Below are positions 1-64,000 of a stretch of DNA of 64,000 nt, piece by piece (the first letter of the stretch is position 1; each line of letters begins with the position of its first letter). The notes under the pieces are model-generated. The model was given only the letters and a program-made list of their open reading frames with translations. It made no database searches and had not been told where the DNA came from. The stretch is taken from positions 1,302,001 through 1,366,000 of the forward strand of contig NZ_CP073697.1 in assembly GCF_025264665.1 (NCBI RefSeq), read 5' to 3'. This stretch comes from Edaphobacter flagellatus (lineage in GTDB: Bacteria; Acidobacteriota; Terriglobia; Terriglobales; Acidobacteriaceae). Made by a program: the position numbers and the translations under genes.

Positions 1-1
1 C

Positions 2-643
2 GCTGAGCTTGACTGGTGTGTGGGTCAGGTTCTGGCAACGCTTAAGAAAAATGGGCTTGAGGAAAACACGATTGTGATCTTCTCGAGCGATAACGGCCCT
101 GTCGTTGACGACGGCTATCAGGACGAAGCAGTTGCGCGTCTGGGTTCGCATCGGCCTGCGGGCATCTATCGCGGAGGCAAGTACAGCAACTTCGATGGCG
201 GCACGCGTGTGCCTTTCATCATTCGATGGCCTGACCACATCAAGCCGAAGACGACAACGAACGCGCTGGTCGATCAGATCGATCTGATTGCATCCTTCGC
301 ATCGCTGACGGGTCAGAAGCTGGCAACGAACGATGCTCCCGACAGCATGGATATTCTTCCTGCGCTGCTTGGTCGCTCGCATACGGCGCGCCAATCTCTC
401 GTTGAAGAGGCTGGAGTGCTATCGCTGGTCGAAGGCGACTGGAAATTGATACGGCCCAGCAATAAGCCTGCCTACGACCAATATACAAATACCGAACTTG
501 GAAACGCTCCGCAGCCGCAGTTGTACAATCGCATCAGCGATCCGTCAGAGAAGCATGATGTTGCAGCCGAACATCCTGAAGTGGTGAAGCGTATGCTTGC
601 GGCGTTGAATCAGGTTGAAGCGGCAGGCCGCAGCAGAAACTAA
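2..643 (+). CDS. Sulfatase (arylsulfatase family), C-terminal part; 5' end outside window
   Basis: This is the C-terminal ~213 residues of a type I sulfatase (alkaline-phosphatase superfamily), which hydrolyses sulfate esters, often on sulfated polysaccharides. The reading frame is open from base 2, so the gene starts upstream of the window. The GTG at position 20 is an internal codon, not a true start. Visible hallmarks are the metal-binding SSDNGP motif near the start and the later segment YRGGKYSNFDGGTRVPFIIRWP, typical of the sulfatase substrate pocket. The Cys/Ser-x-Pro-x-Arg formylglycine site would lie in the missing N-terminal part. The C-terminus ends with the usual 'LYN..DP.E..D.A..HPEVV' tail. 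The substrate cannot be told from the sequence. The assignment to the family is firm. Confidence 0.9.
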   Translation, partial: AELDWCVGQVLATLKKNGLEENTIVIFSSDNGPVVDDGYQDEAVARLGSHRPAGIYRGGKYSNFDGGTRVPFIIRWPDHIKPKTTTNALVDQIDLIASFASLTGQKLATNDAPDSMDILPALLGRSHTARQSLVEEAGVLSLVEGDWKLIRPSNKPAYDQYTNTELGNAPQPQLYNRISDPSEKHDVAAEHPEVVKRMLAALNQVEAAGRSRN

Positions 644-719
644 TCCACAGTTCTTCTTTCCATCTCAGGCCCGATTCGGCGCATCTAATCTCTATTCCTG
701 ACTTTTTGTCTTCGTCACA

Positions 720-740
720 AACGCGGGGCTTTCCCGCGTT
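720..740 (+). terminator. Candidate hairpin terminator after the sulfatase gene
   Basis: A perfect 8-bp stem (AACGCGGG / CCCGCGTT) with a 5-nt loop GCTTT lies about 80 nt after the sulfatase stop. The downstream bases (GTATTGCTCTC) are only moderately T-rich, so it may be a weak or factor-assisted terminator. Confidence 0.45.
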
Positions 741-838
741 GTATTGCTCTCTTCTCTCAGGCAAACCTGTCACAATAGAGACTAGTTGCCTGGTCGTTTC
801 TATGAGCCTGCCCGCGACGGCAGAAGGAGATTCGCACA

Positions 839-2335
839 ATGGCCGCCTCCAGCAGTTTTGAAGCTGTGCTTCCCCAACAGCAGTTTGTACCTACAGCCTT
901 TGCTTCCACTCCCGAGCAGCCGACGCCCGTCGAGCAGATCGTCGCCGCCTTGCGCACGATCCCTGCGATCGATGGACTGACCGATGAAGAGTACACATGG
1001 CTTGCGACACATGGCGTGGAGCGTAAGGGTGAAGACGGAGCCATCGTTTTTACCGAAGGCACACCTGCGGACAGCATGATCTTTCTGCTACAGGGAGATG
1101 TCCAGGTACGACGCCGCAACGGCGGACCGCTGACCATGTGGATTGGGCGCGCCGGCCTGATGACAGGCAAACTTCCCTTCTCGCGCATGAAGACCTACGG
1201 CGGCGAGGGCTATCTCGTAGGGCCGGGCTGGTCGCTCGGTATTCACGAGGACAAGTTTCCGGAGATGCTGGCTGCGATTCCGTCGATGGCACAACGTTGT
1301 GTCTCAGCGCTGCTGGATCGCGTGCGCGAAGTAACGCGCATCGAACAACAGGCCGAGAAGCTTAACGCTTTGGGCAAGCTCGCCGGCAATCTTGCGCATG
1401 AGTTGAACAATCCCGCATCGGCGGCGCAGCGCTCGGCTTCGAGCCTCTTTTCGGAGCTGCGGCAGTATGGCGACCAGAAGTACCGTATGGGAAATCTTTG
1501 TTTACCCGAATCGATCACATCGCGGTATCGCACCTGGGTGATCAACGTTCGCGCGGTCATGGCCGAGCGTGACATGAAGGGCGGCACGAAGGACATCCTT
1601 GCGGACAGCGATCGCGAGATGGATCTGGTTCGCTGGCTGGAGAGTCACAGCATTCCCAATCCGTGGGCGATTGCTCCCGCGCTTGCTGAGACGGGATTGC
1701 CGATCGAACATCTCGATGAGCTGGCCAACATTATGACGGCAGAGGCTCTGCCGGTTGCTGTGGCGACAGTTGCCAGCTCGTTACGTGCCGAGCGCATGGC
1801 GGAGACGGTCGTCAACTCGACGATGCGCATCTTCGACCTGATTCGCGCGATCAAAGACTACTCGTACATGGACCAGGCTCCGATTCAGGAGGTCGATCTG
1901 GCGCAGTCGCTGACGAATACGCTGGCGATGTTCAAGTCGCGGATGTACGACGTGAAGGTTGAGACGGACTTCGATCCGCTGTTGCCTCCGGTTGCAGCCT
2001 ATGGACGCGAGCTGAACCAGGTGTGGACGGCTTTGATCGAGAACGCTCTGGATGCGATTCACGACAAAGGGACGCTGCAGCTGAAGACGCATCTGCAGGG
2101 TCAGATGGCCATCGTCGAGATATGGGACAACGGCGTGGGTATCGATCCTGAACTGCAGAGCCGCATCTTCGAGCCCTTCTACACGACCAAGGCTCCCGGA
2201 CTTGGGCTGGGGCTGGGGCTGGATACGGCGCAGCGGATCGTGCAGCGCCATTCGGGCTATATCCACGTCGAATCGAAGCCGGGCGCAACCTGCTTCCAGG
2301 TTCGCCTGCCTCTGGAACAGGCGGGAGCATACTAG
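839..2335 (+). CDS. Sensor histidine kinase with N-terminal cyclic-nucleotide-binding-like domain
   Basis: The 498-residue protein has no membrane segment and is probably cytosolic. Residues ~40-160 look like a cNMP-binding/Crp-like sensor domain (EGTPADSMIFLLQGDVQV). A HisKA-type dimerisation domain follows, with the phosphoacceptor in the H-box LAHELNNP (His187), then a HATPase_c domain. The latter shows an N-box (ENALDA, ~401-406), a G1 box (DNGVGID, ~430-436), an F-box (FEPFYTTK) and a glycine-rich G2 box (GLGLGLGL). It would autophosphorylate and pass phosphate to a response regulator in response to a small ligand or redox signal. No response regulator gene is adjacent. The start at 839 is supported by the purine-rich AGAAGGAGA about 8 nt upstream. 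Cyclic nucleotide as the true ligand is inference. Confidence 0.92.
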   Translation: MAASSSFEAVLPQQQFVPTAFASTPEQPTPVEQIVAALRTIPAIDGLTDEEYTWLATHGVERKGEDGAIVFTEGTPADSMIFLLQGDVQVRRRNGGPLTMWIGRAGLMTGKLPFSRMKTYGGEGYLVGPGWSLGIHEDKFPEMLAAIPSMAQRCVSALLDRVREVTRIEQQAEKLNALGKLAGNLAHELNNPASAAQRSASSLFSELRQYGDQKYRMGNLCLPESITSRYRTWVINVRAVMAERDMKGGTKDILADSDREMDLVRWLESHSIPNPWAIAPALAETGLPIEHLDELANIMTAEALPVAVATVASSLRAERMAETVVNSTMRIFDLIRAIKDYSYMDQAPIQEVDLAQSLTNTLAMFKSRMYDVKVETDFDPLLPPVAAYGRELNQVWTALIENALDAIHDKGTLQLKTHLQGQMAIVEIWDNGVGIDPELQSRIFEPFYTTKAPGLGLGLGLDTAQRIVQRHSGYIHVESKPGATCFQVRLPLEQAGAY

Positions 2336-2361
2336 CCCGCACCCCCGGTAGGCTTGTTTAC

Positions 2362-2596
2362 AACCCATTTCTATTCAATGACTTATGCGTTTTCAACAAG
2401 CCAAAATATTGAATAGAAATGGGTTATCCGTAAAAATATTGATTCTAAAGGAGAAAGCCCCAACCGTTCCGGCTGGGGCTTTCTTCTTTCTTCCATCTAT
2501 TCCAGTCGACCGAAACGACCATAACTGATCGGCAGTTTTATGGAGCTTTATTTCTTTTGGAATGAGTAGTTTGCCATTTCAGGGGGGCTTGACAGA
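2362..2596 (-). repeat. Copy A of a ~230-bp structured dispersed element
   Basis: Read on the minus strand, this region aligns along nearly its whole length with the plus strand at 55812-56040. Shared blocks in order are CTGTCAAG-C(4-6)-TGAAAT (2595 downward), ACTCATT.CAAA, CTGCCGAT, a GC hairpin beginning AAGCCCC, an AATCAATATTTTT block and TCAATATTTT. The element ends in an inverted repeat whose two 18-nt arms (2362-2379 and 2408-2425) are perfectly complementary around a 28-nt loop. It fills the gap between the convergent histidine kinase and decarboxylase genes. No ORF is present. Confidence 0.75.
2454..2490. terminator. GC hairpin inside copy A, able to act as terminator for the histidine kinase gene
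   Basis: Arms AAAGCCCCAACC (2454-2465) and GGCTGGGGCTTT (2471-2482) flank the 5-nt loop GTTCC, and TCTTCTTTCTT follows on the plus strand. The single non-Watson-Crick position reads A-C on the plus strand but G-U on the minus strand. The hairpin is the core of the dispersed element described at 2362-2596. Confidence 0.75.
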
Positions 2597-2607
2597 TTTT
2601 GACTGCC

Positions 2608-4080
2608 TCAGGCTCCCAGGCGCAGGACCTCGGCACCAATCGTCTCTACTGCTTTGACGAGCAGCTCGAGATCTTCCAGCCGGGTGCGGTGGTTTGTGTT
2701 CGCGACGCGGATGGCGAACCGGCCACCTACGACCGTGCTGGATGGAACGGCGAGGCCGCTCTCCTGCAGCCGCATCAGAATCTCCTTGTTCTGTGCATCG
2801 GTCGCATCGCGGTAGACGAAACAGACGATATTGAGCGGAGCTTCGGCAGCCATCTCCAGAACCGGAGATGCTTCGATGAGGCGCACCAGATAGCGCGTCT
2901 GCTCGACGTTCTGCTCGATCAGCGCCGTGATGGCATCGACGCCATAGGTCTTCAGGCTCATCCAGGCTTTGAGAGCGCGGAAGCCGCGGGAGAGCTCGAT
3001 ATTGCGATCGGCGAAGTAGAAGCCGCCTGCGGCTGGCCCACGATCCATCGTCGTGAGATAGCTGGCTGTCGAAGCGAAGGCGGCTTTGTGCAGCTCGGCA
3101 TCGCGCACCAGCACGCAGCCGATGTCGTACGGCATGTAGCCCCATTTGTGGAGATCGAAGGCGATGGAATCGGCGCGCTCGATACCACGCACACGAGGCT
3201 GTAACTTTGTTGACCAGTATGCCGGAGCGCCGATGGCTCCATCGACGTGAAACCAGATGTCCTGCTCGGCGCAGAGATCGGCAATAGCCGACAGATCGTC
3301 GATGGCTCCTGTATTGACGGTGCCTGCGCTGGCGACGACGCAGAGAGGTTTGATTCCCTGAGCCTGGTCTGCTGCGATTGCAGCCTTCAGCTCATCGATC
3401 CGTATGCGATATCCGGCATCGACACCCACAGCGTGCAGGCAGGCGCGGCCCATCCCCATCAGCTCCACGGACTTCTTCAGCCAGCTATGCGTTTCGGAGG
3501 AACAGTAAACGCGCACGGGGCTGCCTCCGCGCATGCCTTCGGCGCGTACGTCGAATCCTGCCTTGGCATATCGACCCACGTTGAGACCGACGAGATTGGC
3601 CATGGTGCCACCGCTCATCAGCAAACCGCTGGTGGTCGCGGGCATGTCCATGAGCTCGGCCATCCAGCGGACGACCTGTTTTTCGACCAGCGTGGCGGTG
3701 TCGTCCATGCCCCCGACATTCGGATTCATCGCGGCGGCGAGCATCTCGGCCATTATGCCAACGGCAGTGCCCCCGCCCTTGACCCATCCCCAGTAACGCG
3801 GATGCGTGTTGCCGGTGGCATAGGGCAGCACGTTGGTAAGGAAGCTCTGGTAGACGTGCTCGGCGGCCTGGGGCGTGCGCGGTACGGCTTCGCCGGCAAT
3901 GAGGCGGCGAACCGTATCTGGCGGGCTCTGCCATACGGGCTGCTCGCGGCGACCTTCGAGATGGTCAAAAACGCCATCGACCATGACATGAGCAAGCTCG
4001 CGCATGCGCTCCCATTCGGCCGGCGTGCCGGGATCCAGTGTCAGCTCGTCCTGGGCAATTTCAATTTCCTGTTCCGTCAT
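2608..4080 (-). CDS. Group II pyridoxal-phosphate-dependent amino-acid decarboxylase
   Basis: A 490-residue fold-type I PLP enzyme of the aromatic-L-amino-acid/glutamate decarboxylase group. The PLP-binding Lys is in DLHKWGY (Lys312 from the start used here), and the cofactor-nitrogen Asp is in HVDGA. TSGLLMSGGTMANL matches the phosphate-binding loop region. The frame extends 28 codons further upstream, but the ATG at 4080 is preferred. It has GAGAAAAGG just upstream, and the longer version would run into the divergent cupin gene at 4143. Members of this group decarboxylate aromatic amino acids, glutamate, cysteine sulfinate or act as tyrosine aldolases; the substrate here is not predictable by eye. 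The gene stands alone and is read away from its divergent neighbour. Confidence 0.9.
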   Translation of the reverse strand: MTEQEIEIAQDELTLDPGTPAEWERMRELAHVMVDGVFDHLEGRREQPVWQSPPDTVRRLIAGEAVPRTPQAAEHVYQSFLTNVLPYATGNTHPRYWGWVKGGGTAVGIMAEMLAAAMNPNVGGMDDTATLVEKQVVRWMAELMDMPATTSGLLMSGGTMANLVGLNVGRYAKAGFDVRAEGMRGGSPVRVYCSSETHSWLKKSVELMGMGRACLHAVGVDAGYRIRIDELKAAIAADQAQGIKPLCVVASAGTVNTGAIDDLSAIADLCAEQDIWFHVDGAIGAPAYWSTKLQPRVRGIERADSIAFDLHKWGYMPYDIGCVLVRDAELHKAAFASTASYLTTMDRGPAAGGFYFADRNIELSRGFRALKAWMSLKTYGVDAITALIEQNVEQTRYLVRLIEASPVLEMAAEAPLNIVCFVYRDATDAQNKEILMRLQESGLAVPSSTVVGGRFAIRVANTNHRTRLEDLELLVKAVETIGAEVLRLGA

Positions 4081-4142
4081 CCTTTTCTCCCGGTTATTAT
4101 TTTCCCACTTCGCATACGACATGAAGAAAAGGGGATTCGACG

Positions 4143-4508
4143 ATGCGCCGATGGTGTGCAGCACTAGGGATTGGTTTGCCTGTCGCAGCGCTGGGAGTTG
4201 TGATCGCCCAGCAGAACCTTAGCCAACGATTCCCGCAGTTTGAAAACGAGGATGTAAAAGTATGGCGATCGGTGATCGCTACCGGCACGCCGCTGCCCTT
4301 GCATCACCACGATCATGGCCGGGTGATTATTCCGCTGAAGGGAGGGAAGATCGATGTGGTGGAACAGGACGGCTCCACGGAGCACCACGTGTGGGAGGCA
4401 GGCAAGGCCTACTGGCTACCGAAGAATGCACCCAACACGATGCATAAGGACGTCAACGTGGGCGGCAGCCAGGTGGTGGTGATGGTGGTCGAGCTGAAGA
4501 AAGACTAA
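4143..4508 (+). CDS. Small exported cupin-domain protein
   Basis: A 121-residue protein starting with a basic, hydrophobic signal-like segment (RRWCAALGIGLPVAALGVVIA). A single cupin barrel follows. The metal-binding cluster is visible as PLHHHDHGRVIIPLKGG (motif 1: several His), and WEAGKAYWLPKNAPNTMH fits motif 2 with its late His. Cupins of this type bind a divalent metal and act as isomerases, dioxygenases or sensors; no specific reaction can be assigned. The purine run AAAAGGGG precedes the start codon. It is divergent from the decarboxylase gene, with a 62-bp shared promoter region. An export signal on a stand-alone cupin suggests a periplasmic role, which is inference. Confidence 0.75.
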   Translation: MRRWCAALGIGLPVAALGVVIAQQNLSQRFPQFENEDVKVWRSVIATGTPLPLHHHDHGRVIIPLKGGKIDVVEQDGSTEHHVWEAGKAYWLPKNAPNTMHKDVNVGGSQVVVMVVELKKD

Positions 4509-4520
4509 AAACGCCAACAG

Positions 4521-4805
4521 CTACTTGGTGACTTCGACGCCGCGCCAGAAGGCGATGTGGTGCTTGACGTTACGCGCCGCAGGCTTGGGGTCGGGATAGT
4601 ACCAGGCGGCATCCTGGTTCTCCTGTCCATCGACGACGATGGTGTAGTAGCGGGCCTGGCCCTTCCAGGGGCAGCTTGAGGTGGTGGAGCTGGGACGGAG
4701 GAACTCCCGCTTTACGGTCTCGTCGGGAAAGTAAATGTTGCCTTCAACGGTCTCGTACGTTTCGCTTTCGGCCAGGGTCTGACCATTCCAAACTGCTTTC
4801 GCCAT
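4521..4805 (-). CDS. DUF427 domain protein
   Basis: A 94-residue protein matching the small DUF427 family. Characteristic elements are the opening AVWNGQTLAESE, the segment VEGNIYFPDETV, the conserved STTSSCPWKGQARYY with its Cys-Pro-Trp-Lys-Gly signature, and the ending HIAFWRGVEV. Family length is typical. The fold is a small beta structure and the biochemical function is not established. It converges with the cupin gene (13 bp between stops), so the two are separately transcribed. No clear Shine-Dalgarno is seen upstream of 4805. Confidence 0.85.
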   Translation of the reverse strand: MAKAVWNGQTLAESETYETVEGNIYFPDETVKREFLRPSSTTSSCPWKGQARYYTIVVDGQENQDAAWYYPDPKPAARNVKHHIAFWRGVEVTK

Positions 4806-4930
4806 AAATAAAACCCAATCTTTTCAGTAAATTACAGCAAGTAACACCAGACCCCAAACCAGATCCAAGACACGCAGGGGCGAGCTTCTGCCCGCAAACA
4901 CTCCTTTCTAGTTGTAACAGAATTGCAGCA

Positions 4931-4961
4931 AAATAGAAAACCGCCGCCCTGAAGGCAGCGG
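4931..4961 (-). terminator. Rho-independent terminator of the topA operon
   Basis: Read on the minus strand, a 9-bp stem (ACCGCTGCC / GGCGGCGGT, one G-U pair) with loop TTCAG is followed directly by TTTTCTATTTTGC. It lies ~25 nt after the stop of the gene at 4987. Confidence 0.8.
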
Positions 4962-4986
4962 TCTTCGATGCTGGACAGTTTTGCGC

Positions 4987-5400
4987 TTAGGCCAGTCCCA
5001 GAGACTTCAGGAAGCCGTCGTGCAGCTTTTGAGCAGTGGGGTACTTGGCGATCAGCGCAGCCGTATTGCGCATAAAAGGGTTGCCGGACTGCTTTTCTGT
5101 CTCCACGTGGAAGTGGTGGAACTTGGCATAGATGAGGATGCCTTCGCCATTGGTATCGAGGAAGAGGTCGGCATCGAGCGCGCCACGAAGGACGAGCGCG
5201 TGGGCCATCTCCCAATAGCTGGTGACCTGACGCCAGGCCGGGTTGTGCGGCGAGTCGAGATCGCGCGAGACGGCGCGCAGCTCTTCAAGCGTTTTGGGTT
5301 GAAAGTCGAAGATCATAAAGCGGCGGGCTTTCCGCATCTCTGCTTCGCGCCGCATCTCATAAAGTTTCAGGATCAGTTCACCATCTGCTGCTGTTGCCAC
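4987..5400 (-). CDS. Conserved hypothetical protein downstream of topA
   Basis: A 137-residue, mainly helical, soluble protein that I do not recognise with confidence. It contains FMIFDFQPKTLEELRAV, a central NPAWRQVTSYWEMAHALVLRGALD segment and KFHHFHVETEKQSGNPFMRN, which resembles small acidobacterial proteins of unknown function. The start is a GTG at 5400. The topA stop codon sits 10 nt upstream and the AAGGAG ribosome site lies between them, so translation is probably coupled to topA. The terminator at 4931-4961 closes the unit. Its position suggests co-expression with topoisomerase I, but no role in DNA topology can be claimed. Confidence 0.7.
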   Translation of the reverse strand: MATAADGELILKLYEMRREAEMRKARRFMIFDFQPKTLEELRAVSRDLDSPHNPAWRQVTSYWEMAHALVLRGALDADLFLDTNGEGILIYAKFHHFHVETEKQSGNPFMRNTAALIAKYPTAQKLHDGFLKSLGLA

Positions 5401-5410
5401 TCGCTCTCCT

Positions 5411-8311
5411 TCAGGCTACGCTCTCGACCACGGGCCGAGTCTTTTCAGGGTCCGGGCGGGTGAGCGGCTCGGTTGTTTTGGGAGCCGGCCCCGCCACCTT
5501 CTTCTTATACGTGCATGGAGGAGTCGTCGGCGCGGCCTCCACTTCGCCCTTCTTCTTCCGCTTCTTCGGCAGGTCCTCGTGGTTGTTAGGGCAGACCCAG
5601 AAAGTGCCCTTGTCGTTGACCACTTCAAGCAGATATGCGCTCTCGCACTTGGGGCAGGTCTCGTCGATCAGTTTCTGATTCGAAGCGAAGTCACACTTCG
5701 GATAGTTGACGCAGCCGTAGAACGTGTCTCCGCGCTTGGTTTTGCGGACGGCGATATCGCCACCATCCTTCGGGCACTTGGCCTCGAGCAGCTCCTGCTT
5801 GATGTACTTGCACTTGGGATAGCCGCTGCAGCTGATGAACTCGCCGTACTGGCCGTTGCGCAGCAAGAGCGGCTTGCCGCACTTGGGGCATGCTTCCTCA
5901 AGCTGCACCGGCGGCTTCTGCTGCACCTTCTGGTTGAGCTTGCGGATGGTCTTGCACGGCGGGTCTTCGTTGTAGCCGGGACAGGCCATGAACGGACCCC
6001 ATGGCCCGTTACGCAGCACCATCGTGCGACCGCAGTTGTCGCAGGCTTCTTCTTCAGGAGCATCATCGGCTCCGGGAGCGCTCAGGTCAGGCTTGGCGGC
6101 GAAGTTCTCCTTGGTGAAGTCGCAGCTGAAGGTTTCGACGGTGACCTTCTTGCCCTTCTGCTGCGCCTCTTCGATCGCGGCCGTGAGAGCCTTGGCGTCG
6201 GCGGCCTCGGCGGTGAAGTCGGTTACGTCGCCGGTCAGCGCCTTCACGGTCATGGGGAAGGTGAACGCAGAGGTGATCTTCTTCAGGATGGCCTTCTGAT
6301 CCTTCTTCCAGCGTCCGCCAGCGACGGTCATCGGCTTGGTCTTGGAGAAGTTCGAACAGGAATAGAAGCTGCCGAACTTGCCCCATTTCAGAATCAGCGG
6401 GCTTCCGCACTTGTCGCAGACTTCCTTCGTCGGCTCTTCCATCCGCTTGATGTCTTCCATGTGCTTCTCGGCGACCTTGAGCTCTTTCTCAAAATGGTCG
6501 TAGAAGCCGTTCAGCAGATCAGTCCAGCGCTCCTGTCCATCTTCCACGGCGTCGAGCTCGCCTTCGAGCGTGGCCGTGTACTGCGTGTCGAAGATGTAGG
6601 GGAAGTTTTTCACCAGCAGCTTCGTGACGACGATGCCAATCTCCGTCGGCACAAAGCGGCCCGCAATCTTCTTGACGTAGTCGCGGTCCTGGATGGTGTT
6701 GATGATCGACGCGTAGGTCGAAGGACGTCCAATTCCCTTCTCTTCGAGCGTTTTCACCAGGCTGGCCTCGTTGTAACGTGGAGGCGGCTGGGTGAACTTC
6801 TGCTGCGTATCGAGCTTTTCGAGCTTGAGGGCTTCGCCTGCTGCGAGCTCAGGCAGCCTGCTCTCGCCTTCGGCATCGTCGTCGTTCTCGGCATCGACAC
6901 CAGTCTGCGGAGCGAGCTTCGCTTCTTCGCGCGCTGCCTTTTCTTTCGCAGCAGCACGGGCGCGCTTCTCTTCCTCTTCGAATTTCAGGTGGCCTTCAAA
7001 CTTGAGCACGCTGCCGCTCACGCGGAAGTCATAGGTCAGTTTCGCCTTCGCCTCGATGTCGACCGTCGTCTGATCGAAGATCGCAGGCGTCATCTGACTG
7101 GAGACGAAGCGCTGCCAGATCAGCTTGTACAGCCGGTACTGCTCGTCCGAAAGATACTTGCGGATCGAGTCGGGTGTGAACTTGACCGACGTGGGACGAA
7201 TCGCTTCGTGCGCGTCCTGAGCCTGCACCTGCTTCTTGCCGGCATATTCATTCGGCTTTGCCGGAAGATAGGCGCTGCCGAGCTTGCCGATGTACTCGCG
7301 CGCCTCGGCAATCGCATCGGGGCTGACGCGGGTGGAGTCGGTACGCATGTAGGTGATGAGTCCGACCGTGCCTTCGGCACCGATCTCGACACCTTCATAT
7401 AGACGCTGAGCCACGCCCATCGTACGGCGCACGTTGAAGCCGAGACGGCCCGCAGCGTCCTGCTGCAGCTTGCTGGTTGTATAAGGAGCCTTCGGATTAT
7501 TGCGGCGCTCTTTCTTCTCAACCGAGCGTACACGCCATGTTGCTTTGTTCAGCTCGCTGACGACTTCTTCGACGGCTTCACCATCGGGTAAAGCGTTGGC
7601 GATGAACTGCTCTTTGCCGTCCTCGCCTGTTCCATTGGCTACACGCGATGGAACGCCGTTGACACCGACAAAGCGCGCGGTGAATCCCTGTTTGCCTCCG
7701 CCGGGCAGAAGATCGGCATCAATGGTCCAGTACTCAACCGGCTTGAAGTCGTTGATCTCCTGCTCGCGCTCGACGATCAGGCGCAGTGCAACGGTCTGGA
7801 CGCGACCGGCACTGAGTCCGCGGCGCACCTTGTCCCACAACAACGGCGATATCTGGTAGCCCACCAGACGGTCGAGCACACGGCGTGTCTGCTGCGCATC
7901 GACCAGATTCTCATCGACGTCGCGAGCATGCAGGAAGGCCGCATTCACCGCCTTCTTCGTAATCTCATTAAAAGTGACGCGGCGCACCTTCGATTTGTCC
8001 TTAACGACAGGAAGGAGCTGCATGGAGAGATGCGCGGCGATAGCCTCGCCTTCGCGGTCCGGGTCAGGCGCCAGATAAACAGCATCGGCCTTCGCCGCCA
8101 GCTTCTTCAGGCGGTCGACGACCTTCTCCTTACCAGGAGAGACGATCAGCGTCGGCTGAAACGTGCGAGGCTTCAGCTCTACGCCGATGTCGTTTTTGGG
8201 CAGGTCCATGATGTGGCCGATTGAGGCCTCCACCGTGTAGTCGCTGCCGAGATATTTTCCGATCGTCTTCGCCTTCGCGGGCGACTCCACGATCACAAGT
8301 GACTTAGCCAT
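5411..8311 (-). CDS. topA: DNA topoisomerase I
   Basis: Type IA topoisomerase of 966 residues that relaxes negatively supercoiled DNA through a 5'-phosphotyrosyl intermediate. The N-terminal TOPRIM domain shows LVIVESPAKAKTI (Glu9) and the metal-binding DPDREGE (Asp83, Asp85). The catalytic tyrosine is Tyr321 in GLITYMRTDS. An acidic/alanine-rich insertion near residues 460-500 interrupts the core. The C-terminus carries five Cys-x2-Cys type zinc-ribbon units (CDKCGSP, CDNCGRT, CPKCGKP, CPKDGG..CVNYPKC, CPKCES..CPNN). About 110 residues separate the first unit from the second, and a Lys-rich tail ends the protein. AAGGGA precedes the ATG. The gene downstream at 4987 is probably co-transcribed. 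The 284-bp gap upstream holds only its likely promoter region. Confidence 0.98.
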   Translation of the reverse strand: MAKSLVIVESPAKAKTIGKYLGSDYTVEASIGHIMDLPKNDIGVELKPRTFQPTLIVSPGKEKVVDRLKKLAAKADAVYLAPDPDREGEAIAAHLSMQLLPVVKDKSKVRRVTFNEITKKAVNAAFLHARDVDENLVDAQQTRRVLDRLVGYQISPLLWDKVRRGLSAGRVQTVALRLIVEREQEINDFKPVEYWTIDADLLPGGGKQGFTARFVGVNGVPSRVANGTGEDGKEQFIANALPDGEAVEEVVSELNKATWRVRSVEKKERRNNPKAPYTTSKLQQDAAGRLGFNVRRTMGVAQRLYEGVEIGAEGTVGLITYMRTDSTRVSPDAIAEAREYIGKLGSAYLPAKPNEYAGKKQVQAQDAHEAIRPTSVKFTPDSIRKYLSDEQYRLYKLIWQRFVSSQMTPAIFDQTTVDIEAKAKLTYDFRVSGSVLKFEGHLKFEEEEKRARAAAKEKAAREEAKLAPQTGVDAENDDDAEGESRLPELAAGEALKLEKLDTQQKFTQPPPRYNEASLVKTLEEKGIGRPSTYASIINTIQDRDYVKKIAGRFVPTEIGIVVTKLLVKNFPYIFDTQYTATLEGELDAVEDGQERWTDLLNGFYDHFEKELKVAEKHMEDIKRMEEPTKEVCDKCGSPLILKWGKFGSFYSCSNFSKTKPMTVAGGRWKKDQKAILKKITSAFTFPMTVKALTGDVTDFTAEAADAKALTAAIEEAQQKGKKVTVETFSCDFTKENFAAKPDLSAPGADDAPEEEACDNCGRTMVLRNGPWGPFMACPGYNEDPPCKTIRKLNQKVQQKPPVQLEEACPKCGKPLLLRNGQYGEFISCSGYPKCKYIKQELLEAKCPKDGGDIAVRKTKRGDTFYGCVNYPKCDFASNQKLIDETCPKCESAYLLEVVNDKGTFWVCPNNHEDLPKKRKKKGEVEAAPTTPPCTYKKKVAGPAPKTTEPLTRPDPEKTRPVVESVA

Positions 8312-8595
8312 CGGGTCCCTTCACTTCCAACAAAGAACGATTCGCGCAGACGAAACGTTCCATTCTTTCTCATGTTCTGACGATTCCCTTGCGAACCTAA
8401 CACGGTTTCGTCGGGTACGTCATCTCTTCACGTTGTGCAACTGACGAACCGAGTGCGAAAACGTTACCACTATTAATTAGTTAACACGCCACATCGTACG
8501 ACCTCTGTCCTTATGCCAAGTCAAAGGACAGACGGCACTTAGACTTCTCGAGCGAGTATTTTTCCACCGGCTGCCATCCATACCGCCGATACGTC

Positions 8596-9786
8596 TCAAA
8601 GTGTCCGGACGTAATTTTTTCCGGGAAGCTGCTTCACCCGTCCTGCCAGCTCCAGTTCAAACAGCGCCGTGAAGATCTCCGCCGATCCAAGCTCTCCTTC
8701 CAGCCCCTCGATCAACTCATCCAGTTGCGTCGCTTCGTCCGGTCGTAGCCGTTCCAAAACGACCCGTTCCTGCCCGGAGAGCTCGATTGCGTTAAATAAG
8801 GATGCAGCATTTTGTGAATTCGATTCATCGGCGCCCGTAACTCCCAGCTCCTCTTCCAGTTGCAGACGCGCGGAGGTGGGCAGGTCCTCCCAGACGTCCT
8901 CCCAGGTGGCCGTGAGCCTGGCTCCTTGCTTGATGAGTGTGTTCGGCCCCCAGGCATTCTTGTTCGTCACGTTGCCGGGAAGCGCGTAGACGTCGCGGTT
9001 CTGCTCCATCGCCAGCCGTGCGGTGATGCGTGTGCCGCTGTGTTCCGCTGCTTCGATGACGAGCACGCCGATGCTGAGGCCGCTGAGGATGCGATTGCGC
9101 ACGGGAAAGTTCTGCGGCGCGGGAAAGGTGCCCAGTGGGTACTCGCTGACGATGGCGCCACCGCTTTCGACGATCTGCTCGGCCAGCCGTTTGTTCTCCT
9201 TCGGGTAGATGACGTCGATCCCTGTGCCCCAGACGGCGACAGTATTTCCCTTCGCTGCCAGTGCTCCCTTGTGTGCGGCGGTATCGACGCCGCGGGCCAT
9301 GCCACTGAAGATCGTCAGCCTGCGCGCCGCCAGATCGCGCGACAGCATCTCGGCCATGCCCGCACCGTAGGTTGACGGATGCCGCGTGCCCACGACGGCG
9401 ATGCCGGGACGCGAGAGCGATGCCACGTTGCCGCGAATCCACAATACGGCAGGCGGATCGTAGATCTCTTTCAGACGCTCGGGGTATGCGTCGTCGTTCG
9501 GCGTCAGGATGCTGCCGCCGGCCTCGGCGACACGTTGCCACTCGCTCTCGGCAGCCGCGCGCGCCTTGCGGTCGAAGATGAACTGCGCGGAGTGGGCAGG
9601 CATTCCCAGACCTTCAAGGTCGGTCAGCGAGGCCTCGAACAGACGCTCCGGCTCGGCGAGGCGCTGCATCACTTTCCACGCCCGAGTCGCTCCAATGCCT
9701 GGGGTCAGGATCAACCCCAGCCACGCTAACTTTGCCGTCTCACTTTGCCCCACCGTAGCCGTACTGCTCTGCTGGCCCAACTCCAT
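8596..9786 (-). CDS. dprA: DNA processing protein DprA/Smf
   Basis: A 396-residue single-stranded-DNA-binding protein that loads RecA onto incoming DNA during natural transformation. An N-terminal helix-hairpin-helix/SAM-like segment (LTPGIGATRAWKVMQRL) leads into the Rossmann-like core. Hallmarks of the core are GTRHPSTYG, FSGMARGVDTAAHKGAL, GTGIDVIYPKEN, FPVRNRILSGLS and SGTRITARLAMEQNRDVYALPG. A C-terminal winged-helix (DprA_WH) domain spans ~330-396. GGAGGAG sits 5 nt before the ATG. It lies upstream of topA in the same direction, a common bacterial arrangement, but 284 bp separate them. The presence of dprA alone does not prove competence. Confidence 0.97.
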   Translation of the reverse strand: MELGQQSSTATVGQSETAKLAWLGLILTPGIGATRAWKVMQRLAEPERLFEASLTDLEGLGMPAHSAQFIFDRKARAAAESEWQRVAEAGGSILTPNDDAYPERLKEIYDPPAVLWIRGNVASLSRPGIAVVGTRHPSTYGAGMAEMLSRDLAARRLTIFSGMARGVDTAAHKGALAAKGNTVAVWGTGIDVIYPKENKRLAEQIVESGGAIVSEYPLGTFPAPQNFPVRNRILSGLSIGVLVIEAAEHSGTRITARLAMEQNRDVYALPGNVTNKNAWGPNTLIKQGARLTATWEDVWEDLPTSARLQLEEELGVTGADESNSQNAASLFNAIELSGQERVVLERLRPDEATQLDELIEGLEGELGSAEIFTALFELELAGRVKQLPGKNYVRTL

Positions 9787-9808
9787 CCAAACTCCTCCGC
9801 CATCTTCT

Positions 9809-10933
9809 CTAAGTCTGCGACCGCGCCACCTGGATCAACCCGCGAATATATCCATAACAGAAGGCGAACGATTGCAGTCCCTCTGGATCATTGGGTGCCT
9901 GCGGGACGTGGTCTGGCATCAGCATATAAGGATAGCCAACCTCCTTATAGACCTGAACCGCCTTCCACATATCGACATCGCCCTCATCCGGATAGACCTC
10001 GACAAAGTCATCCCGATGCCCGCGGATGTTGCGGAAGTGCACGTTGAAAATCTTCTTCCGCGTACCGAAGTACCGGATCACGTCATAAATCTCCTTGCCG
10101 GGATCGGCGAGCATCTCCGAGACGGTTCCCTGGCAGAAGTTCAGCCCGTGGTATTCGCTTTCGCGGATGGAGATGAATCGTTTCAGCCCGTCCACCGTGC
10201 CGAGCACGCGATCGACGCCCTGATAGCCCTCCGGCGGAACGCCTGGATCGTGCGGATGGCAGGCCATGCGAATCTTGTACTCGTTCGCAACGGGAATGAC
10301 ACGGTCGAGGAAGTAGGTGATTCTCTCCCAAAAAGCGTCTGCGTCGACGTGACCGGCCTTCGTCAGTGGAGTCTTCGGATGCGCGTCCTTCAGCTTCCAC
10401 TGGCTGTAGGTCGCGTCCCCGCGGCCTGGTACGCGGCCCGTTCGCAGCACACCGAGGATGCTCATGTTGTATTTGATCGAAGGCAGACCAACGCGCGCGC
10501 AGTTGCGGATCAGCGTCTGGAACTGCTCGATGTCGCGGTCGCGCTCGGGACTCTGCGCCAGCATGATGGCGGGATGCTTTTCGTTGTCGATGTAGGTCGA
10601 CTCCAGCGCCGGTGGTCCTACGCACATCACGGTCACGCCGTTCTTCTCGGCCAGCTCGCGCATCCGGCTCAACTCATCGACAGTCGAGTAGATACGTCCC
10701 TCGGCGGTCTCCGGATAGCCGCAGATATGCTTTACGCCATACCGCACCAGATACTTCAGGTGTGCGTCCGTTGTCGGGTGGGACTGACAGCCCAGCTTCA
10801 GCAGCACGCGCTTCGATGCGGCTTCGCCTTGCGAAGAAGTTTGTGCGAAGGCACTCTGCGAGGCCGTCTCGCCTGCACCGAGAGCAAACGCTGCCGCTGC
10901 GGTCGTACCAGAAAGAAATCGTCTGCGATCCAT
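9809..10933 (-). CDS. Tat-exported mannonate dehydratase-like (UxuA-like) TIM-barrel protein
   Basis: A 374-residue protein with a twin-arginine signal (MDRRRFLSG followed by an Ala-rich hydrophobic run ending near residue 31). The mature part resembles the UxuA/xylose-isomerase-like TIM barrel. It has MACHPHDPGVPPEG for metal-binding His residues, then NFCQGT, NVHFRNIRG and YPDEGDVDM near the C-terminus, all of which align with mannonate dehydratase landmarks. Classical UxuA removes water from D-mannonate in the cytosol during glucuronate breakdown, so export by Tat is unusual. The true substrate may be another sugar acid. Only 22 bp separate it from dprA downstream, though a functional link is doubtful. 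Confidence 0.8.
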   Translation of the reverse strand: MDRRRFLSGTTAAAAFALGAGETASQSAFAQTSSQGEAASKRVLLKLGCQSHPTTDAHLKYLVRYGVKHICGYPETAEGRIYSTVDELSRMRELAEKNGVTVMCVGPPALESTYIDNEKHPAIMLAQSPERDRDIEQFQTLIRNCARVGLPSIKYNMSILGVLRTGRVPGRGDATYSQWKLKDAHPKTPLTKAGHVDADAFWERITYFLDRVIPVANEYKIRMACHPHDPGVPPEGYQGVDRVLGTVDGLKRFISIRESEYHGLNFCQGTVSEMLADPGKEIYDVIRYFGTRKKIFNVHFRNIRGHRDDFVEVYPDEGDVDMWKAVQVYKEVGYPYMLMPDHVPQAPNDPEGLQSFAFCYGYIRGLIQVARSQT

Positions 10934-10970
10934 AGCCCACCACTATCGCCGATCAGAGACAAAATATCCA

Positions 10971-11180
10971 TCACGAATCCGCGTCTGCAGCAGCTTCTTC
11001 ATCGCAACGCTTGCAATCAAGTTCCACGCCGAGACGCGAAGCACGCCCCTGCTCCGTCGTCACCCACTCACGCACCGTCCACGGAGGATCGTGGCGCACA
11101 TGCTGGCCATGCCCACACGCCAGGCGGGCGACCCAGTGGTTCTGCTCGTCCTTTTCGAAGCCGATGATCGCCCGCTTCAT
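10971..11180 (-). CDS. DUF3565 small Cys/His protein
   Basis: A 69-residue protein matching DUF3565. It opens MKRAIIGFEKDEQNHWVA, and the hallmark CGHGQHVRHDPPWTVREWV is followed by a GRASRLG segment and CKRC near the end. The Cys/His arrangement (CGH...CKRC) suggests metal binding; the family has no established function. GGAAGAGGG precedes the ATG at suitable distance. It diverges from mqnA, with only 35 bp between the two start codons. Confidence 0.85.
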   Translation of the reverse strand: MKRAIIGFEKDEQNHWVARLACGHGQHVRHDPPWTVREWVTTEQGRASRLGVELDCKRCDEEAAADADS

Positions 11181-11215
11181 CTTGCCCTCTTCCCGTCATC
11201 TTCTACACTAGATCT

Positions 11216-12076
11216 TTGCGCACCTTCTCACATCCCGTCCACGTTGCGGCGATCAACTTTTTGAATCCTGCGCCGCTTATGTGGGACTTCGAGCATCCTC
11301 CTCTGGCGGCGAAGCTCGCGGAACGCTATCAGCTTCACTACACCCTGCCCTCGCTTTGTGCCGATGAGCTGCTTGCGGGCCGCGCCGATCTTGGCCTTAT
11401 CCCCATTGCATCGCTTACGCCTTCGCTGGCCATCGTGCCCGGTTGCACGATTGCATCGCTCGGCCATGTCCGCTCCATTCAGCTCATCGTGAAAGCCCCG
11501 CTCACACTGGAGCAGGTGCGCACCGTCGCAGCGGACAATGCCTCGCGAAGCTCACGTGCGTATGCCGAGATCCTCTTCCGCAGATTTCTCCGGACATCGC
11601 CCGCGTTCCTCACGCAACCTGCCGACCCGGTTACGATGCTTCGCAATGCCGATGCGGCACTGCTGATCGGCGATCCTGCGCTGCTGGCTCTTGAGTCGCG
11701 CAGCCAGATTGAGGCCGCTGTAGGGCCATGCCAGTGGTTTGACCTTGCCAACGAGTGGCGCACACGGACCGGCCTGCCCTGGGTGGCCGCCGTCTGGGCT
11801 GTTCGTCCAGAGTCGCTCGCGCAGAGTCACGTTACCGCTTCTACATTGATCGACGACCTCATCCGTTCCCGCGACCACGGACTTGCCCATACCGACGACC
11901 TGGTCGCCGAATGGGTACCGCGTATCGCGTTGCCGGCTGAGACGATTCACCACTACCTCACCGCCAACATTCACTACACGCTGACGCCGGAATGCATCCG
12001 CACCATTGAGGTCTTTCGTGAATATGCGGCTGGCGAGGGCATCCTTCCGTCTCTGCCCTCATTGCATTTTGTGTAA
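11216..12076 (+). CDS. mqnA: Chorismate dehydratase (menaquinone biosynthesis, futalosine pathway)
   Basis: A 286-residue periplasmic-binding-protein-like fold enzyme that dehydrates chorismate to 3-enolpyruvylbenzoate, the first committed step of the futalosine route to menaquinone. Typical features are AAINFLNPAPLMW at the N-terminus, ADELLAGRADLGLIPIASL, and SIQLIVKAPL followed by DNASRSSRAYAEI. The C-terminus ends with the helical IHHYLTANIHYTLTPE segment. The only plausible start is a TTG at 11216. No Shine-Dalgarno is visible, and a TACACT hexamer ends 6 nt upstream, compatible with a leaderless mRNA. mqnE is ~40 kb away in the same window. Confidence 0.9.
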   Translation: MRTFSHPVHVAAINFLNPAPLMWDFEHPPLAAKLAERYQLHYTLPSLCADELLAGRADLGLIPIASLTPSLAIVPGCTIASLGHVRSIQLIVKAPLTLEQVRTVAADNASRSSRAYAEILFRRFLRTSPAFLTQPADPVTMLRNADAALLIGDPALLALESRSQIEAAVGPCQWFDLANEWRTRTGLPWVAAVWAVRPESLAQSHVTASTLIDDLIRSRDHGLAHTDDLVAEWVPRIALPAETIHHYLTANIHYTLTPECIRTIEVFREYAAGEGILPSLPSLHFV

Positions 12077-12147
12077 ATTCAATACCCGCCTGCATTTTTC
12101 GTACCCCGCACCGCGACTTCATCGGCGTTTCGTGCGTCATAACCGGT

Positions 12148-12861
12148 ATGATCTCGACCGTCACCTCACTGGGAGCCGATACCGCAGGTACCGCGATTGA
12201 GATTGTTGCTCCGCGCTATCCGCGCTCGCCGCTGCTGCACTTCCTCTTCAGCTTCGGACTCTTCGGGCTCTTCTTCGTCGCACTGGTCGACTCGTCGTTC
12301 GTGCCTCTGCCGATCCCAGGGCTCACCGACATCATGCTCATCCTGATGGCCGCGCGGCATACCAACCCCTTCCTGCTTGTTGCGATCGCATCGGTAGGGG
12401 GAGCCATCGGCGGTTTGGTCAGCTATCGCGTCGGCCGCTCCGGCGGTATGGCATTGCTGGAGCGCCGCGTTCCGCCACGCATCTTCAACCTTGTATGCGA
12501 GTGGATGGAGCGCCACGCCATCCTCTCCATTGCGCTTCCGGCGCTTCTGCCGCCGCCGGTTCCGCTCACGCCGTTTGTGCTGGCTGCAGGAGCATTGAAG
12601 CTGCCGCGGAAGAAGTTCCTTATCGCCTTCATCACCAGCAGGACGGCACGCTATGCCATCGATGTCCTCCTCGGCCTGCATTATGGGCGTCACATTTTGC
12701 GAGGGTGGAACCACCTTTCGGCCAAGTACTCTACACCGATCCTCGTCGTCCTCTGGACAGCGATCGGCTTAAGCTGTGGCTTCGCTGTGTGGAAGCTGTA
12801 CAAGGCGTCGAAGAGTGTCTCACCACAGAGCTTCGTACCTCCCACCAAATCGGTGGTGTAA
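12148..12861 (+). CDS. VTT/DedA-like (SNARE-associated) membrane protein
   Basis: A 237-residue inner-membrane protein with about five hydrophobic helices. The VTT domain signature is visible: FFVALVDSSFVPLPIPGLTDIMLILMA near the first re-entrant loop, the Gly-rich GGAIGGLVSYRVGRSGG, and the second re-entrant LPPPVPLTPFVLAAGALKL. The family includes bacterial DedA proteins proposed as undecaprenyl-phosphate or phosphatidylethanolamine flippases; which lipid is moved here is unknown. The stop codon lies 3 bp from the stop of the convergent gene at 12865. Confidence 0.85.
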   Translation: MISTVTSLGADTAGTAIEIVAPRYPRSPLLHFLFSFGLFGLFFVALVDSSFVPLPIPGLTDIMLILMAARHTNPFLLVAIASVGGAIGGLVSYRVGRSGGMALLERRVPPRIFNLVCEWMERHAILSIALPALLPPPVPLTPFVLAAGALKLPRKKFLIAFITSRTARYAIDVLLGLHYGRHILRGWNHLSAKYSTPILVVLWTAIGLSCGFAVWKLYKASKSVSPQSFVPPTKSVV

Positions 12862-12864
12862 GCC

Positions 12865-13563
12865 CTACGCTACCGCAGGGCTTTTCGGACGCGGCGCGAA
12901 TTTCCGTTTATAGTAAGCCGTCGTGATGATGATCGCAGGAATGCCGATCATCACTGGCCACAGCCATACATACCATTGGTTTCCCAGGACTCGCGATAGC
13001 GTCACCACGCTGAACGCCGACCACGCCGCAATGTAGCTGCCGATAAAGTTCCCCAGATGCGTGTACCACCAGAACATCTTCTCCTTCGGCTTGCGCACGA
13101 ATGAGATTATCTGCTGAGCCGAGACACGCATTCCGATCAATCCAAAGACCACACCGACGATTGGAATCACCTCCATCGTGGCGGGCCGGAACCAGCTTAA
13201 CCACGCCAGCAGCGTGCTCGTCGCAAAAGTAATCACCGCGGCGATCCAATCGATGGGCCCGGCACTACCGTCGCGGGCCAGATCCTTCAACCGCAATACG
13301 CGATAGCCTGAAAATGCGAAGTAGAAGCTGAAGACCGAGACGAGCGCCAGAAACCGCACCGGGAAGAAGAACGCCATAGGAACGGCGGTGAACGCAACGG
13401 CTCCCATCGACCACAGGTACACCATGCCCCAGCGTTTATGCTGCTTGCCTCCCTTGGCCGTCGCCAGGGCTATAGGAGCCAGCAGGAACGACATGGCTCC
13501 CGCTGCAATATGAATGGTCAGAAACAGCTTTACCCACAACGGATCATGCGCATGTGCCGACAT
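12865..13563 (-). CDS. Multi-pass membrane protein (DUF2306-like), partner of PadR regulator
   Basis: A 232-residue integral membrane protein with about six to seven hydrophobic segments. The His-rich start HAHDPLWVKLFLTIHIAAGAM, followed by KGGKQHKRWGMVYLW, resembles small haem- or quinone-associated membrane proteins (DUF2306-type). The match is by general appearance only. The start lies 9 bp after the stop of the padR gene, with TAGGAGGAAAC just before its ATG, so the two form an operon. The most likely reading is a membrane protein controlled by its own PadR repressor. Confidence 0.65.
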   Translation of the reverse strand: MSAHAHDPLWVKLFLTIHIAAGAMSFLLAPIALATAKGGKQHKRWGMVYLWSMGAVAFTAVPMAFFFPVRFLALVSVFSFYFAFSGYRVLRLKDLARDGSAGPIDWIAAVITFATSTLLAWLSWFRPATMEVIPIVGVVFGLIGMRVSAQQIISFVRKPKEKMFWWYTHLGNFIGSYIAAWSAFSVVTLSRVLGNQWYVWLWPVMIGIPAIIITTAYYKRKFAPRPKSPAVA

Positions 13564-13572
13564 TGTTTCCTC

Positions 13573-14160
13573 CTACACCTTCTTCGATTTCTTCCTGCTC
13601 TCCAGCTCGTCCAGTTTCTTCAACGTCTCCCTGCCCCATCGCACCAGTGCCTCGCTGCGATGTCTCCCAAAGCTCAATGTCATCAGCCAGTACGGCAGCT
13701 GCGGATCGTTGGCCTCCTCGCGCCGGAGCTGTTTTTCTATAGCCGCAAAATGTTTTAGCGTCGCCTGATGTGTCGCGATAAAGCTTTCGACATGCTGCCG
13801 GTTCACCTCGGCCGATACGTGGCTACCAAAGAAAAGCTTCAGCAGCAGCTCGCTGCGTGACGTCTCCACCTGCGTGATCGGTTCACGCAGCCATGCCTTC
13901 AGCCTCTCCTTGCCTGCCGGCGTCAACGAGAAGACATTTCTGTCGGGCTTCCCCTTCGTGCGCTCGGTCTTCTTCTCGACCAGCCCCGCGGCTGCCATCC
14001 GCTTAAGCGATGGGTAAATCTGTCCGTAACTCTCGCTCCAGAAGTGCCCGATCGACCGATCAATCAAGGCTCGCATGTCATAGCCCGACATAGGGCACAG
14101 AGTCAAAAGCCCCAGCAGCGCATTCGATGTCGTTCCCTGATCGGCCTTTTTCGTTTTCAT
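13573..14160 (-). CDS. PadR-family transcriptional regulator
   Basis: A 195-residue regulator. The N-terminal winged helix shows the family landmarks NALLGLLTLCPMSGYDMRALI, FWSESYGQIYPSLKRMAAAGLVE and the wing KTERTKGKPDRNVFSLTPAG. A helical C-terminal domain (PadR_C, residues ~90-195) mediates dimerisation. PadR proteins usually repress a neighbouring membrane transporter or detoxification gene and lift off on binding a ligand. Here the co-transcribed membrane protein at 12865 is the obvious target. A perfect AT-rich palindrome lies 6 bp upstream of the start. No ribosome-binding site is visible, so the message may be leaderless. Confidence 0.9.
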   Translation of the reverse strand: MKTKKADQGTTSNALLGLLTLCPMSGYDMRALIDRSIGHFWSESYGQIYPSLKRMAAAGLVEKKTERTKGKPDRNVFSLTPAGKERLKAWLREPITQVETSRSELLLKLFFGSHVSAEVNRQHVESFIATHQATLKHFAAIEKQLRREEANDPQLPYWLMTLSFGRHRSEALVRWGRETLKKLDELESRKKSKKV

Positions 14161-14165
14161 GACTT

Positions 14166-14181
14166 AAAGATATATATCTTT
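14166..14181. promoter_or_regulatory. Likely PadR operator overlapping the padR promoter
   Basis: A perfect 16-bp palindrome AAAGATATATATCTTT lies just upstream of the padR start, with a second half-site (AGATATAA) adjoining. On the minus strand, TTGCGT (14193-14198) and a TATATC hexamer at 14169-14174 could serve as -35 and -10. Binding here would therefore block transcription. Autoregulation is the usual PadR arrangement and is inferred. Confidence 0.6.
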
Positions 14182-14224
14182 TAGATATAAGAACGCAAAT
14201 CACGACGAAGAAGTTCCAATAAAA

Positions 14225-14259
14225 ATTTAGGGACAGGCCCTGAAGGCCTGTCCCTAAAT
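14225..14259 (-). terminator. Terminator of fabH
   Basis: Perfect 15-bp arms (ATTTAGGGACAGGCC / GGCCTGTCCCTAAAT) flank a 5-nt loop. On the minus strand the stem is followed by TTTTATTGG, 24 nt after the fabH stop. This is the longest simple hairpin terminator in the window. Confidence 0.85.
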
Positions 14260-14282
14260 CCTATCCATGCCCGCAATCTCCT

Positions 14283-15299
14283 TTAGAACTCCCAGCGCAG
14301 CAGCGTGGCACCCACGGTAAAACCAGCACCAACGCTGGCCAGCAACACCAGATCGCCCTTCTTCAGCCGCCCGTCGTCGATGGCCGTCTGCATCGCCAGC
14401 GGGATGGTTCCTGCGGTCGTATTGCCAAAGCGATCGATATTGATGACCACGCGATCCTCCGGCATCCCAAGCCGTTCTGCCGTCGAAAGAATGATGCGCT
14501 TGTTCGCCTGGTGGGGAATGAAGCAGCCCAGCTCGTTGCCCTCTACGCCATTGCGCTTGAGGATTATCTCCGAAGCCTCGGCCATCTTGCGTACGGCGAA
14601 CTTGTAGACCGCCTGACCGTCCTGATGGACATAGTGCATCTTCTTCGCCACGGTCTCTTCCGTCGTTGGATTCAGGCTTCCTCCGCCCGGCATGTTCAGC
14701 GAGACGCCGCCGGAGCCATCGATCTCATGCCAGAAGTCGACCAGGCCGATCTCGCCCTCTGCGCACGGCTCCAGCAACACAGCACCCGCGCCGTCGCCAA
14801 AGATCACGCACGTCGCTCGATCCGTGTAGTCGATGATCGAGCTCATCACGTCGGCTCCAATCACCAACACCTTCTTATGCACACCGCTCTCCACCAACTT
14901 CGCGCCCACCTGCAACGCATACGGAAAGCCTGAGCAAGCCGCCGAGAGGTCGAATCCCCACGCACCGGGAACGCCCAGCTTGTTCTGCACCAGGCAGGCC
15001 GTCGCCGGAAACATCATGTCGGGCGTGACGGTGGCGACGATGATGACCTCCACCTCGGTTGCCGGAATGCCGCGCTGCTCCAGGCAGCGCTTCGCCGCCG
15101 CAACGGCCAGATCGCTGGTGGCTACGCCCTTATCGACAAGGTGACGCTCGCGAATTCCCGTCCGCTCCACGATCCACTGATCGTTCGTCTCCACCATCTT
15201 TTCCAGATCGGCGTTCGTTAACAGACGCGGAGGAACATAGGTTCCAACCGAAGAAATCTTTGCCCGCACCTGTGTCCGCGGCTTCAATGTAAGACTCAA
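14283..15299 (-). CDS. fabH: 3-oxoacyl-[acyl-carrier-protein] synthase III
   Basis: A 338-residue thiolase-fold enzyme that condenses acetyl-CoA (or a branched starter) with malonyl-ACP to begin fatty-acid synthesis. The catalytic triad is visible: Cys122 in [12 protein letters not shown], His263 in IPHQANKRI and Asn293 in [10 protein letters not shown]. The N-terminal [18 protein letters not shown] and ERTGIRERH are typical. The start is a TTG at 15299, supported by GAGGTGA five bases upstream. An N-terminal extension of about ten residues precedes the usual start of the fold. The SRP RNA gene lies upstream on the same strand, and the terminator at 14225-14259 ends the unit. Confidence 0.96.
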
Positions 15300-15510
15300 A
15301 CGCTCACCTCAACCTAATGCTTCGCACGAAAATGAATAGCCATTCACAACGCCAACCATTCTTACCGAGAATAACAACTCTGTCACGTTCCCGGCACACA
15401 GCTCTGCCATGCAGCATGCGCCGCACCTTGTCATTCTCAATCATCTTGTCCGGTGGAGAGTGGTGGGAGGAACCCGCGATGGCACATAAAGGACGCCAAA
15501 ATTAAAAATG

Positions 15511-15604
15511 TACCGGGCGACCCACTGCGCCCGTAATGACCCGTTACCGTTGCTTCCTTCCGGACCTGGCGGGGTTGGCGGGATTACGTCGCGTAGGACC
15601 CGGC
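15511..15604 (-). ncRNA. ffs: Signal recognition particle RNA, small bacterial (4.5S-like) type
   Basis: The minus strand carries the diagnostic SRP domain IV: CCAGGTCCGGAAGGAAGCA, with the GGAA tetraloop and asymmetric internal loop that bind Ffh. Flanking sequences pair into the long hairpin: GCCGGG near 15604 with CCCGG near 15513, ACGCGACGTAAT with ATTACGGGCGC, and CGTTACCG against the opposite strand. The RNA is about 94 nt, matching the Alu-less short form. An ATTTTTAATTTT tract follows and would terminate transcription. Ends are estimated by pairing. Its receptor gene ftsY is at 38451 in this window. Confidence 0.93.
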
Positions 15605-15673
15605 ACACGATCTAGTCTACCATCCTCGCGCCCTTCGACGCATCCACAGCCTGCTACCCTTGACAGTGCATCT

Positions 15674-17478
15674 ATGCTGGCGCCTGCGGAGAACGAAGCA
15701 GTCCAAACCTACTACCGTGAGCGCCTCGCCGCACTTGAGGTGGAACAACAGCACGTCATTACGGGCCGTCAGCAGCATCGCATCTTTCTCGTTGGCTGCG
15801 CCGCGCTCTTTCTCTTCCTGGGCCTCGGCTCGCATTCCACCTCGCCATGGATTGTCTCCATTCCGGCCGTTGCCTTCGCGGTCTCTCTTCCTGCGTACAT
15901 CGGCCGGCAGAATGAGCTGCTTCGTATCCACCGTTTGCAGGTTTTCTACGACATCGGCATTGCGCGCGTCGATGGAACCAATCCTCAATCGGGTCATACC
16001 GGCGAGGAGTTCCATTCGCCAGCGCATCTCTACGATCACGATCTTAACGTTCTGGGCTCTAGTTCTCTCTTCGGCCTGCTCGCCACTACCCGCACCGGCA
16101 TAGGCCGCCGCGGGTTAGCTCATCTTCTTCTCGACCCCATCACTCCCACTGAAGTTCTGGAACGCCAGCAATGTGTGCAGGAGCTGGCGCCGCTCCCCGC
16201 GCTTCGCGAGCAACTCGCGCTTCTCGGTCCGTCTCGCTTTCAGGACGCTCCCGCCTCCGCGTTCGATTCCTGGCTCGCCTCCCCACCACCGCGCTTTAAT
16301 CCAGCCATCACTCCCGCGCTCGTTCTTATCTCCATCGCTGTCCTCTCACTCCTTTTCTGCGGGATCTTTCACTTTCTTTCCTGGCCCAGTATCTTTCCGG
16401 TGCTTGCAGCGTGTTTCGCTCTTCAGGGACTTATCTTCCTCTCAGTAAGAAGCAAAGTTCTACCTATCCTCAACGCCTCCCGCGTCTCCTCGCAGATGCA
16501 GCTCTTCCATGACGGCGTCGATCTCTTCCTGAAGCAGCAATTCAATACGACACACCTGCAACACCTGCAGCAGATTCTTCGCGAGCCCATGCCTGCCCTG
16601 CCTGCACTTCGCCGCATTCAGAGCCAGTTTGTCATCGTCGAGCAACTCAAGAAGGAATACGCTGTTGTCCTTTCCATCCTGTTCTCGACCGGCACGCACG
16701 CCGCCATCAACATCGCGAACTGGAAGCCACTTATGCCGCTGCCATGCCGCAGTGGTTGCAAGCCTGGGCGAGCTTCGAGGCTCTCTGCGCCATCGCCAAC
16801 TATGCCTTCGAGCATCCTCGAGATGTGTACCCCACATTTTCTCCACTCGACAAGCCCGCCGTCTTTTACGCCTCGGCGCTCGGCCATCCGCTGATCTCTG
16901 TCGCCACCTGCGTTCGCAACGACATTGCACTCGATACCTCCACACGCTTCTATCTCATCAGTGGCTCTAACATGGCCGGCAAATCAACCCTGCTGCGTTC
17001 TATCGGACTCAATGCCGTGCTCGCCTACGCTGGTGCTCCCGTCCGCGCCAGCTCGCTGCACCTCACCTTCTTCACCATCGGTGCCTCGCTCGCACTCACC
17101 GACTCCCTTGCCGATGGGAAATCCAAGTTCCTTGCTGAGGTTGAGCGCCTCAGCGCCATCCTCACAGCCAGCAAACAATCCCCTACGCTCTTTCTTATCG
17201 ACGAGCTCTTCAGCGGAACCAACTCGCACGACCGGGCCATTGCCGCCGGTGCCGTTCTTCGCGATCTCCTGCACAATCACGCCATTGGAGCACTCTCCAC
17301 CCACGACCTTGCGCTCACCGGCCTGGCTACTCCTCAGACGCACGGCATCAATGTGCACATGGCCAGCCCCGAACCCAACGATCCTCTCGCCTTCGACTTT
17401 CTTCTCAAACCCGGCGTCAATCCCACCTCCAATGCTCTTGCCATCGTTCGCATGATGGGCATCGATCCGGATTCGTAA
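15674..17478 (+). pseudogene. Membrane-anchored MutS-family ATPase, broken by a -1 frameshift
   Basis: Two overlapping frames together encode a ~600-residue MutS-related protein. Frame one (from the ATG at 15674) gives two hydrophobic segments near the N-terminus (LVGCAALFLFLGLG, IPAVAFAVSLPAYIG), then a further paired hydrophobic region, then the lever/clamp part. The second frame supplies FEALCAIANYAFEHP, Walker A SGSNMAGKSTLLRSIG, Walker B LFLIDELFSGTN and the STHD switch. The frames join cleanly if one base is restored in the TGGAAGCCAC run at 16721-16730. The result reads ...NWK-A-TYAAAMPQW... A longer upstream start (15536) would overlap the SRP RNA and is rejected. It may be a true pseudogene, a programmed shift or a sequencing error. 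Related multi-pass MutS homologues are known in Acidobacteria and Bacteroidetes; their function is unclear. Confidence 0.85.
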
Positions 17479-17534
17479 AAACCGTTAGCAGCCCACGGCC
17501 AGAGGTTTGTCGCTGCCGTGGTACTCTTGCTGCC

Positions 17535-18566
17535 ATGAAAGTGGTCCTGCCAATTTTCCTAGCAGCCTCCATAATTGCTTACGCGCAGGACATCCACGTT
17601 CGCGTCGATCCCGCAGCGCCACACGCCGATCCCGGCAACGAAAATCGCACCGTTTTTCCTACGATCCAGAATGCGCTGGACCATCACCCCTGGCCCGCCG
17701 CTGGATCGCTCGGAAAAGATGGCAGCCCCGCACGCGTCTATATCGAGATCGAGCCCGGCATCTATCACGAGCGCGTGATCGTCACGCAGAACCATCCCAA
17801 CATCACTCTCATCGGCAAAGGCAAATCTCCTGAAGATGTCGTCATCACGAACTCGCTGAACGCCAGGCAGGCAGGCGGGACCTTCTTTACCCAGACCGTT
17901 GAGGTAAACGGGGATGGCTTCGAAGCCGACAACCTCACCTTCGAGAACTCCGCCGGAAACACCGGCCAGGCCGTCGCGATTGCCGTCCGCTCCGACCGCG
18001 CCATCTTCAAGCATTGCCGCTTCCTCGGCCATCAGGACACGCTTTTCGCCGATTACGGCCGTCAGTACTACATCGATTCCTACATCGAGGGCGGCGTGGA
18101 CTTCATCTTCGGCAACGCCGCCGCTGTCTTCGATCGTTCCGAGCTGCACGCCAACGGCCCCGGCTACCTTACCGCACAGTCGCGCACCTCCGCCGATCAG
18201 TCCACGGGTTACGTCATCATCAACAGCAACGTCACCAGCAGCATCGATCACACCGGCGGCAATGCTGCACGAACCACCACAGCCCTCGGCCGTCCGTGGC
18301 GTCCCTACTCGCGGGTCGTCTCTATCCATACCGAGCTCCCTGCCGACCTGGACCCCGCTGGCTGGAATAATTGGAACAATCCCGCAAACGAAAAGACTGC
18401 CTACTATGCCGAATTCGGCAACAAAGGCCCCGGCGCCAACGTTCTCCATCGCGTGCCGTGGTCGCATCCGCTCACCGCCGAGCAGGCTAACCAGTTTCTG
18501 CCGCAGAACTTTCTCCGTGGCAAGGACCATTGGGACCCGATTCAAGAGGCAGCCAGACTTCCTTAA
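17535..18566 (+). CDS. Secreted pectinesterase (CE8)
   Basis: A 343-residue pectin methylesterase that removes methyl groups from homogalacturonan, exposing it to lyases. A short signal peptide (residues 1-17, ending AYA) is followed by the right-handed parallel beta-helix. Catalytic residues are visible as Asp168 in GHQDTLF (acid/base) and Asp189 in GGVDFIFG (nucleophile). The Arg is in LGRPWRPYSRV, and GQAVAI supplies the oxyanion Gln. All signature motifs are intact. The start ATG is preceded by TACTCT ending 7 nt upstream with no Shine-Dalgarno. It is followed by the beta-glucosidase gene on the same strand 87 nt downstream, suggesting a plant-cell-wall degradation pair. Confidence 0.95.
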   Translation: MKVVLPIFLAASIIAYAQDIHVRVDPAAPHADPGNENRTVFPTIQNALDHHPWPAAGSLGKDGSPARVYIEIEPGIYHERVIVTQNHPNITLIGKGKSPEDVVITNSLNARQAGGTFFTQTVEVNGDGFEADNLTFENSAGNTGQAVAIAVRSDRAIFKHCRFLGHQDTLFADYGRQYYIDSYIEGGVDFIFGNAAAVFDRSELHANGPGYLTAQSRTSADQSTGYVIINSNVTSSIDHTGGNAARTTTALGRPWRPYSRVVSIHTELPADLDPAGWNNWNNPANEKTAYYAEFGNKGPGANVLHRVPWSHPLTAEQANQFLPQNFLRGKDHWDPIQEAARLP

Positions 18567-18653
18567 CTCATTTTTGTTCGCCAAAATTCATTGGCACCTA
18601 CAGCCAGAAGCAGCTACACTTCCCTGACAACAAAAGGAAGGCAGGAAAAACCT

Positions 18654-20108
18654 TTGAACAATCGTTTGTCTCGACGAACATTCGCCAAACTTTTCGGCTC
18701 CGCGGCACTTGCTCCAACTGTTCTTCCCGCCTTCGCGGCACCGTCCGGCGCAGGCTCCGCGCCGACACCGCATCCTTTTCCTAAAGGCTTTCTGTGGGGA
18801 TCGGCTACGGCCTCGTATCAGGTCGAAGGCGCTGTCAACGAAGACGGACGCGGCCCATCCATCTGGGACACCTTCTCGCACACGCCCGGTAAGACCAACA
18901 ACGGCGACACAGGCGACGTTGCCAACGACCACTACCATCGCTACAAGAGCGACATCCAGCTCATGAAAGCGCTTGGCCTCCAGACCTACCGCTTCTCCGT
19001 CGCGTGGCCACGCATCTTCCCAACCGGAACGGGCACTCCTAACCCAAAGGGCCTCGATTTCTATAACCGCCTCGTCGACGAGTTGCTCGCCAACAACATT
19101 CAGCCCTACTGCACGCTCTTCCACTGGGACCTCCCGCAGGCGCTCGAAGACAAAGGCGGCTGGCAGTCGCGCGATACCTCCGAAGCCTTCGCCAACTATG
19201 CGGGCTACGTCGCCGGACATCTCTCTGACCGCGTCAAGCACTTCATGACGCTCAATGAGATGAGTTCCTTCGTCGACATCGGCTACCGCGAAGGGCGCCA
19301 TGCTCCGGGACTCCGCCTCACGCCCGACAAGGTCAACCAGGTGCGCCACCACGCCGTGCTTGCCCACGGACTCGGCGTGCAGGCCATCCGCGCCCACGCC
19401 AGGCCCGGCACCAAGATCGGATTCGCCGAAAACTCGCAGGCCTGTGCTCCCGTCATCGAGAACGCCGAACACATCGCCGCCGCCCGCAAAGCCATGCGCG
19501 AAGAAAACGCCGGCTACCTCACCGTTGTGCTCGAAGGCAAATATACCGACGCCTATCTCGAACACCACGGCGCGAACGCCCCCAGATTCACCGCCGCCGA
19601 CATGAAGGCCATCGGCTCGCCCATCGATTTCGTCGGCTTCAACAACTACACCGCCACCTGGGTGCGCGCCGATGCCAACCCGCGAGGCTACGCCGTCGTT
19701 CCCGACCCAGCCTCGTACCCGCACATGATGAGTTCCTGGCTGCATGTCGGCCCACAGGGCCTCTACTGGGGCCCGAAGTTCATCTCGGAGATCTGGGGAG
19801 TGAAGGAGATCTACATCACCGAGAACGGAGCCTCGTCTACCGACATCCTCACCCCCGATGGACACGTCTACGACTCCGACCGCGTGATGTACCTGCGCAA
19901 CTACCTCACACAGCTGCAGCGCGGCGTCTCCGAAGGCGTCCCCGTCAAGGGCTACTTCTGCTGGTCGTTCATGGATAACTTCGAGTGGGCCGATGGCTAC
20001 GACTACCGCTTCGGTCTTCATTATGTCGACTTCAAGACTCAAAAGCGCACGCCGAAACTAAGCGCTCACTTCTACAAAGAAGTCATCACGCGCAACGGAC
20101 TGGCATAA
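18654..20108 (+). CDS. Tat-exported family 1 glycoside hydrolase (beta-glucosidase)
   Basis: A 484-residue GH1 enzyme, probably hydrolysing beta-linked glucosides or galactosides from plant oligosaccharides. The frame is open further upstream, but the TTG at 18654 is preferred. It has AAGGAAGGCAGGA before it, and it places a clean twin-arginine signal (LSRRTFAKLFGS, then Ala-rich) at the N-terminus. The mature domain begins FPKGFLWGSATASYQVEGA, the GH1 N-terminal signature. The acid/base Glu is in MTLNEM (Glu202; the usual P after NE is M) and the nucleophile Glu in YITENGAS (Glu390). LFHWDLPQAL and WSFMDNFEWADGY are also intact. Export of a GH1 enzyme by Tat fits periplasmic oligosaccharide processing. 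The hairpin at 20135-20170 ends the transcript. Confidence 0.95.
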   Translation: MNNRLSRRTFAKLFGSAALAPTVLPAFAAPSGAGSAPTPHPFPKGFLWGSATASYQVEGAVNEDGRGPSIWDTFSHTPGKTNNGDTGDVANDHYHRYKSDIQLMKALGLQTYRFSVAWPRIFPTGTGTPNPKGLDFYNRLVDELLANNIQPYCTLFHWDLPQALEDKGGWQSRDTSEAFANYAGYVAGHLSDRVKHFMTLNEMSSFVDIGYREGRHAPGLRLTPDKVNQVRHHAVLAHGLGVQAIRAHARPGTKIGFAENSQACAPVIENAEHIAAARKAMREENAGYLTVVLEGKYTDAYLEHHGANAPRFTAADMKAIGSPIDFVGFNNYTATWVRADANPRGYAVVPDPASYPHMMSSWLHVGPQGLYWGPKFISEIWGVKEIYITENGASSTDILTPDGHVYDSDRVMYLRNYLTQLQRGVSEGVPVKGYFCWSFMDNFEWADGYDYRFGLHYVDFKTQKRTPKLSAHFYKEVITRNGLA

Positions 20109-20134
20109 GCTTCCATCGTTGTTCTGCATTGCAG

Positions 20135-20170
20135 AAAAGAGCGCTATGTCGCATGGCATAGCGCTCTTTT
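20135..20170 (+). terminator. Terminator after the beta-glucosidase gene
   Basis: Perfect 14-bp arms (AAAAGAGCGCTATG / CATAGCGCTCTTTT) with an 8-nt loop lie 26 nt after the stop. The right arm itself supplies the T-tract. Confidence 0.85.
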
Positions 20171-20409
20171 GCGAATGGCCATCACCAGTCAAGGGCGATA
20201 ATCGCACCAAATTTAGCCTCCTTTTCGGGCCTCACGGCACTGCGAGGAATCACTTATTTCATTCATAAAAAGAGAGAACTCATTTCAGTGCAACACTTTG
20301 CATAATCCCGGAAAATGCTTTCAGACTAGGCACTTGCGCGATGCGGCTCTATTGTAAGGCTGGGTTTTCAAAGCAGAGCTTTTCCAGTTCATTTGCAGGA
20401 GAAACAACC
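20171..20409 (+). other. Leader region of the PEP-CTERM gene; nothing else recognised
   Basis: The 300-bp gap between the GH1 and PEP-CTERM genes holds the terminator above and then an AT-richer stretch (CACTTATTTCATTCATAAAAAGAGAG) that probably contains the next promoter. No ORF with a convincing start, RNA gene or repeat was found. CAGGAG at 20396-20401 is the ribosome site for the next gene. Confidence 0.5.
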
Positions 20410-20967
20410 TTGCGCAAACTTCTTCTTTCTCTCGGAGTCATTCTGGCGTTCGCCATCGTACCGGCGCTCCATGCAACTCCAATTACGGGCCAGTTCACGA
20501 TCGTCGGCCCTGCCGTTCAGGACACAGGCTCTGAGCTGATCTTCGCCACGAAAGACCTTCATATCGGCGATCAGAGCGCATTGACCGGTTCGTTTCCATC
20601 GCTGCTGTATGGCGGTTTGTACGGCTATGTGACGCCGACGACGATCGACTACGCAAGCTATGTCCCCGACAGCGCCGTATTCACCTTCAGCAGTGGAGCG
20701 ACACAGTTCACCTTCACGCTCGCTTCTCTTACTCCGGATTGGTTCGGCATACCCGGCTATTTTGTGGGCACAGGTACGATTGCATCGCTGAAGCCAGGCT
20801 TTGATCCAACACCGGGCTGGCTCTCCTTCAGCACGGACCCGGACGGCACAGTCAACTTCTCGGCCACAGGCTCTACCGTTGCGCCAACGCCTGAGCCCTC
20901 CACGCTGCTACTGCTCGGCACCGGCCTGGTGGGAGCTGTCGGAGCGCTACGCCGCAGACTCGCCTGA
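20410..20967 (+). CDS. PEP-CTERM sorting-signal exoprotein
   Basis: A 185-residue secreted protein of unknown function. The TTG at 20410 is chosen because CAGGAG lies 8 nt upstream and because it begins directly with a signal peptide (LRKLLLSLGVILAFAIVPALHA). The mature body is beta-rich and without recognisable catalytic motifs. The C-terminus carries the complete tripartite PEP-CTERM signal: TPEPST, a hydrophobic segment LLLLGTGLVGAVGAL and the basic end RRRLA. Such proteins are normally processed by an exosortase and linked to extracellular polysaccharide; no exosortase gene lies in this window. Family-level function is unknown. Confidence 0.88.
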   Translation: MRKLLLSLGVILAFAIVPALHATPITGQFTIVGPAVQDTGSELIFATKDLHIGDQSALTGSFPSLLYGGLYGYVTPTTIDYASYVPDSAVFTFSSGATQFTFTLASLTPDWFGIPGYFVGTGTIASLKPGFDPTPGWLSFSTDPDGTVNFSATGSTVAPTPEPSTLLLLGTGLVGAVGALRRRLA

Positions 20968-20998
20968 GCCTGTCCCAAAAACTCATCTTGCGGATGCA

Positions 20999-21028
20999 AA
21001 AGCGGCCTCTCCTGAGAGAGGCCGCTTT
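20999..21028. terminator. Bidirectional terminator between PEP-CTERM gene and argG
   Basis: Perfect 13-bp arms (AAAGCGGCCTCTC / GAGAGGCCGCTTT) flank a 4-nt loop, with A and T runs at the two ends. It can serve both convergent genes (stops at 20967 and 21048). Confidence 0.85.
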
Positions 21029-21047
21029 ATGTGTAATCATGCCGGAC

Positions 21048-22385
<1,338 letters not shown>

Positions 22386-22563
22386 TCAGCCTTCAAACAC
22401 AGAGATTTTCGGAGTTATCCGAGTTTCAGTATCCTTGCCCGTCAACAGCAGAGTCAAACCCGCCGCCGTAATAAACTCCGGCAGCGTGTGCCTCCGAATA
22501 ATTAGTATCCGGCTAACATTATTTTTGCGTTACGCTGTCCCTCAGCCGTGCCACGAGGTTCCG

Positions 22564-23337
22564 ATGCGTTCTTTGCCGTCGTCTCTCGCTGCAATCTCTC
22601 TGCTTAGCCTCTTCGCCTCTACGTCGGTCTCCGCTCAGACTCCAGCGCCACCACCTCCAGCGCAGGCGCGAGTCTACCCGGGCGTTCAGACCTATATCCC
22701 CGGCATCTTTGTCACGCCGGTGCCCAACGCTCCCTTTACGGCCAAGGTCGATATCATCTCGCACGAGCTTCTCCCCGACGGCACCGTTAATATCCGTACA
22801 ACGATCAACCACATCGCCCGCTCTTCTTCTGGCCGCATCTACAACGAGCGGCGCCAGCTTGTCCCCGCCAGCTTCAAGGGCGAGCCCCGCATCCTCGAAA
22901 CCCACATCTACGATCCCAATGACCGCTCCAACATCTTCTGCAATCCCTACACCCACATTGCCCGCGAAGCTACGCTCCGCCAGCCGCCGCAGGCTCCGCC
23001 GAATGCCGTGCCTCGCCCTGCTCTAGCCAATCCTTACTTGAAAGAGGAGCAGATCGGCACCCAACCTCTCGCCGGCCTCACCCTCACCGGCATCCGCCGC
23101 ACCCGGACAATCCCTGCACAGGTCAGCACAACCGGCAAAGACGTCATCATCACCGATGAATACTGGTACTCTCCCGACCTCTCCATCTACATGATCATCA
23201 AGCACAACGATCCCCGCACCGGCGAACAGATCGTAGCCGTCAGCGAGGTCGACCGCCATGAACCCTCTGCAAGCCTTCTGGCCGTTCCTCAGGGTTATAA
23301 GATCGTCGACGAAAACCCACCTGAAGCAACGCAGTGA
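22564..23337 (+). CDS. Secreted protein of unknown function
   Basis: A 257-residue protein with a clear signal peptide (residues 1-25: MRSLPSSLAAISLLSLFAST then SVSAQ) and a Pro/Ala-rich linker (TPAPPPPAQA). I do not recognise a named domain. Conserved-looking features are FTAKVDIISHELLPDGTVN, two segments describing beta strands with Arg/Tyr (GRIYNERRQLVPAS), and a later DEYWYSPDLSIYMIIKHNDPRTGEQIVAVSEVDRHEP. The last is reminiscent of acidobacterial periplasmic proteins of unknown role. The ATG at 22564 has ACGAGG upstream and puts the signal peptide at the N-terminus, so longer starts are not used. It is a single-gene unit, and a copy of the dispersed repeat begins 16 bp after the stop. 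Confidence 0.75.
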   Translation: MRSLPSSLAAISLLSLFASTSVSAQTPAPPPPAQARVYPGVQTYIPGIFVTPVPNAPFTAKVDIISHELLPDGTVNIRTTINHIARSSSGRIYNERRQLVPASFKGEPRILETHIYDPNDRSNIFCNPYTHIAREATLRQPPQAPPNAVPRPALANPYLKEEQIGTQPLAGLTLTGIRRTRTIPAQVSTTGKDVIITDEYWYSPDLSIYMIIKHNDPRTGEQIVAVSEVDRHEPSASLLAVPQGYKIVDENPPEATQ

Positions 23338-23353
23338 AGCTTCGCGCACAAAA

Positions 23354-23560
23354 CCCTGTCAAGCTCTCCGAGAATGCAAATCAGCTCGCATATCACGCCA
23401 ACTGACAGAATCGAAATAACTTGCCGCATCCATAGAGATGCGTCTCGAAGTGCCGATTCATTCCACTCCATTCGCTACAATAGAAGGAGTAGAGAAACAG
23501 TCCGGACACTGTGTCCGGACTGTTTCTTTTGCAGAATGAATACTTTGCAAACCTCCTCGC
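23354..23560 (+). repeat. Probable divergent copy C of the structured dispersed element
   Basis: Within the 356-bp gap before rimO, the blocks of the element at 55812-56040 recur in the same order but more diverged. They are CCTGTCAAGC (23355), AATGCAAATC, TGCCGATT-N9-CTC, TCGCTACAAT, a hairpin at 23493-23527 and GAATACTTTGCAAACC. The spacing CCGATT-N17-TACAAT is identical to CCGATT-N17-TATACT in copy B. The tail inverted repeat of copies A and B was not found here. The remainder of the gap, to 23693, holds nothing further that I recognise. Confidence 0.5.
23493..23527 (+). terminator. Near-perfect 35-bp palindrome, terminator-like
   Basis: Arms AGAAACAGTCCGGACAC (23493-23509) and GTGTCCGGACTGTTTCT (23511-23527) are perfectly complementary around a single central T. 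TTTGCAG follows. It lies 156 nt after the stop of the secreted-protein gene and about 12 nt after a TACAAT hexamer. It may therefore end a very short RNA rather than the upstream gene. Confidence 0.6.
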
Positions 23561-23693
23561 AGCGTTTTCAGGACTTCAGCTATGCCGCCGCCGGGGGTGC
23601 GCCTATAAGCCAATATTTATGAATACTTTGCGCAAATTCGAACGGAGTGGGGCGCGCAGCAGATACATCGAAAAACTGGTAAACTAGGAGGCT

Positions 23694-25292
23694 GTGACTC
23701 CCCCTGTCCAAACCGAAGCCACAGGTGTGTCCGAAGCCCCGTCTGGCTCTGCAAAGCCCAAAATCGGCTTCGTCTCCTTGGGGTGCCCCAAAAACCTCGT
23801 CGACTCCGAGGTCATGATGGGCCTGCTTCACTCCGCCGGAGGCCAACTCACCCCAGCAGCCGAAGACGCCGAGATCATCGTGGTCAACACCTGCAGCTTC
23901 ATCGACTCGGCGAAACAAGAGTCCGTCAACACCATCCTCGAGATGGCCCAGCACAAGCAGGCCAACGGTGGCCGCGCTCGCAAGCTGATCGTTGCCGGCT
24001 GCCTCGTCGAGCGTTACCGTGACGAGATACAAAAAAATATCCCCGAGGTTGATGCCGTCGTCGGAACCGGCGAGCTCGAAGCAATCCTCGCCGCCGCAGG
24101 GCTCGCACCCAAGCCGACGCAGCCGCAGGATTCGCCCTTCAACATCCTGCCGCAGGGACTGGTCAGCCGCGCTCACAGCGCCGTGCAGCAACATTCGCGG
24201 CCAGAAGAAGACTCAACGCAGGTCAGGATCGAGCACCACGAGATCGCATCACGCCCCGAAGGCGATCTCCGCGAGCAGCAGGGCCGCTTCTCCCGCGCCT
24301 CTTGGGACGGAGCCACCGCAGCACTGCCCGAGTATCTCTACTCCGACGAGACGCCGCGCATCCTCGCCACGCCACGCGCGTCGGCTTATATCAAGATCGC
24401 CGAAGGCTGCGACCACCCCTGCAGCTTCTGCATCATCCCGCAGCTCCGCGGAAAGTTCCGCTCGCGGCGCATGTCGTCGATCGTGTCTGAGGCGGAAAAG
24501 CTCATCGCGCAGGGCGTCCGCGAGATTACCCTCATCGGCCAGGACACCACCTGCTACGGCGAAGACCTCGGCCTCACCGACGGCCTCGCCCAGCTGCTCG
24601 AAGCGCTCGCCGCGCTGCCCGGCCTCAAGTGGCTCCGCTTCCTCTACACCTACCCCAACAAGGTGACGACGCGACTGCTTGAAACGATGGCGAAGCACGA
24701 CAACATCGCCAAGTACCTCGACGTACCTCTGCAGCACGCCAGCGCCAGCGTCCTCAAGCGCATGAAGCGCGGCGGCAACGCCAAAATCTTCCTCGACCTC
24801 ATCGAGAAGGCCCGCCGCATCGTTCCTGGCATCGTCATCCGCACCAGCTTCATCGTCGGCTTCCCGGGCGAGACCGAAAACGACTACAAAGAGCTCGAAG
24901 CCTTCATCAAGGCAGCGAAGATCGACTGGCTCGGAGTCTTCACCTACTCCGACGAAGAGGGCGCTAAAGCCTTCGAGCTCGACGCCGCGCTCAAGGTCCC
25001 CGAGCGCACCATTCAGGCCCGCCGCCGCAAGCTGATGAAGCTCCAGCAAAAGATCAGCGCAAGGGCAAAGGCAGAATGGGTAGGCCGCGAGGTCGACCTC
25101 CTCGTCGAAGGCGAGTCCGAAGAGACCGAACTCCTTTGGGAAGGCCGCACCATCCAGCACGCCCCCGAGATCGACGGCAAGGTCTTCATCAACGACTTCG
25201 GCCCACACGAAGAACTCGTCCCCGGCACCTTCTACCGCGCCGAGATCACCGAGTCCCACGACTACGACGTAGTCGTGAGAATCATCGAATAA
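23694..25292 (+). CDS. rimO: Ribosomal protein uS12 methylthiotransferase
   Basis: A 532-residue radical-SAM enzyme that adds a methylthio group to an aspartate of ribosomal protein uS12. The UPF0004 domain holds the auxiliary-cluster cysteines Cys31 (GCPKN), Cys67 (NTCSF) and Cys103 (AGCLV). The radical-SAM motif is CDHPCSFC (Cys239, Cys243, Cys246), and a TRAM domain ends the protein. Between the first two domains lies a low-complexity insertion of ~80 residues (136-215), which makes the protein ~90 residues longer than common RimO. The GTG at 23694 sits only two bases after AGGAGG, too close for normal use. A GTG at 23727 is an alternative start, or the message is leaderless. The gene ends exactly where the convergent gene ends. 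Confidence 0.95.
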   Translation: MTPPVQTEATGVSEAPSGSAKPKIGFVSLGCPKNLVDSEVMMGLLHSAGGQLTPAAEDAEIIVVNTCSFIDSAKQESVNTILEMAQHKQANGGRARKLIVAGCLVERYRDEIQKNIPEVDAVVGTGELEAILAAAGLAPKPTQPQDSPFNILPQGLVSRAHSAVQQHSRPEEDSTQVRIEHHEIASRPEGDLREQQGRFSRASWDGATAALPEYLYSDETPRILATPRASAYIKIAEGCDHPCSFCIIPQLRGKFRSRRMSSIVSEAEKLIAQGVREITLIGQDTTCYGEDLGLTDGLAQLLEALAALPGLKWLRFLYTYPNKVTTRLLETMAKHDNIAKYLDVPLQHASASVLKRMKRGGNAKIFLDLIEKARRIVPGIVIRTSFIVGFPGETENDYKELEAFIKAAKIDWLGVFTYSDEEGAKAFELDAALKVPERTIQARRRKLMKLQQKISARAKAEWVGREVDLLVEGESEETELLWEGRTIQHAPEIDGKVFINDFGPHEELVPGTFYRAEITESHDYDVVVRIIE

Positions 25293-26171
25293 CTAATTTG
25301 CGCCCAAAATCGCTCGAGTAACACTTTGGAAAAGCTCTTGAGGATTGTTCGTGCAGCCTTGGCCCCCATGCTCAGCGGTCTCTCGCTTGTGCTGGGGAGC
25401 GTTGGAACTTGCATAAAAGAAAAATGGCGTTTGATCTCCACCAGAACGAACAGCATCCAGTAAAACGTAGCCTTCTCTTGGTCCTTCGCGTCGACCCATG
25501 TCAGAAATTATCGCTGCGAATTTCCGAGTAGAAAGTATGCGTAATGCTTCGTTGGTCGATTCAGCCAAAGTAAACGTTATTCCGACTGACTCAAATGCAC
25601 TTCTCTCATGAATATTGTTGTCGGGCCGATCATCCACCCACAAAACCTGCCTGCGCCACCCATCTGGCGCAGGAGAAGTCGCCGTTGGCTTGGCATGCTG
25701 AACCATCTCTACTAAGTGTTCAACTTCAAGAGATGTCGTTGGAGGTTGACTTTTCGCGGAAGCAAGCGTCAACGAAGCAACCGCTGACATTTGCATCTTC
25801 ATATAGTTTTCTTCATTTTTAAAGTCTTCGGGCGCAAATAGCTTCCCACTATGCTTGCTCACTAACCAACAAAAAACACTCAATACCAAAACCGGAAAGC
25901 CAACAAGAAAATAGATCAGAGGGGTCTTTTGTTCAGCTGTAAAGGAACTACTAAAGGCGGTTACGAGACAAGCAAACCCGTATACAAGCACTATAAACAG
26001 CGCAATGATCCCTAGTGGATTACGCGCAAGGCCTTTGGCTGTTTCTCCAAAATCTTTGGTATCACTCAAGGCACCGTCCTCAGTTGAACTAATAGGAAAC
26101 TTGGGTAAGGATAAGGGGACTACTACCTTGCGTACAAGCTCAAATGAGCATTCGCTGTTGCGTGAATCCAC
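25293..26171 (-). CDS. Two-TM membrane protein with atypical response-receiver domain
   Basis: A 292-residue protein. Residues ~53-73 (LGIIALFIVLVYGFACLVTA) and ~84-104 (PLIYFLVGFPVLVLSVFCWL) are membrane helices, followed by a short LFAPEDFKNEENY motif and a ~50-residue linker. A receiver-like fold occupies ~174-290. It has the acidic pair (VDD, 180-181), the acceptor Asp224 in IISDMGR and a Ser/Thr switch in FYASSN. The usual invariant Lys near the end is replaced in GCTNNPQEL. The start is a GTG with AGAGGGA upstream. GC content is visibly lower (about 45% in sampled lines) than both neighbours, and the stop codon directly abuts the rimO stop. The N-terminal two-helix module is, to my knowledge, shared by diverse stand-alone signalling or defence-type proteins. 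Function unknown; acquisition by transfer is likely. Confidence 0.75.
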   Translation of the reverse strand: MDSRNSECSFELVRKVVVPLSLPKFPISSTEDGALSDTKDFGETAKGLARNPLGIIALFIVLVYGFACLVTAFSSSFTAEQKTPLIYFLVGFPVLVLSVFCWLVSKHSGKLFAPEDFKNEENYMKMQMSAVASLTLASAKSQPPTTSLEVEHLVEMVQHAKPTATSPAPDGWRRQVLWVDDRPDNNIHERSAFESVGITFTLAESTNEALRILSTRKFAAIISDMGRREGPREGYVLLDAVRSGGDQTPFFFYASSNAPQHKRETAEHGGQGCTNNPQELFQSVTRAILGAN

Positions 26172-26212
26172 GGAATCCCTCTTGCATCCTATTTGGTAAC
26201 ACAGGAGACGAC

Positions 26213-26989
26213 ATGGACCTGCAGCTCAAAGGCAAAACAGCAATCGTCACCGGAGGGTCCGCAGGCATCGGCCTCGCCATCACCAAGGCTCTTGCCGCTG
26301 AAGGCGTCACGGTCACAGTCCCCGGACGCAGCAAAGAGAAGCTCGACAAAGCCCTCGCCGGAATCAGCAACGTCAAAGGCGTCGTCGCCGATCCCGGAAC
26401 CGCCGAAGGCGCAGCTTCACTTATTCAGCAGGTCCCCGACACCGATATTCTGATCAACAACCTCGGCATCTACGAGCCCAAGCCCTTCGCCGAGATCACC
26501 GACGCCGACTGGCTCCGGCTCTTTGAGGTCAACGTCCTCAGCGGTGTCCGCCTCTCGCGCCACTACTTTCCGCGTATGCTCGAGCGCAACTGGGGCCGCG
26601 TCATCTTCATCTCGTCGGAGTCCGGCATCATGACGCCGCCTGAGATGATCCACTACGGCGTCACCAAATCCTCACAACTCGCCATCTCGCGCGGCCTTGC
26701 CGAACTCACCAAAGGCACTACGGTTACGGTCAACACCATCCTGCCGGGACCAACACGCTCCGAGGGCATCGTGGATTTCCTCAAAAACATCTCTTCGGAA
26801 AAGAACCCGACGCCTGAGCAGGCAGAGAAGGAGTTCTTTGAGAAGCATCGCTCCAGCTCGCTGCTGCAGCGGCTGATCAAAAGCGAGGAGATCGCGAGCC
26901 TCGTCGCCTACATTGCCAGCCCACTCTCTGCCGCGACCAATGGCGCTGCTCTGCGTGCCGAAGGCGGCCTGCTGCGCTCCATTGCCTGA
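26213..26989 (+). CDS. SDR-family NAD(P)-dependent oxidoreductase
   Basis: A 258-residue classical short-chain dehydrogenase/reductase. The Rossmann nucleotide motif is TGGSAGIG (residues ~14-21), with NNLGIYEP replacing the usual NNAG. The catalytic Ser lies in FISSESG, and Tyr-x3-Lys is HYGVTKSSQ. The C-terminus has the common helical insertion before ASPLSAATNGAALRAEGG. The substrate is unknown. CAGGAGA precedes the ATG at 26213, which is preferred over upstream in-frame codons. It is divergent from the membrane receiver gene, with 41 bp between their starts. It precedes yacG and pgpA on the same strand. Confidence 0.93.
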   Translation: MDLQLKGKTAIVTGGSAGIGLAITKALAAEGVTVTVPGRSKEKLDKALAGISNVKGVVADPGTAEGAASLIQQVPDTDILINNLGIYEPKPFAEITDADWLRLFEVNVLSGVRLSRHYFPRMLERNWGRVIFISSESGIMTPPEMIHYGVTKSSQLAISRGLAELTKGTTVTVNTILPGPTRSEGIVDFLKNISSEKNPTPEQAEKEFFEKHRSSSLLQRLIKSEEIASLVAYIASPLSAATNGAALRAEGGLLRSIA

Positions 26990-27039
26990 TGGAGCTGCAG
27001 CTATCCTTGATCACGCAGAGATTTACAATCGATATTGCA

Positions 27040-27255
27040 ATGGCTAAAGCACTTTTCTGTCCGACCTGTCGTAATGTCGTCCTCGCCGAGAACGAAAACT
27101 TCCCTTTCTGTTCGGATCGATGCCGTCTGCTCGACCTTGGCAAGTGGGCCTCAGGCGATTACAAGGTCTCGACGCCGATTCAGGACCCGGATCTGCTGGA
27201 AGAGCTTTCGCGCTCGAAGCGCGATAAGCCGAGCGATGGTGGCGACGAAGACTAG
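27040..27255 (+). CDS. yacG: DNA gyrase inhibitor YacG (small zinc protein)
   Basis: A 71-residue YacG-family protein. The zinc-binding pattern is CPTC (Cys7, Cys10) and FPFCSDRC (Cys24, Cys28), followed by RLLDLGKWASGDYKV, all diagnostic. In E. coli YacG binds GyrB and inhibits gyrase. The ATG at 27040 is chosen because it places the first zinc pair at the usual distance from the N-terminus. No good Shine-Dalgarno is visible. The last base of the stop codon is the first base of the pgpA start, so the two genes are translationally coupled. Confidence 0.9.
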   Translation: MAKALFCPTCRNVVLAENENFPFCSDRCRLLDLGKWASGDYKVSTPIQDPDLLEELSRSKRDKPSDGGDED

Positions 27256-27764
27256 TGGCGAACTCCAACGTTCAGCTTCGCCCGCCTGCAGAGAAAAAAA
27301 CGCTTTGGGCATGGACGCTCGGCACCTTCTTCGGTGCGGGTCTGCTTAAACCTGGCCCCGGAACTTACGGCTCTATCGCTGCGCTCATCCTCTGGTATGT
27401 TGCGGGCCACATCGTTCATCCTTCGACGACCGCACTTGCCGTGGGCACAGCGATCGCTGCGGTCGTGATTACTCTTATCGGCATCCCTGTCGCCACGATT
27501 GTCGCAAGAGAGTCCGGCCGCGAAGACCCCGGCCATGTGGTGATTGACGAAGCTGCAGGCCAGTTGATCGCGCTGATCGGACTGCCATGCGTTCCGGGAT
27601 ATGCTGTGCTTGGCCTTCTGCTCTTTCGCCTCTTCGATATCTTCAAACCCTGGCCCATACGTCGCTTCGAAGCTCTGCCTGAAGGCACGGGCATCATGAT
27701 GGACGATGTTGCCGCAGGTGTCCTTGCGCTGATTCTGGGTCACATCGTTCAGCATCTGCTGTAG
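27255..27764 (+). CDS. pgpA: Phosphatidylglycerophosphatase A
   Basis: A 169-residue inner-membrane phosphatase that converts phosphatidylglycerol phosphate to phosphatidylglycerol. Family landmarks are GAGLLKPGPGTYGSIAAL near the N-terminus, the acidic HVVIDEAAGQLIAL, FRLFDIFKPWPIRRFE and GIMMDDVAAG near the end. There are about four hydrophobic helices. It starts with a GTG overlapping the yacG stop by one base. With plsY and gpsA (36.8-38.4 kb) and fabH it belongs to the phospholipid synthesis set in this window. Confidence 0.95.
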   Translation: MANSNVQLRPPAEKKTLWAWTLGTFFGAGLLKPGPGTYGSIAALILWYVAGHIVHPSTTALAVGTAIAAVVITLIGIPVATIVARESGREDPGHVVIDEAAGQLIALIGLPCVPGYAVLGLLLFRLFDIFKPWPIRRFEALPEGTGIMMDDVAAGVLALILGHIVQHLL

Positions 27765-27816
27765 CGCAGCGAACAACCTTGTTTTGGTCCGGCTGGCAGT
27801 CTACCCTTAACAGTGA

Positions 27817-28857
27817 ATGAGCCTCTTCAGCACCACATCGCCTCACGCACCGCACATTACGCGCATCTCACCGCCTGCGGCTATGCCCGGCGGCGAGGTC
27901 GAGCTGCACGGCACGCACCTTGACCCCGGCAGTAATCGCATGCCCCATGCGACGATCGGAGATGTCTTCGCCCCGGTCAGCCTCAGCCGGCCCGGCCGGG
28001 CAAGCGTTCGCGTGCAGGACGGCAGCATCTCCGGCGAGCTGATTCTGCACCGTAACGGTGAGGTGTCGAATCCAGTGACACTTCGCGTCGCTGTGCCGAT
28101 GGCAGAAAACCTGCATCCAGTCGCCAATCCTGCAGTAGACGCGAACGGACAGGTCTTTACGACACTCTCGGGAGCGCGCGGCCAGGCCACGCCTGTATCC
28201 ATCTTTCGCATTCAACGCGACTTCCAGATGCTTCCGTTCGTGCGCGATCTGATGAATCCTACCGGGCTCGCCTTCGACGATGCGGGTTATCTTTATGCCA
28301 GCTCGCGAGCAGAAGGGACCGTCTATCGCATCTCGTCCGAAGGAGCCATCTCGACGTATGCCGAAGGCATGGGCATTGCGACCGGTATCGCGTTCGACCG
28401 TGAGGGCAATCTGTACGTCGGCGACCGCTCAGGAACAATCTTCAAGATCAATCCGAACCGCGAGATCTTCGTCTTCGCCACGCTTGAGCCCTCCATCGCT
28501 GCCTATCATCTGGCGTTCGACGATACAGGAACGCTTTACGTCACCGGACCGACAACTTCTTCCAATCAGGCGATTCACGCCATCGATCGGGACGGGAACA
28601 CCACAATCTTTTATCAGGGGCTTGGACGCGCGCAGGGCATGGCGTTCGATGTTGCCGGCAACCTGTATGTCGCCGCGAGCCTTCACGGCCAGCGAGGCAT
28701 CGTACGCATCACACCTTCACGCGAAGCGTCACTGACTGTCTCTGGCAGCAATCTTGTCGGACTGGCTTTTGTCGAAGATGGCTGCGCCGTACTGGCAACC
28801 CGCGACGCCCTGTTTCACGTAGCACTCGATATCGAAGGCCGTTCGCTGATCGGCTAA
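27817..28857 (+). CDS. TIG/IPT domain plus NHL-type beta-propeller protein
   Basis: A 346-residue protein without a clear signal peptide. Residues ~13-95 resemble an immunoglobulin-like TIG/IPT domain (ITRISPPAAMPGGEVELHGTHL). The rest is built from NHL/SMP-30-like propeller repeats with recurrent motifs such as PTGLAFDDAGYLYASS, ATGIAFDREGNLYVGD, HLAFDDTGTLYVTG and GMAFDVAGNLYVAA, about four to five blades. Such proteins bind ligands or act as scaffold or lactonase-like enzymes; no catalytic residues are evident. The start is preceded by CTACCCTTAACAGTG, nearly identical to the sequence before the MutS-like gene. A hairpin terminator overlaps its stop. Confidence 0.8.
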   Translation: MSLFSTTSPHAPHITRISPPAAMPGGEVELHGTHLDPGSNRMPHATIGDVFAPVSLSRPGRASVRVQDGSISGELILHRNGEVSNPVTLRVAVPMAENLHPVANPAVDANGQVFTTLSGARGQATPVSIFRIQRDFQMLPFVRDLMNPTGLAFDDAGYLYASSRAEGTVYRISSEGAISTYAEGMGIATGIAFDREGNLYVGDRSGTIFKINPNREIFVFATLEPSIAAYHLAFDDTGTLYVTGPTTSSNQAIHAIDRDGNTTIFYQGLGRAQGMAFDVAGNLYVAASLHGQRGIVRITPSREASLTVSGSNLVGLAFVEDGCAVLATRDALFHVALDIEGRSLIG

Positions 28858-28879
28858 AAGCCTCTAGGCAGAGGCTTTT
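28856..28879 (+). terminator. Terminator after the TIG/NHL gene
   Basis: A perfect 10-bp stem (AAAAGCCTCT / AGAGGCTTTT) with loop AGGC begins inside the stop codon region and is followed by CTCCT. Confidence 0.85.
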
Positions 28880-29038
28880 CTCCTACACTTCGTCACATTT
28901 GGAAAGATTCAGGTATTGAAACACACTTTCACCTGTTGACAGTCGTCTTCGCGGGGCGAGAGACTGACAAGCGTGTTTTTATTTGAAAAATAATACTTGC
29001 ACTCACAGAAAACGGGACCTTCTTCGGAGGCATTTAAA

Positions 29039-32000
29039 GTGAAGCACTCTTTCCGCAATCTCCTGATCTGTCTGGCCCTTGGCATGTTTATCCTTTTGCC
29101 AAGCAGCTACGCTCAACAGATCACTGCCACACTCTCGGGCCTTGTGACCGACTCGACCGGCGGTGTGATACCCGGCGCGCACATCATTGCCACCAATACC
29201 GGCACCAACATCTCATTTCCCGCCGATAGCTCCGCTTCCGGTGAATACCGCATCAACCTGCTGCCGGTCGGAAACTATACCGTGAAGATTACGGCCGCCG
29301 GGTTCAAGACTTTCCAGCAGACGAACGTCGTCCTCGATCTGGGCCAGTCGGCCAGCCTGAACGCGCAGCTTACGGTCGGTGGAGCTGAAGAGACGATCGA
29401 CGTCTCAACCTCCGTGCCGCTGGTGAACACAACGACCTCTGAAGTCGGCGCAACTGTGCAAAATGTTGAGATCGAGAACCTGCCCATCGTCAACCGCAAC
29501 GTGTACGACCTTCTCTCGCTGGTCCCCGGCGTACAGACCAGCACAGAGAACTTCACGCTCGGCTATCCTCAGCGTGTTGTGCTGATCAACGGTGGCGTGC
29601 AGATCGCCAACTCCGGCTCCACCAGCTACTACCTCGATGGCGGCACCAACATGACCGGACTGCGTAATACCGGCAATGTGCAGCCGAACCCCGACGCCGT
29701 CGACCAGTTCCGCGTTGAGACCAACAACTACAGCGCGGAGTACGGCCGCTTCCCCAATGGCGTCATCAACGTCATCACCAAATCCGGCACCAACCAGTGG
29801 CATGGCTCAGCCTTCGAGTTCTGGCGCGAGAACGGCCTTAATGCGCTCGACTGGACGAACAATACCAATACGGCAACGACCCAGCCATTGCACCGTCATC
29901 AGTTCGGCGGCACGATCGGCGGCCCCATCATCAAGGACAAGACCTTCTTCTTCTTCAGCTATGGCGGTCTGCGGCAAATCACCTCGGGTGTTCTTAACGG
30001 AGCCATCACACCGACGACAGCTCAACGCGCAGGAGATTTTTCGGCCAGCCTGCCGACGCAGAGCGGTGCCATCACCTCATGCACACAGACTCTCAGCGCA
30101 GCAGACAAGAGCGCTGGCAACTTCATCGTCTGTAACCCAACAACTCGCAAGCCATTCGCTGGCAACATCATTCCGAAGGGACTGCTCGATCCGACGGTTC
30201 AGAATCTGGTCAATCCCAACGGCACGCTTCCGTTTATCCCTCTGCCCAACCAGCCCGGCAACTTCTATCAGGGCATTCTGCGGCTTCAGTACAACACGGA
30301 TGAATACCTGCTGAAGATCGATCACAACTTCTCGGAAAAACACCGTTTCAGCGGTGAGGTCTTCGAGAATGGCGGCATCAACCAGAGCAACCCCGGCGGA
30401 AACATTGGCTGGTCCAAGCAGAACTACACCTTCCGTCAGTGGAACGCTGTGCTCAGCGACACGTATACCTTCAACCCCAGCTGGGTCAATGAGGCATGGG
30501 TGAGCTACGCACGCAATCTCGGCGGACGCATCAACACTCCAGCAATCGCCATTGGACAGTACGGCTCGGCCTTCCAGGTGCAGGGGACGCCTTCGCTTCC
30601 TGCGATCAATGTCAGTGGATTCTTCAACGCAGGTCAAGCCATCTCGGGCCCTCGCGCTGGCTCCAACTACTATGAGCTTCGCGATACCGTGCTTTGGACG
30701 CATGGCCGGCACTCTGTCCGCTTTGGCGGTAACGTATCGCTCGACAAAGACGTGCAGGAGACGCTGCTGAATAACTACGGCGTCTTTGCCTTCGCCGATT
30801 CAACCACCTCGCGTACAGGTAAAGCTCTTTCCGACTTCATCATGGGCTTGCCCAACACCATGAACCAGGATGCTCCGAACATTGCTCGCATGAACAGCTG
30901 GTATGGCGGCGCATTTATTCTCGACGACTTCCGCGTTCGTCCCAACCTGACGCTGAACCTCGGGCTGCGCTGGGACCTCCAGACCCCGCCCGTCGAGACG
31001 GACAACAAGGTCACCAACTTCAACCTGGGCCAGCAGTCCACCGTCATGCCTACAGCGCCGCTCGGCCAGCTTACCGTGGGTGATAAGGGTGTATCGCGCG
31101 GCATCGTTCCGACCCGTTGGAATCACTTTGGCCCGCGTGTCGGCTTCGCCTGGGACGTCTACGGAAATGGCAAGACGGCAGTTCGCGGCGGCTTCGGCTG
31201 GTTCTGGGGCTCGGTCTCCGGAAACGAATGGGGCGGTTCGAGCCAACCCTTCGGCCTGCGTCAGCAGTTCAACAACATTCAGTCAGTCACTAACCCCTAC
31301 GGCAACTACCCAGCAGGTTCGCCGTTCCCTTACAACTACGTACCGGGCGGAACGCCGCGCTTCACGCTCCCCTTCGGCACCAACCGGACCGATCCGAACT
31401 TTGACTGGACTTCGGCCTATCAGGCGAATCTTTCGGTTGAGCAACAGTGGACGAACTCCTTTGCCACCTCGATTGGTTACGTTGGCAACATGGGCCGTCA
31501 CCTGCCGTTCAGCACGGATATCAACTACCCCGTGATCGCCACTCAACAGAACCCGGTCAACTGCAACACGGCAGTGAACTGCCAATATACGAGCACCACT
31601 TCCAACGTCGATCAGCGTCGACTGATCTTGCCCGGAACGTATCAGGGCATCAGCCTCTTCGCGTCGAACCAGACCTCGACTTATCACGCTCTCCAGATCA
31701 CGGCGAATAAGCGTATGAGCCGCAACTTCAGTCTGCGTTCGTACTACCTGTGGGCGAAGAACTGGTCGAGCGCCGGAATGCAGAGCAGCTCCGCTACGGT
31801 CGAGAACCCAACCAAGATGTATCTCGAGCGTGGACGTACAGACAACGACTACCGCAATAACTTTGTGGCCTCCGTCGTCTGGATGTTGGACTACTACCAT
31901 GGATCAGAGTTCCTGATGAAGAACCTGATCAACGGGTGGCAGATCTCTCCCATCATCAAGCTGCGTAGCGGTTCGCCGTTCACCGTCACTTCTGGATCGG

Positions 32001-32383
32001 ACGTCAACCTCGATGGAACCAACAACGACCGCCCGAACCTGACCGGCAATCCAGCGCGGAAGACGTCATTCAATCGGCTCGATCAGACCTCGAGATGGTT
32101 TGATTCGTCGGCCTTTACCATCCCTGCTCTCGGAAGCGATGGAACCGCACCACGAAACGTTCTGGATGCCCCAGGCTACAAGAACATAGACGTTGCGCTC
32201 TTTCGAAACTTCAAGTTCTATGAGCGCTACAACCTGCAGTTCCGTGGCGAGTTCACCAACTTCTTCAATACCGTGAACCTGTCAAACCCATCTGCGTCGC
32301 TGGCCAACTTGAGCACAGTCGGCACCATCCGCAGCGCCTCGCCTATGCGTCAAACCCAGCTGGGTCTGCGCCTTACCTTCTAA
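29039..32383 (+). CDS. Oar-like TonB-dependent receptor with carboxypeptidase-regulatory-like domain
   Basis: A 1114-residue outer-membrane protein. A signal peptide (SFRNLLICLALGMFILLPSS...YA) is followed by a CarboxypepD_reg-like beta-sandwich (residues ~25-110: SGLVTDSTGGVIPGAHI..., GEYRINLLPVGNYTVKITAAGF). A plug region (QNVEIENLPIVNRNVYDLLSLVPGV, EYGRFPNGVINVITKSGTN) and a long 22-strand-type beta barrel ending in LGLRLTF with terminal Phe follow. Proteins of this architecture are highly expanded in Acidobacteria and are presumed to import oligosaccharides or peptides; substrate unknown, and no SusD-type partner is adjacent. The GTG at 29039 has CGGAGG eight bases upstream and is chosen over an ATG at 28997. 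A terminator follows the stop. Confidence 0.93.
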   Translation: MKHSFRNLLICLALGMFILLPSSYAQQITATLSGLVTDSTGGVIPGAHIIATNTGTNISFPADSSASGEYRINLLPVGNYTVKITAAGFKTFQQTNVVLDLGQSASLNAQLTVGGAEETIDVSTSVPLVNTTTSEVGATVQNVEIENLPIVNRNVYDLLSLVPGVQTSTENFTLGYPQRVVLINGGVQIANSGSTSYYLDGGTNMTGLRNTGNVQPNPDAVDQFRVETNNYSAEYGRFPNGVINVITKSGTNQWHGSAFEFWRENGLNALDWTNNTNTATTQPLHRHQFGGTIGGPIIKDKTFFFFSYGGLRQITSGVLNGAITPTTAQRAGDFSASLPTQSGAITSCTQTLSAADKSAGNFIVCNPTTRKPFAGNIIPKGLLDPTVQNLVNPNGTLPFIPLPNQPGNFYQGILRLQYNTDEYLLKIDHNFSEKHRFSGEVFENGGINQSNPGGNIGWSKQNYTFRQWNAVLSDTYTFNPSWVNEAWVSYARNLGGRINTPAIAIGQYGSAFQVQGTPSLPAINVSGFFNAGQAISGPRAGSNYYELRDTVLWTHGRHSVRFGGNVSLDKDVQETLLNNYGVFAFADSTTSRTGKALSDFIMGLPNTMNQDAPNIARMNSWYGGAFILDDFRVRPNLTLNLGLRWDLQTPPVETDNKVTNFNLGQQSTVMPTAPLGQLTVGDKGVSRGIVPTRWNHFGPRVGFAWDVYGNGKTAVRGGFGWFWGSVSGNEWGGSSQPFGLRQQFNNIQSVTNPYGNYPAGSPFPYNYVPGGTPRFTLPFGTNRTDPNFDWTSAYQANLSVEQQWTNSFATSIGYVGNMGRHLPFSTDINYPVIATQQNPVNCNTAVNCQYTSTTSNVDQRRLILPGTYQGISLFASNQTSTYHALQITANKRMSRNFSLRSYYLWAKNWSSAGMQSSSATVENPTKMYLERGRTDNDYRNNFVASVVWMLDYYHGSEFLMKNLINGWQISPIIKLRSGSPFTVTSGSDVNLDGTNNDRPNLTGNPARKTSFNRLDQTSRWFDSSAFTIPALGSDGTAPRNVLDAPGYKNIDVALFRNFKFYERYNLQFRGEFTNFFNTVNLSNPSASLANLSTVGTIRSASPMRQTQLGLRLTF

Positions 32384-32403
32384 CCGCATCATTTACAACG
32401 AGA

Positions 32404-32430
32404 AAAGCGCACCGAACTCCGGTGCGCTTT
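32404..32430 (+). terminator. Terminator after the TonB-dependent receptor gene
   Basis: Perfect 11-bp arms (AAAGCGCACCG / CGGTGCGCTTT) flank a 5-nt loop and are followed by CTTATTT, 20 nt after the stop. Confidence 0.88.
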
Positions 32431-32495
32431 CTTATTTAACCAAACCTCTGGCTCATCGCTATTGCACTCGTGTACATTTATTCCGCAATCGTTTG

Positions 32496-32510
32496 CCAAA
32501 ACGTTTTAGG
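32496..32510. promoter_or_regulatory. LacI-family-type operator upstream of the Gfo/Idh/MocA gene
   Basis: CCAAAACGTTTTAGG contains the perfect 10-bp palindrome AAAACGTTTT with a central CG, the hallmark of LacI/GalR-family operators. It lies 55 bp before the GTG of the oxidoreductase at 32566, where a repressor would block initiation. Which regulator binds is unknown; a LacI-family gene is present at 49367. Confidence 0.5.
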
Positions 32511-32565
32511 TACTGTGGTACCCGATTAAGACGAAGCCCGAACTAATTCCTGAAGGAGAACGAAA

Positions 32566-33891
32566 GTGATCACCCGACGCGAATTTCTCGACACCCTCGC
32601 GGTAAGCGCAGCTGGCGCAGCCGTCAGTTCCAGCGCCAAGAGCTACGCCCAGATTGTTGGCTCCAACGACCGCGTCAACTTTGCGGTCATTGGCCTCAAT
32701 AGCCGTGCCTATGCGCATCTCTCTTCCCTCAAGGCGAACGAGAAGACTGCCCGCATTACGCACGTCTGCGATGTCGATACGCCAATCCTTGATAAGTTTT
32801 CTGCGGCAACCGAAAAGAAATTCGGCACGAAGCCGCTCAACGAGAAAGATTTCCGGAAGGTGCTGGCTTCGAAGGATGTCGATGCCATCACCATCGCCAC
32901 TCCCGATCACTGGCACGCACCCATGGCCATTGCGGGTGTCGAAGCCGGCAAGCACGTCTACGTGGAGAAGCCCTGCAGCCACAATCCCGCTGAGGGTGCC
33001 ATGCTGGTCGCTGCGCGCGACAAGTACAAGAAGCTCGTTCAGATGGGTAGCCAGCAGCGCTCGTCCCCCCATACGCAGGAAGTCGCGCAGAAGGTGAAGG
33101 AAGGCGCAATTGGGCGTCCGTACTATGCCAAGGCCTGGTACAGCAACACGCGTAAGTCCATTGGCACGGGCAAGCCTGCGCCAGTACCCGCGACGCTCGA
33201 CTGGGACCTGTGGCAGGGCCCAGCTCCGCGCAAGGCCTACATGAGTAATTACCATCCCTACAACTGGCACTGGTTCAAGCACTGGGGCACTGGCGAGACG
33301 CTCAATAACGGTACGCACGAGATCGATGTCTGCCGCTGGATTCTTGGCGTCGACTTCCCCAAGCACGTCTCCGCATCAGGCGGCCGCTATCAGTTCAAGG
33401 ACGACTGGCAGTTCTATGACACGCTTGTCACCAGCTTCGAGTACGACGACAAGATCATCTCCTGGGAAGGCAAGTGTTGCCAGGGCATGAAATTTTACGA
33501 TCGCGACCGCGGGGCGGCCATCATGGGCACAACCGGCACGATCGTCGTCGACCGCGAAGGCTACGACGTCTATGACCTGAAGGGCACGAAGCTCTCGTCC
33601 TTCCGCGCCAAGAAAGAGTCTTCTGCGTCCTCTGCCGATACCGTCGGCGCAGACTCGATGACCGACCTGCACTTCGCCAACTTCATCGCCGGCATCCAGA
33701 AGGGCGAGAAACTGAATGCCCCCATCGAGGTCGGCAACGTTGCCGTCACCATGCTGCAGCTTTCAAACGTTGCATGGGAGCTGAACCGCGGTCTGTCGCT
33801 TGACACCACGAATGGCCACGTCCTGAACGACCCCGAAGCGATGAAGCACTGGGGACGCGAGTACGAAAAGGGCTGGGCTCCGAAAGTCTAA
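32566..33891 (+). CDS. Tat-exported Gfo/Idh/MocA-family oxidoreductase
   Basis: A 441-residue NAD(P)-dependent sugar-type oxidoreductase. It begins with a twin-arginine signal (TRREFLDTLAVSAAGAA). The Rossmann domain follows (NFAVIGLNSRAYAHL; the glycine motif is less regular than GxGxxG), with DAITIATPDHWHAPMAIAGVEAGKHVYVEKPCSHN supplying the EKP catalytic-lysine motif. The C-terminal domain contains NWHWFKHWGTGETLNNGTHEIDVCRW, typical of the Tat-exported subgroup in Acidobacteria and Planctomycetes. The GTG at 32566 has AAGGAG at ideal distance. Exported members probably carry a tightly bound cofactor. A LacI-type operator lies upstream and a terminator downstream, so this is a single-gene regulated unit. 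Confidence 0.93.
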   Translation: MITRREFLDTLAVSAAGAAVSSSAKSYAQIVGSNDRVNFAVIGLNSRAYAHLSSLKANEKTARITHVCDVDTPILDKFSAATEKKFGTKPLNEKDFRKVLASKDVDAITIATPDHWHAPMAIAGVEAGKHVYVEKPCSHNPAEGAMLVAARDKYKKLVQMGSQQRSSPHTQEVAQKVKEGAIGRPYYAKAWYSNTRKSIGTGKPAPVPATLDWDLWQGPAPRKAYMSNYHPYNWHWFKHWGTGETLNNGTHEIDVCRWILGVDFPKHVSASGGRYQFKDDWQFYDTLVTSFEYDDKIISWEGKCCQGMKFYDRDRGAAIMGTTGTIVVDREGYDVYDLKGTKLSSFRAKKESSASSADTVGADSMTDLHFANFIAGIQKGEKLNAPIEVGNVAVTMLQLSNVAWELNRGLSLDTTNGHVLNDPEAMKHWGREYEKGWAPKV

Positions 33892-33913
33892 CTCCTCCTT
33901 TTCAGCAGCACAG

Positions 33914-33948
33914 AACGGCAGCTCGCATCGCGCGGGCTGCCGTTTTTT
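33914..33948 (+). terminator. Terminator after the Gfo/Idh/MocA gene
   Basis: A 9-bp stem (AACGGCAGC / GCTGCCGTT) with a 13-nt loop is followed by a TTTTT run, 23 nt after the stop codon. Confidence 0.85.
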
Positions 33949-34012
33949 CATGGCCACTTTGCATGCACAAATCGGAGTGCCGCATTGCACATCATGCGGG
34001 CACAGTAAAACA

Positions 34013-34720
34013 ATGCCTCTTTCTGAACAGATCGCCTCTCTCGACTGGCCGCGCATCTCCACCCAACTCAACGAGCAAGGCTATGCCACCACCGGCCCCT
34101 TGCTCTCCACAGCAGAATGCAATCAGCTTGCCGCCGGATACAACGACGCGACACAATTTCGCAGTCGTGTCATCATGGCTCGTCATGGCTTCGGACGCGG
34201 CGAATATCAGTACTACACTTATCCGCTGCCTGCGCTTATCCAGACACTGCGCGACTCCCTCTATCCATCGCTGGCTGGCATTGCGAACCAGTGGCATGAG
34301 GATCTCGGCAATCCCACGCGCTTCCCTCTCGATCATCGCGTTTTTCAGCAGCTCTGCCACAATGCCGGTCAGACACGACCAACTCCACTTCTCCTCAAAT
34401 ATCAGCAGGGCGATTACAACTGTCTGCACCAGGATCTCTATGGCGAGCTGGTCTTCCCTCTACAGGTTGCATTTCTGCTCAGCGACCCGGCACGCGACTT
34501 CACAGGAGGTGAGTTCGTTCTGACCGAACAACGTCCGCGCATGCAATCGCGGGCGTCCGTCGTACCTCTGCGGCAAGGAGAAGCTGTTATCTTCGCCGTC
34601 AATCATCGGCCGCAGCGAGGAACACGCGGCGTCTATCGTGTTGCCATGCGCCACGGCGTCAGCGCGATACGATCAGGGCAGCGTTTTACTCTAGGAGTGA
34701 TCTTTCACGATGCACAGTAG
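34013..34720 (+). CDS. 2-oxoglutarate/Fe(II)-dependent oxygenase, prolyl-hydroxylase-like
   Basis: A 235-residue cytosolic non-haem iron dioxygenase. The facial triad is visible as His139-x-Asp141 in CLHQDLYGE and His214 in AMRHGVS, with Arg224 (SGQRFTLG) as the 2-oxoglutarate anchor. The double-stranded beta-helix region also shows GGEFVLTEQRPRMQSR. This subgroup is often found beside alkB or ada in alkylation-response operons, but its own substrate is not established. Its last 11 bases overlap the first bases of alkB, so the pair is co-translated. The start ATG at 34013 is chosen by the position of the family N-terminus; the upstream ribosome site is weak. Confidence 0.88.
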   Translation: MPLSEQIASLDWPRISTQLNEQGYATTGPLLSTAECNQLAAGYNDATQFRSRVIMARHGFGRGEYQYYTYPLPALIQTLRDSLYPSLAGIANQWHEDLGNPTRFPLDHRVFQQLCHNAGQTRPTPLLLKYQQGDYNCLHQDLYGELVFPLQVAFLLSDPARDFTGGEFVLTEQRPRMQSRASVVPLRQGEAVIFAVNHRPQRGTRGVYRVAMRHGVSAIRSGQRFTLGVIFHDAQ

Positions 34721-35366
34721 CGGCTCACTCTGGCCTGAAACTCCATCGCCCTCCACAGAATCTCTCGCCGAGGGCATTACGCTGTTGCGCGGCTTTTGCG
34801 CGAACGAAGCGTTTGCATTGCTTGATTCCATTCATGCCGTCGCCGAAATTTCTCCCTTCCGCCAGATGATCGTACCCAGCGGCCACACGATGTCGGTCGC
34901 GATGACGAATACAGGCGACCTTGGCTGGACGACCGACCGTACGGGGTACCGCTACACCACCCTCGATCCCACATCCGGCCAACCCTGGCCGCCCATGCCT
35001 GCACCTCTGCTCACGCTCGCACAGAATGCCGCAATCGCTTCCGGTTTCGCGGGCTTTACGCCGAATGCCTGCCTGATCAATCGCTATGCTGTTGGCGCGC
35101 GCCTCTCGCTCCATCAGGATAGGAACGAGCAGGACTACACCCATCCCATCGTCTCGGTCTCACTTGGGCTGCCCGCGACCTTTCTCCTTGGTACCCTGCG
35201 CCGCACAGACACCCCGCGCCGCATACGCATCGAGCACGGTGACATCCTCGTCTGGGGAGGCCCCGCCCGGCTCATCTACCATGGCGTCGCCCCCATCCGG
35301 CCCGGGATTCATCCCCTCACCGGCCCCTTTCGGATCAACCTTACCTTCCGCCGCGTCGCGCTCTAG
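34710..35366 (+). CDS. alkB: Alpha-ketoglutarate-dependent DNA repair dioxygenase AlkB
   Basis: A 218-residue AlkB protein that removes 1-methyladenine and 3-methylcytosine from DNA by oxidative demethylation. The iron ligands are His135-x-Asp137 in LHQDRNEQD and His191 in IYHGVAPI; 2-oxoglutarate is held by Arg208 and Arg214 in RINLTFRR. GHTMSVAMTNTGDLGWTTDRTGYRY and NACLINRYAVGARLSLH are standard AlkB segments. It overlaps the preceding oxygenase by 11 bp. AGGAGTGATC lies upstream of its ATG. No Ada-type regulator is present in the window, so induction by alkylation cannot be judged here. Confidence 0.95.
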   Translation: MHSSGSLWPETPSPSTESLAEGITLLRGFCANEAFALLDSIHAVAEISPFRQMIVPSGHTMSVAMTNTGDLGWTTDRTGYRYTTLDPTSGQPWPPMPAPLLTLAQNAAIASGFAGFTPNACLINRYAVGARLSLHQDRNEQDYTHPIVSVSLGLPATFLLGTLRRTDTPRRIRIEHGDILVWGGPARLIYHGVAPIRPGIHPLTGPFRINLTFRRVAL

Positions 35367-35452
35367 ATTGCGTCCCGTCAGCCAATCTCCCGAAAATTCT
35401 CTATCATGGTGCACGAGGCTTTGCGCAAGACCACAGGACGCTGACGTCAACC

Positions 35453-36721
35453 ATGATCGCTGAAATCATCGCAGCCGGCTCGGAGATGCTGACGCCGCAC
35501 CGGCAGGACACCAATTCCCTCTTCCTTACCGAACAGCTCAACGATCTCGGCGTCCAGGTGGCCTTCAAGACCATCGTCGGAGACAACCTCGATCATCTGA
35601 CAGGCGCCGCACGCAACGCGCTGGCACGCGCCGATATCGTCCTCTTTTCCGGCGGCCTCGGTCCTACAGAGGACGACCTCACCCGCGAGGCAGCCGCGGA
35701 GGCCCTTGGCCTTGAGCTCGATCGCAACCCCACCATCCTTGCCGAACTCTACAAGCGATTTGCGGCGCGCAAATTGGTCATGCCGCCCAACAATGCCCGA
35801 CAGGCCGACGTTATTGCAGGCGCAACCGTTCTCAACAATCCGGCAGGCAGCGCACCAGGCCAGTTTCTCGATACGACCGTCAACGGCTTCCGCAAGATCA
35901 TTGTCCTGTTGCCTGGACCTCCCGGCGAGCTCAAACCGCTCTTCCTTCAGGAGGTGAAGCCACGCCTTGCAGCAACGTTGCCGCCACGTCATCTCTCGCG
36001 CCGCCAGCTGCGCATGGCGCTCATTCCTGAATCGCACGTCGATGCCCGCACCGCACCGATCTACAAGCAATATTCCGATGTCGATACCACCATCCTTGCC
36101 GGTCATGGCGAGATTCAGCTTCACTTCGTCGCTTCGAAAGCCACTGCTATCGAAGCGCAGGAGCGCGTCGACGAGCTGGCAGGTCGCATTGAGGCCGAGA
36201 TGGAGGATGCCATCTTCTCCTCGCACGGTGAGAGCCTCGAGGAAGTCGTCCTCCTCATGCTCGGGCTGCGTCACCTGACGCTCGCTGCGGCCGAGAGCTG
36301 CACCGGCGGCCTGCTCGCCTCGCGCCTCACCGCTGTACCCGGAAGCTCGCGCTACTTCCTCGGCGGAGCCGTCGTCTATGCCGATGCGCTCAAGACCATC
36401 TTTGCGGACGTACCAGCCGACCTCGTCGCCACATCTGGTCCTGTCTCCGAGCCCGTGACCCGTGCCCTGGCTGAAGGCATCCGCATTCGCACCGGAGCTT
36501 CGCTTGGCATCGCCATTACCGGTATTGCTGGCCCCACTCCTGGGACGGGTCCCGATGCTGAAAAGCCGATCGGATTGGTCTACATCGCGCTGGCCGATGG
36601 CAAAGAGACACGCATCAAGGAGTTAAACCTGCCCGGCGACCGCGACCGCATCCGCTGGTGGGCCAGCCAGCACGCGCTTGAGATGATCCGCATCGCGCTC
36701 CTGGAGCAACAGCGTTTTTAA
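35453..36721 (+). CDS. cinA: CinA-family nicotinamide-nucleotide amidohydrolase / competence-damage protein
   Basis: A 422-residue two-domain protein. The N-terminal MoCF-like (COG1058) domain shows IIAAGSEMLTPHRQDTNSLFLTEQL and LFSGGLGPTEDDLTREA. The C-terminal CinA domain has TLAAAESCTGGLLASRLTAVPGSSRYFLGGAVVY and ITGIAGPTPGTG, the NMN-deamidase active region, with the Ser in ESCTGG. It hydrolyses nicotinamide mononucleotide (pyridine-nucleotide salvage) and in some bacteria also ADP-ribose; the link with competence is historical. The start ATG at 35453 lacks a strong ribosome site. It precedes plsY-gpsA-ftsY on the same strand. Confidence 0.95.
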   Translation: MIAEIIAAGSEMLTPHRQDTNSLFLTEQLNDLGVQVAFKTIVGDNLDHLTGAARNALARADIVLFSGGLGPTEDDLTREAAAEALGLELDRNPTILAELYKRFAARKLVMPPNNARQADVIAGATVLNNPAGSAPGQFLDTTVNGFRKIIVLLPGPPGELKPLFLQEVKPRLAATLPPRHLSRRQLRMALIPESHVDARTAPIYKQYSDVDTTILAGHGEIQLHFVASKATAIEAQERVDELAGRIEAEMEDAIFSSHGESLEEVVLLMLGLRHLTLAAAESCTGGLLASRLTAVPGSSRYFLGGAVVYADALKTIFADVPADLVATSGPVSEPVTRALAEGIRIRTGASLGIAITGIAGPTPGTGPDAEKPIGLVYIALADGKETRIKELNLPGDRDRIRWWASQHALEMIRIALLEQQRF

Positions 36722-36794
36722 ACGTGCAATAAACTCTGGGTCGCCCTGTTAACGCTCTGGCGCCGTGACTTGATAAACTCAAGTTTCGGCCCTC

Positions 36795-37424
36795 ATGACT
36801 CCCTGGCTCCTCTCCATTTCGGTCGCTTACCTGCTGGGCTCCATCCCTTTCGGCTACCTTCTCGTCCGCATCTTTCGCCATCAGGACATCCGGGCGACGG
36901 GCAGCGGTAACATTGGCGCAACCAATGTCGCTCGGTCCGGAGCAAAGGGCCTCGGCATCGCCACGCTTATCCTCGATGCACTCAAGGGCTTCGTCGCGGT
37001 TCTTATTGCGCTGCACATCGCCGCACCATCTGGACTTCCTCATTCCTACGAGATCGCCGTCTGCGCAGCGGTGGCAGCCGTCCTCGGCCACTGCTTCCCA
37101 GTCTGGCTCGGCTTCAAGGGAGGCAAAGGCGTCGCCACCGCACTTGGCGTCTTCTTTGGCCTTGTGCCGGTCATCACAGTGCTTTATCTGTTGGCCGTCT
37201 TCCTCATCATCGTCTTTATCACACGCTACGTTTCACTTGCCTCGATTGTGGCGGCGGCGTTATTTCCTTTTCTTGCGCTCCCGCACGCCCCTGTCCGGAC
37301 ACCTATCGTGATCGCGGGATATATCTTCATTCCGCTGCTGGTTATCCTCAAACATCACGGGAACATCCGCCGCCTGCTCTCCGGCACGGAGAATCGCTTC
37401 GGCTCGCGTAAGGTGGCTGCTTGA
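36795..37424 (+). CDS. plsY: Acyl-phosphate:glycerol-3-phosphate acyltransferase
   Basis: A 209-residue membrane enzyme that transfers an acyl group from acyl-phosphate to glycerol 3-phosphate, the first acylation step of phospholipid synthesis. The three conserved loops are visible: YLLGSIPFGYLLVRIF with RATGSGNIGATNVARSGAKG, HCFPVWLGFKGGKGVATALGV, and the later RYVSLASIVAA segment. It has about five transmembrane helices. Its stop overlaps the gpsA start (TTGA), coupling the two enzymes that make and use glycerol 3-phosphate. A TAAACT hexamer lies 15 nt before the start. Confidence 0.96.
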   Translation: MTPWLLSISVAYLLGSIPFGYLLVRIFRHQDIRATGSGNIGATNVARSGAKGLGIATLILDALKGFVAVLIALHIAAPSGLPHSYEIAVCAAVAAVLGHCFPVWLGFKGGKGVATALGVFFGLVPVITVLYLLAVFLIIVFITRYVSLASIVAAALFPFLALPHAPVRTPIVIAGYIFIPLLVILKHHGNIRRLLSGTENRFGSRKVAA

Positions 37425-38419
37425 GCCGCATTGGCATCCTCGGCGCCGGCGCCTGGGGCACGGCCCTTGCACTCTCCCTCGCTCGTCGAGGAGGACACGA
37501 CATCACGCTCTGGGCTCACTCTTCCTCTCTGGCCGAACATCTCAATGAGAACGGCGAGAATCTTCCCTATCTTCCCGGCTTCACGTTACCCGCAGGCATC
37601 GTCGTCACCGATGACCTGCCGGCCACTATATTCGAAGCAGATATCCTTCTCTGCGTCACGCCATCCCAACATCTGCGCGGCGTCATCTCGCACATTGCGC
37701 CGCTACTGACCAGAAACCAGATCGTCGTCTCCGCCTCCAAAGGAATTGAGGAAGGCAGCTTCCTGCGCATGTCGCAGGTTATCGCCGCCGTCACCTCAAA
37801 CCCTTGCGCCGTGCTTTCCGGCCCCTCCTTCGCGCAGGAGGTCGCAGCTGGCTCTCCGACAGCGATCGTCGCAGCTGCAACAGAGCCACGGCTCGCTCAG
37901 ATCATTCAACGCGACTTCTCCTCTCCGACGCTTCGCGTCTACACCAATGATGACGTCGCTGGCGTCGAGCTCGGCGGCGCACTAAAGAACGTCATCGCGC
38001 TTGCTGCCGGTGTCGTCGCTGGACTCAACCTCGGCCACAACTCCGCAGCCGCACTCATCACCCGCGGCATCGCCGAGATCACGAGACTCTCCGTCGCCTG
38101 CGGAGGCCGGCGTCAGACGCTGGCTGGCCTCGCCGGCATTGGCGATCTCGTGCTCACCTGCACCGGCAACCTCTCACGCAATCGCTCCGTCGGTATCGAG
38201 CTGGGCCGTGGCCGCAAGCTCGAAGACATCCTCGCCGGCATGGGCGGTAAAGTCGCCGAAGGCGTCCGCTCCACGACCGCCGCTCTCGGCCTGGCCGCGC
38301 GCTACGGCGTCGAGATGCCCATCACGCAGCAGGTCGACGCCATCCTGCATCACAACAAAAAGCCGGCCGACGCCATCCGCGATCTGATGTCCCGCCCCGG
38401 CCGTGATGAATTTCAATAG
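37421..38419 (+). CDS. gpsA: Glycerol-3-phosphate dehydrogenase [NAD(P)+]
   Basis: A 332-residue cytosolic enzyme reducing dihydroxyacetone phosphate to sn-glycerol 3-phosphate for phospholipids. The Rossmann motif is GILGAGAWGTALALSLARRG. Other hallmarks are VSASKGIEEGSFLRMSQV, VLSGPSFAQEVAAG, and the catalytic Lys segment GVELGGALKNVIALAAGV. GIGDLVLTCTGNLSRNRSVGIELGRG closes the set. The start is a TTG whose last bases form the TGA stop of plsY, so translation is coupled. Complete and of normal length. Confidence 0.97.
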   Translation: MSRIGILGAGAWGTALALSLARRGGHDITLWAHSSSLAEHLNENGENLPYLPGFTLPAGIVVTDDLPATIFEADILLCVTPSQHLRGVISHIAPLLTRNQIVVSASKGIEEGSFLRMSQVIAAVTSNPCAVLSGPSFAQEVAAGSPTAIVAAATEPRLAQIIQRDFSSPTLRVYTNDDVAGVELGGALKNVIALAAGVVAGLNLGHNSAAALITRGIAEITRLSVACGGRRQTLAGLAGIGDLVLTCTGNLSRNRSVGIELGRGRKLEDILAGMGGKVAEGVRSTTAALGLAARYGVEMPITQQVDAILHHNKKPADAIRDLMSRPGRDEFQ

Positions 38420-38450
38420 CTTGCCGCCGATCCGATAAACTAAAAGCAGC

Positions 38451-39443
38451 ATGGTCTTCTCGTCTCTCTTCGGCAAGCGTTCTGCCGAACCTGAAAAGCC
38501 CGAATCAGCAGAACCCGAGCCGCCACAGAAGCTCGGCTTCTTCGACCGCATGCGGCAGGCGGTCACCCGCACCCGCGAGTCACTTTCCGAGTCCATCAGC
38601 TCGGTCGTCGCACTTACGCGCGAAGTCGACCAGGCCTCCCTCGACGAGCTTGAGCCGCGCCTTCTTGCCGCCGATATCGGCAGCGCAACCACAGCCATCA
38701 TCATGGAGCACCTCCGCCAGCGTGCACTCCGCACCGGCATCGAAAGCGGAGCGCAGCTCAAGGAGCTCCTCAAAGCCGAGCTCAAGCAGATCCTCGACGG
38801 CGTCGCTCATCCCATCCAACATCCGGCCACACCACCCGAAGTCATTCTCATGGTCGGCGTCAACGGCACGGGCAAAACGACCACCACCGGTAAGCTTGCA
38901 AACCTCTACAAGTCACAGGGCCGCAGTGTCCTGCTCTGCGCCGCCGACACCTTCCGCGCCGCTGCTATCGAACAGCTTGAAGTCTGGGCACAGCGCTCCG
39001 ATGTTCCGCTCATCAAGACGAAGCAGGGCGGCGATCCATCTGCTGCTCTCTACGATGCGCTTGCCGCTGCCAAATCGCGCTCCACCGACGTGATGATCGC
39101 CGACACCGCAGGCCGGCTCCACACCAAGACCGACTTGATGAAAGAGCTCGACAAGATGCGCCGTACTTGCGAGAAACTGGTGCCGGGTGCGCCGCACCAG
39201 ACCTTCCTCGTCATGGATGCAACGACTGGTCAGAACGGCCTGCAGCAGGCTCGCCTGTTCACCGAAGCCGCACGTGTTAGCGGCATCGTGCTCACCAAGC
39301 TCGACGGCACGGCAAAGGGCGGCATCGTGCTCGCCATCGCCACCGAACTTAAATTGCCCGTGCTCTATGCCGGTATCGGCGAGAAGATCGACGACCTCAT
39401 CCCCTTCGACAGCACGGCCTTCATCGACTCCATGGTCAGCTAG
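38451..39443 (+). CDS. ftsY: Signal recognition particle receptor FtsY
   Basis: A 330-residue SRP GTPase that docks ribosome-SRP complexes at the membrane. A short acidic/proline-rich N-terminal A-domain (EPEKPESAEPEPPQK) is followed by the helical N domain and the G domain. GTPase motifs are G1 GVNGTGKTTTTGKLA, G2 DTFRAAAIEQL, G3 DTAGRLHTKTDLM, G4 TKLDGTAKGG and the closing GIGEKIDDLIPFD. The A-domain is much shorter than in E. coli. TAAACT ends 9 nt before the ATG without an obvious Shine-Dalgarno. The RNA partner is encoded at 15511-15604. Confidence 0.97.
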   Translation: MVFSSLFGKRSAEPEKPESAEPEPPQKLGFFDRMRQAVTRTRESLSESISSVVALTREVDQASLDELEPRLLAADIGSATTAIIMEHLRQRALRTGIESGAQLKELLKAELKQILDGVAHPIQHPATPPEVILMVGVNGTGKTTTTGKLANLYKSQGRSVLLCAADTFRAAAIEQLEVWAQRSDVPLIKTKQGGDPSAALYDALAAAKSRSTDVMIADTAGRLHTKTDLMKELDKMRRTCEKLVPGAPHQTFLVMDATTGQNGLQQARLFTEAARVSGIVLTKLDGTAKGGIVLAIATELKLPVLYAGIGEKIDDLIPFDSTAFIDSMVS

Positions 39444-39469
39444 CGCGCAAAGCACGCACTGTTTCGTAT

Positions 39470-39505
39470 GGCGCTTATAGCTTATAAGAGCGCCGTGCCG
39501 GCACG
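39470..39505. other. Two adjacent small hairpins after ftsY
   Basis: GGCGCTTATA pairs with TATAAGAGCGCC (two-base bulge). A perfect 12-bp palindrome CGTGCCGGCACG follows at 39494-39505, then TTTATACG. They lie 27-62 nt after the ftsY stop and could form a tandem terminator; the T-tract is short. Confidence 0.4.
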
Positions 39506-39582
39506 TTTATACGCCATCACAATTACTACTTGGACGAGAGGCATTCGCCGGGTTCATTGTTGATCTCGAAAGGATGAACGAT

Positions 39583-40272
39583 ATGAACACTCCGACACGT
39601 TATCTCGCAGCCAGCCTGATTCTCTTCGCAACCCTCGCCGTACCCACTCTTCAGGCAGAGATTCTTTCCAGCTCGAAGGACCTGGTTGTCCTGGAGCCAC
39701 GTGATCTTCCTGAGCTCACTCGCACTGCTGGCGACGCTCTTCTCCTGCACTCCGACAACGCAGGTCGCACCTATCTCTACATCGAACAGTTGCAAGGCAA
39801 GCGTCTGACCATCCTCAACGTGACAGATCCAGCCAGAATCAAAGTCGCATCGTCTGTCGCGCTAACAGCGCCATCGGCCTTCGACTTTATCAAGCCGCTT
39901 GGCGCTCATACAGAGCTGGTGCGCTTCCGCAACGACCATAGCTTCGCGATCTTCGACATGCAGAAGTCACTCGTTCCACAGCTGCAAAAGACCGCGCTCA
40001 TCAACCTCGATGGCTCAGAGCCTCTGGGCATTACCGGACTCCTGACAACTCACCAAACGGCCTTCAATTCTGCACCTCTACCCCGCGAATATCAGATCGT
40101 CGATACCTCGGTAGCATCTCGTCCCGCGACGCTCGCTACGGTCGAGCAAGTGCAGGCTCGTTTGACGAATGGCGAGACAGGAACAACATTCCTGCTCGGC
40201 GAGCAAGGACTCACCGTCATACGGCAATTACCTGTCGAAGAGCAGTACAAAGTCCATCAGATGCAGATGTAG
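39583..40272 (+). CDS. Exported protein of unknown function
   Basis: A 229-residue protein with a signal peptide (TRYLAASLILFATLAVPTLQA). The ATG at 39583 is chosen over 39574 because AAAGGA lies nine bases before it but directly abuts the earlier codon. The mature part is beta-rich and may form part of a propeller-like fold: LTRTAGDALLLHSDNAGRTYLYIEQLQG, LTILNVTDPARIKVASSVAL and HSFAIFDMQKS resemble LVIVD/YVTN-type repeats. No catalytic motif is seen. It is followed by another secreted protein 119 nt downstream on the same strand. Confidence 0.65.
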   Translation: MNTPTRYLAASLILFATLAVPTLQAEILSSSKDLVVLEPRDLPELTRTAGDALLLHSDNAGRTYLYIEQLQGKRLTILNVTDPARIKVASSVALTAPSAFDFIKPLGAHTELVRFRNDHSFAIFDMQKSLVPQLQKTALINLDGSEPLGITGLLTTHQTAFNSAPLPREYQIVDTSVASRPATLATVEQVQARLTNGETGTTFLLGEQGLTVIRQLPVEEQYKVHQMQM

Positions 40273-40292
40273 GGCAACTGATCGCCTAACTT

Positions 40293-40324
40293 GCAGGCCG
40301 TACGATTTCCATCGTGCGGCCTGC
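40293..40324. other. Hairpin between two secreted-protein genes
   Basis: GCAGGCCGTACGAT (40293-40306) and ATCGTGCGGCCTGC (40311-40324) pair over 14 bp with one wobble position and a TTCC loop. No T-tract follows on either strand, so it may be a transcript-stabilising or attenuating structure rather than a terminator. Confidence 0.4.
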
Positions 40325-40391
40325 AACCGAACAACCGAAGCACCAACCACAGACAAAGCGGTATAGTCTCCAGTACGAAGGAGGATCGAGG

Positions 40392-41186
40392 ATGATCCGA
40401 ATTGCCGTCGTTGTCTCGATGCTGACTCTTGCAGCGGCCGCACCGTGCCAGACACTTCAAGTTACTGGAACTGCGACCTACCGCGAAAGAATGGCCCTTC
40501 CGCCAAATGCCATCTTCGAAGCAACACTGGAAGATGTCTCGCTTGCCGATGCCCCAGCAACTGTAATCGGCAACACACGGTTGGAGTCTCCAGGCAATCC
40601 TCCATTTCAGTTCTCCATTTCCTATGACTCCAGCAAAATTGTGCCCAACCACACCTATGCCGTACGTGCACAAATCAAGGTGGACAAAAAACTCTGGTTC
40701 ACCACCGACCAACGATATGCGGTACTGACGCAAGGCCATGGCAGCGAGATCTCCATGATGATGCTGCGGCGCGCCTCCGGAGGCGGTTCGCGCAGCAAGC
40801 CGTCGCCTGCCACAGCTCAGGCTGCTGCACCGGCGGACGAGCCTCTGCGCGAGACATATTGGAAGTTGATGGAGCTGCGTGGCAAGCCTGTCAATGCAGC
40901 CAACCAACAGCAGGAGGCGCATCTCGTCTTTCGCACCGGCGACAGACTCTCCGGCTCAGGAGGATGCAACCGGCTGATGGGCGGCTACTCCGTCGAAGGA
41001 AACACTCTGCACTTCAAAGGCATTGGCAGCACCATGATGGCCTGCGCACAGGGCATGGATATCGAGCAGGCCTTCCTTGCGGCTCTCAATAAAGTTGAAA
41101 CCTGGAAGATTACAAACAATACATTGGAGCTGTACGATAGCGGTGCCAAACTACTGGCAAAGTTTGAAGCCCGCGCCATGAAGTAG
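40392..41186 (+). CDS. Exported YbaY-like plus META (HslJ-like) domain protein
   Basis: A 264-residue protein with a signal peptide (IRIAVVVSMLTLAAAAPCQ). Residues ~20-120 match the YbaY/type III secretion lipoprotein-like fold (VTGTATYRERMALPPNAIFEATLEDVS, and NHTYAVRAQIKVDKKLWFTTD). An Ala/Pro/Ser linker leads to a META domain: YWKLMELRGKPVNA, RLSGSGGCNRLMGGYSVEGNTLHF and the C-terminal IEQAFLAALNKVETWKI. META-domain proteins such as HslJ are associated with envelope stress and novobiocin resistance. A Cys in the signal region does not sit in a strong lipobox. The ATG at 40392 follows AGGATCGAGG. Confidence 0.85.
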   Translation: MIRIAVVVSMLTLAAAAPCQTLQVTGTATYRERMALPPNAIFEATLEDVSLADAPATVIGNTRLESPGNPPFQFSISYDSSKIVPNHTYAVRAQIKVDKKLWFTTDQRYAVLTQGHGSEISMMMLRRASGGGSRSKPSPATAQAAAPADEPLRETYWKLMELRGKPVNAANQQQEAHLVFRTGDRLSGSGGCNRLMGGYSVEGNTLHFKGIGSTMMACAQGMDIEQAFLAALNKVETWKITNNTLELYDSGAKLLAKFEARAMK

Positions 41187-41215
41187 GGCGGGATTTATAA
41201 AGTCTATTGGCAATA

Positions 41216-41290
41216 TGGAGCGGGAGACCGGGATCGAACCGGCGACATTCAGCTTGGGAAGCTGACGTTCTGCCACTGAACTACTCCCGC
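41216..41290 (-). tRNA. tRNA-Gly, anticodon CCC
   Basis: Read on the minus strand, a full cloverleaf of 75 nt is present. The acceptor stem is GCGGGAG/CTCCCGC, the D-arm GTTC-AGTGGCA-GAAC, and the anticodon stem TCAGC/GCTGA around the loop TTCCCAA (anticodon CCC). The T-arm is GCCGG-TTCGATC-CCGGT, with discriminator T and an encoded CCA end. It would read GGG glycine codons. It is a single tRNA gene between protein genes. Confidence 0.96.
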
Positions 41291-41340
41291 TTTCAGCCAC
41301 GATTATACATTGCATCGCACATCACCTCGCGGCGAAGCGC

Positions 41341-42408
41341 TTAGCCTGCGTTCCTCGGAAACACCTTGCCGAGCGCAGTCAATTGATCGAGAAACGGCTG
41401 CGTAATGGTTCCATCAAGCTCTACCGGAACATCCCATGTCACCGAGCCATTGGCATCCCGGACCCTCTTCGTAAACGCAATAATTTGTTCTGTCGAAAAA
41501 CGCGGCTTACCCGACCCCCACTTCTCACCCAGAAAACTGAGTACGTGAATCTGCGTACCGTCGACACGTCCATCCTGCGAGCGACGAATCGTGGCCTGCT
41601 CCGGCTTGTCGATCTCACCCGCCGTATAGTCCTCATCCGGACACATCGAGATCAGCCTGTAGACCACGCCCGGATTAAAGGCAACCACCGAATCCGCATT
41701 GCCCGCGCGCGCCGCAGCAGCAAAGCTGGTGAAGTTTGGCGACGACGGCGAGCGATACATCGAGTTCGGAAAATAGCAGCCATCAAACCACCAGCCCTCG
41801 ACCTTCTTCCCCCATCGCCGCGACCATTCCGCGATAATCTGCTCCCACTTCTTTTGAAAATTCTTATTTGGATATGGCCCGTTCTCCCACTCCAGTGCAG
41901 CCACCGCGGCCTTGTCCTGTGCTGGCGCGCCCGAAGGCAAATAAACCATCAGCTTGATGTCCCGCTTATGCAGCGGTTCGTAGAGATCGGCAACCAGGTC
42001 CCGGCGCGAGCACTTGCTCGTAGTAGCGCCGGTGATCCTGTCATAGACCGCATTCGGCGAAAGATAATAGCCCGAGTTCTGACCGATGCTGATCTGGTAG
42101 TGACCGGCGCCGACTGACTCCAGACGCTTCGCCATTCCCTCCACATCGAACCCATCGATCATCTTGTTCCAGCGGTCCGCCGACATGTCGAGCTTATGGT
42201 CGCGCCCCTGCCAATCCGACAGGTAGTGCGTCATCACACCCCAGGTATAGCGAGGCTGCTGCATCCAATGAGCACGCCCTGAATCATAGGGTTGCTGCGA
42301 AGCCTGCATCACTTCGCCCATAGCTGCCTGCATTGGAAGCGCACCTGTTGCCAGCGCGGCTGCGGTACCGATCATCACATCACGACGCGACCACTGTTTG
42401 TTGCTCAT
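41341..42408 (-). CDS. Tat-exported GH29-like (alpha-L-fucosidase superfamily) hydrolase
   Basis: A 355-residue exported protein with a twin-arginine motif (WSRRDVMIGTAAALATG). The TIM-barrel resembles GH29 alpha-L-fucosidases: WGVMTHYLSDW for the substrate-binding start, GMAKRLESVGAGHYQISIGQNSGYY, and KKVEGWWFDGCYF, where Asp209 would be the nucleophile. It is shorter than characterised fucosidases and lacks an obvious C-terminal beta-sandwich. A different alpha- or beta-linked sugar may therefore be the substrate. It is transcribed away from exaC, with a 245-bp divergent region that holds no other recognisable gene. Confidence 0.8.
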   Translation of the reverse strand: MSNKQWSRRDVMIGTAAALATGALPMQAAMGEVMQASQQPYDSGRAHWMQQPRYTWGVMTHYLSDWQGRDHKLDMSADRWNKMIDGFDVEGMAKRLESVGAGHYQISIGQNSGYYLSPNAVYDRITGATTSKCSRRDLVADLYEPLHKRDIKLMVYLPSGAPAQDKAAVAALEWENGPYPNKNFQKKWEQIIAEWSRRWGKKVEGWWFDGCYFPNSMYRSPSSPNFTSFAAAARAGNADSVVAFNPGVVYRLISMCPDEDYTAGEIDKPEQATIRRSQDGRVDGTQIHVLSFLGEKWGSGKPRFSTEQIIAFTKRVRDANGSVTWDVPVELDGTITQPFLDQLTALGKVFPRNAG

Positions 42409-42653
42409 GAAATTTAATTTCCTCCTGTAAATATTTCCCTGGATTTTCGTCAGCCATTCTATAGGTATCGGGCTCTCTTTTCCTTCCTCCCAAAAGATTC
42501 ATCCTGTAAAAAGCACCGCCGCCCAACACATCGCCCAGACCCTTCTCTATCTAAGGGATACGGTCAGCGACACGTCATCGCTTGACCACGGATGCTTCAA
42601 GCGAGCATCCTTCCGAGGTCAATCTCTTCGTGAGCATTGGAAAGGTGAAAACA

Positions 42654-44189
42654 ATGGCAACTGCAACCACTCTTCAGATCGCACCCGGGCAATACGGCTA
42701 CGCCGTTCCCTTCCGCAAGCGTTACGGCAACTTCATTGGCGGACACTGGGTCGAGCCCCTCTCCGGGCAGTACTTCGAAAACATCACGCCGATCACCGGT
42801 AAAGCCTTCTGCGAGATTCCGCGCTCCAACGCGGCTGACATCGACCGTGCACTTGACGCAGCCCACAAGGCGAAAAAGGCCTGGGGCAAGACTGCGGTCG
42901 CAACGCGCGCACGCATCCTCGAACAGATTGCGCAGCGCATCGATGACAATCTTGAGCTGCTCGCCACCGCCGAAACCTGGGACAACGGCAAGCCTATCCG
43001 CGAAACGCTCGCCGCAGACATCCCGCTCTGCTCCGACCACTTCCGCTACTTCGCCGCAGCCATCCGCGCACAGGAAGGCGGCATCTCCGAGATCGATGGT
43101 GATACCGTTGCTTATCACTATCACGAGCCTCTCGGCGTCGTCGGCCAGATCATCCCCTGGAACTTCCCCCTACTGATGGCCTCGTGGAAGCTCGCTCCTG
43201 CTCTCGCCGCCGGCAATTGTGTCGTGCTCAAGCCGGCAGAACAGACACCCGCCTCCATCCTCGTTCTCATGGAACTGATCTCCGATCTGCTTCCTCCCGG
43301 CGTCGTCAACGTCGTCAATGGATTTGGCGTCGAGGCAGGCAAGCCGCTCGCCTCCAGCCCGCGCGTCAACAAGGTCGCCTTCACCGGTGAGACAACCACA
43401 GGCCGCCTGATCATGCAGTACGCCTCACAGACCATCATCCCGGTCACACTTGAGCTTGGCGGCAAATCGCCCAATATCTTCTTCGCCGACGTCATGAGCC
43501 AGGACGACTCCTTCATCGACAAAGCCGTCGAAGGACTTGTACTCTTCGCCTTCAATCAGGGCGAGGTCTGTACCTGCCCATCGCGCGCCATCATCCATGA
43601 ATCCATCTACGACCGCTTCATGGAGCGTGCGCTCAAGAGCATCAAGGCCATCAAGCGCGGCAACCCGCTCGACAAAGACACGATGATCGGCGCGCAGGCT
43701 TCCGAGGAGCAGCAGCACAAGATCCTCTCCTATCTCGACATCGGCAAGCAGGAGGGCGCAGAAGTGCTCACCGGCGGCAACGCTGCCAAGATGGAAGGCG
43801 ACCTCGCCACCGGCTTCTACATCGAGCCAACCGTCTTCAAGGGCCACAACAAGATGCGCATCTTCCAGGAGGAGATCTTTGGCCCCGTGCTCTCCGTCAC
43901 GACCTTCAAGGATGACGACGAAGCGCTCTCCATCGCCAACGACACGCTCTACGGTCTCGGCGCTGGCGTGTGGACGCGCGACCTGAACCGCGCCTATCGC
44001 TTCGGCCGCGAGATCGAAGCGGGCCGTGTCTGGACCAACTGCTATCACATGTATCCAGCCCACGCAGCATTCGGTGGTTACAAGCAGTCCGGCATCGGAC
44101 GCGAAAATCACAAGATGATGCTCAACCACTACCAGCAGACGAAGAACCAGCTCGTCAGCTACAGCACAAAGCCCCTCGGCCTGTACTAA
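42654..44189 (+). CDS. exaC: Aldehyde dehydrogenase (ExaC/AcoD type)
   Basis: A 511-residue NAD-dependent aldehyde dehydrogenase. Landmarks are [33 protein letters not shown] (NAD binding) and the catalytic Glu267 in LELGGKSPN. The nucleophile is Cys306 in [11 protein letters not shown], the exact active-site variant of ExaC/acetaldehyde dehydrogenases, and [17 protein letters not shown] ends the core. It likely oxidises acetaldehyde or other short aldehydes to acids. The ATG at 42654 is preceded by GAAAGGTGAAAAC and begins where the family begins; upstream in-frame codons are less plausible. The stop overlaps the start of the DUF779 gene (TAATG). Confidence 0.93.
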
Positions 44190-44584
44190 TGACGATCGCA
44201 ACAACAGCCGTTCCGCTTCAAGTCACCGCAACTGCTGCAGCCCTGAGCCTGATCGACAGGCTCAGGGCTGCGCACGGTGACATCATGTTTCATCAATCCG
44301 GTGGATGCTGCGACGGAAGCTCGCCCATGTGCTATCCGCTCGGCGAATTCCTCACCGGCGATCAGGATGTGCTGCTCGGCACCGTAGGCGGCGCACCGTT
44401 CTATATCGGCCGTGCCCAATTCGAATACTGGAAGCACACCCAAATCATCCTCGACGTCGTCCCCGGACGCGGCGGCATGTTCTCGCTCGAAGGCCCTGAA
44501 GGTGTTCGCTTCCTCACACGCTCACGCGTCTTCACCGACGACGAAATCGTCGCGCTCCGTACCGCAGGCCGCATCACCGGTTAG
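44189..44584 (+). CDS. DUF779 protein, partner of the aldehyde dehydrogenase
   Basis: A 131-residue protein of the DUF779 family. The diagnostic Cys-rich segment is HQSGGCCDGSSPMCYP, followed by GDQDVLLGTVGGAPFYIGRAQ and LDVVPGRGGMFSLEGPEGVRFLTRSRVF. The family is characteristically encoded next to ExaC-type aldehyde dehydrogenases, as here. The start codon overlaps the exaC stop by one base, so the two are translationally coupled. The three clustered cysteines suggest metal binding. Biochemical role unproven. The stop codon overlaps the stop of the convergent amidase gene by four bases. Confidence 0.9.
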   Translation: MTIATTAVPLQVTATAAALSLIDRLRAAHGDIMFHQSGGCCDGSSPMCYPLGEFLTGDQDVLLGTVGGAPFYIGRAQFEYWKHTQIILDVVPGRGGMFSLEGPEGVRFLTRSRVFTDDEIVALRTAGRITG

Positions 44585-45966
44585 AAACTCACCTGCCCCT
44601 GTATCGCGAATCCTGCTTCGGCCAGCACACGTTCAACCGCCAGCGACACCTGCAACAGCCGGGCATCATCGTCGCCACGCGCCGAGAGCATCAACCCCAC
44701 AGGAGCCTCGCCCTGCCTGTGGCACGGCATCGACAAGGAACACGCATCCAGAAAATTGAACACCAGCGTGTTCCGCAACATTGCGCCGTTCGCATCGAAG
44801 TAAGCCTCATCGCTGCGCTCCAGCTCTGCAACCAGCGGAGCAACGCGCGGCACCGTCGGCATCACCCATGCATCCACCATCGCAAAGACCTTCTCGGCAC
44901 CCGCGATGATGCGCCGCCGCGCATCCAGCAGATCGCGATACTCGCTGTCTGATATCTCTCCTCCGCGCACAATGCGAGTCAGCACACGCGGATCGTAGCG
45001 ATCTCCAGCACGCGCGATCAGCTCACGATGCCATGCATAGGACTCTGCAGCCGCAATCCCTCCATAGCGATAGCACTGCGGAATCTCATCCAGCGCATCG
45101 AATCGCACCGCCGACACCTTCACTCCAGCATGCGAAAGCGCATCCAGTGCTGCATCGAACGACGTCGCCACGTGGCTCTCTAAGCCATCGAGCACGTAGC
45201 CCTGCAGCACTCCAAGACGCAGACCGGCCGCATCTTCCTGCTGCAACGCATGCGTCTCTCCCGACAACACCTCATCCATCGCAGCACAACACGCAACCGT
45301 CGCAGCAATCGGTCCAATCGAATCCAGGCTGGGCGACAGCGGTAACACGCCCTGCATCGATACGCGCCGTGCCGTTGGCTTGAATCCCGTCAAACCGCAC
45401 AGCGCCGCAGGAATGCGAATCGAGCCACCCGTATCCGATCCCACCGCAGCGACCGCCATACCATCGCTCACCGAAACCGCCGATCCCGAAGACGACCCAC
45501 CCGAGATCCTTCCCTCTTCTCGCGCATACGGAGTCCGCGGCGTTCCATAGTGCGGATTCAACCCCAGCCCCGAGAATGCAAACTCCGTCATGTTCGTCCG
45601 GCCCACCACCACCGCACCGGCATCACGCAACCGCCTCACCACCGCCGCATCACTTGCTGCTGGCGGCGCATCGTTGAGCACCACCGACCCGGCGCGCGTC
45701 ACCTGTCCCTCGACATCGAACAGATCCTTTACCGTCACCGGCACACCGCGCAACGGCAGCCCGGCGCTCACAGGCAGATAATCCGCAGCCTCCGCCTCAG
45801 CGCGTGCCGTCGATTCGAACACCTTCGTGAAGACATGCGCACCCTCACCTTCGCGGTCCAGCGCAGCCTCCAGGCAAGCCTCCACCAGCTCTCTGCTCGT
45901 AACGCGTCCCTCATCCAATGCCTCACGATAAGCCTTCAACGAATAAGCCGGAGAAACTCTCTTCAT
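44581..45966 (-). CDS. Amidase-signature family hydrolase
   Basis: A 461-residue amidase with the Ser-cis-Ser-Lys triad: Lys80 in GVPVTVKDLFD, the cis-Ser in GGSSSGSAV and the nucleophile Ser182 in GSDTGGSIR. PLSPSLDSIGPI and GLTGFKPT are further family signatures. The frame is open 40 codons further upstream, but that part is Arg-rich and unlike the family; the ATG at 45966 is preferred. It could be an AtzF-like, glutamyl-tRNA-amidotransferase-A-like or general aryl/alkyl amidase. No GatB/GatC genes are adjacent, so a stand-alone catabolic amidase is most likely. The start is divergent from the CBM9-like gene at 46035. Confidence 0.88.
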   Translation of the reverse strand: MKRVSPAYSLKAYREALDEGRVTSRELVEACLEAALDREGEGAHVFTKVFESTARAEAEAADYLPVSAGLPLRGVPVTVKDLFDVEGQVTRAGSVVLNDAPPAASDAAVVRRLRDAGAVVVGRTNMTEFAFSGLGLNPHYGTPRTPYAREEGRISGGSSSGSAVSVSDGMAVAAVGSDTGGSIRIPAALCGLTGFKPTARRVSMQGVLPLSPSLDSIGPIAATVACCAAMDEVLSGETHALQQEDAAGLRLGVLQGYVLDGLESHVATSFDAALDALSHAGVKVSAVRFDALDEIPQCYRYGGIAAAESYAWHRELIARAGDRYDPRVLTRIVRGGEISDSEYRDLLDARRRIIAGAEKVFAMVDAWVMPTVPRVAPLVAELERSDEAYFDANGAMLRNTLVFNFLDACSLSMPCHRQGEAPVGLMLSARGDDDARLLQVSLAVERVLAEAGFAIQGQVSF

Positions 45967-46034
45967 AGAAGACACTCTATATCGCCACCGCTCCAGCACG
46001 AAGCACTTCCAGCCCTTTATGATGACTGTCACAC

Positions 46035-46796
46035 ATGCAAACCTTCCGATCCTTCGCACCACACAACGTCTTCGCCTGTGTCGCATCGCTCCTCATCACT
46101 GCGACACCGGCCCTTCACGCCCAAACACCGAAGACCTACGACTGCGTCCGAGCCGAGAAGCCTCTAGTCATCGACGGCAAGCTCGATGATCCCGCATGGC
46201 AGAAAGCTGCATGGACCGACGACTTCGTCGACATCGAAGGCGACGCCAAGCCCAGGCCGCGCTTCCGCACCCGCACCAGGCTCCTGTGGGACGACGACTA
46301 TCTCTACATTGGCGCCGAGCTCGAAGAGCCCGAAATCAAGGCCACGCTCACCCAACACGACTCCGTCATCTTCCACGACAACGACTTCGAAGTCTTCCTC
46401 AAGCCGCCTACCAACACATCCGGCTACTTTGAGTTCGAAATCAACGCCCTCAACACCTCCTGGGACCTCTACCTCAACAAGCCCTACCGCGAAGGCGGCA
46501 AAGCCGATAACTCCTGGGACATCCCCGGTCTCAAAACCGCCGTCGCGCTCAACGGCACACTCAACAACCCCAACGACAAAGACCACAGCTGGACCGTCGA
46601 GATTGCCATCCCCTGGACCGCGTTCCGCTCGCGCCTCCCTGTCGAGCGTCCAAAGCCCGGCACCGAGTGGCGCGTCAACTTCAGCCGCGTCGAATGGAAG
46701 GCCGGCCAGCCGAAGGAAGACAACTGGGTCTGGTCGCCGCAAGGCGTCGTCAACATGCACATCCCCGACAAGTGGGGCTATGTGCGCTTCCGCTAA
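46035..46796 (+). CDS. Secreted CBM9-like carbohydrate-binding-family protein
   Basis: A 253-residue protein with a signal peptide (FACVASLLITATPALHAQ) and a single family-9-like carbohydrate-binding domain. The landmarks are PLVIDGKLDDPAWQKAAWTDDFVDIEG, RTRLLWDDDYLYIGAELEEP, HDNDFEVFLKPP, YFEFEINALNTSWDLYLNKPY and WTVEIAIPWTAF, with WRVNFSRVEW at the end. Such stand-alone domains are common in polysaccharide-using bacteria; the ligand is unknown. It diverges from the amidase gene (68 bp between start codons). Confidence 0.88.
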   Translation: MQTFRSFAPHNVFACVASLLITATPALHAQTPKTYDCVRAEKPLVIDGKLDDPAWQKAAWTDDFVDIEGDAKPRPRFRTRTRLLWDDDYLYIGAELEEPEIKATLTQHDSVIFHDNDFEVFLKPPTNTSGYFEFEINALNTSWDLYLNKPYREGGKADNSWDIPGLKTAVALNGTLNNPNDKDHSWTVEIAIPWTAFRSRLPVERPKPGTEWRVNFSRVEWKAGQPKEDNWVWSPQGVVNMHIPDKWGYVRFR

Positions 46797-46929
46797 CAGC
46801 GCTGGCATTTGACGAGCATTACGCTTGAAAAGACGCGGCATACTCACCACAACATTCCACCGGGCTTGTGTTTACTCCTGCAGAGCAACACCGGCAGCCC
46901 AAGCGCAGCCGCAAGGAGCAACACAAGGT

Positions 46930-47379
46930 ATGAAACGCATCCTGATTCATTCGACCCTAGCCCTCACCCTGGCCGCGACCGCAGCGTTCGCACAACAGAC
47001 TGCGCCTGCGCCGGCCGACAACCAGAACAGCGCCGCGCAGCAGCCAGCAGGACCGCACGGTCGCCATCACGCCTTCGATGCACACAAGGCAGCCCAGCAC
47101 ATGGGCAAGAAGCTGGGCCTGTCCGATGATCAGACAGCCAAGCTCGAACCCATCCTCGCCGACCGCCAGCAGAAGATGGCCGCCCTGCGTGCCAATACCA
47201 GTCTCACGCCCGACCAGCGCCGCGAGCAGGCGCGCGCTATCCAGAAGGACACCCATACCCAGCTCGCGGGCGTCCTTACCCCCGACCAGATGCAGCAGCT
47301 GAAGTCCATGCATCGTGGCCCGCACGGCAAGCAGCAGGGTCAGCAACCCGAGGCCGCAACGCCTCCTTCTGCCAGCTAA
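46930..47379 (+). CDS. Periplasmic Spy/CpxP-like (LTXXQ) protein
   Basis: A 149-residue helical protein with a signal peptide (KRILIHSTLALTLAATAAFA). A Pro/Gln-rich stretch and a His-rich GPHGRHHAFDAH segment follow. The helical core carries two LTPDQ repeats (LTPDQRREQ, LTPDQMQQL), the signature of Spy/CpxP periplasmic chaperones. The C-terminus is His/Gln-rich (HRGPHGKQQGQQ). His clusters may bind metal. The ATG at 46930 has AAGGAG upstream and is the only start that places the signal peptide correctly. A strong terminator follows. Confidence 0.85.
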   Translation: MKRILIHSTLALTLAATAAFAQQTAPAPADNQNSAAQQPAGPHGRHHAFDAHKAAQHMGKKLGLSDDQTAKLEPILADRQQKMAALRANTSLTPDQRREQARAIQKDTHTQLAGVLTPDQMQQLKSMHRGPHGKQQGQQPEAATPPSAS

Positions 47380-47396
47380 AACCGGCGTCACCTGCC

Positions 47397-47440
47397 CGAA
47401 GCCGCACACCTGCACCATTCCGTGTGCGGCTTCGGCTTTT
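47397..47440 (+). terminator. Terminator after the Spy-like gene
   Basis: Perfect 13-bp arms (CGAAGCCGCACAC / GTGTGCGGCTTCG) with a 12-nt loop are followed by GCTTTTTCC, 18 nt after the stop and upstream of murA. Confidence 0.88.
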
Positions 47441-47493
47441 TCCGCACCAATCTCAATACCCATTTCCTCGTAACTCTTCCGTAAACTGGGGCA

Positions 47494-48777
47494 ATGGACA
47501 AGTTTGTTGTACGCGGCGGAAACCCTCTACTCGGAACCATCAAAGTCTCCGGAGCCAAGAACTCCGCCCTTCCCTGCATGGCCGCCGCCATCCTCACCGA
47601 AGACGAGGTCATCCTCGAAAACATCCCCCAGGTCCGCGACATCGAGACTGAGCGCAAGTTGCTCGCCTCCATGGGCGCCGAAGTCGAGCTAGGCTACGGA
47701 CGCGCCCAGCACCGCACGCGCATCAAGTGCGGCATCCTCTCCGATCCCGTCGCCAAATACGAGATCGTCAAGACCATGCGCGCCAGCTCGCTCGTCCTCG
47801 GCCCGCTCATCGCGCGCACCGGCATCGCTCGCGTCGCCATGCCCGGCGGCTGCGCCATCGGCGGCCGTCCCATCGACCTCCACATCAAGGGCCTCGAGTC
47901 CATGGGTGCCACCATCACCTACGACCACGGCTACCTCGAAGCCAGGGCCGACCGCCTCAAAGGTGCACACATCGTCTTCGACAAGATCACCGTCACAGGC
48001 ACCGAAGACCTGCTGATGGCCGCAGTCCTCGCCGATGGCGAGACCATCTTCGAGAACTGCGCCCGCGAGCCCGAAGTCACCGATCTCGCCGCCCTGCTTG
48101 TCGCCATGGGAGCCAAAATTGAAGGCGCCGGAACCTCCACCATCAAGGTGCAGGGTGTCAGCAGCCTCCATGGCGCCCGGCACCGCATCAACCCCGACCG
48201 CATCGAAGCCGGAACCTTCCTCATCGCGGGAGCCATCACCGGCGGCGACCTCAACGTCGATTCCTGCGAGCCCGCACATCTCAGCGCACTCATCTCCAAG
48301 CTCGAAGAGTGCGGCGTCAAGCTGGACGTCGGCAAAGATCACGTCCGCGTTCGCTCCGGCGCAGGCGAGCTCAAAGCTGCCGACATCTCCACCGAGGAGT
48401 ATCCCGGCTTCCCCACCGACATGCAGGCCCAGTACATGGCCCTCGCCACGCAGATGGAAGGCACCTCCGTTGTTACAGAAAACATCTTCGAGAACCGATT
48501 CATGCACGTTGGCGAGCTCAACCGCATGGGAGCCAACATTACCGTGCAGGGCCGCACTGCCACCGTTCGCGGCAAGACCCCGCTGCAGTCCGCGGCCGTC
48601 ATGTGCTCCGACCTCCGCGCCTCCGCCTCACTTGTCCTCGCTGCATTGGTCGCTGATGGCGAAACCATCCTCGACCGCGTTTATCACATCGATCGTGGCT
48701 ACGAGCGCATCGAAGAAAAACTCCGCGGCGTGGGAGCGCAGATCCGCCGCATGGGCGACGTCTTCGGCAAAAAGTAA
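47494..48777 (+). CDS. murA: UDP-N-acetylglucosamine 1-carboxyvinyltransferase
   Basis: A 427-residue EPSP-synthase-fold enzyme that transfers enolpyruvate from PEP to UDP-GlcNAc, the first committed step of peptidoglycan synthesis. The catalytic cysteine is Cys120 in PGGCAIGGRPIDLH, so the enzyme is of the fosfomycin-sensitive type. Lys22/Asn23 in VSGAKNSALPCMAA, RASSLVLGPL and the late EYPGFPTDMQAQYMAL and FENRFMHVGELNRMGA are all intact. TAAACT ends exactly 6 nt before the ATG, and only GGGG resembles a ribosome site, so a leaderless message is possible. The terminator at 47397-47440 isolates it from the gene before. Confidence 0.97.
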   Translation: MDKFVVRGGNPLLGTIKVSGAKNSALPCMAAAILTEDEVILENIPQVRDIETERKLLASMGAEVELGYGRAQHRTRIKCGILSDPVAKYEIVKTMRASSLVLGPLIARTGIARVAMPGGCAIGGRPIDLHIKGLESMGATITYDHGYLEARADRLKGAHIVFDKITVTGTEDLLMAAVLADGETIFENCAREPEVTDLAALLVAMGAKIEGAGTSTIKVQGVSSLHGARHRINPDRIEAGTFLIAGAITGGDLNVDSCEPAHLSALISKLEECGVKLDVGKDHVRVRSGAGELKAADISTEEYPGFPTDMQAQYMALATQMEGTSVVTENIFENRFMHVGELNRMGANITVQGRTATVRGKTPLQSAAVMCSDLRASASLVLAALVADGETILDRVYHIDRGYERIEEKLRGVGAQIRRMGDVFGKK

Positions 48778-48790
48778 CCGATACGGTGGC

Positions 48791-49261
48791 TTATAGCGAA
48801 AGCCGCTTCCAGTACAACAACGCATCCGCCCCCGGGCCGTAGAAGTCCTCCTCTTCTGCGGCCCGTTCGTATCCGCTCCTCTCATAAAAACGTATGGCGC
48901 CCGCGTTCTTCGCATAAACATGCAGCAGCATGGCAACTCCTCCCAAGCCAGCAATCCATGCCTCACCATCCCGAAGCATCCGTTCTCCAATGCCTCTCCT
49001 GCGAACCGCGTCGGCCACATCGATCGTGATCACATAACCCACCTTCGCGCCCCGCATCTCCTCTCGATGCACAATGCAGAATCCAGCAATCGCGCCTGCT
49101 GACTCCGCCACAACCACCCACGCATTCTCTGCCTCGACATAACGCTGCATCGCCGTCCGGCTGAAGCGGAACGGCGGCGCAAAACAAGCTGCATCCAGCT
49201 CCACAATCGCAGCCAGGTCGCGTGGCTCATATCGTCGAAATGTCAGTGCAGCGTCGCCCAT
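48791..49261 (-). CDS. rimI: GNAT acetyltransferase, RimI-like
   Basis: A 156-residue N-acetyltransferase of the GNAT fold, most like RimI, which acetylates the N-terminus of ribosomal protein bS18. The acetyl-CoA loop is visible as DVADAVRRRGIGERML, and the later LHVYAKNAGAIRFYERSGYE matches the RimI motif with its Tyr. The N-terminal FRRYEPRDLAAIVELDAACF is typical. The name is by resemblance; related GNAT enzymes with other substrates look similar. It converges with murA (13 bp between stops). Confidence 0.75.
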   Translation of the reverse strand: MGDAALTFRRYEPRDLAAIVELDAACFAPPFRFSRTAMQRYVEAENAWVVVAESAGAIAGFCIVHREEMRGAKVGYVITIDVADAVRRRGIGERMLRDGEAWIAGLGGVAMLLHVYAKNAGAIRFYERSGYERAAEEEDFYGPGADALLYWKRLSL

Positions 49262-49366
49262 CCCCTCATCCCATCACAATCCTCTTCCCTGCACCATCTG
49301 TAGAAGAGGTTCCCACTCTCATCCTTGCGATGTAATACTGATGCATCGCAACGTACAGGAAGACGG

Positions 49367-50422
49367 ATGACCAAACGTAAGAGCGTCCCCGATACCGGCA
49401 GACCAATCACTCTCAAAACTCTCGCCGAATACCTCGGGCTCTCCCCGGCGACCGTCTCCATCGTCCTCAACAACTCTTCACTCGCCAAATCCATCTCGCC
49501 GCAGACCCGCCAGCGCGTGCTCGACGCAGCCAAAAAGCTGCAGTATCGCCCCAATCCGCACGCCCGCATGCTCCGCACCCGGCAAAGCAACACCATCGGT
49601 GTCGTCGTCCCTGAGATCAGCGAAGGCTACTTCACCCGCCTCATGCTCGGCGTCGAGCCTTATCTCATGCAGGCTGGCTACCTCTACTTCACCGTCAGCC
49701 ATCTCTGCCGTCCCGACCTGCTCGAGGAGTACCCCGACCTGCTCATGAGCCGCGCCGTCGACGGCTTCCTGCTCGTCAACACCGAGCTTCGCAGTCAGAT
49801 CAAGCTGCCCGCCGTCGCCGTCTCCTCCCACATCCCGACTCCCGGAGTCACCAACTTCGTCATCGACCACGACCGCGCCACACGCCTCGCCTTGCGTCAC
49901 CTGTACGAGCTTGGCCACCGCCGCATCGCCTTCATGAAAGGCCAGCACTTCTCTCTCGACTCCGAGTCGCGCTGGCAGTCCATCACCGCCATCGCGCACG
50001 AGATCGGCATCGACATACGTCCCGAGCTCTGCATCTACCTCGAGAAAAATCTCTGGTCCCCCGAGCTCGGCTACCTCCCCGTGCGCAACCTCCTCGACCG
50101 TACCCGCGACTTCACCGCCGTCTTCTGCTTCAACGACACCGCCGCCATCGGCGCCATCCGCGCCATCGAAGACGCAGGCCTCTCCTGCCCCCGCGACATC
50201 TCCGTCATCGGCTTCGACGACATCATCGTCGCCGAATACTTCAACCCGCGCCTCACCACCGTGCGCCAGCCGCTCGCCAAAATGGGCAGCGATGCCGCCG
50301 AGCTCCTCATCCAGCGCATACAGTCCCCCACGCAGCCCTACCCCGAAACCGTGCTCTTCACGCCCGAGCTGGTCGTTCGCGAATCCACCGCCGCCGCACC
50401 GCTCCGCCGCACCCGGCCCTGA
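49367..50422 (+). CDS. LacI-family transcriptional regulator
   Basis: A 351-residue regulator. The N-terminal helix-turn-helix is ITLKTLAEYLGLSPATVSIVLNN with the hinge LQYRPNPHARMLRTRQSNTIGVVVP. A periplasmic-binding-protein-like effector domain follows (RRIAFMKGQHFSLDSESRW, FCFNDTAAIGAIRAIEDAGL, ISVIGFDDIIVAEYFNPRLTTV). AGGAAGACGG precedes the ATG at 49367. An interrupted palindrome GCGATG-N11-CATCGC (49327-49349) lies upstream and could be its own operator. The MFS transporter gene starts 6 bp after its stop, so the regulator probably controls sugar uptake. Confidence 0.93.
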   Translation: MTKRKSVPDTGRPITLKTLAEYLGLSPATVSIVLNNSSLAKSISPQTRQRVLDAAKKLQYRPNPHARMLRTRQSNTIGVVVPEISEGYFTRLMLGVEPYLMQAGYLYFTVSHLCRPDLLEEYPDLLMSRAVDGFLLVNTELRSQIKLPAVAVSSHIPTPGVTNFVIDHDRATRLALRHLYELGHRRIAFMKGQHFSLDSESRWQSITAIAHEIGIDIRPELCIYLEKNLWSPELGYLPVRNLLDRTRDFTAVFCFNDTAAIGAIRAIEDAGLSCPRDISVIGFDDIIVAEYFNPRLTTVRQPLAKMGSDAAELLIQRIQSPTQPYPETVLFTPELVVRESTAAAPLRRTRP

Positions 50423-50428
50423 TCCGCA

Positions 50429-51586
50429 ATGTCTCCGCCTGCATCGACTGACGCCGCTCCCGCCACGCCCTGGCGATCGCTCCTGCCCATCTTCCTCTAC
50501 TTCGCAGCTACAGGCATCGTCACCGTCATGCTGGGCCCCCTTCTGCCTTCCTTCATCCAGCGTTGGCATCTCGAAGACGCCCAGGCCGGCACCCTCTTCT
50601 CCTCCTTCTTCGCCGGACAGTTCCTCGGCTCCTGGTTCGCCACCCGCAACCTTCGGTTCAGCCTCCTCGCCGGTGCAGCACTCGCCGCCGCAGGATGCAC
50701 CGCTCTCCACTGGACCACGTTCCACACCGCCCACCTCGCTCTCGCCACCTGCGGCCTCGGCCTCGGCCTCTCGCTCGCCGCAGGCAACGTCGTCGCCGGA
50801 ACCAGCTCCGCCAATCGAGCTCGTGTCCTCGCCATCCTCAACGTCAGTTGGAGTCTCGGGGCCATCGCCTGCCCTGCCCTCCTCCACGCCGCCGGCTCCT
50901 CTTTTTTCGCCATCGCCGGAGCCATCCTCGCCCTCTCCGGCCTCTGCATCGCGATCACCGGATTGCCCTCTGCAGCCTCTGCTCCCGATGCCGCAGCATC
51001 TCCCTCGCGCCTGCCGCTTTCTCTCCTCACGATGCTTCTCTTTGCCGCATCGCTCCTGCTCTACATCGGCACAGAAAACTCTCTCGGTGGGTGGCTCCCC
51101 AGCTTCGCCCTGCGGAACAGCACCGTGCTCAGCTCCGCCGCAATTGCTCTCTCGTACTGGTTAGCCGAACTCATGGGACGCCTGCTGCTGGCCGCGCTAC
51201 CGCCCCACCTCAGCCCGTCCAAGCTCTACCGCGCATTCCTTACCCTGCTCCTCTTAGTGCAAGCCACGCTTCTGCTCACACCCCATCCAGCAAATACCCT
51301 CATCGTCGCCGCAGTCATCCTCAGCGGAGTCGCCCTCGGCCCGCTCTATCCTCTCCTCGTCTCTCTCCTTCTCGCGCGTACCGGACAGCACCCTCGCCTC
51401 GGCGCTCTCTTCGCCTGCGCCTCTCTCGGCGGAGCCATCCTTCCCTGGCTCACCGGAGCAGCCTCCACCCGCTTCAGCACCCTCCGCGCCGGACTCTGCA
51501 TTCCGCTCATCGGTGTGCTGGCCATGCTCCTCTTTTCCTCCGCCACCCAACAGCCCGCCAGCGACACGCAGAAATCATCCGCTTAA
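50429..51586 (+). CDS. Major facilitator superfamily transporter
   Basis: A 385-residue integral membrane protein with about 12 hydrophobic helices, beginning FLYFAATGIVTVMLGPLLPSF. The loop after helix 2 (ATRNL) is a shortened version of the MFS motif. GTENSLGGWLPSFALR and ALGPLYPLLVSLLLARTG resemble FucP/sugar:proton symporters of the FHS group. The substrate is not identifiable, but the tight linkage to a LacI-type regulator (6-bp gap) argues for a sugar. The C-terminus is short and polar. No terminator-like hairpin with a T-run follows closely. Confidence 0.88.
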   Translation: MSPPASTDAAPATPWRSLLPIFLYFAATGIVTVMLGPLLPSFIQRWHLEDAQAGTLFSSFFAGQFLGSWFATRNLRFSLLAGAALAAAGCTALHWTTFHTAHLALATCGLGLGLSLAAGNVVAGTSSANRARVLAILNVSWSLGAIACPALLHAAGSSFFAIAGAILALSGLCIAITGLPSAASAPDAAASPSRLPLSLLTMLLFAASLLLYIGTENSLGGWLPSFALRNSTVLSSAAIALSYWLAELMGRLLLAALPPHLSPSKLYRAFLTLLLLVQATLLLTPHPANTLIVAAVILSGVALGPLYPLLVSLLLARTGQHPRLGALFACASLGGAILPWLTGAASTRFSTLRAGLCIPLIGVLAMLLFSSATQQPASDTQKSSA

Positions 51587-51694
51587 AAAGCGGAACCAGG
51601 CGCAAAGGCCCGGCTCTCTCATAACAAAATTTGTATTGGACGCAGCATAGCTGCCTCACAAGTGATCTTTCCCCACACACCCCGGGGTCACGCA

Positions 51695-51717
51695 GCGGAG
51701 GCCCAACAGGCCTCCGC
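51695..51717. other. GC-rich hairpin in the 51.6-52.2 kb gap
   Basis: Perfect 9-bp arms GCGGAGGCC / GGCCTCCGC with a CAACA loop. It lies 20 nt beyond the stop of the small minus-strand ORF at 51738 and ~110 nt after the MFS gene. Neither strand has a following T-run, so its role is uncertain. Confidence 0.4.
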
Positions 51718-51737
51718 ACTTCGACTTACCCCACCCG

Positions 51738-51830
51738 TTAGCGGTTGGTCGAGAAGCGGAACTGATCGCGAAGGGTAATGGAGCAGATCACGCACAGAGC
51801 AACGATAGACGGCAGAAAGAATACGTACAT
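51738..51830 (-). CDS. Possible 30-residue single-pass membrane peptide
   Basis: A 30-codon ORF begins MYVFFLPSIVALCVICSITL, a predicted membrane helix, and ends with a polar, Arg-rich tail (RDQFRFSTNR). A perfect GAGGAGG lies 6-7 nt before the ATG, the strongest ribosome-binding site in the window and in an otherwise non-coding 610-bp gap. A GC hairpin follows the stop. The size and layout resemble small regulatory subunits of transport or respiratory complexes or a type I toxin-like peptide, but there is no recognisable family. Real translation is plausible, not proven. Confidence 0.45.
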   Translation of the reverse strand: MYVFFLPSIVALCVICSITLRDQFRFSTNR

Positions 51831-51840
51831 AAATGCCTCC

Positions 51841-52140
51841 TCAGGCAAAAGTGAATTAGGTCCCCGGTGAATCCTTGTGGTCATCGGGAGCGTCCTGCAC
51901 TCTGCCTTATTGCAAACGTGCGGCCAATCTTTAAAAGCCGGTTATCCACCGGAAAATGGCCGTTTGACCCCCTCCCACTGGCTCTGAAGAGGGAAATCTG
52001 CGCATTCGAGGGAAAATCAGTTCCAAAAGATTGCCACCATGAGTGGCAAAACTTTTCACATTGCCACAAGTAACCAGAAAAGCGAGACTTTTGGGCAAAA
52101 GACAGGCCTCCCGGCCTACCTTAGGGCCGCAAAAACTCGA
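51841..52140. other. Intergenic stretch without recognisable gene
   Basis: This part of the gap between the MFS and mqnE genes is AT-richer than its surroundings. It contains a short hairpin TTGCCAC-CATGA-GTGGCAA (52031-52049) and a second TTGCCAC 12 bases later, plus CCGG-TTATCCA-CCGG near 51940. Short ORFs here have no convincing start signals. Confidence 0.4.
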
Positions 52141-52165
52141 TCCGGCACCCACAAGGAGTGCCGGA
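52141..52165 (-). terminator. Terminator of mqnE
   Basis: Arms TCCGGCAC / GTGCCGGA flank a 9-nt loop. On the minus strand the stem is followed by TCGAGTTTTTGC, 35 nt after the mqnE stop. Confidence 0.7.
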
Positions 52166-52199
52166 CCGATGTTTCAACCGCTCAATTGAAAAGCGGCAA

Positions 52200-53369
52200 T
52201 TAGACTGCAATCGTAAAGCTGTCCTCGCTGCGAGTCACCGCACGGTACATCGTGTCCCGCTCAAACGGCACACGCCCCGCCTCCGTAATCAGCCGCACCA
52301 GATCCTTGCGCCGCAGCCCCTGCGGAGTCGTCGCGCCCGCATCGTGGTAGATCTTCTCTTCCACCACCGTGCCGTCGATATCGTCCGCGCCGAACCGTAG
52401 CGAGATCTGCGCCATCTTCGGCGACACCATCTGCCAGTAACTCTTGATGTGGGCAAAGTTATCCAGCATCAGGCGGCCAATCGCAATCTGCTTGATGTCC
52501 AGCATGCCCGTTGTCTTGGGAATATGCGCCAGCGCCGTATTGTCCGGATGGAACGACAGCGGAATAAATGTCTGGAACCCGCCCGTATCGTCCTGCACCT
52601 CGCGCAGCCGGATCATGTGGTCGACCCGGTCCTCATCGTTCTCGACATGCCCGTAAAGCATCGTCGCATTCGACCGCAAACCGATCTTGTGCGCCGTCCG
52701 CGCCGTCTCCAGCCACTCCGAGCCGTCAATCTTGTGATCACAGATGATGTGCCGTATCCGGTCGGCAAAAATCTCCGCGCCGCCTCCCGGCATCGAATCC
52801 ACACCCGCGGCCTTCATCCGCTCCAGCGTCTCCGGAATCGTCATCTTGCCGCGCTTGGCCAGAAACGCAACCTCGACCATCGTGAACGCCTTGATGTGGA
52901 CCTTCGGGAAGCGTTCCTTCAACCCGCGCACCAGGTCCATGAAGTACTCGAACGGCAGATCGGGATGCAGCCCGCCCACAATATGGAACTCCGTCACTGC
53001 CTCCGTATAGCCCTCGCCCGCCGCCGCCCAGGCTTCCTCGAGCGCCATCGTATACGTCCCCGCCTCGCCCTTCTTGCGCCCGAACGCGCACAGCCTGCAC
53101 GAGGCCACGCAGACATTCGTCGGATTGATATGGCGGTTCACATTGAAGTACGCCACATCCCCATGCAGCTTCTCGCGAACATAGTTCGCCAGCCAGCCCA
53201 CAGCCAGAATGTCGCCGCTGCGATACAGCGCCACCCCGTCGTCGAAGCTCAATCGCTCCCCGGCAAGCACCTTCTCTGCAATCGCACCCAGCGCCGGATC
53301 GTCCGTTTGAAAGGAGTGCCGCGGCTGCTGCGCCGCCTCCAGGCCACGCGTATTCGCCTCAAAGCTCAT
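52200..53369 (-). CDS. mqnE: Aminodeoxyfutalosine synthase (menaquinone biosynthesis)
   Basis: A 389-residue radical-SAM enzyme that couples 3-enolpyruvylbenzoate (the MqnA product) to SAM, yielding aminodeoxyfutalosine. The [4Fe-4S] motif is NPTNVCVASCRLCAF (Cys87, Cys91, Cys94). Family landmarks are FHIVGGLHPDLPFEYF, DSMPGGGAEIFADRIRH, which favours MqnE over MqnC, LRSNATMLYGHVENDEDRVDHM, and QTFIPLSFHPDNT followed by SYWQMVSPKMAQISLRFGADDIDGTV. With mqnA in the same window it shows that the organism uses the futalosine pathway. The genes are not clustered. A terminator follows. Confidence 0.94.
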   Translation of the reverse strand: MSFEANTRGLEAAQQPRHSFQTDDPALGAIAEKVLAGERLSFDDGVALYRSGDILAVGWLANYVREKLHGDVAYFNVNRHINPTNVCVASCRLCAFGRKKGEAGTYTMALEEAWAAAGEGYTEAVTEFHIVGGLHPDLPFEYFMDLVRGLKERFPKVHIKAFTMVEVAFLAKRGKMTIPETLERMKAAGVDSMPGGGAEIFADRIRHIICDHKIDGSEWLETARTAHKIGLRSNATMLYGHVENDEDRVDHMIRLREVQDDTGGFQTFIPLSFHPDNTALAHIPKTTGMLDIKQIAIGRLMLDNFAHIKSYWQMVSPKMAQISLRFGADDIDGTVVEEKIYHDAGATTPQGLRRKDLVRLITEAGRVPFERDTMYRAVTRSEDSFTIAV

Positions 53370-53406
53370 ACAACGATTCTACGCTCTCCCGCTCCCTGCC
53401 GGTACG

Positions 53407-54954
53407 CTACGAAAGGGCCCAGCCGGAACGGTTTTGCCGCCGTATAAACGGCGCCGCCTGCGGACAATTTTTGGCAACCATCTTCGGGCCATCCCACTCG
53501 ATCTTCTGGCCAACACGCAACGACACGCAGCCCAGCAGCATGATCTCCGTCAACCGCGCGGCGACGTCAAAACGCGAGTAGCACATCTCCGGCTTGTTTT
53601 CCTTGATGGCAACGAGCCATTCCTGTGCATGCGCAACAACACCATTCCCCTCATGACGATTCCGCAGAATCCGCTCCGGATACTGCGCCATGGCCGGATG
53701 CTTGAGGTAGTTGACGAATTTCTCTTCGCCCTTCAATTTGATGAAGAAATTCGTCCCATAATCGTCCGGCGAAAACACCATACCTCCCTCGCCAATCAGC
53801 AGACAGCCGCTATCCGGAACCTTGCCCTGCAGCGCCACGATATCCGCCGTCAGTTCGATCGGAGGCTTGTTGCTCAGGTCATGGCCACCACGGGCTGCCG
53901 GGTCAGGCTGGCCGCCGTCATACCACCACAGCGTCACCGCATCGTGCTCGATCTTCCTGTAATGGTGAAAAAGATGCGGATGCTCAAGCGGAATGCGGCC
54001 CTGGCGCTTCGGAAAATCGAACCGAATCTTGGACCCGACGGGATACGATTCCTTATTCATCTGGCCGAAGGGCATCGCTTCAATCGTCGTCGGGTGATCG
54101 AGATCTAAAGCGCGAAACGGCATATTCACCGTATGGCAGGCCATATCGCCCAGCGCACCCGTACCGAAATCCTGCCACCCACGCCAGTTGAACGGCTCGT
54201 AAACTCCTGCCTTCGGATTGCTGCCTCCCTTATAGGGCCGCATCGGCGCAGGCCCAATCCAGACATCCCAGTCCAGCGTCGCAGGAACCGGGTCTTCTCC
54301 CACGGGACGCTCCATCGCCTGCGGCCAGACCGGGCGGTTCGTCCAGACATGAACCTCATGCACCTGACCGATAAGTCCGTCCTGAATCGTCTCCACCGCG
54401 CGGCGCAAACCGTCCGAGGCGCTGCCCTGGTTGCCCATCTGCGTAACGATCTTTCTCTTGTGGGCCATCTCCCGCAGATAACGCGCCTCATAGATCGTTT
54501 GCGTCAATGGCTTCTGGCAAAACACCGCCTTGTTCCTCTTCATAGCCGCCGACGCCACAATCGCATGCATATGATCCGGCGTCGAAACCGTCACCGCATC
54601 GATCCGGTCGCCCATCTGATCCAGCATCTGCCGAAAATCCTTGTAAAACTTCGCATTCGGATATTTCTTCGTCTGCGTCTGATACGCCTCCGAACCCGTA
54701 TCCACATCGCACAACGCGACGATATTCTCGCCCGCACAGGCATCCGTATCGCTCCGGCCTTTTCCTCCAACGCCGATGCAGGCAATGTTCAATTTGCTGT
54801 TGAGGTTCTGTCCGCGCAAAAACGCAGGCGCACCAAGCACGAGAGCACCGGCAGCCAGAGAACTCGTTTTGATAAATTCACGACGATCGACACGCGACAG
54901 CGCAGCGGTCTCAGGAGCGTTCACAGAGGATAATTTTTCAGATGGTTTCGACAC
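53407..54954 (-). CDS. Tat-exported Gfo/Idh/MocA-family oxidoreductase (second copy)
   Basis: A protein of about 515 residues with a twin-arginine signal (VDRREFIKTSSLAAGALVLG). A Rossmann domain follows (LNIACIGVGGKGRSD, DAVTVSTPDHMHAIVASAAMKRNKAVFCQKPLTQ), in which the usual EKP is QKP. The catalytic Lys is kept. The C-terminal domain has NWRGWQDFGTGALGDMACHTVN, diagnostic of the large exported subgroup. The start is uncertain: GTG at 54954, GTG at 54924 or an ATG at 55041 are all in frame, and none has a strong ribosome site. The first places the Tat motif about 20 residues from the N-terminus. It shares its family with the gene at 32566 but is longer and not a tandem duplicate. Confidence 0.9.
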   Translation of the reverse strand: MSKPSEKLSSVNAPETAALSRVDRREFIKTSSLAAGALVLGAPAFLRGQNLNSKLNIACIGVGGKGRSDTDACAGENIVALCDVDTGSEAYQTQTKKYPNAKFYKDFRQMLDQMGDRIDAVTVSTPDHMHAIVASAAMKRNKAVFCQKPLTQTIYEARYLREMAHKRKIVTQMGNQGSASDGLRRAVETIQDGLIGQVHEVHVWTNRPVWPQAMERPVGEDPVPATLDWDVWIGPAPMRPYKGGSNPKAGVYEPFNWRGWQDFGTGALGDMACHTVNMPFRALDLDHPTTIEAMPFGQMNKESYPVGSKIRFDFPKRQGRIPLEHPHLFHHYRKIEHDAVTLWWYDGGQPDPAARGGHDLSNKPPIELTADIVALQGKVPDSGCLLIGEGGMVFSPDDYGTNFFIKLKGEEKFVNYLKHPAMAQYPERILRNRHEGNGVVAHAQEWLVAIKENKPEMCYSRFDVAARLTEIMLLGCVSLRVGQKIEWDGPKMVAKNCPQAAPFIRRQNRSGWALS

Positions 54955-55070
54955 GCGCCCAGAATACACTGCCCCGACATTCTGAGCGTGGTGGATCAAC
55001 AGATCGAAACCGAGTGTGCAACCATGGATTCCTGCATCCATGCGTCACCCACCCGTAGTGTTATTTCGCG

Positions 55071-55472
55071 TCAGCCCATCTTCCGAACCCACTGACTCCG
55101 CCATGCAGGAGCCTCGAAGGGGTCAGCGAAATATTGTGTCTCGTGCACAACCTTGCCATCCCGAAACTCCATGATGCTGACCGTGTATGCCGGTCGTCCC
55201 TGATAGAGAATCGTGTACTCCGTAACCCAAAGATTGCCGCCTCCGAGAATTCGTCTTACCTCGAAACCCGATGGCTTACCCGGATGATGACTTCGCAGAG
55301 CCTGTAAATTTCTTCGCCCCACGATGCGTTCGCCCGACTGTGGATAGTCACAAATTGCATCGTCCGCGTAAATATCGTGCTCTGCCTCCGCATCGCCTGC
55401 TGCCGACGCGCGCCAATGTTGGTCGAGAGCCTTCTGTATCTGTTCCTGATCTGGAGAATATTCGTTTGTCAT
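55071..55472 (-). CDS. SnoaL/NTF2-like small protein
   Basis: A 133-residue cone-shaped alpha+beta fold protein. The pattern QIQKALDQHWRASAAGDAEAEHDIYADDAICDYPQSGERIVGRRNLQALR and the later TVSIMEFRDGKVVHETQYFADPFEAPAWR are typical of SnoaL-like domains. These act as small isomerases, hydrolases or ligand-binding proteins. No catalytic assignment is possible. It stands alone upstream of the oxidoreductase at 53407 on the same strand. Confidence 0.85.
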   Translation of the reverse strand: MTNEYSPDQEQIQKALDQHWRASAAGDAEAEHDIYADDAICDYPQSGERIVGRRNLQALRSHHPGKPSGFEVRRILGGGNLWVTEYTILYQGRPAYTVSIMEFRDGKVVHETQYFADPFEAPAWRSQWVRKMG

Positions 55473-55811
55473 ATAGCTCTGCCTTATGGAAAGAAATCTA
55501 AGACTGCGTTCATGCGATGTCCAGGATCAAAGACCATCGGAATACCCGCAGGGCACCTTATTCCTGAAATCGGTCTCGGGCTGAAAAAATTTGGGTGCCT
55601 GGCGTGTGGCCCATACATCCAATCAGCCACGGCCATCGGGGAGTGAATACGTCAGGACGGAACGTCTGAATTGCCTCCCTCTTGCTCAGCCGCAAATCTC
55701 GCCCGAGCCTTTCGAAAGATGTGTCAGCAATAGCACCGAAGTGCGACTTCCATTGTCCTTGAAAACCCTGCCCCGACGAAGGTCGCATGGCCGCCGAAAT
55801 TTAGCCAAAAA
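55473..55811. other. Intergenic stretch upstream of the SnoaL-like gene
   Basis: Roughly 340 bp without a convincing gene. Open frames on both strands (up to ~97 codons) lack ribosome sites, family resemblance and sensible composition. The stretch borders copy B of the dispersed element and may contain further degraded repeat sequence. Confidence 0.4.
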
Positions 55812-56040
55812 TTCCTGTCAAGCCCCTGAAATTTGCATCTCACTCATTTCAAAGCCAATAGAACGCCAAAAATCTGCCGATTAGTTTCCCTCGCCTCGCT
55901 ATACTTAAACCAGTCGAATCAAATAAAGAAGCCCCGACCTTTTAGTCGGGGCTTAACTCTTTATAAATCAATATTTTTGCACTTAAACCATCTGTTTCCA
56001 ATATTTTACCCTGTGCAAATCGCACAAGCCATTGAAAACA
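55812..56040 (+). repeat. Copy B of the ~230-bp structured dispersed element
   Basis: This is the best-preserved copy. In order it holds CCTGTCAAGCCCCTGAAAT, ACTCATTTCAAAG, CTGCCGATT, and a -10-like TATACT (55900-55905) exactly 17 nt after CCGATT. A GC hairpin follows at 55929-55954 (AAGCCCCGAC / GTCGGGGCTT, 6-nt loop), then AATCAATATTTTTG. The tail inverted repeat TGTTTCCAAT (55993-56002) and ATTGAAAACA (56031-56040) pairs at 9 of 10 positions around a 28-nt loop, the same loop length as copy A. It lies between the SnoaL-like gene and the 3' end of the propeller gene. Confidence 0.8.
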
Positions 56041-56073
56041 GGCTGCTTTCCCGTCCACCCTGGGGGGAGGGGG

Positions 56074-58101
56074 TTAGTGCTTCACCTCGGCCGAGTTCGT
56101 CATCTCCGGTTGGATCACGATACCGTCAAACATCGTCGCACCCACCAGGTGATCGCCCACCGGACGCACAAGACGCATGTTCCATCCCGTGTTCCAGTAG
56201 GTCACCTTCTTGTCCGGAAGATGCGCGGCAAAGACCAGCGTCGTCGGGCTGTTTGCTGTCACCAGCACCCGCTCTCCGCGCTCGTCGTAGAAGATGTTGT
56301 TCACGTCGCGCATAAAGAGGTTCTGCACAATGTGCCAGCTTGCGCCCTTGTCCTCCGAGAGGTAAACGCCTTCGCGGCCGCCGATCCAGAGTCCGCCGAA
56401 ACCATCGACGGCGACCGCCGCAATCTGCGTCAGCTCCGATGGAGGCGTCACCGGAGTCCACGTTTTACCGCCGTCCGAAGTCAGCTCCGCCTTCGAAAGC
56501 GAAGCCGCAAACGTCACGCCCTTCTGCGACGCGACCGCGTACCACAGGTGACCCTGCGGATCGGCCGCCAGCGCCCAGCTCTGGCCCGAATCCGTGCTCT
56601 TCAGAATCCCGGCAGACGTCGCAGCATAAATCGCATCGCCATCGCGCGTGAAAGCAAAAACCGTTCCATCAAATGGCTTCGCTGCAGGCTTCACAACCTT
56701 CTTTACCGGAGCCTTCGCAACTGGCTTGCGCGCGCCCTTCCTGGTCGCAACAACCGGCTTCGCGACAGCAGGAGTCTCTACAACCGGAAGCTCCAGCGAG
56801 ACCTTCTCCACCTTCGTCCACGTTGGACCGGCCAGCCGATAGATTCCGTGACGCGTTCCCGCAACCAGAGAACCATCCGGAGCCTGACCAAGACTGAAGA
56901 CGTCATGCGCCTCAAGCCCGGCATTCTTCTGTGTCCACGTCATTCCACCATTGCTGCTGACGAAAACGCCGCCCCACGCCTTGTCGTTCACCAAACCAAC
57001 ATAGATCGTGTTCGGCTGACGCTGGTCTTCGACATACGACGTAATCTGACGCGACGAAAATCCTGCATTCGCAGGCTTGAAGCTCGCGCCGCCATCGTTC
57101 GAAACCAGAACACCACCACGATCCGTTGCCAGCAGAACACGATTCGTGTCCGTCGGATTGATGTAGACATCATTGACGATCAACTCAGGCCCCGACATGC
57201 GAACCCACGTCTTGCCCGAGTCCACCGTGCGATAAAGACCTTCCGTCGTGCCCGCAAAGACGATGTTCTGGTGCTGCGGATCCTGCATCAGCACGCGCGT
57301 ACGACGCGCCGTCGAAGGAATTCCCTGGATCTTATGAAATACAGAGCCTAAGTCTTCGCTCTTATAAATACCCGAGCATGCACTCGCATACATAACGCCC
57401 GGGTTTACCGGATCGATGATGATCGAGAAGACATCGGAATCATCAATCACACCATTCTTCGACGTGATGTTGCTCCAGGTCACGCCGCCATCCGTTGTCT
57501 TCCATGGAAGATGCCATGTGCCGGCAAAGATGATCTTCGGATTTTTGGGATCGATCGCAACTGACTCGACCTCATGAATCTCGGTGCTTCCCGGAGGGCT
57601 GATCAGCGTCCAGTGCGCGCCACTGTCATTCGATTGATAGACTCCCTTGAGCGTACCGGCAACGAACATCTTCGGATCAGAGGCAGCGTTCGCCAGAGCA
57701 AGGACCGACTGCCCCTTCAGCTCGGGAATCGTCTTCCAGGTCACACCCGCATCATCGCTGGTGAAGAGATCGCCAACCTGACCGCCAAGCACCCACGCAC
57801 CAACCATGACGTGGTTGGTATTGAGCGGATCGACCACGATCGAATCCAGTACCAGATCATCGCGCTTGCCGACCCGCGCAAGACGCTTCCACTCTGCGCC
57901 TTCATTGTGCGACTCGTAAATCCAGCCGTTCGCGGTGCCGAGATACAGATGGTTCTTGTCGTGTGGATCGGCAGCAATCGAGCGCGCATCTCCACCATCC
58001 GGTCCAAAAGGCAGCCAGCCTGTTACTGCAGCCTGAGAATGGAAGACGGGAAGAAACAGAATAGAAAGGAGGGCAACGAGGGATATCCGGTTGGTTCGCA
58101 T
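56074..58101 (-). CDS. Secreted BNR/sortilin-like beta-propeller protein
   Basis: A 675-residue exported protein with a signal peptide (ISLVALLSILFLPVFHSQA). It consists of about ten BNR/Asp-box type repeats of the Ycf48/VPS10 style, recurring as SDDAGVTW, SNDSGAHW, TTDGGVTW, TVDSGKTW, SNDGGASF, SSNGGMTW, STDSGQSW, TSDGGKTW and SEDKGASW. These form one or two propellers. A basic Lys/Pro/Ala linker (KPVVATRKGARKPVAKAPVKK) divides the repeats near residue 450. It lacks glycosidase catalytic residues visible by eye and is probably a scaffold or adhesion protein. The start ATG at 58101 has only a weak ribosome site. Confidence 0.85.
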   Translation of the reverse strand: MRTNRISLVALLSILFLPVFHSQAAVTGWLPFGPDGGDARSIAADPHDKNHLYLGTANGWIYESHNEGAEWKRLARVGKRDDLVLDSIVVDPLNTNHVMVGAWVLGGQVGDLFTSDDAGVTWKTIPELKGQSVLALANAASDPKMFVAGTLKGVYQSNDSGAHWTLISPPGSTEIHEVESVAIDPKNPKIIFAGTWHLPWKTTDGGVTWSNITSKNGVIDDSDVFSIIIDPVNPGVMYASACSGIYKSEDLGSVFHKIQGIPSTARRTRVLMQDPQHQNIVFAGTTEGLYRTVDSGKTWVRMSGPELIVNDVYINPTDTNRVLLATDRGGVLVSNDGGASFKPANAGFSSRQITSYVEDQRQPNTIYVGLVNDKAWGGVFVSSNGGMTWTQKNAGLEAHDVFSLGQAPDGSLVAGTRHGIYRLAGPTWTKVEKVSLELPVVETPAVAKPVVATRKGARKPVAKAPVKKVVKPAAKPFDGTVFAFTRDGDAIYAATSAGILKSTDSGQSWALAADPQGHLWYAVASQKGVTFAASLSKAELTSDGGKTWTPVTPPSELTQIAAVAVDGFGGLWIGGREGVYLSEDKGASWHIVQNLFMRDVNNIFYDERGERVLVTANSPTTLVFAAHLPDKKVTYWNTGWNMRLVRPVGDHLVGATMFDGIVIQPEMTNSAEVKH

Positions 58102-58158
58102 AGTTCTGTGAAGAAGTTTACCGAATTGCTAATAGCCCAGTCATTACGAGGGAAAAGA

Positions 58159-58194
58159 AAAAGGCTGACTGGGTTGGTTCCCAGTCAGCCTTTT
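58159..58194 (-). terminator. Terminator after the OmpA-family gene
   Basis: Perfect 15-bp arms (AAAAGGCTGACTGGG / CCCAGTCAGCCTTTT) with a 6-nt loop. On the minus strand TTCTTTTCCC follows the stem, 20 nt past the stop of the gene at 58215. Confidence 0.88.
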
Positions 58195-58214
58195 GTTCGA
58201 CTTACTCGTTAGAA

Positions 58215-59846
58215 CTACTTCTTCTTGTGGTGCTTTTTGACAGGAGCCGTGCGCGACACAACCTTCGTGGCGCTCTCGTCAACTGGCGTCAGGCCAGACT
58301 GGTCGAGCGTCGCTCCGGTCGGGATCAGCGTGGAGGTTACCGACTTGCCGTCCTGCGATCCGGTGTAGACCGAGATACGGCTTGCGTCGATGCCCTTCTC
58401 CTTGACCAGGTAGTCCTTGGTGTTGACTGCGCGAGATGCCGCCGCCTTGCTGCCAGCCTTCTCGGTGGATGCTGCGTTGCCGACAACAGCCAGCTTCGCA
58501 TCCGAGGAGCGCTGCATGTTCAGAGCGATGTCATCCAGGCAAGCCTTAGCTTCGTTGTCCACGCGGGTCGGGCGCTTCTTGTCACGATCGAAGGTGATCG
58601 AGCAGAGAGCCTGCGTCGTCGGAGCCGGAGGCGCCGGAGGAGCATTGACCGTAACCGTCGTGGTGCAGGAAGCCGACTGACCCTTGTCATCAACCACATT
58701 CGCCGTCACCGTGATGGTTCCAGGTGCTGCGCCGGTCGTGTTGAGGGTTGCCGATGAGGTGTTACCCGTGACCGAACCAGCCGTCGAGCTGTAGCTGTAG
58801 GTCAGAGGACGATTCTGCGGGCTGACGCCGTTAGCAGTGATCGTCGACGAGTCGCCAGGAGCAACGGTCGAGGGCGATGCCGAGCAGGTGACCGTCGGAG
58901 GCTGATACGCCTGAACGGTGAACGGTGCCGAGCAGTCTGCCATCTCACCAGGCTTGTTGCCCTCGGAGACATGACCCTTGACGGTGTAGCTGCCGGGGTT
59001 CAGGTTCGTCGTCGTGACATTAGCCGTGTTGCTGGTTCCCGAAACGGTACCACCGTCCGAGGTCCAGTTGTAGGTGGCCGTCTTCTTCGGGTTCAGATTC
59101 GCAGCCGTACCGGTCACAGTGATCGGGTCGCCAGGATAAACGGTCGAGGGCGATGCCGAGCAGGTGTAGGTGACAGGAGGAGGAGGAATGATGTGGCCGA
59201 AGTGCGTAACGATACCGGTGCTGAGGTCCACGCCGTTCAGGTTCGCACGTCCACCCATCTGACCTGTAGTGGGAGGAGGCGTATACGGACCAAAGTTCGC
59301 GTGGATATAGCGGTAGTCAGCCTCAAAGAGACGGAACGAGAAGCGGTGATTGAAGAACGGCAGATCGTAGTCCATACCACCGCCGGCAGTCAGAGCCGGT
59401 CCCCACTGGTAGGGGTTGTGGTAGATGAAGGGATTCGACAGGTTCGGACCACCGAGCTTCGCGCCGCCAGCAAGGCCGTGAGCGAAGAGGGTGAAGTTTT
59501 GCATCGGAGCGCGGAAGATGGGGCCAGCCGAAGCCGTGTACAGACCATCGTTCTTTCCGTCGGGATGCGCAACGAAGTTGATCTCGCCGCCGAAATACTT
59601 GTTGAAGTAGTAGGCACCGCTACCGATCGCACCGAGGTCAACCGAAGAATAGTTGATGCCAGCTGGCTTCAACTGTCCGTGCGCACCAAAGTACGAATAG
59701 CCGGTGAACAGATCAAAGCGTGATGGATTTGCGCCCACCGGGGCGGCTGTGCTGGGAGTCTGCGCACCCAGACTCGCGACTCCAAGGCTGACTGCACACG
59801 CAGCCAGTACGAACCGGCCAAAACTACGTAAAGGGCTATAAACCAT
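58215..59846 (-). CDS. Outer-membrane beta-barrel / Ig-like / OmpA-domain protein
   Basis: A 543-residue protein. The ATG at 59846 is chosen because GGAGGAAG lies just upstream and a signal peptide follows (RFVLAACAVSLGVASLGAQ). Residues ~45-225 form an eight-strand-type outer-membrane barrel (FDLFTGYSYFGAHGQLKPAG, FSFRLFEADYRYIHANFG). Two tandem PKD/Ig-like modules follow, each opening with CSASPSTVYPGD or CSASPSTVAPGD. The C-terminal OmpA-like domain (CSITFDRDKKRPTRVDNEAKACLDDIALNMQ) would bind peptidoglycan, and the protein ends in a basic VKKHHKKK tail. It probably links outer membrane and cell wall. The 244-bp upstream region is AT-rich and carries its promoter. Confidence 0.88.
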   Translation of the reverse strand: MVYSPLRSFGRFVLAACAVSLGVASLGAQTPSTAAPVGANPSRFDLFTGYSYFGAHGQLKPAGINYSSVDLGAIGSGAYYFNKYFGGEINFVAHPDGKNDGLYTASAGPIFRAPMQNFTLFAHGLAGGAKLGGPNLSNPFIYHNPYQWGPALTAGGGMDYDLPFFNHRFSFRLFEADYRYIHANFGPYTPPPTTGQMGGRANLNGVDLSTGIVTHFGHIIPPPPVTYTCSASPSTVYPGDPITVTGTAANLNPKKTATYNWTSDGGTVSGTSNTANVTTTNLNPGSYTVKGHVSEGNKPGEMADCSAPFTVQAYQPPTVTCSASPSTVAPGDSSTITANGVSPQNRPLTYSYSSTAGSVTGNTSSATLNTTGAAPGTITVTANVVDDKGQSASCTTTVTVNAPPAPPAPTTQALCSITFDRDKKRPTRVDNEAKACLDDIALNMQRSSDAKLAVVGNAASTEKAGSKAAASRAVNTKDYLVKEKGIDASRISVYTGSQDGKSVTSTLIPTGATLDQSGLTPVDESATKVVSRTAPVKKHHKKK

Positions 59847-60090
59847 TACACTTCCTCCGCTCAAATACTTGCATTTTTTATGAGCCTGAACAGTACGCAT
59901 TTCTCGAAGGTTACTGAACAGGTTAATAAATTCCAATAAACTGCTTCGATTCTGTAAAGCTTACCTTAGTTGCTAAAGCTATCGCTAAAAAAAATACTCT
60001 ACGGTAATACTATTTTCAATAGTTTACCTTTCGTGCAACAGGGTATCCGAAAGAGAAGAATCTTCCGAGTTACCCAAGTCACCTCTTGTT

Positions 60091-60708
60091 CTACGCAAGG
60101 TTCAGAGTCTTTCGTACTGTACCCCGCTCACTCTGAATCTTCTCCTGGAGCAGCGTAATCGCATACAGCAACTGCTCCGGGCGCGGCGGACAGCCAGGAA
60201 CATAGATATCCACCGGAATCACCTGATTCACTCCCTGCAACAGGGCGTAATTATTGAAGACACCACCCGAAGTCGCACAGGCTCCCATCGAGATAACCCA
60301 TTTGGGTTCAGGCATCTGCTCATAAAGGCGGCGGATCACCGGCGCCATCTTCTGCGAGACGCGACCAGCGATAATCATCAGATCGCTCTGCCGGGGCGAA
60401 GGCCGAAAAACCTCTGCGCCAAAGCGAGCGATATCGTACCGCGAACCGCCCATGGACATCATCTCGATCGCGCAGCAGGCCAGGCCGAAGGTCATCGGCC
60501 AGACAGAATTCTTTCTGACCCAGTTGATGGCTGCATCCAGCGAGGCCAGCACGATGCCTTCCGGCTGGTCATATCCCCAGTTAACTTCTTTGAGCTTCTC
60601 CTGGTTTTTTGCAGAGCTCTCAAGGTTGCCGAAAAGGTAGCGATCACCCTTCTGCGGCACATCCGTGGGCCGTCCACTGCTGGTATTGCCGTTTGAAACT
60701 GTGCTCAT
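60091..60708 (-). CDS. nuoB: NADH-quinone oxidoreductase subunit B
   Basis: A 205-residue complex I subunit carrying the terminal [4Fe-4S] cluster N2, which reduces quinone. Ligands are Cys78-Cys79 in [10 protein letters not shown], Cys144 in [10 protein letters not shown] and Cys173 in [11 protein letters not shown]; all are intact. An N-terminal extension of ~40 polar residues precedes the conserved [29 protein letters not shown]. No other nuo genes lie within the window, so this is an isolated copy outside a nuo operon. TATCAT ends 6 nt before the ATG without a Shine-Dalgarno, suggesting a leaderless message. Confidence 0.95.
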
Positions 60709-60798
60709 GTAGCCATGATAGAGCGGCGGATCGTGTTTGGGACGAATTATTCGGATATTTACGAGCTGAACAGGAAAACCAGCATGCAGGCGAATCGA

Positions 60799-61503
60799 TT
60801 ACCGACCACACGAAACCGGCTTGAGGCTTAGACGGCGGTCAGGCCTGAATCCTTGAGGAAGCTCAAGCTCGACACGAAAGCGCATGGCAGTGATCTTTCC
60901 CAGAGGTGATGTTTTTCCATCGGTAGGCGTTTCGATCGTATGCGCGGTCGCAGCAAAATGCGATGCTACGGGCGCCACAGTGCGCGCCTGATCTCCCGTT
61001 CCTGGTATCAGGCGTGCATCGAGGATCGTAAAGGTAGCTGCGGGAGCCTGGCTGGCTAACTCTGCAAGCTGTGTTTGCGCCGAAACGGAAGCAGGCCCTT
61101 TCGACTCGTACTCCTCGTACGCCTTGAGCATCCGAATGAAGTTCGCATCACTGGCAGCGAAATGAAAACGGCGAGGATTCCAGCCGATAGCATCCTGCGC
61201 ACGAAAGCTGTAGTCGGTGCTGATCAGCAATGGGCTGACCGAGCGATACGGCGGAGTCGCCAGTTCAGCGTAATCGTGCGATGGACGCGGTTTTCCTGCA
61301 GGTAGTACGCGCACAATCCAACCCGATGCGAGCGGTTCCAGCATCAGTTCCAGGCCGGTGCCGATGGGGCTGAGAAATGATTCGCCTGCTCGTACTTCGC
61401 CTTCAAGTGTTGCCACATTACATCGCTTTATGGATGGCTGCGCAATAGCGGCGGCGGAGCAAATTGTCATTACAAGGCAGCATGCCGCCAACTTACCGTG
61501 CAT
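60799..61503 (-). CDS. Exported protein of unknown function, co-transcribed with glnD
   Basis: A 234-residue protein with a signal peptide (MHGKLAACCLVMTICSAAAIA). I do not recognise the domain. Visible features are ATLEGEVRAGESFLSPIGTGLELMLEPLASGWIVRVLP, a predicted beta sandwich, then YEEYESKGPASVSAQTQ and a C-terminal beta segment ending FRVELELPQGFRPDRRLSLKP. The ATG at 61503 is chosen because GGAAGAGA precedes it and the signal peptide follows. It overlaps the last 11 bases of glnD, so the two are translationally coupled. A role in nitrogen control is not implied by the sequence. Confidence 0.7.
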   Translation of the reverse strand: MHGKLAACCLVMTICSAAAIAQPSIKRCNVATLEGEVRAGESFLSPIGTGLELMLEPLASGWIVRVLPAGKPRPSHDYAELATPPYRSVSPLLISTDYSFRAQDAIGWNPRRFHFAASDANFIRMLKAYEEYESKGPASVSAQTQLAELASQAPAATFTILDARLIPGTGDQARTVAPVASHFAATAHTIETPTDGKTSPLGKITAMRFRVELELPQGFRPDRRLSLKPVSCGR

Positions 61504-64000
61504 TCTCTTCCATGGCCTCAAGCAGCGCCGTGCGCAGAGCACGCTGTTGTTTCTTTTCAAGCTTCGCCCCATTGTGCGTCAGATAAAAGACGTCGATCGC
61601 TGTTTCGCCTTCGGTATCGATCAACGCTACCTCAATGTTAAGGCCGTTTGCCGCAATGGTAAGACTCAGAACACGCAGCAGACCGGGAACGTCTTGTGCA
61701 ACGACCTCAAGCAATGTGCTGTGGGATGAAGCCTCGTCATCAAAGGTGAAGCGAGGGGTCACGACAATCTTTGGAGCTTTGCGCCTTGCACGACGGCGAC
61801 CGCTTAACAGCTTCTCTACGGAGATAGCACCGGACATGACGTCATGCACGCTTTTCACAAAGCGCTCGTGCTCAGAAGAATTCATCTCAAGCGTGCGAAA
61901 TGTATCAGTAAAGCGAAAACTGTCGACGACGATTCCGCCACGATTGGAGAATGCGTCTGCCGTGACAATATTCATTCCCCAGGCCGCGAGTGCACCTGTC
62001 ATATTGGCAAAAAGTTGTGCGCGATCAGGGGTAACGACCGTCAGCTCGCTGACCCCGGGCGCATAACGGAAATCAAGTTGTACGCGGTCTGCATCCAGCT
62101 GCTGCGACATGCGGAAATGCGTGCGAATCTGCTCTGGCGCACGCGTAAGAACATAACGCTCGGGGAAGCCTTCGAGGAAGTCTGCAACGGCAGCTCTCTG
62201 GTTTGGGAGTAACGCGGCGACACGATCTACCAGTTCGCGCGCCTCTTGTCCGCCTACGCGGTCATCATCGACGCTGCGGTCGAGATAGTTCGCCGTTGCG
62301 ATGTAGAGACGCCACAGATTCTCTGCCTTCCACGGAGTCAGCGCGTCAGGATGAACGGCGTTGATATCGGAGTAGGTAAAAAGGGTGAGCATACGCAGCA
62401 GCTCGGGCGTCTGCACCTTGCCGGCAAAGGCACGTACCGTCTCGGCGTCGAAGATGTCGCGACGCAGTGTGGAGGACATCTCCAGATGCAGCGCGATCAG
62501 GTTGGTCACAAGATCGCTCTCGTAGGGATCGAGCTCCAGCCGAGCAAGAACGCTTTGCGCAAGACGTGCGCTCTCCTGTGCATGATCGCCAGTGCTGCGG
62601 CCTTTGCCTGTATCGTGCAGAAGAGCCATCAGGTAAAGGACTGCGGGATGCGGCAACTCACGCAGCAGCGCGCCAACCCTCGATGCCCACTCACCACGGT
62701 GGCCAGTCTCCGGTCTGGTCGCACTATTGAGATTGTGCAATGTATCGATCAGCACAAAGGTGTGTTCGTCAACGGTGTAGCGATGGTAGGCATCGCGAAT
62801 GACCAACGCATCGATGCCGTGGAATTCGGGGATGATGAGCTCGAGGATGCCGAGGACATGCATTGTGCGCAAGGCATCGCCTGCATATTGGCCAATCAGG
62901 ATTCGCTGCAGCTGTTGCCAGAGCGCAGGACCTTCTTCGAGATTGGCTGAAAGCTGTCCAATAGCCTGGGCAAGCCTGTCCTCAGTTTCGCGGGCGAGCC
63001 TGGCCCCGGATTGCGCCATCGCGCCGAAGATACCGAGGACGATCTCCGGATCTTGAGCAGGATCATCCGATGTGGAAGGATTGAGCACGATGCGGCCACG
63101 TTCGATATGGAAGCCGTGGAAAGGATCGGATTTGCTCTCGCGCCGGAAGCTCAGCTTCCTTGAAGCGCTCTTCTGCGGAGGCAGGTCCTCGATCTTCCTG
63201 GTCAAAGAGCGCTCAACAATGCGCGCATAACGGAAATAAGCACGCATCCAGTACGCTGCATCGATCGTGACGCCCTCATTGTGCTGCAACCCGATGGCAG
63301 CTCTTGCTGCTGCATCCTGCGCCTGCCAGTCGAGTGTGTTGTCGTCGCGGTCGTGTCGATAATGCAGAAAGCAGCGGACCAGACGCAGGAACTCCACGGC
63401 TAGCCGAAACTCCGCCTCGTTGTGGTGTGGCTCACTCAGCGATGGATCGAGCGTAGCCAGCCATCCGCAGACATGAACATCACGCAAACCACCGGGGCAG
63501 TCTTTGATATTGGGCTCGAGATGGAAGAGCGTATCGCCATACTTCGCATGACGCTCGCGCGTTAGCTCCAGGAGGCGCGACAGAATAGATTTCCTGTCAC
63601 GCTCGATCATTTTAGGGACTGTCTCTCCTGCCAGCCTGGCATAGAGATCAGCGTCTCCGGCAAGAAAACGATGGTCCATCAGCGAGAGGGTGAACTCGGC
63701 ATTGTCGGCGGAAAATCGCTCGCACTCGGCTAACTTTCGAGTCGCAGGCGAGACACGGATGCCACAGTCCCACATATCCTGTCCGATACGCCGAATGGTT
63801 CCTTTTACGTCTTTTTCCTGCACACGAGAATCGAGCAGAAAAAGCAGATCGACGTCAGAGTAGGGGAAGAGCTCCTTGCGACCATATCCTCCAATTGCAA
63901 GGATGGAAACACCTTTAGCGATGCCACGATCAGCTGCCAGTGCGAGCTGCCAGAGGGCGGTGACCAATGCGTCCGTGGCTACAGTACGTGCGGCAAGCGT
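61493..64000 (-). CDS. glnD: [Protein-PII] uridylyltransferase / uridylyl-removing enzyme; N-terminus outside window
   Basis: The main nitrogen sensor, which uridylylates or deuridylylates PII according to glutamine level. About 835 residues are visible and the frame runs off the end of the window without a stop. The TTG at 63967 is internal. The nucleotidyltransferase domain shows GGYGRKELFPYSDVDLLFL with the metal-binding Asp pair and LEPNIKDCPGGLRDVH. An HD domain carries VDEHTFVLIDTLH and LLHDTGKGRSTGDHAQES. Two C-terminal ACT domains (LTVVTPDRAQLFANMTGAL and LEVVAQDVPGLLRVLSLTI) sense glutamine. A Lys/Arg-rich linker (GRRRARRKAP) separates the ACT repeats. The downstream exported-protein gene overlaps its stop by 11 bases. 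Confidence 0.97.
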   Translation of the reverse strand, partial: TLAARTVATDALVTALWQLALAADRGIAKGVSILAIGGYGRKELFPYSDVDLLFLLDSRVQEKDVKGTIRRIGQDMWDCGIRVSPATRKLAECERFSADNAEFTLSLMDHRFLAGDADLYARLAGETVPKMIERDRKSILSRLLELTRERHAKYGDTLFHLEPNIKDCPGGLRDVHVCGWLATLDPSLSEPHHNEAEFRLAVEFLRLVRCFLHYRHDRDDNTLDWQAQDAAARAAIGLQHNEGVTIDAAYWMRAYFRYARIVERSLTRKIEDLPPQKSASRKLSFRRESKSDPFHGFHIERGRIVLNPSTSDDPAQDPEIVLGIFGAMAQSGARLARETEDRLAQAIGQLSANLEEGPALWQQLQRILIGQYAGDALRTMHVLGILELIIPEFHGIDALVIRDAYHRYTVDEHTFVLIDTLHNLNSATRPETGHRGEWASRVGALLRELPHPAVLYLMALLHDTGKGRSTGDHAQESARLAQSVLARLELDPYESDLVTNLIALHLEMSSTLRRDIFDAETVRAFAGKVQTPELLRMLTLFTYSDINAVHPDALTPWKAENLWRLYIATANYLDRSVDDDRVGGQEARELVDRVAALLPNQRAAVADFLEGFPERYVLTRAPEQIRTHFRMSQQLDADRVQLDFRYAPGVSELTVVTPDRAQLFANMTGALAAWGMNIVTADAFSNRGGIVVDSFRFTDTFRTLEMNSSEHERFVKSVHDVMSGAISVEKLLSGRRRARRKAPKIVVTPRFTFDDEASSHSTLLEVVAQDVPGLLRVLSLTIAANGLNIEVALIDTEGETAIDVFYLTHNGAKLEKKQQRALRTALLEAMEENAR

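Follow-up and report, generated by a model that had tools for sequence, protein, structure and literature searches.

Two intergenic segments on opposite strands of the Edaphobacter flagellatus chromosome resemble each other and raise the question of what kind of element they are. An earlier note on this DNA had proposed either a family of structured RNA genes or a MITE-like element with its own promoter and terminator. Both segments lie within the window (the whole 64,000-nucleotide stretch that was analysed). We suggest, with a probability of about 0.52, that the segments belong to a new family of small, non-coding, non-autonomous mobile elements of Acidobacteriaceae, which carry phased recombinase-type sites and rest 3' of genes.

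The sense strand is here the strand on which the earlier note had read the two segments, plus for copy B and minus for copy A. A covariance model (R1) was built from an alignment (A1) of 43 copies, namely A, B and 41 further ones. Homology of the two copies over their whole length was confirmed with this model (240.8 bits for B and 202.3 bits for A, values that are partly circular because R1 was built in part from them), and the conserved blocks that had been named, their order and their near-constant spacing are present in both. The bounds first given, 55812-56040 and 2362-2596, do enclose element sequence, but its true extent is wider. Moreover, a third and diverged copy (C) was found in the window. 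The features are as follows, with copy B in the order of its sense strand.

55814-56073, plus strand: copy B, whole element; R1 match 55814-56076, its end GGGGGGAGGGGG adjoining the stop codon at 56074-56076
55816-55826, plus strand: copy B, 5' block TGTCAAGCCCC
55875-55905, plus strand: copy B, putative promoter-like box TGCCGAT-18-TATACT, from sequence, with the 18-nt spacing common in the family
55929-55954, plus strand: copy B, hairpin 1, terminator-like, from folding and pair counts
55966-55977, plus strand: copy B, word 1, AATCAATATTTT, from sequence and spacing
56000-56009, plus strand: copy B, word 2, AATATTTTAC, 30 bp past word 1 and 62 bp ahead of the G-run
55992-56041, plus strand: copy B, hairpin 2, inner TGTGC/GCACA, from folding
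56062-56073, plus strand: copy B, 3' terminal G-run, at 0 nt from the stop (TTA) of the minus-strand gene 56074-58101
2336-2596, minus strand: copy A, whole element; R1 match 2334-2596, abutting the TAG of the plus-strand gene 839-2335
2528-2534, minus strand: copy A, TGCCGAT; the -10 position 18 nt further on is TCGACT (degenerate)
2450-2484, minus strand: copy A, hairpin 1, from folding
2361-2423, minus strand: copy A, hairpin 2, long; the stretch that holds both hairpins folds with z of -10.3 on the sense strand and -9.1 on the other
2403-2444, minus strand: copy A, words 1 and 2, 30 bp apart, from sequence
2336-2346, minus strand: copy A, 3' terminal G-rich run, from sequence
about 23355-23657, plus strand: copy C; partial R1 matches with E of 2.4e-4 and 0.09

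Copy C is made up of CTGTCAAGC, GTGCCGAT-18-TACAAT, a hairpin with a T-tract, two AATACTTTGC words and GGAGTGGGG.

The family to which these copies belong is non-coding and its members are about 250-260 bp long. The earlier note had taken the segments for a dispersed element, and covariance model and BLAST searches of the genome and its relatives did find further copies. In the 4,445,627-bp (4.45-Mb) chromosome there are at least 103 R1 matches (E <= 0.01; 150 of 558 first-look candidates scored), 95 of which entered the per-copy analyses. Copy B as a BLAST query gave 42 matches within its own genome, and since it is only about 70-80% identical to them no recent jump was caught. Open reading frames are not longer than in shuffled sequences, the longest ATG ORF having a median of 21 aa against 36 when shuffled, and a coding element was rejected on these lengths.

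Within the genus, R1 matches were found in 22 of 25 genomes (21 of the 24 others), and their number varies from none to more than 100, a comparison in which R1, being built on the own genome, favours that genome. In a sample of 120 genomes of the family at least 26, own included, match R1 (E <= 0.001, with strict filters and at most 17 candidates scored per genome), and 19 of the 79 genera are represented among them. The named carriers are mainly Edaphobacter and Granulicella, with Acidobacteriaceae KBS 89 and metagenome bins in addition. Outside the genus, one of 16 further genomes of the order or class gave a weak match (L096, E 0.007), which by eye was unconvincing as a copy. A relaxed pattern search of genome contigs returned 25 stretches, of which 21 loci match R1; the other four were dropped, three of them being bins from other phyla. 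A plasmid or phage origin was rejected. The plasmid search gave no match to the element, and that of phages one short match in a Pseudomonas phage (20% of the query, E 2e-3), which was taken as unrelated, as were 16 stretches obtained from viral contigs with the pattern, which match R1 only weakly and in part (best 15.2 bits).

Read 5' to 3' on the sense strand, the element comprises TGTCAAGYCCC, the box TGCCGAT-18-TANNNT, hairpin 1 and the AT-rich words; the main class has hairpin 2 next, and the G-run is terminal. The 5' block TGTCAAGYCCC occurs at 85 exact places in the genome, against one for the reversed control. Of these, 83 lie within 110 nt of a same-strand R1 match and another lies in a weak copy recognised by eye, making 84 of 85, the last being unrelated; as far as was seen, none belongs to a longer, gene-bearing copy. 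The gap between TGCCGAT and TANNNT is exactly 18 nt in 73 of the 95 copies and 19 nt in four, and in the rest it is different or was not found. The promoter-like boxes reported earlier do not fully hold for copy A, where the -10 word is degenerate. GGGGGAGGGG is found at 61 places, of which 55 have an R1 match no more than 60 nt away, one belongs to a further weak copy and five are elsewhere. For the G-run pattern the reversed control is uninformative, as the reversed word is nearly identical.

The words, counted with a strict pattern, number none, one, two, three and four in 3, 12, 43, 14 and 1 of 73 own-genome copies. Successive words are separated by 30 bp in 51 cases and by 41-42 bp in 14, and the last word precedes the G-run by 60-65 bp in at least 48 copies and by 18 or 20 bp in at least 10. 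A third word is missing or unrecognised in most own-genome copies, and 60-65 bp corresponds to 41 plus about 20. The 20 copies of genome G023 have a word distance of 29-30 bp 16 times. In genus g40 (G135/G071; 20 copies) three words are present in 14 copies, with distances of 29 bp (17 times) and 40 bp (15 times), and in 15 the distance from the last word to the G-run is 17 bp. In 21 of 30 loci, from four further genera, the distances are 29-30 bp (13) and 40-42 bp (12). Among 35 loci of other genomes the strict pattern found no word in 13, one in 12 and two or more in only 10. The words themselves vary by genus (AATATTTT, AATACTTT, AAGACTTT, ACGATTTT) at constant spacing. Judged from sequence, a spacing that is kept across genera while the words change suggests protein-DNA binding sites.

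The stretch between the promoter-like box and the words is wholly different among diverged copies, and in some genera the 3' module occurs without the TGTCAAG block. At loci of G065 such as L357, L354 and L338, inspected by eye, a TTGACA..TATA-type box stands in place of that block ahead of the 3' word module.

Both hairpins described in the earlier note are present in A and in B (fold z on the sense strand -10.3 and -3.6, respectively). Their arms differ and still pair, as had been said: in A1 75.1% of the cells are paired, whereas column shuffles give 70.8% and slid partners no more than 52.2%. Compensatory pairs were also looked for, and both-sided changes were found at 16 of the 20 tested pairs, somewhere among the 43 copies; this count does not tell RNA from DNA, and related sequences can exceed shuffles. 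Helix 1 is paired in 89.7% of the cells, compared with 58.8% for the outer and 74.8% for the inner part of helix 2, so that hairpin 2 is the less general of the two. The region of hairpin 1 could be cut in 68 of 73 copies tried, and in 60 of these 68 the hairpin beats composition shuffles (z < -2); it is lost in some copies, with z >= -2 in eight.

The strand asymmetry pointed out in copy A, where a pair is G-U on one strand and A-C on the other, did not prove to be a feature of the family. Over three helices and 43 copies there are 66 G-U and 52 A-C cells, with no overall strand bias; helix 3 favours the sense strand (37 G-U against 8 A-C), but in helix 1 (13 and 17) and helix 2 (16 and 27) the A-C cells are the more numerous. 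The layout of an intrinsic terminator, a GC hairpin followed by a T-tract, is present, and averaged over own-genome copies the opposite strand has the richer T-tract: the 9 nt ahead of hairpin 1 hold a mean of 5.0 A, that is an opposite-strand T-tract, and the 9 nt past the hairpin 3.2 T. At gathering thresholds Rfam recognised in the window only an SRP RNA and a tRNA and nothing in the element, and four loci carrying copies gave 12 matches at E <= 10, all far below gathering. A known RNA family was accordingly rejected for the window and these four loci.

The G-rich ends of copies A and B each adjoin the stop codon of a convergent gene. Two simple methods of calling gene orientation disagree, and for this reason abutment was counted on confidently scored genes only. 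The gene downstream of the 95 copies is confidently antisense in 45, sense in 29 and neither in 21. In the 45 antisense cases G-run and stop codon touch (0 nt) in 17 and are 1 nt apart in 8; altogether 34 fall within 0-7 nt, not counting copy B, which was scored at -6 because the G-run pattern overran into its stop codon. On the control side, the stop of a co-directional upstream gene lies 0-7 nt from the 5' end in 2 of 48. In other genomes 23 of 55 loci have such an antisense gene, and its stop is within 0-7 nt in 14. The abutment is looser in genus g40, where 10 of 20 copies have an antisense gene and for only three of these does the stop fall between -2 and 7 nt from the model end.

In the 44 copies with an abutting stop, 34 of which are confident, this stop is TAG in 25, TGA in 15 and TAA in 4. 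The ORFs of the window, a small and simply called set (n = 33), use TAA in 18, TAG in 8 and TGA in 7, and without the two ORFs that abut A and B the difference has a Fisher p of 0.004 for TAG and 2e-5 for TAA. By a noisy call over the 95 copies, the convergent setting is the commonest (33) and the divergent one the rarest of those determined (9), and the downstream gene points away from the element in 40. A common neighbour gene was rejected as explanation, an all-against-all comparison of flanking ORFs showing few shared flanks in the own genome apart from repeat-derived ORFs. In 28 loci from 22 other genomes fabG is abutted four times (TIGR01830 above cut-off for one, short-chain dehydrogenase domains in all four).

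The surroundings of copy B were compared with relatives of the genus. The gene that it abuts is present in fifteen other genomes, and in the 14 of them whose downstream DNA was inspected, by eye, no element was seen behind it. In those 14, DNA of an MqnC/CofH-type radical-SAM gene adjoins the counterpart of copy B's gene. The window has this radical-SAM gene 2.7 kb away, with two genes and copy B between; the match was obtained with the longest, antisense frame of the stretch as query and coincides in the window with the gene 52200-53369 (Pfam). The two genes at 53407-55472, for a GFO/IDH/MocA oxidoreductase and a SnoaL-like protein, together with copy B split two genes that are neighbours in the relatives, and the whole looks like a lineage-specific gain.

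A broader comparison was made with G010, taken as the closest relative on a single protein (84%), the one abutted by copy B. This genome has three R1 matches. In 1.01 Mb of it 16 orthologous sites were found with both flanks, and the one R1 match there falls outside all 16 gaps. In seven of them G010 is 206-283 bp shorter, about the length of an element (566223, 1586339, 1613486, 3481774, 3567640, 3792676 and 3973381); at 3481774 its sequence contains a run of N, and at 1613486 it has a hairpin in common with the own genome. The gap at 452522 is shorter by about 370 bp; at 469645, 576858, 948710 and 976541 G010 is without 0.7-1.4 kb including the element, and at 1446203, 1626108 and 3245617 it is longer. 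At 469645 (L015, compared with L290 of G010) the element and the abutted gene are missing together, as if gained as a unit. Some copies are old and have counterparts in G010: the gap at 2214772 holds an apparent decayed relative below the R1 threshold, and at 4318374 the two species share a copy at the corresponding gene end.

At all six junctions compared (1357814, 1586339, 3792676, 3973381, 566223 and 4318374, the G010 stop at 3792676 being read by eye) the last residue of the protein is in the same place in the two species, and therefore the element meets the ancestral stop position. In G010 a different hairpin, also terminator-like, occupies the gap at 1586339. For 99 of the 124 copies placed on a tree, the closest neighbour comes from the same genome (68 of 70 in the own genome, 17 of 20 in G023), and the copies beside fabG in four genomes do not group. 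This clustering by genome fits repeated lineage-specific spread.

Fixed word spacing, a sharp terminus, the lack of coding capacity and lineage-specific spread lead us to propose a non-autonomous mobile element served by an enzyme in trans. Several genera show a set of three words with distances of 29 and 40-41 bp, and the last of them stands about 17-20 bp ahead of the terminal G-run; most own-genome copies have two recognisable words, the second 60-65 bp from the G-run, which would leave room for a third, unrecognised site. On this proposal a recombinase acting in trans would bind the words as helically phased sites, and the end to be joined would be that of the G-run. The element would spread within a genome and settle right behind genes, in many cases with its G-run touching the stop codon, and its insertion would replace or displace the old 3' region and leave the protein untouched. 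It would bring along a terminator-like hairpin that could end transcription of the abutted gene, and a promoter-like box that may be active. No recombinase for the element was found.

The abutment could arise by targeting or by loss of spacer after insertion, and the sharp peak at 0-1 nt argues for targeting, though it is no proof. A more specific form of the proposal, which we hold to be distinctly unlikely, is a new mobile class guided to the 3' ends of translated genes, with the G-run joined behind any stop by a recombinase that binds three phased sites and perhaps senses the state of translation termination or of the mRNA end (for example through an RNA intermediate) and not DNA sequence. 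If the abutment is due to targeting, mobile DNA of this kind would land without damage to genes while rewriting their 3' ends, and some of the turnover of 3' regions in an abundant soil phylum might be explained in that way. With words at such a fixed spacing, the predicted binding protein should be findable.

The position behind genes can also be read from the abutting gene, as a stop codon, C-rich tract, hairpin 2, hairpin 1 and U-tract, that is as a 3' UTR with intrinsic terminator. The element would then be a portable 3'-end module, kept by selection and spread by ordinary recombination or duplication, with no dedicated enzyme. The abutment of opposite-strand stops, the richer T-tract of that strand, a hairpin maintained despite changing arms and the prevalence of the convergent setting all agree with this; nevertheless we consider it somewhat unlikely, as the downstream gene points away from the element in many copies (29 confidently), hairpin 1 is lost in some, and the word spacing and the 5' block are left unexplained. 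Small structured RNA genes on the sense strand, running from TGCCGAT-18-TANNNT to hairpin 1 or into the repeats, appear to us improbable. Such genes would account for the constant -35/-10-like spacing, for the hairpin with covariation and for the TTGACA..TATA-type boxes seen by eye ahead of the same 3' module in another genus, but a hairpin so shortly past the presumed start would leave little RNA, the stretch from box to words is not kept among diverged copies, and Rfam recognised nothing of the element in the window or the four loci. The RNA gene family put forward in the earlier note is not established, given that pairing has no overall strand preference (helix 3 alone favouring the sense strand), that the T-tract is richer on the opposite strand and that the words change at kept spacing.

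Alternatively, the words might be phased sites bound by a nucleoid or chromosome-organising protein, selection having spread the copies. This would suit the fixed word spacing and the orientation of the copies, which agrees with the replication arms in 63-65 of 95 if the boundary is put at 2.5-2.6 Mb, where dnaA lies. This boundary was chosen partly on the data (58-62 of 95 with a boundary at 1.8-2.4 Mb) and the bias could follow gene orientation; the spread from no match to more than 100 within one genus, under a model that favours the own genome, makes this explanation very doubtful. Scarcely credible are repeats of the REP/BIME type moved by a RAYT (Y1 transposase). These too are extragenic, palindromic and near gene ends, and their termini are reported to supply, in many cases, the TAG stop of flanking ORFs (PMC3733652). 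Against them stand the length of the element, about 250 bp, and the absence of a 20-40 bp palindrome tagged GTAG from the alignment of 43 copies, inspected by eye. In addition, Y1_Tnp (PF01797) had no match in the own genome (G000) nor in G002, G011 and G014, which hold 45, 11 and 44 R1 matches. A REP/RAYT origin was rejected for the own genome on this ground, and only a lost RAYT could rescue it.

The preferred reading, a mobile element served in trans, departs from the classical MITE. Many dispersed non-coding copies, about 100 in this genome, clustering by genome and element-free orthologous sites largely uphold the MITE-like part of the first proposal, but terminal inverted repeats were not found (without gaps the ends agree at best in 9.57 of 25 positions on average, against 9.61 after shuffling, in copies above 140 bits) and target duplication did not reach significance (longest shared flank word with a mean of 2.16 against 1.76 shuffled, 6.8% of shuffles being as high, p = 0.07, 61 copies). 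A classical MITE was rejected in view of these results, and the promoter and terminator activity also proposed is a prediction from the boxes and the hairpin. The ends of Tn7-, Mu- and IS21-like transposons carry several transposase-binding direct repeats at a fixed distance from the terminus. The element resembles them in its repeats at fixed distance and differs from them in that no TGT..ACA ends and no significant target duplication were seen and no transposase was identified. In integron gene cassettes the structured attC site directly follows the stop codon of the gene; here likewise a structured site lies directly behind a stop codon, but in dispersed single copies.

Bacterial MITEs and small repeats (Correia/NEMIS, RUP, YPAL and others) are, according to the review PMC2229807, likewise small, non-coding, intergenic, dispersed and structured, sometimes with putative promoters, and presumed to be moved in trans, as we propose for the element. 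Compared with that account, the element is about 250 bp instead of less than 200, without a terminal inverted repeat or significant target duplication, and has a one-sided array of spaced words, a G-run terminus and frequent stop-codon abutment. The TAG stops given by REP termini (PMC3733652) are the nearest parallel found to this abutment; REP/BIME sequences share with the element the extragenic palindromes beside gene ends, and differ in length and GTAG tag, the element having internal AT-rich words and its own genome no Y1 transposase. The CCUCCUCCC-motif small RNAs (so titled in Rfam) such as CcsR1 (RF02791) may be mentioned, the strand opposite to the G-run being also C-rich beside the stop; the sole RF02791 match (15.7 bits, gathering 65.3) is at L012 246-315, off the element. 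In titles and the beginnings of abstracts, mostly from journals without subscription, no published description of the family was recognised.

Some further observations concern the surroundings of the copies. The same genes stand beside copies in different species with differing orientation, as at L093 and 904556 of the own genome and at L094 and 1128506. At C1:3671968-3672364 of the own genome (L120) two copies overlap in what is a local tandem duplication (about 175 bp). There is also a second repeat, a modular GC-rich mosaic with the ending ..GGAGCGAAAACG, which flanks at least 13 strong copies on their 5' side and is met again in blocks; L024, L013, L021 and L005 are among the loci that show it upstream of copies.
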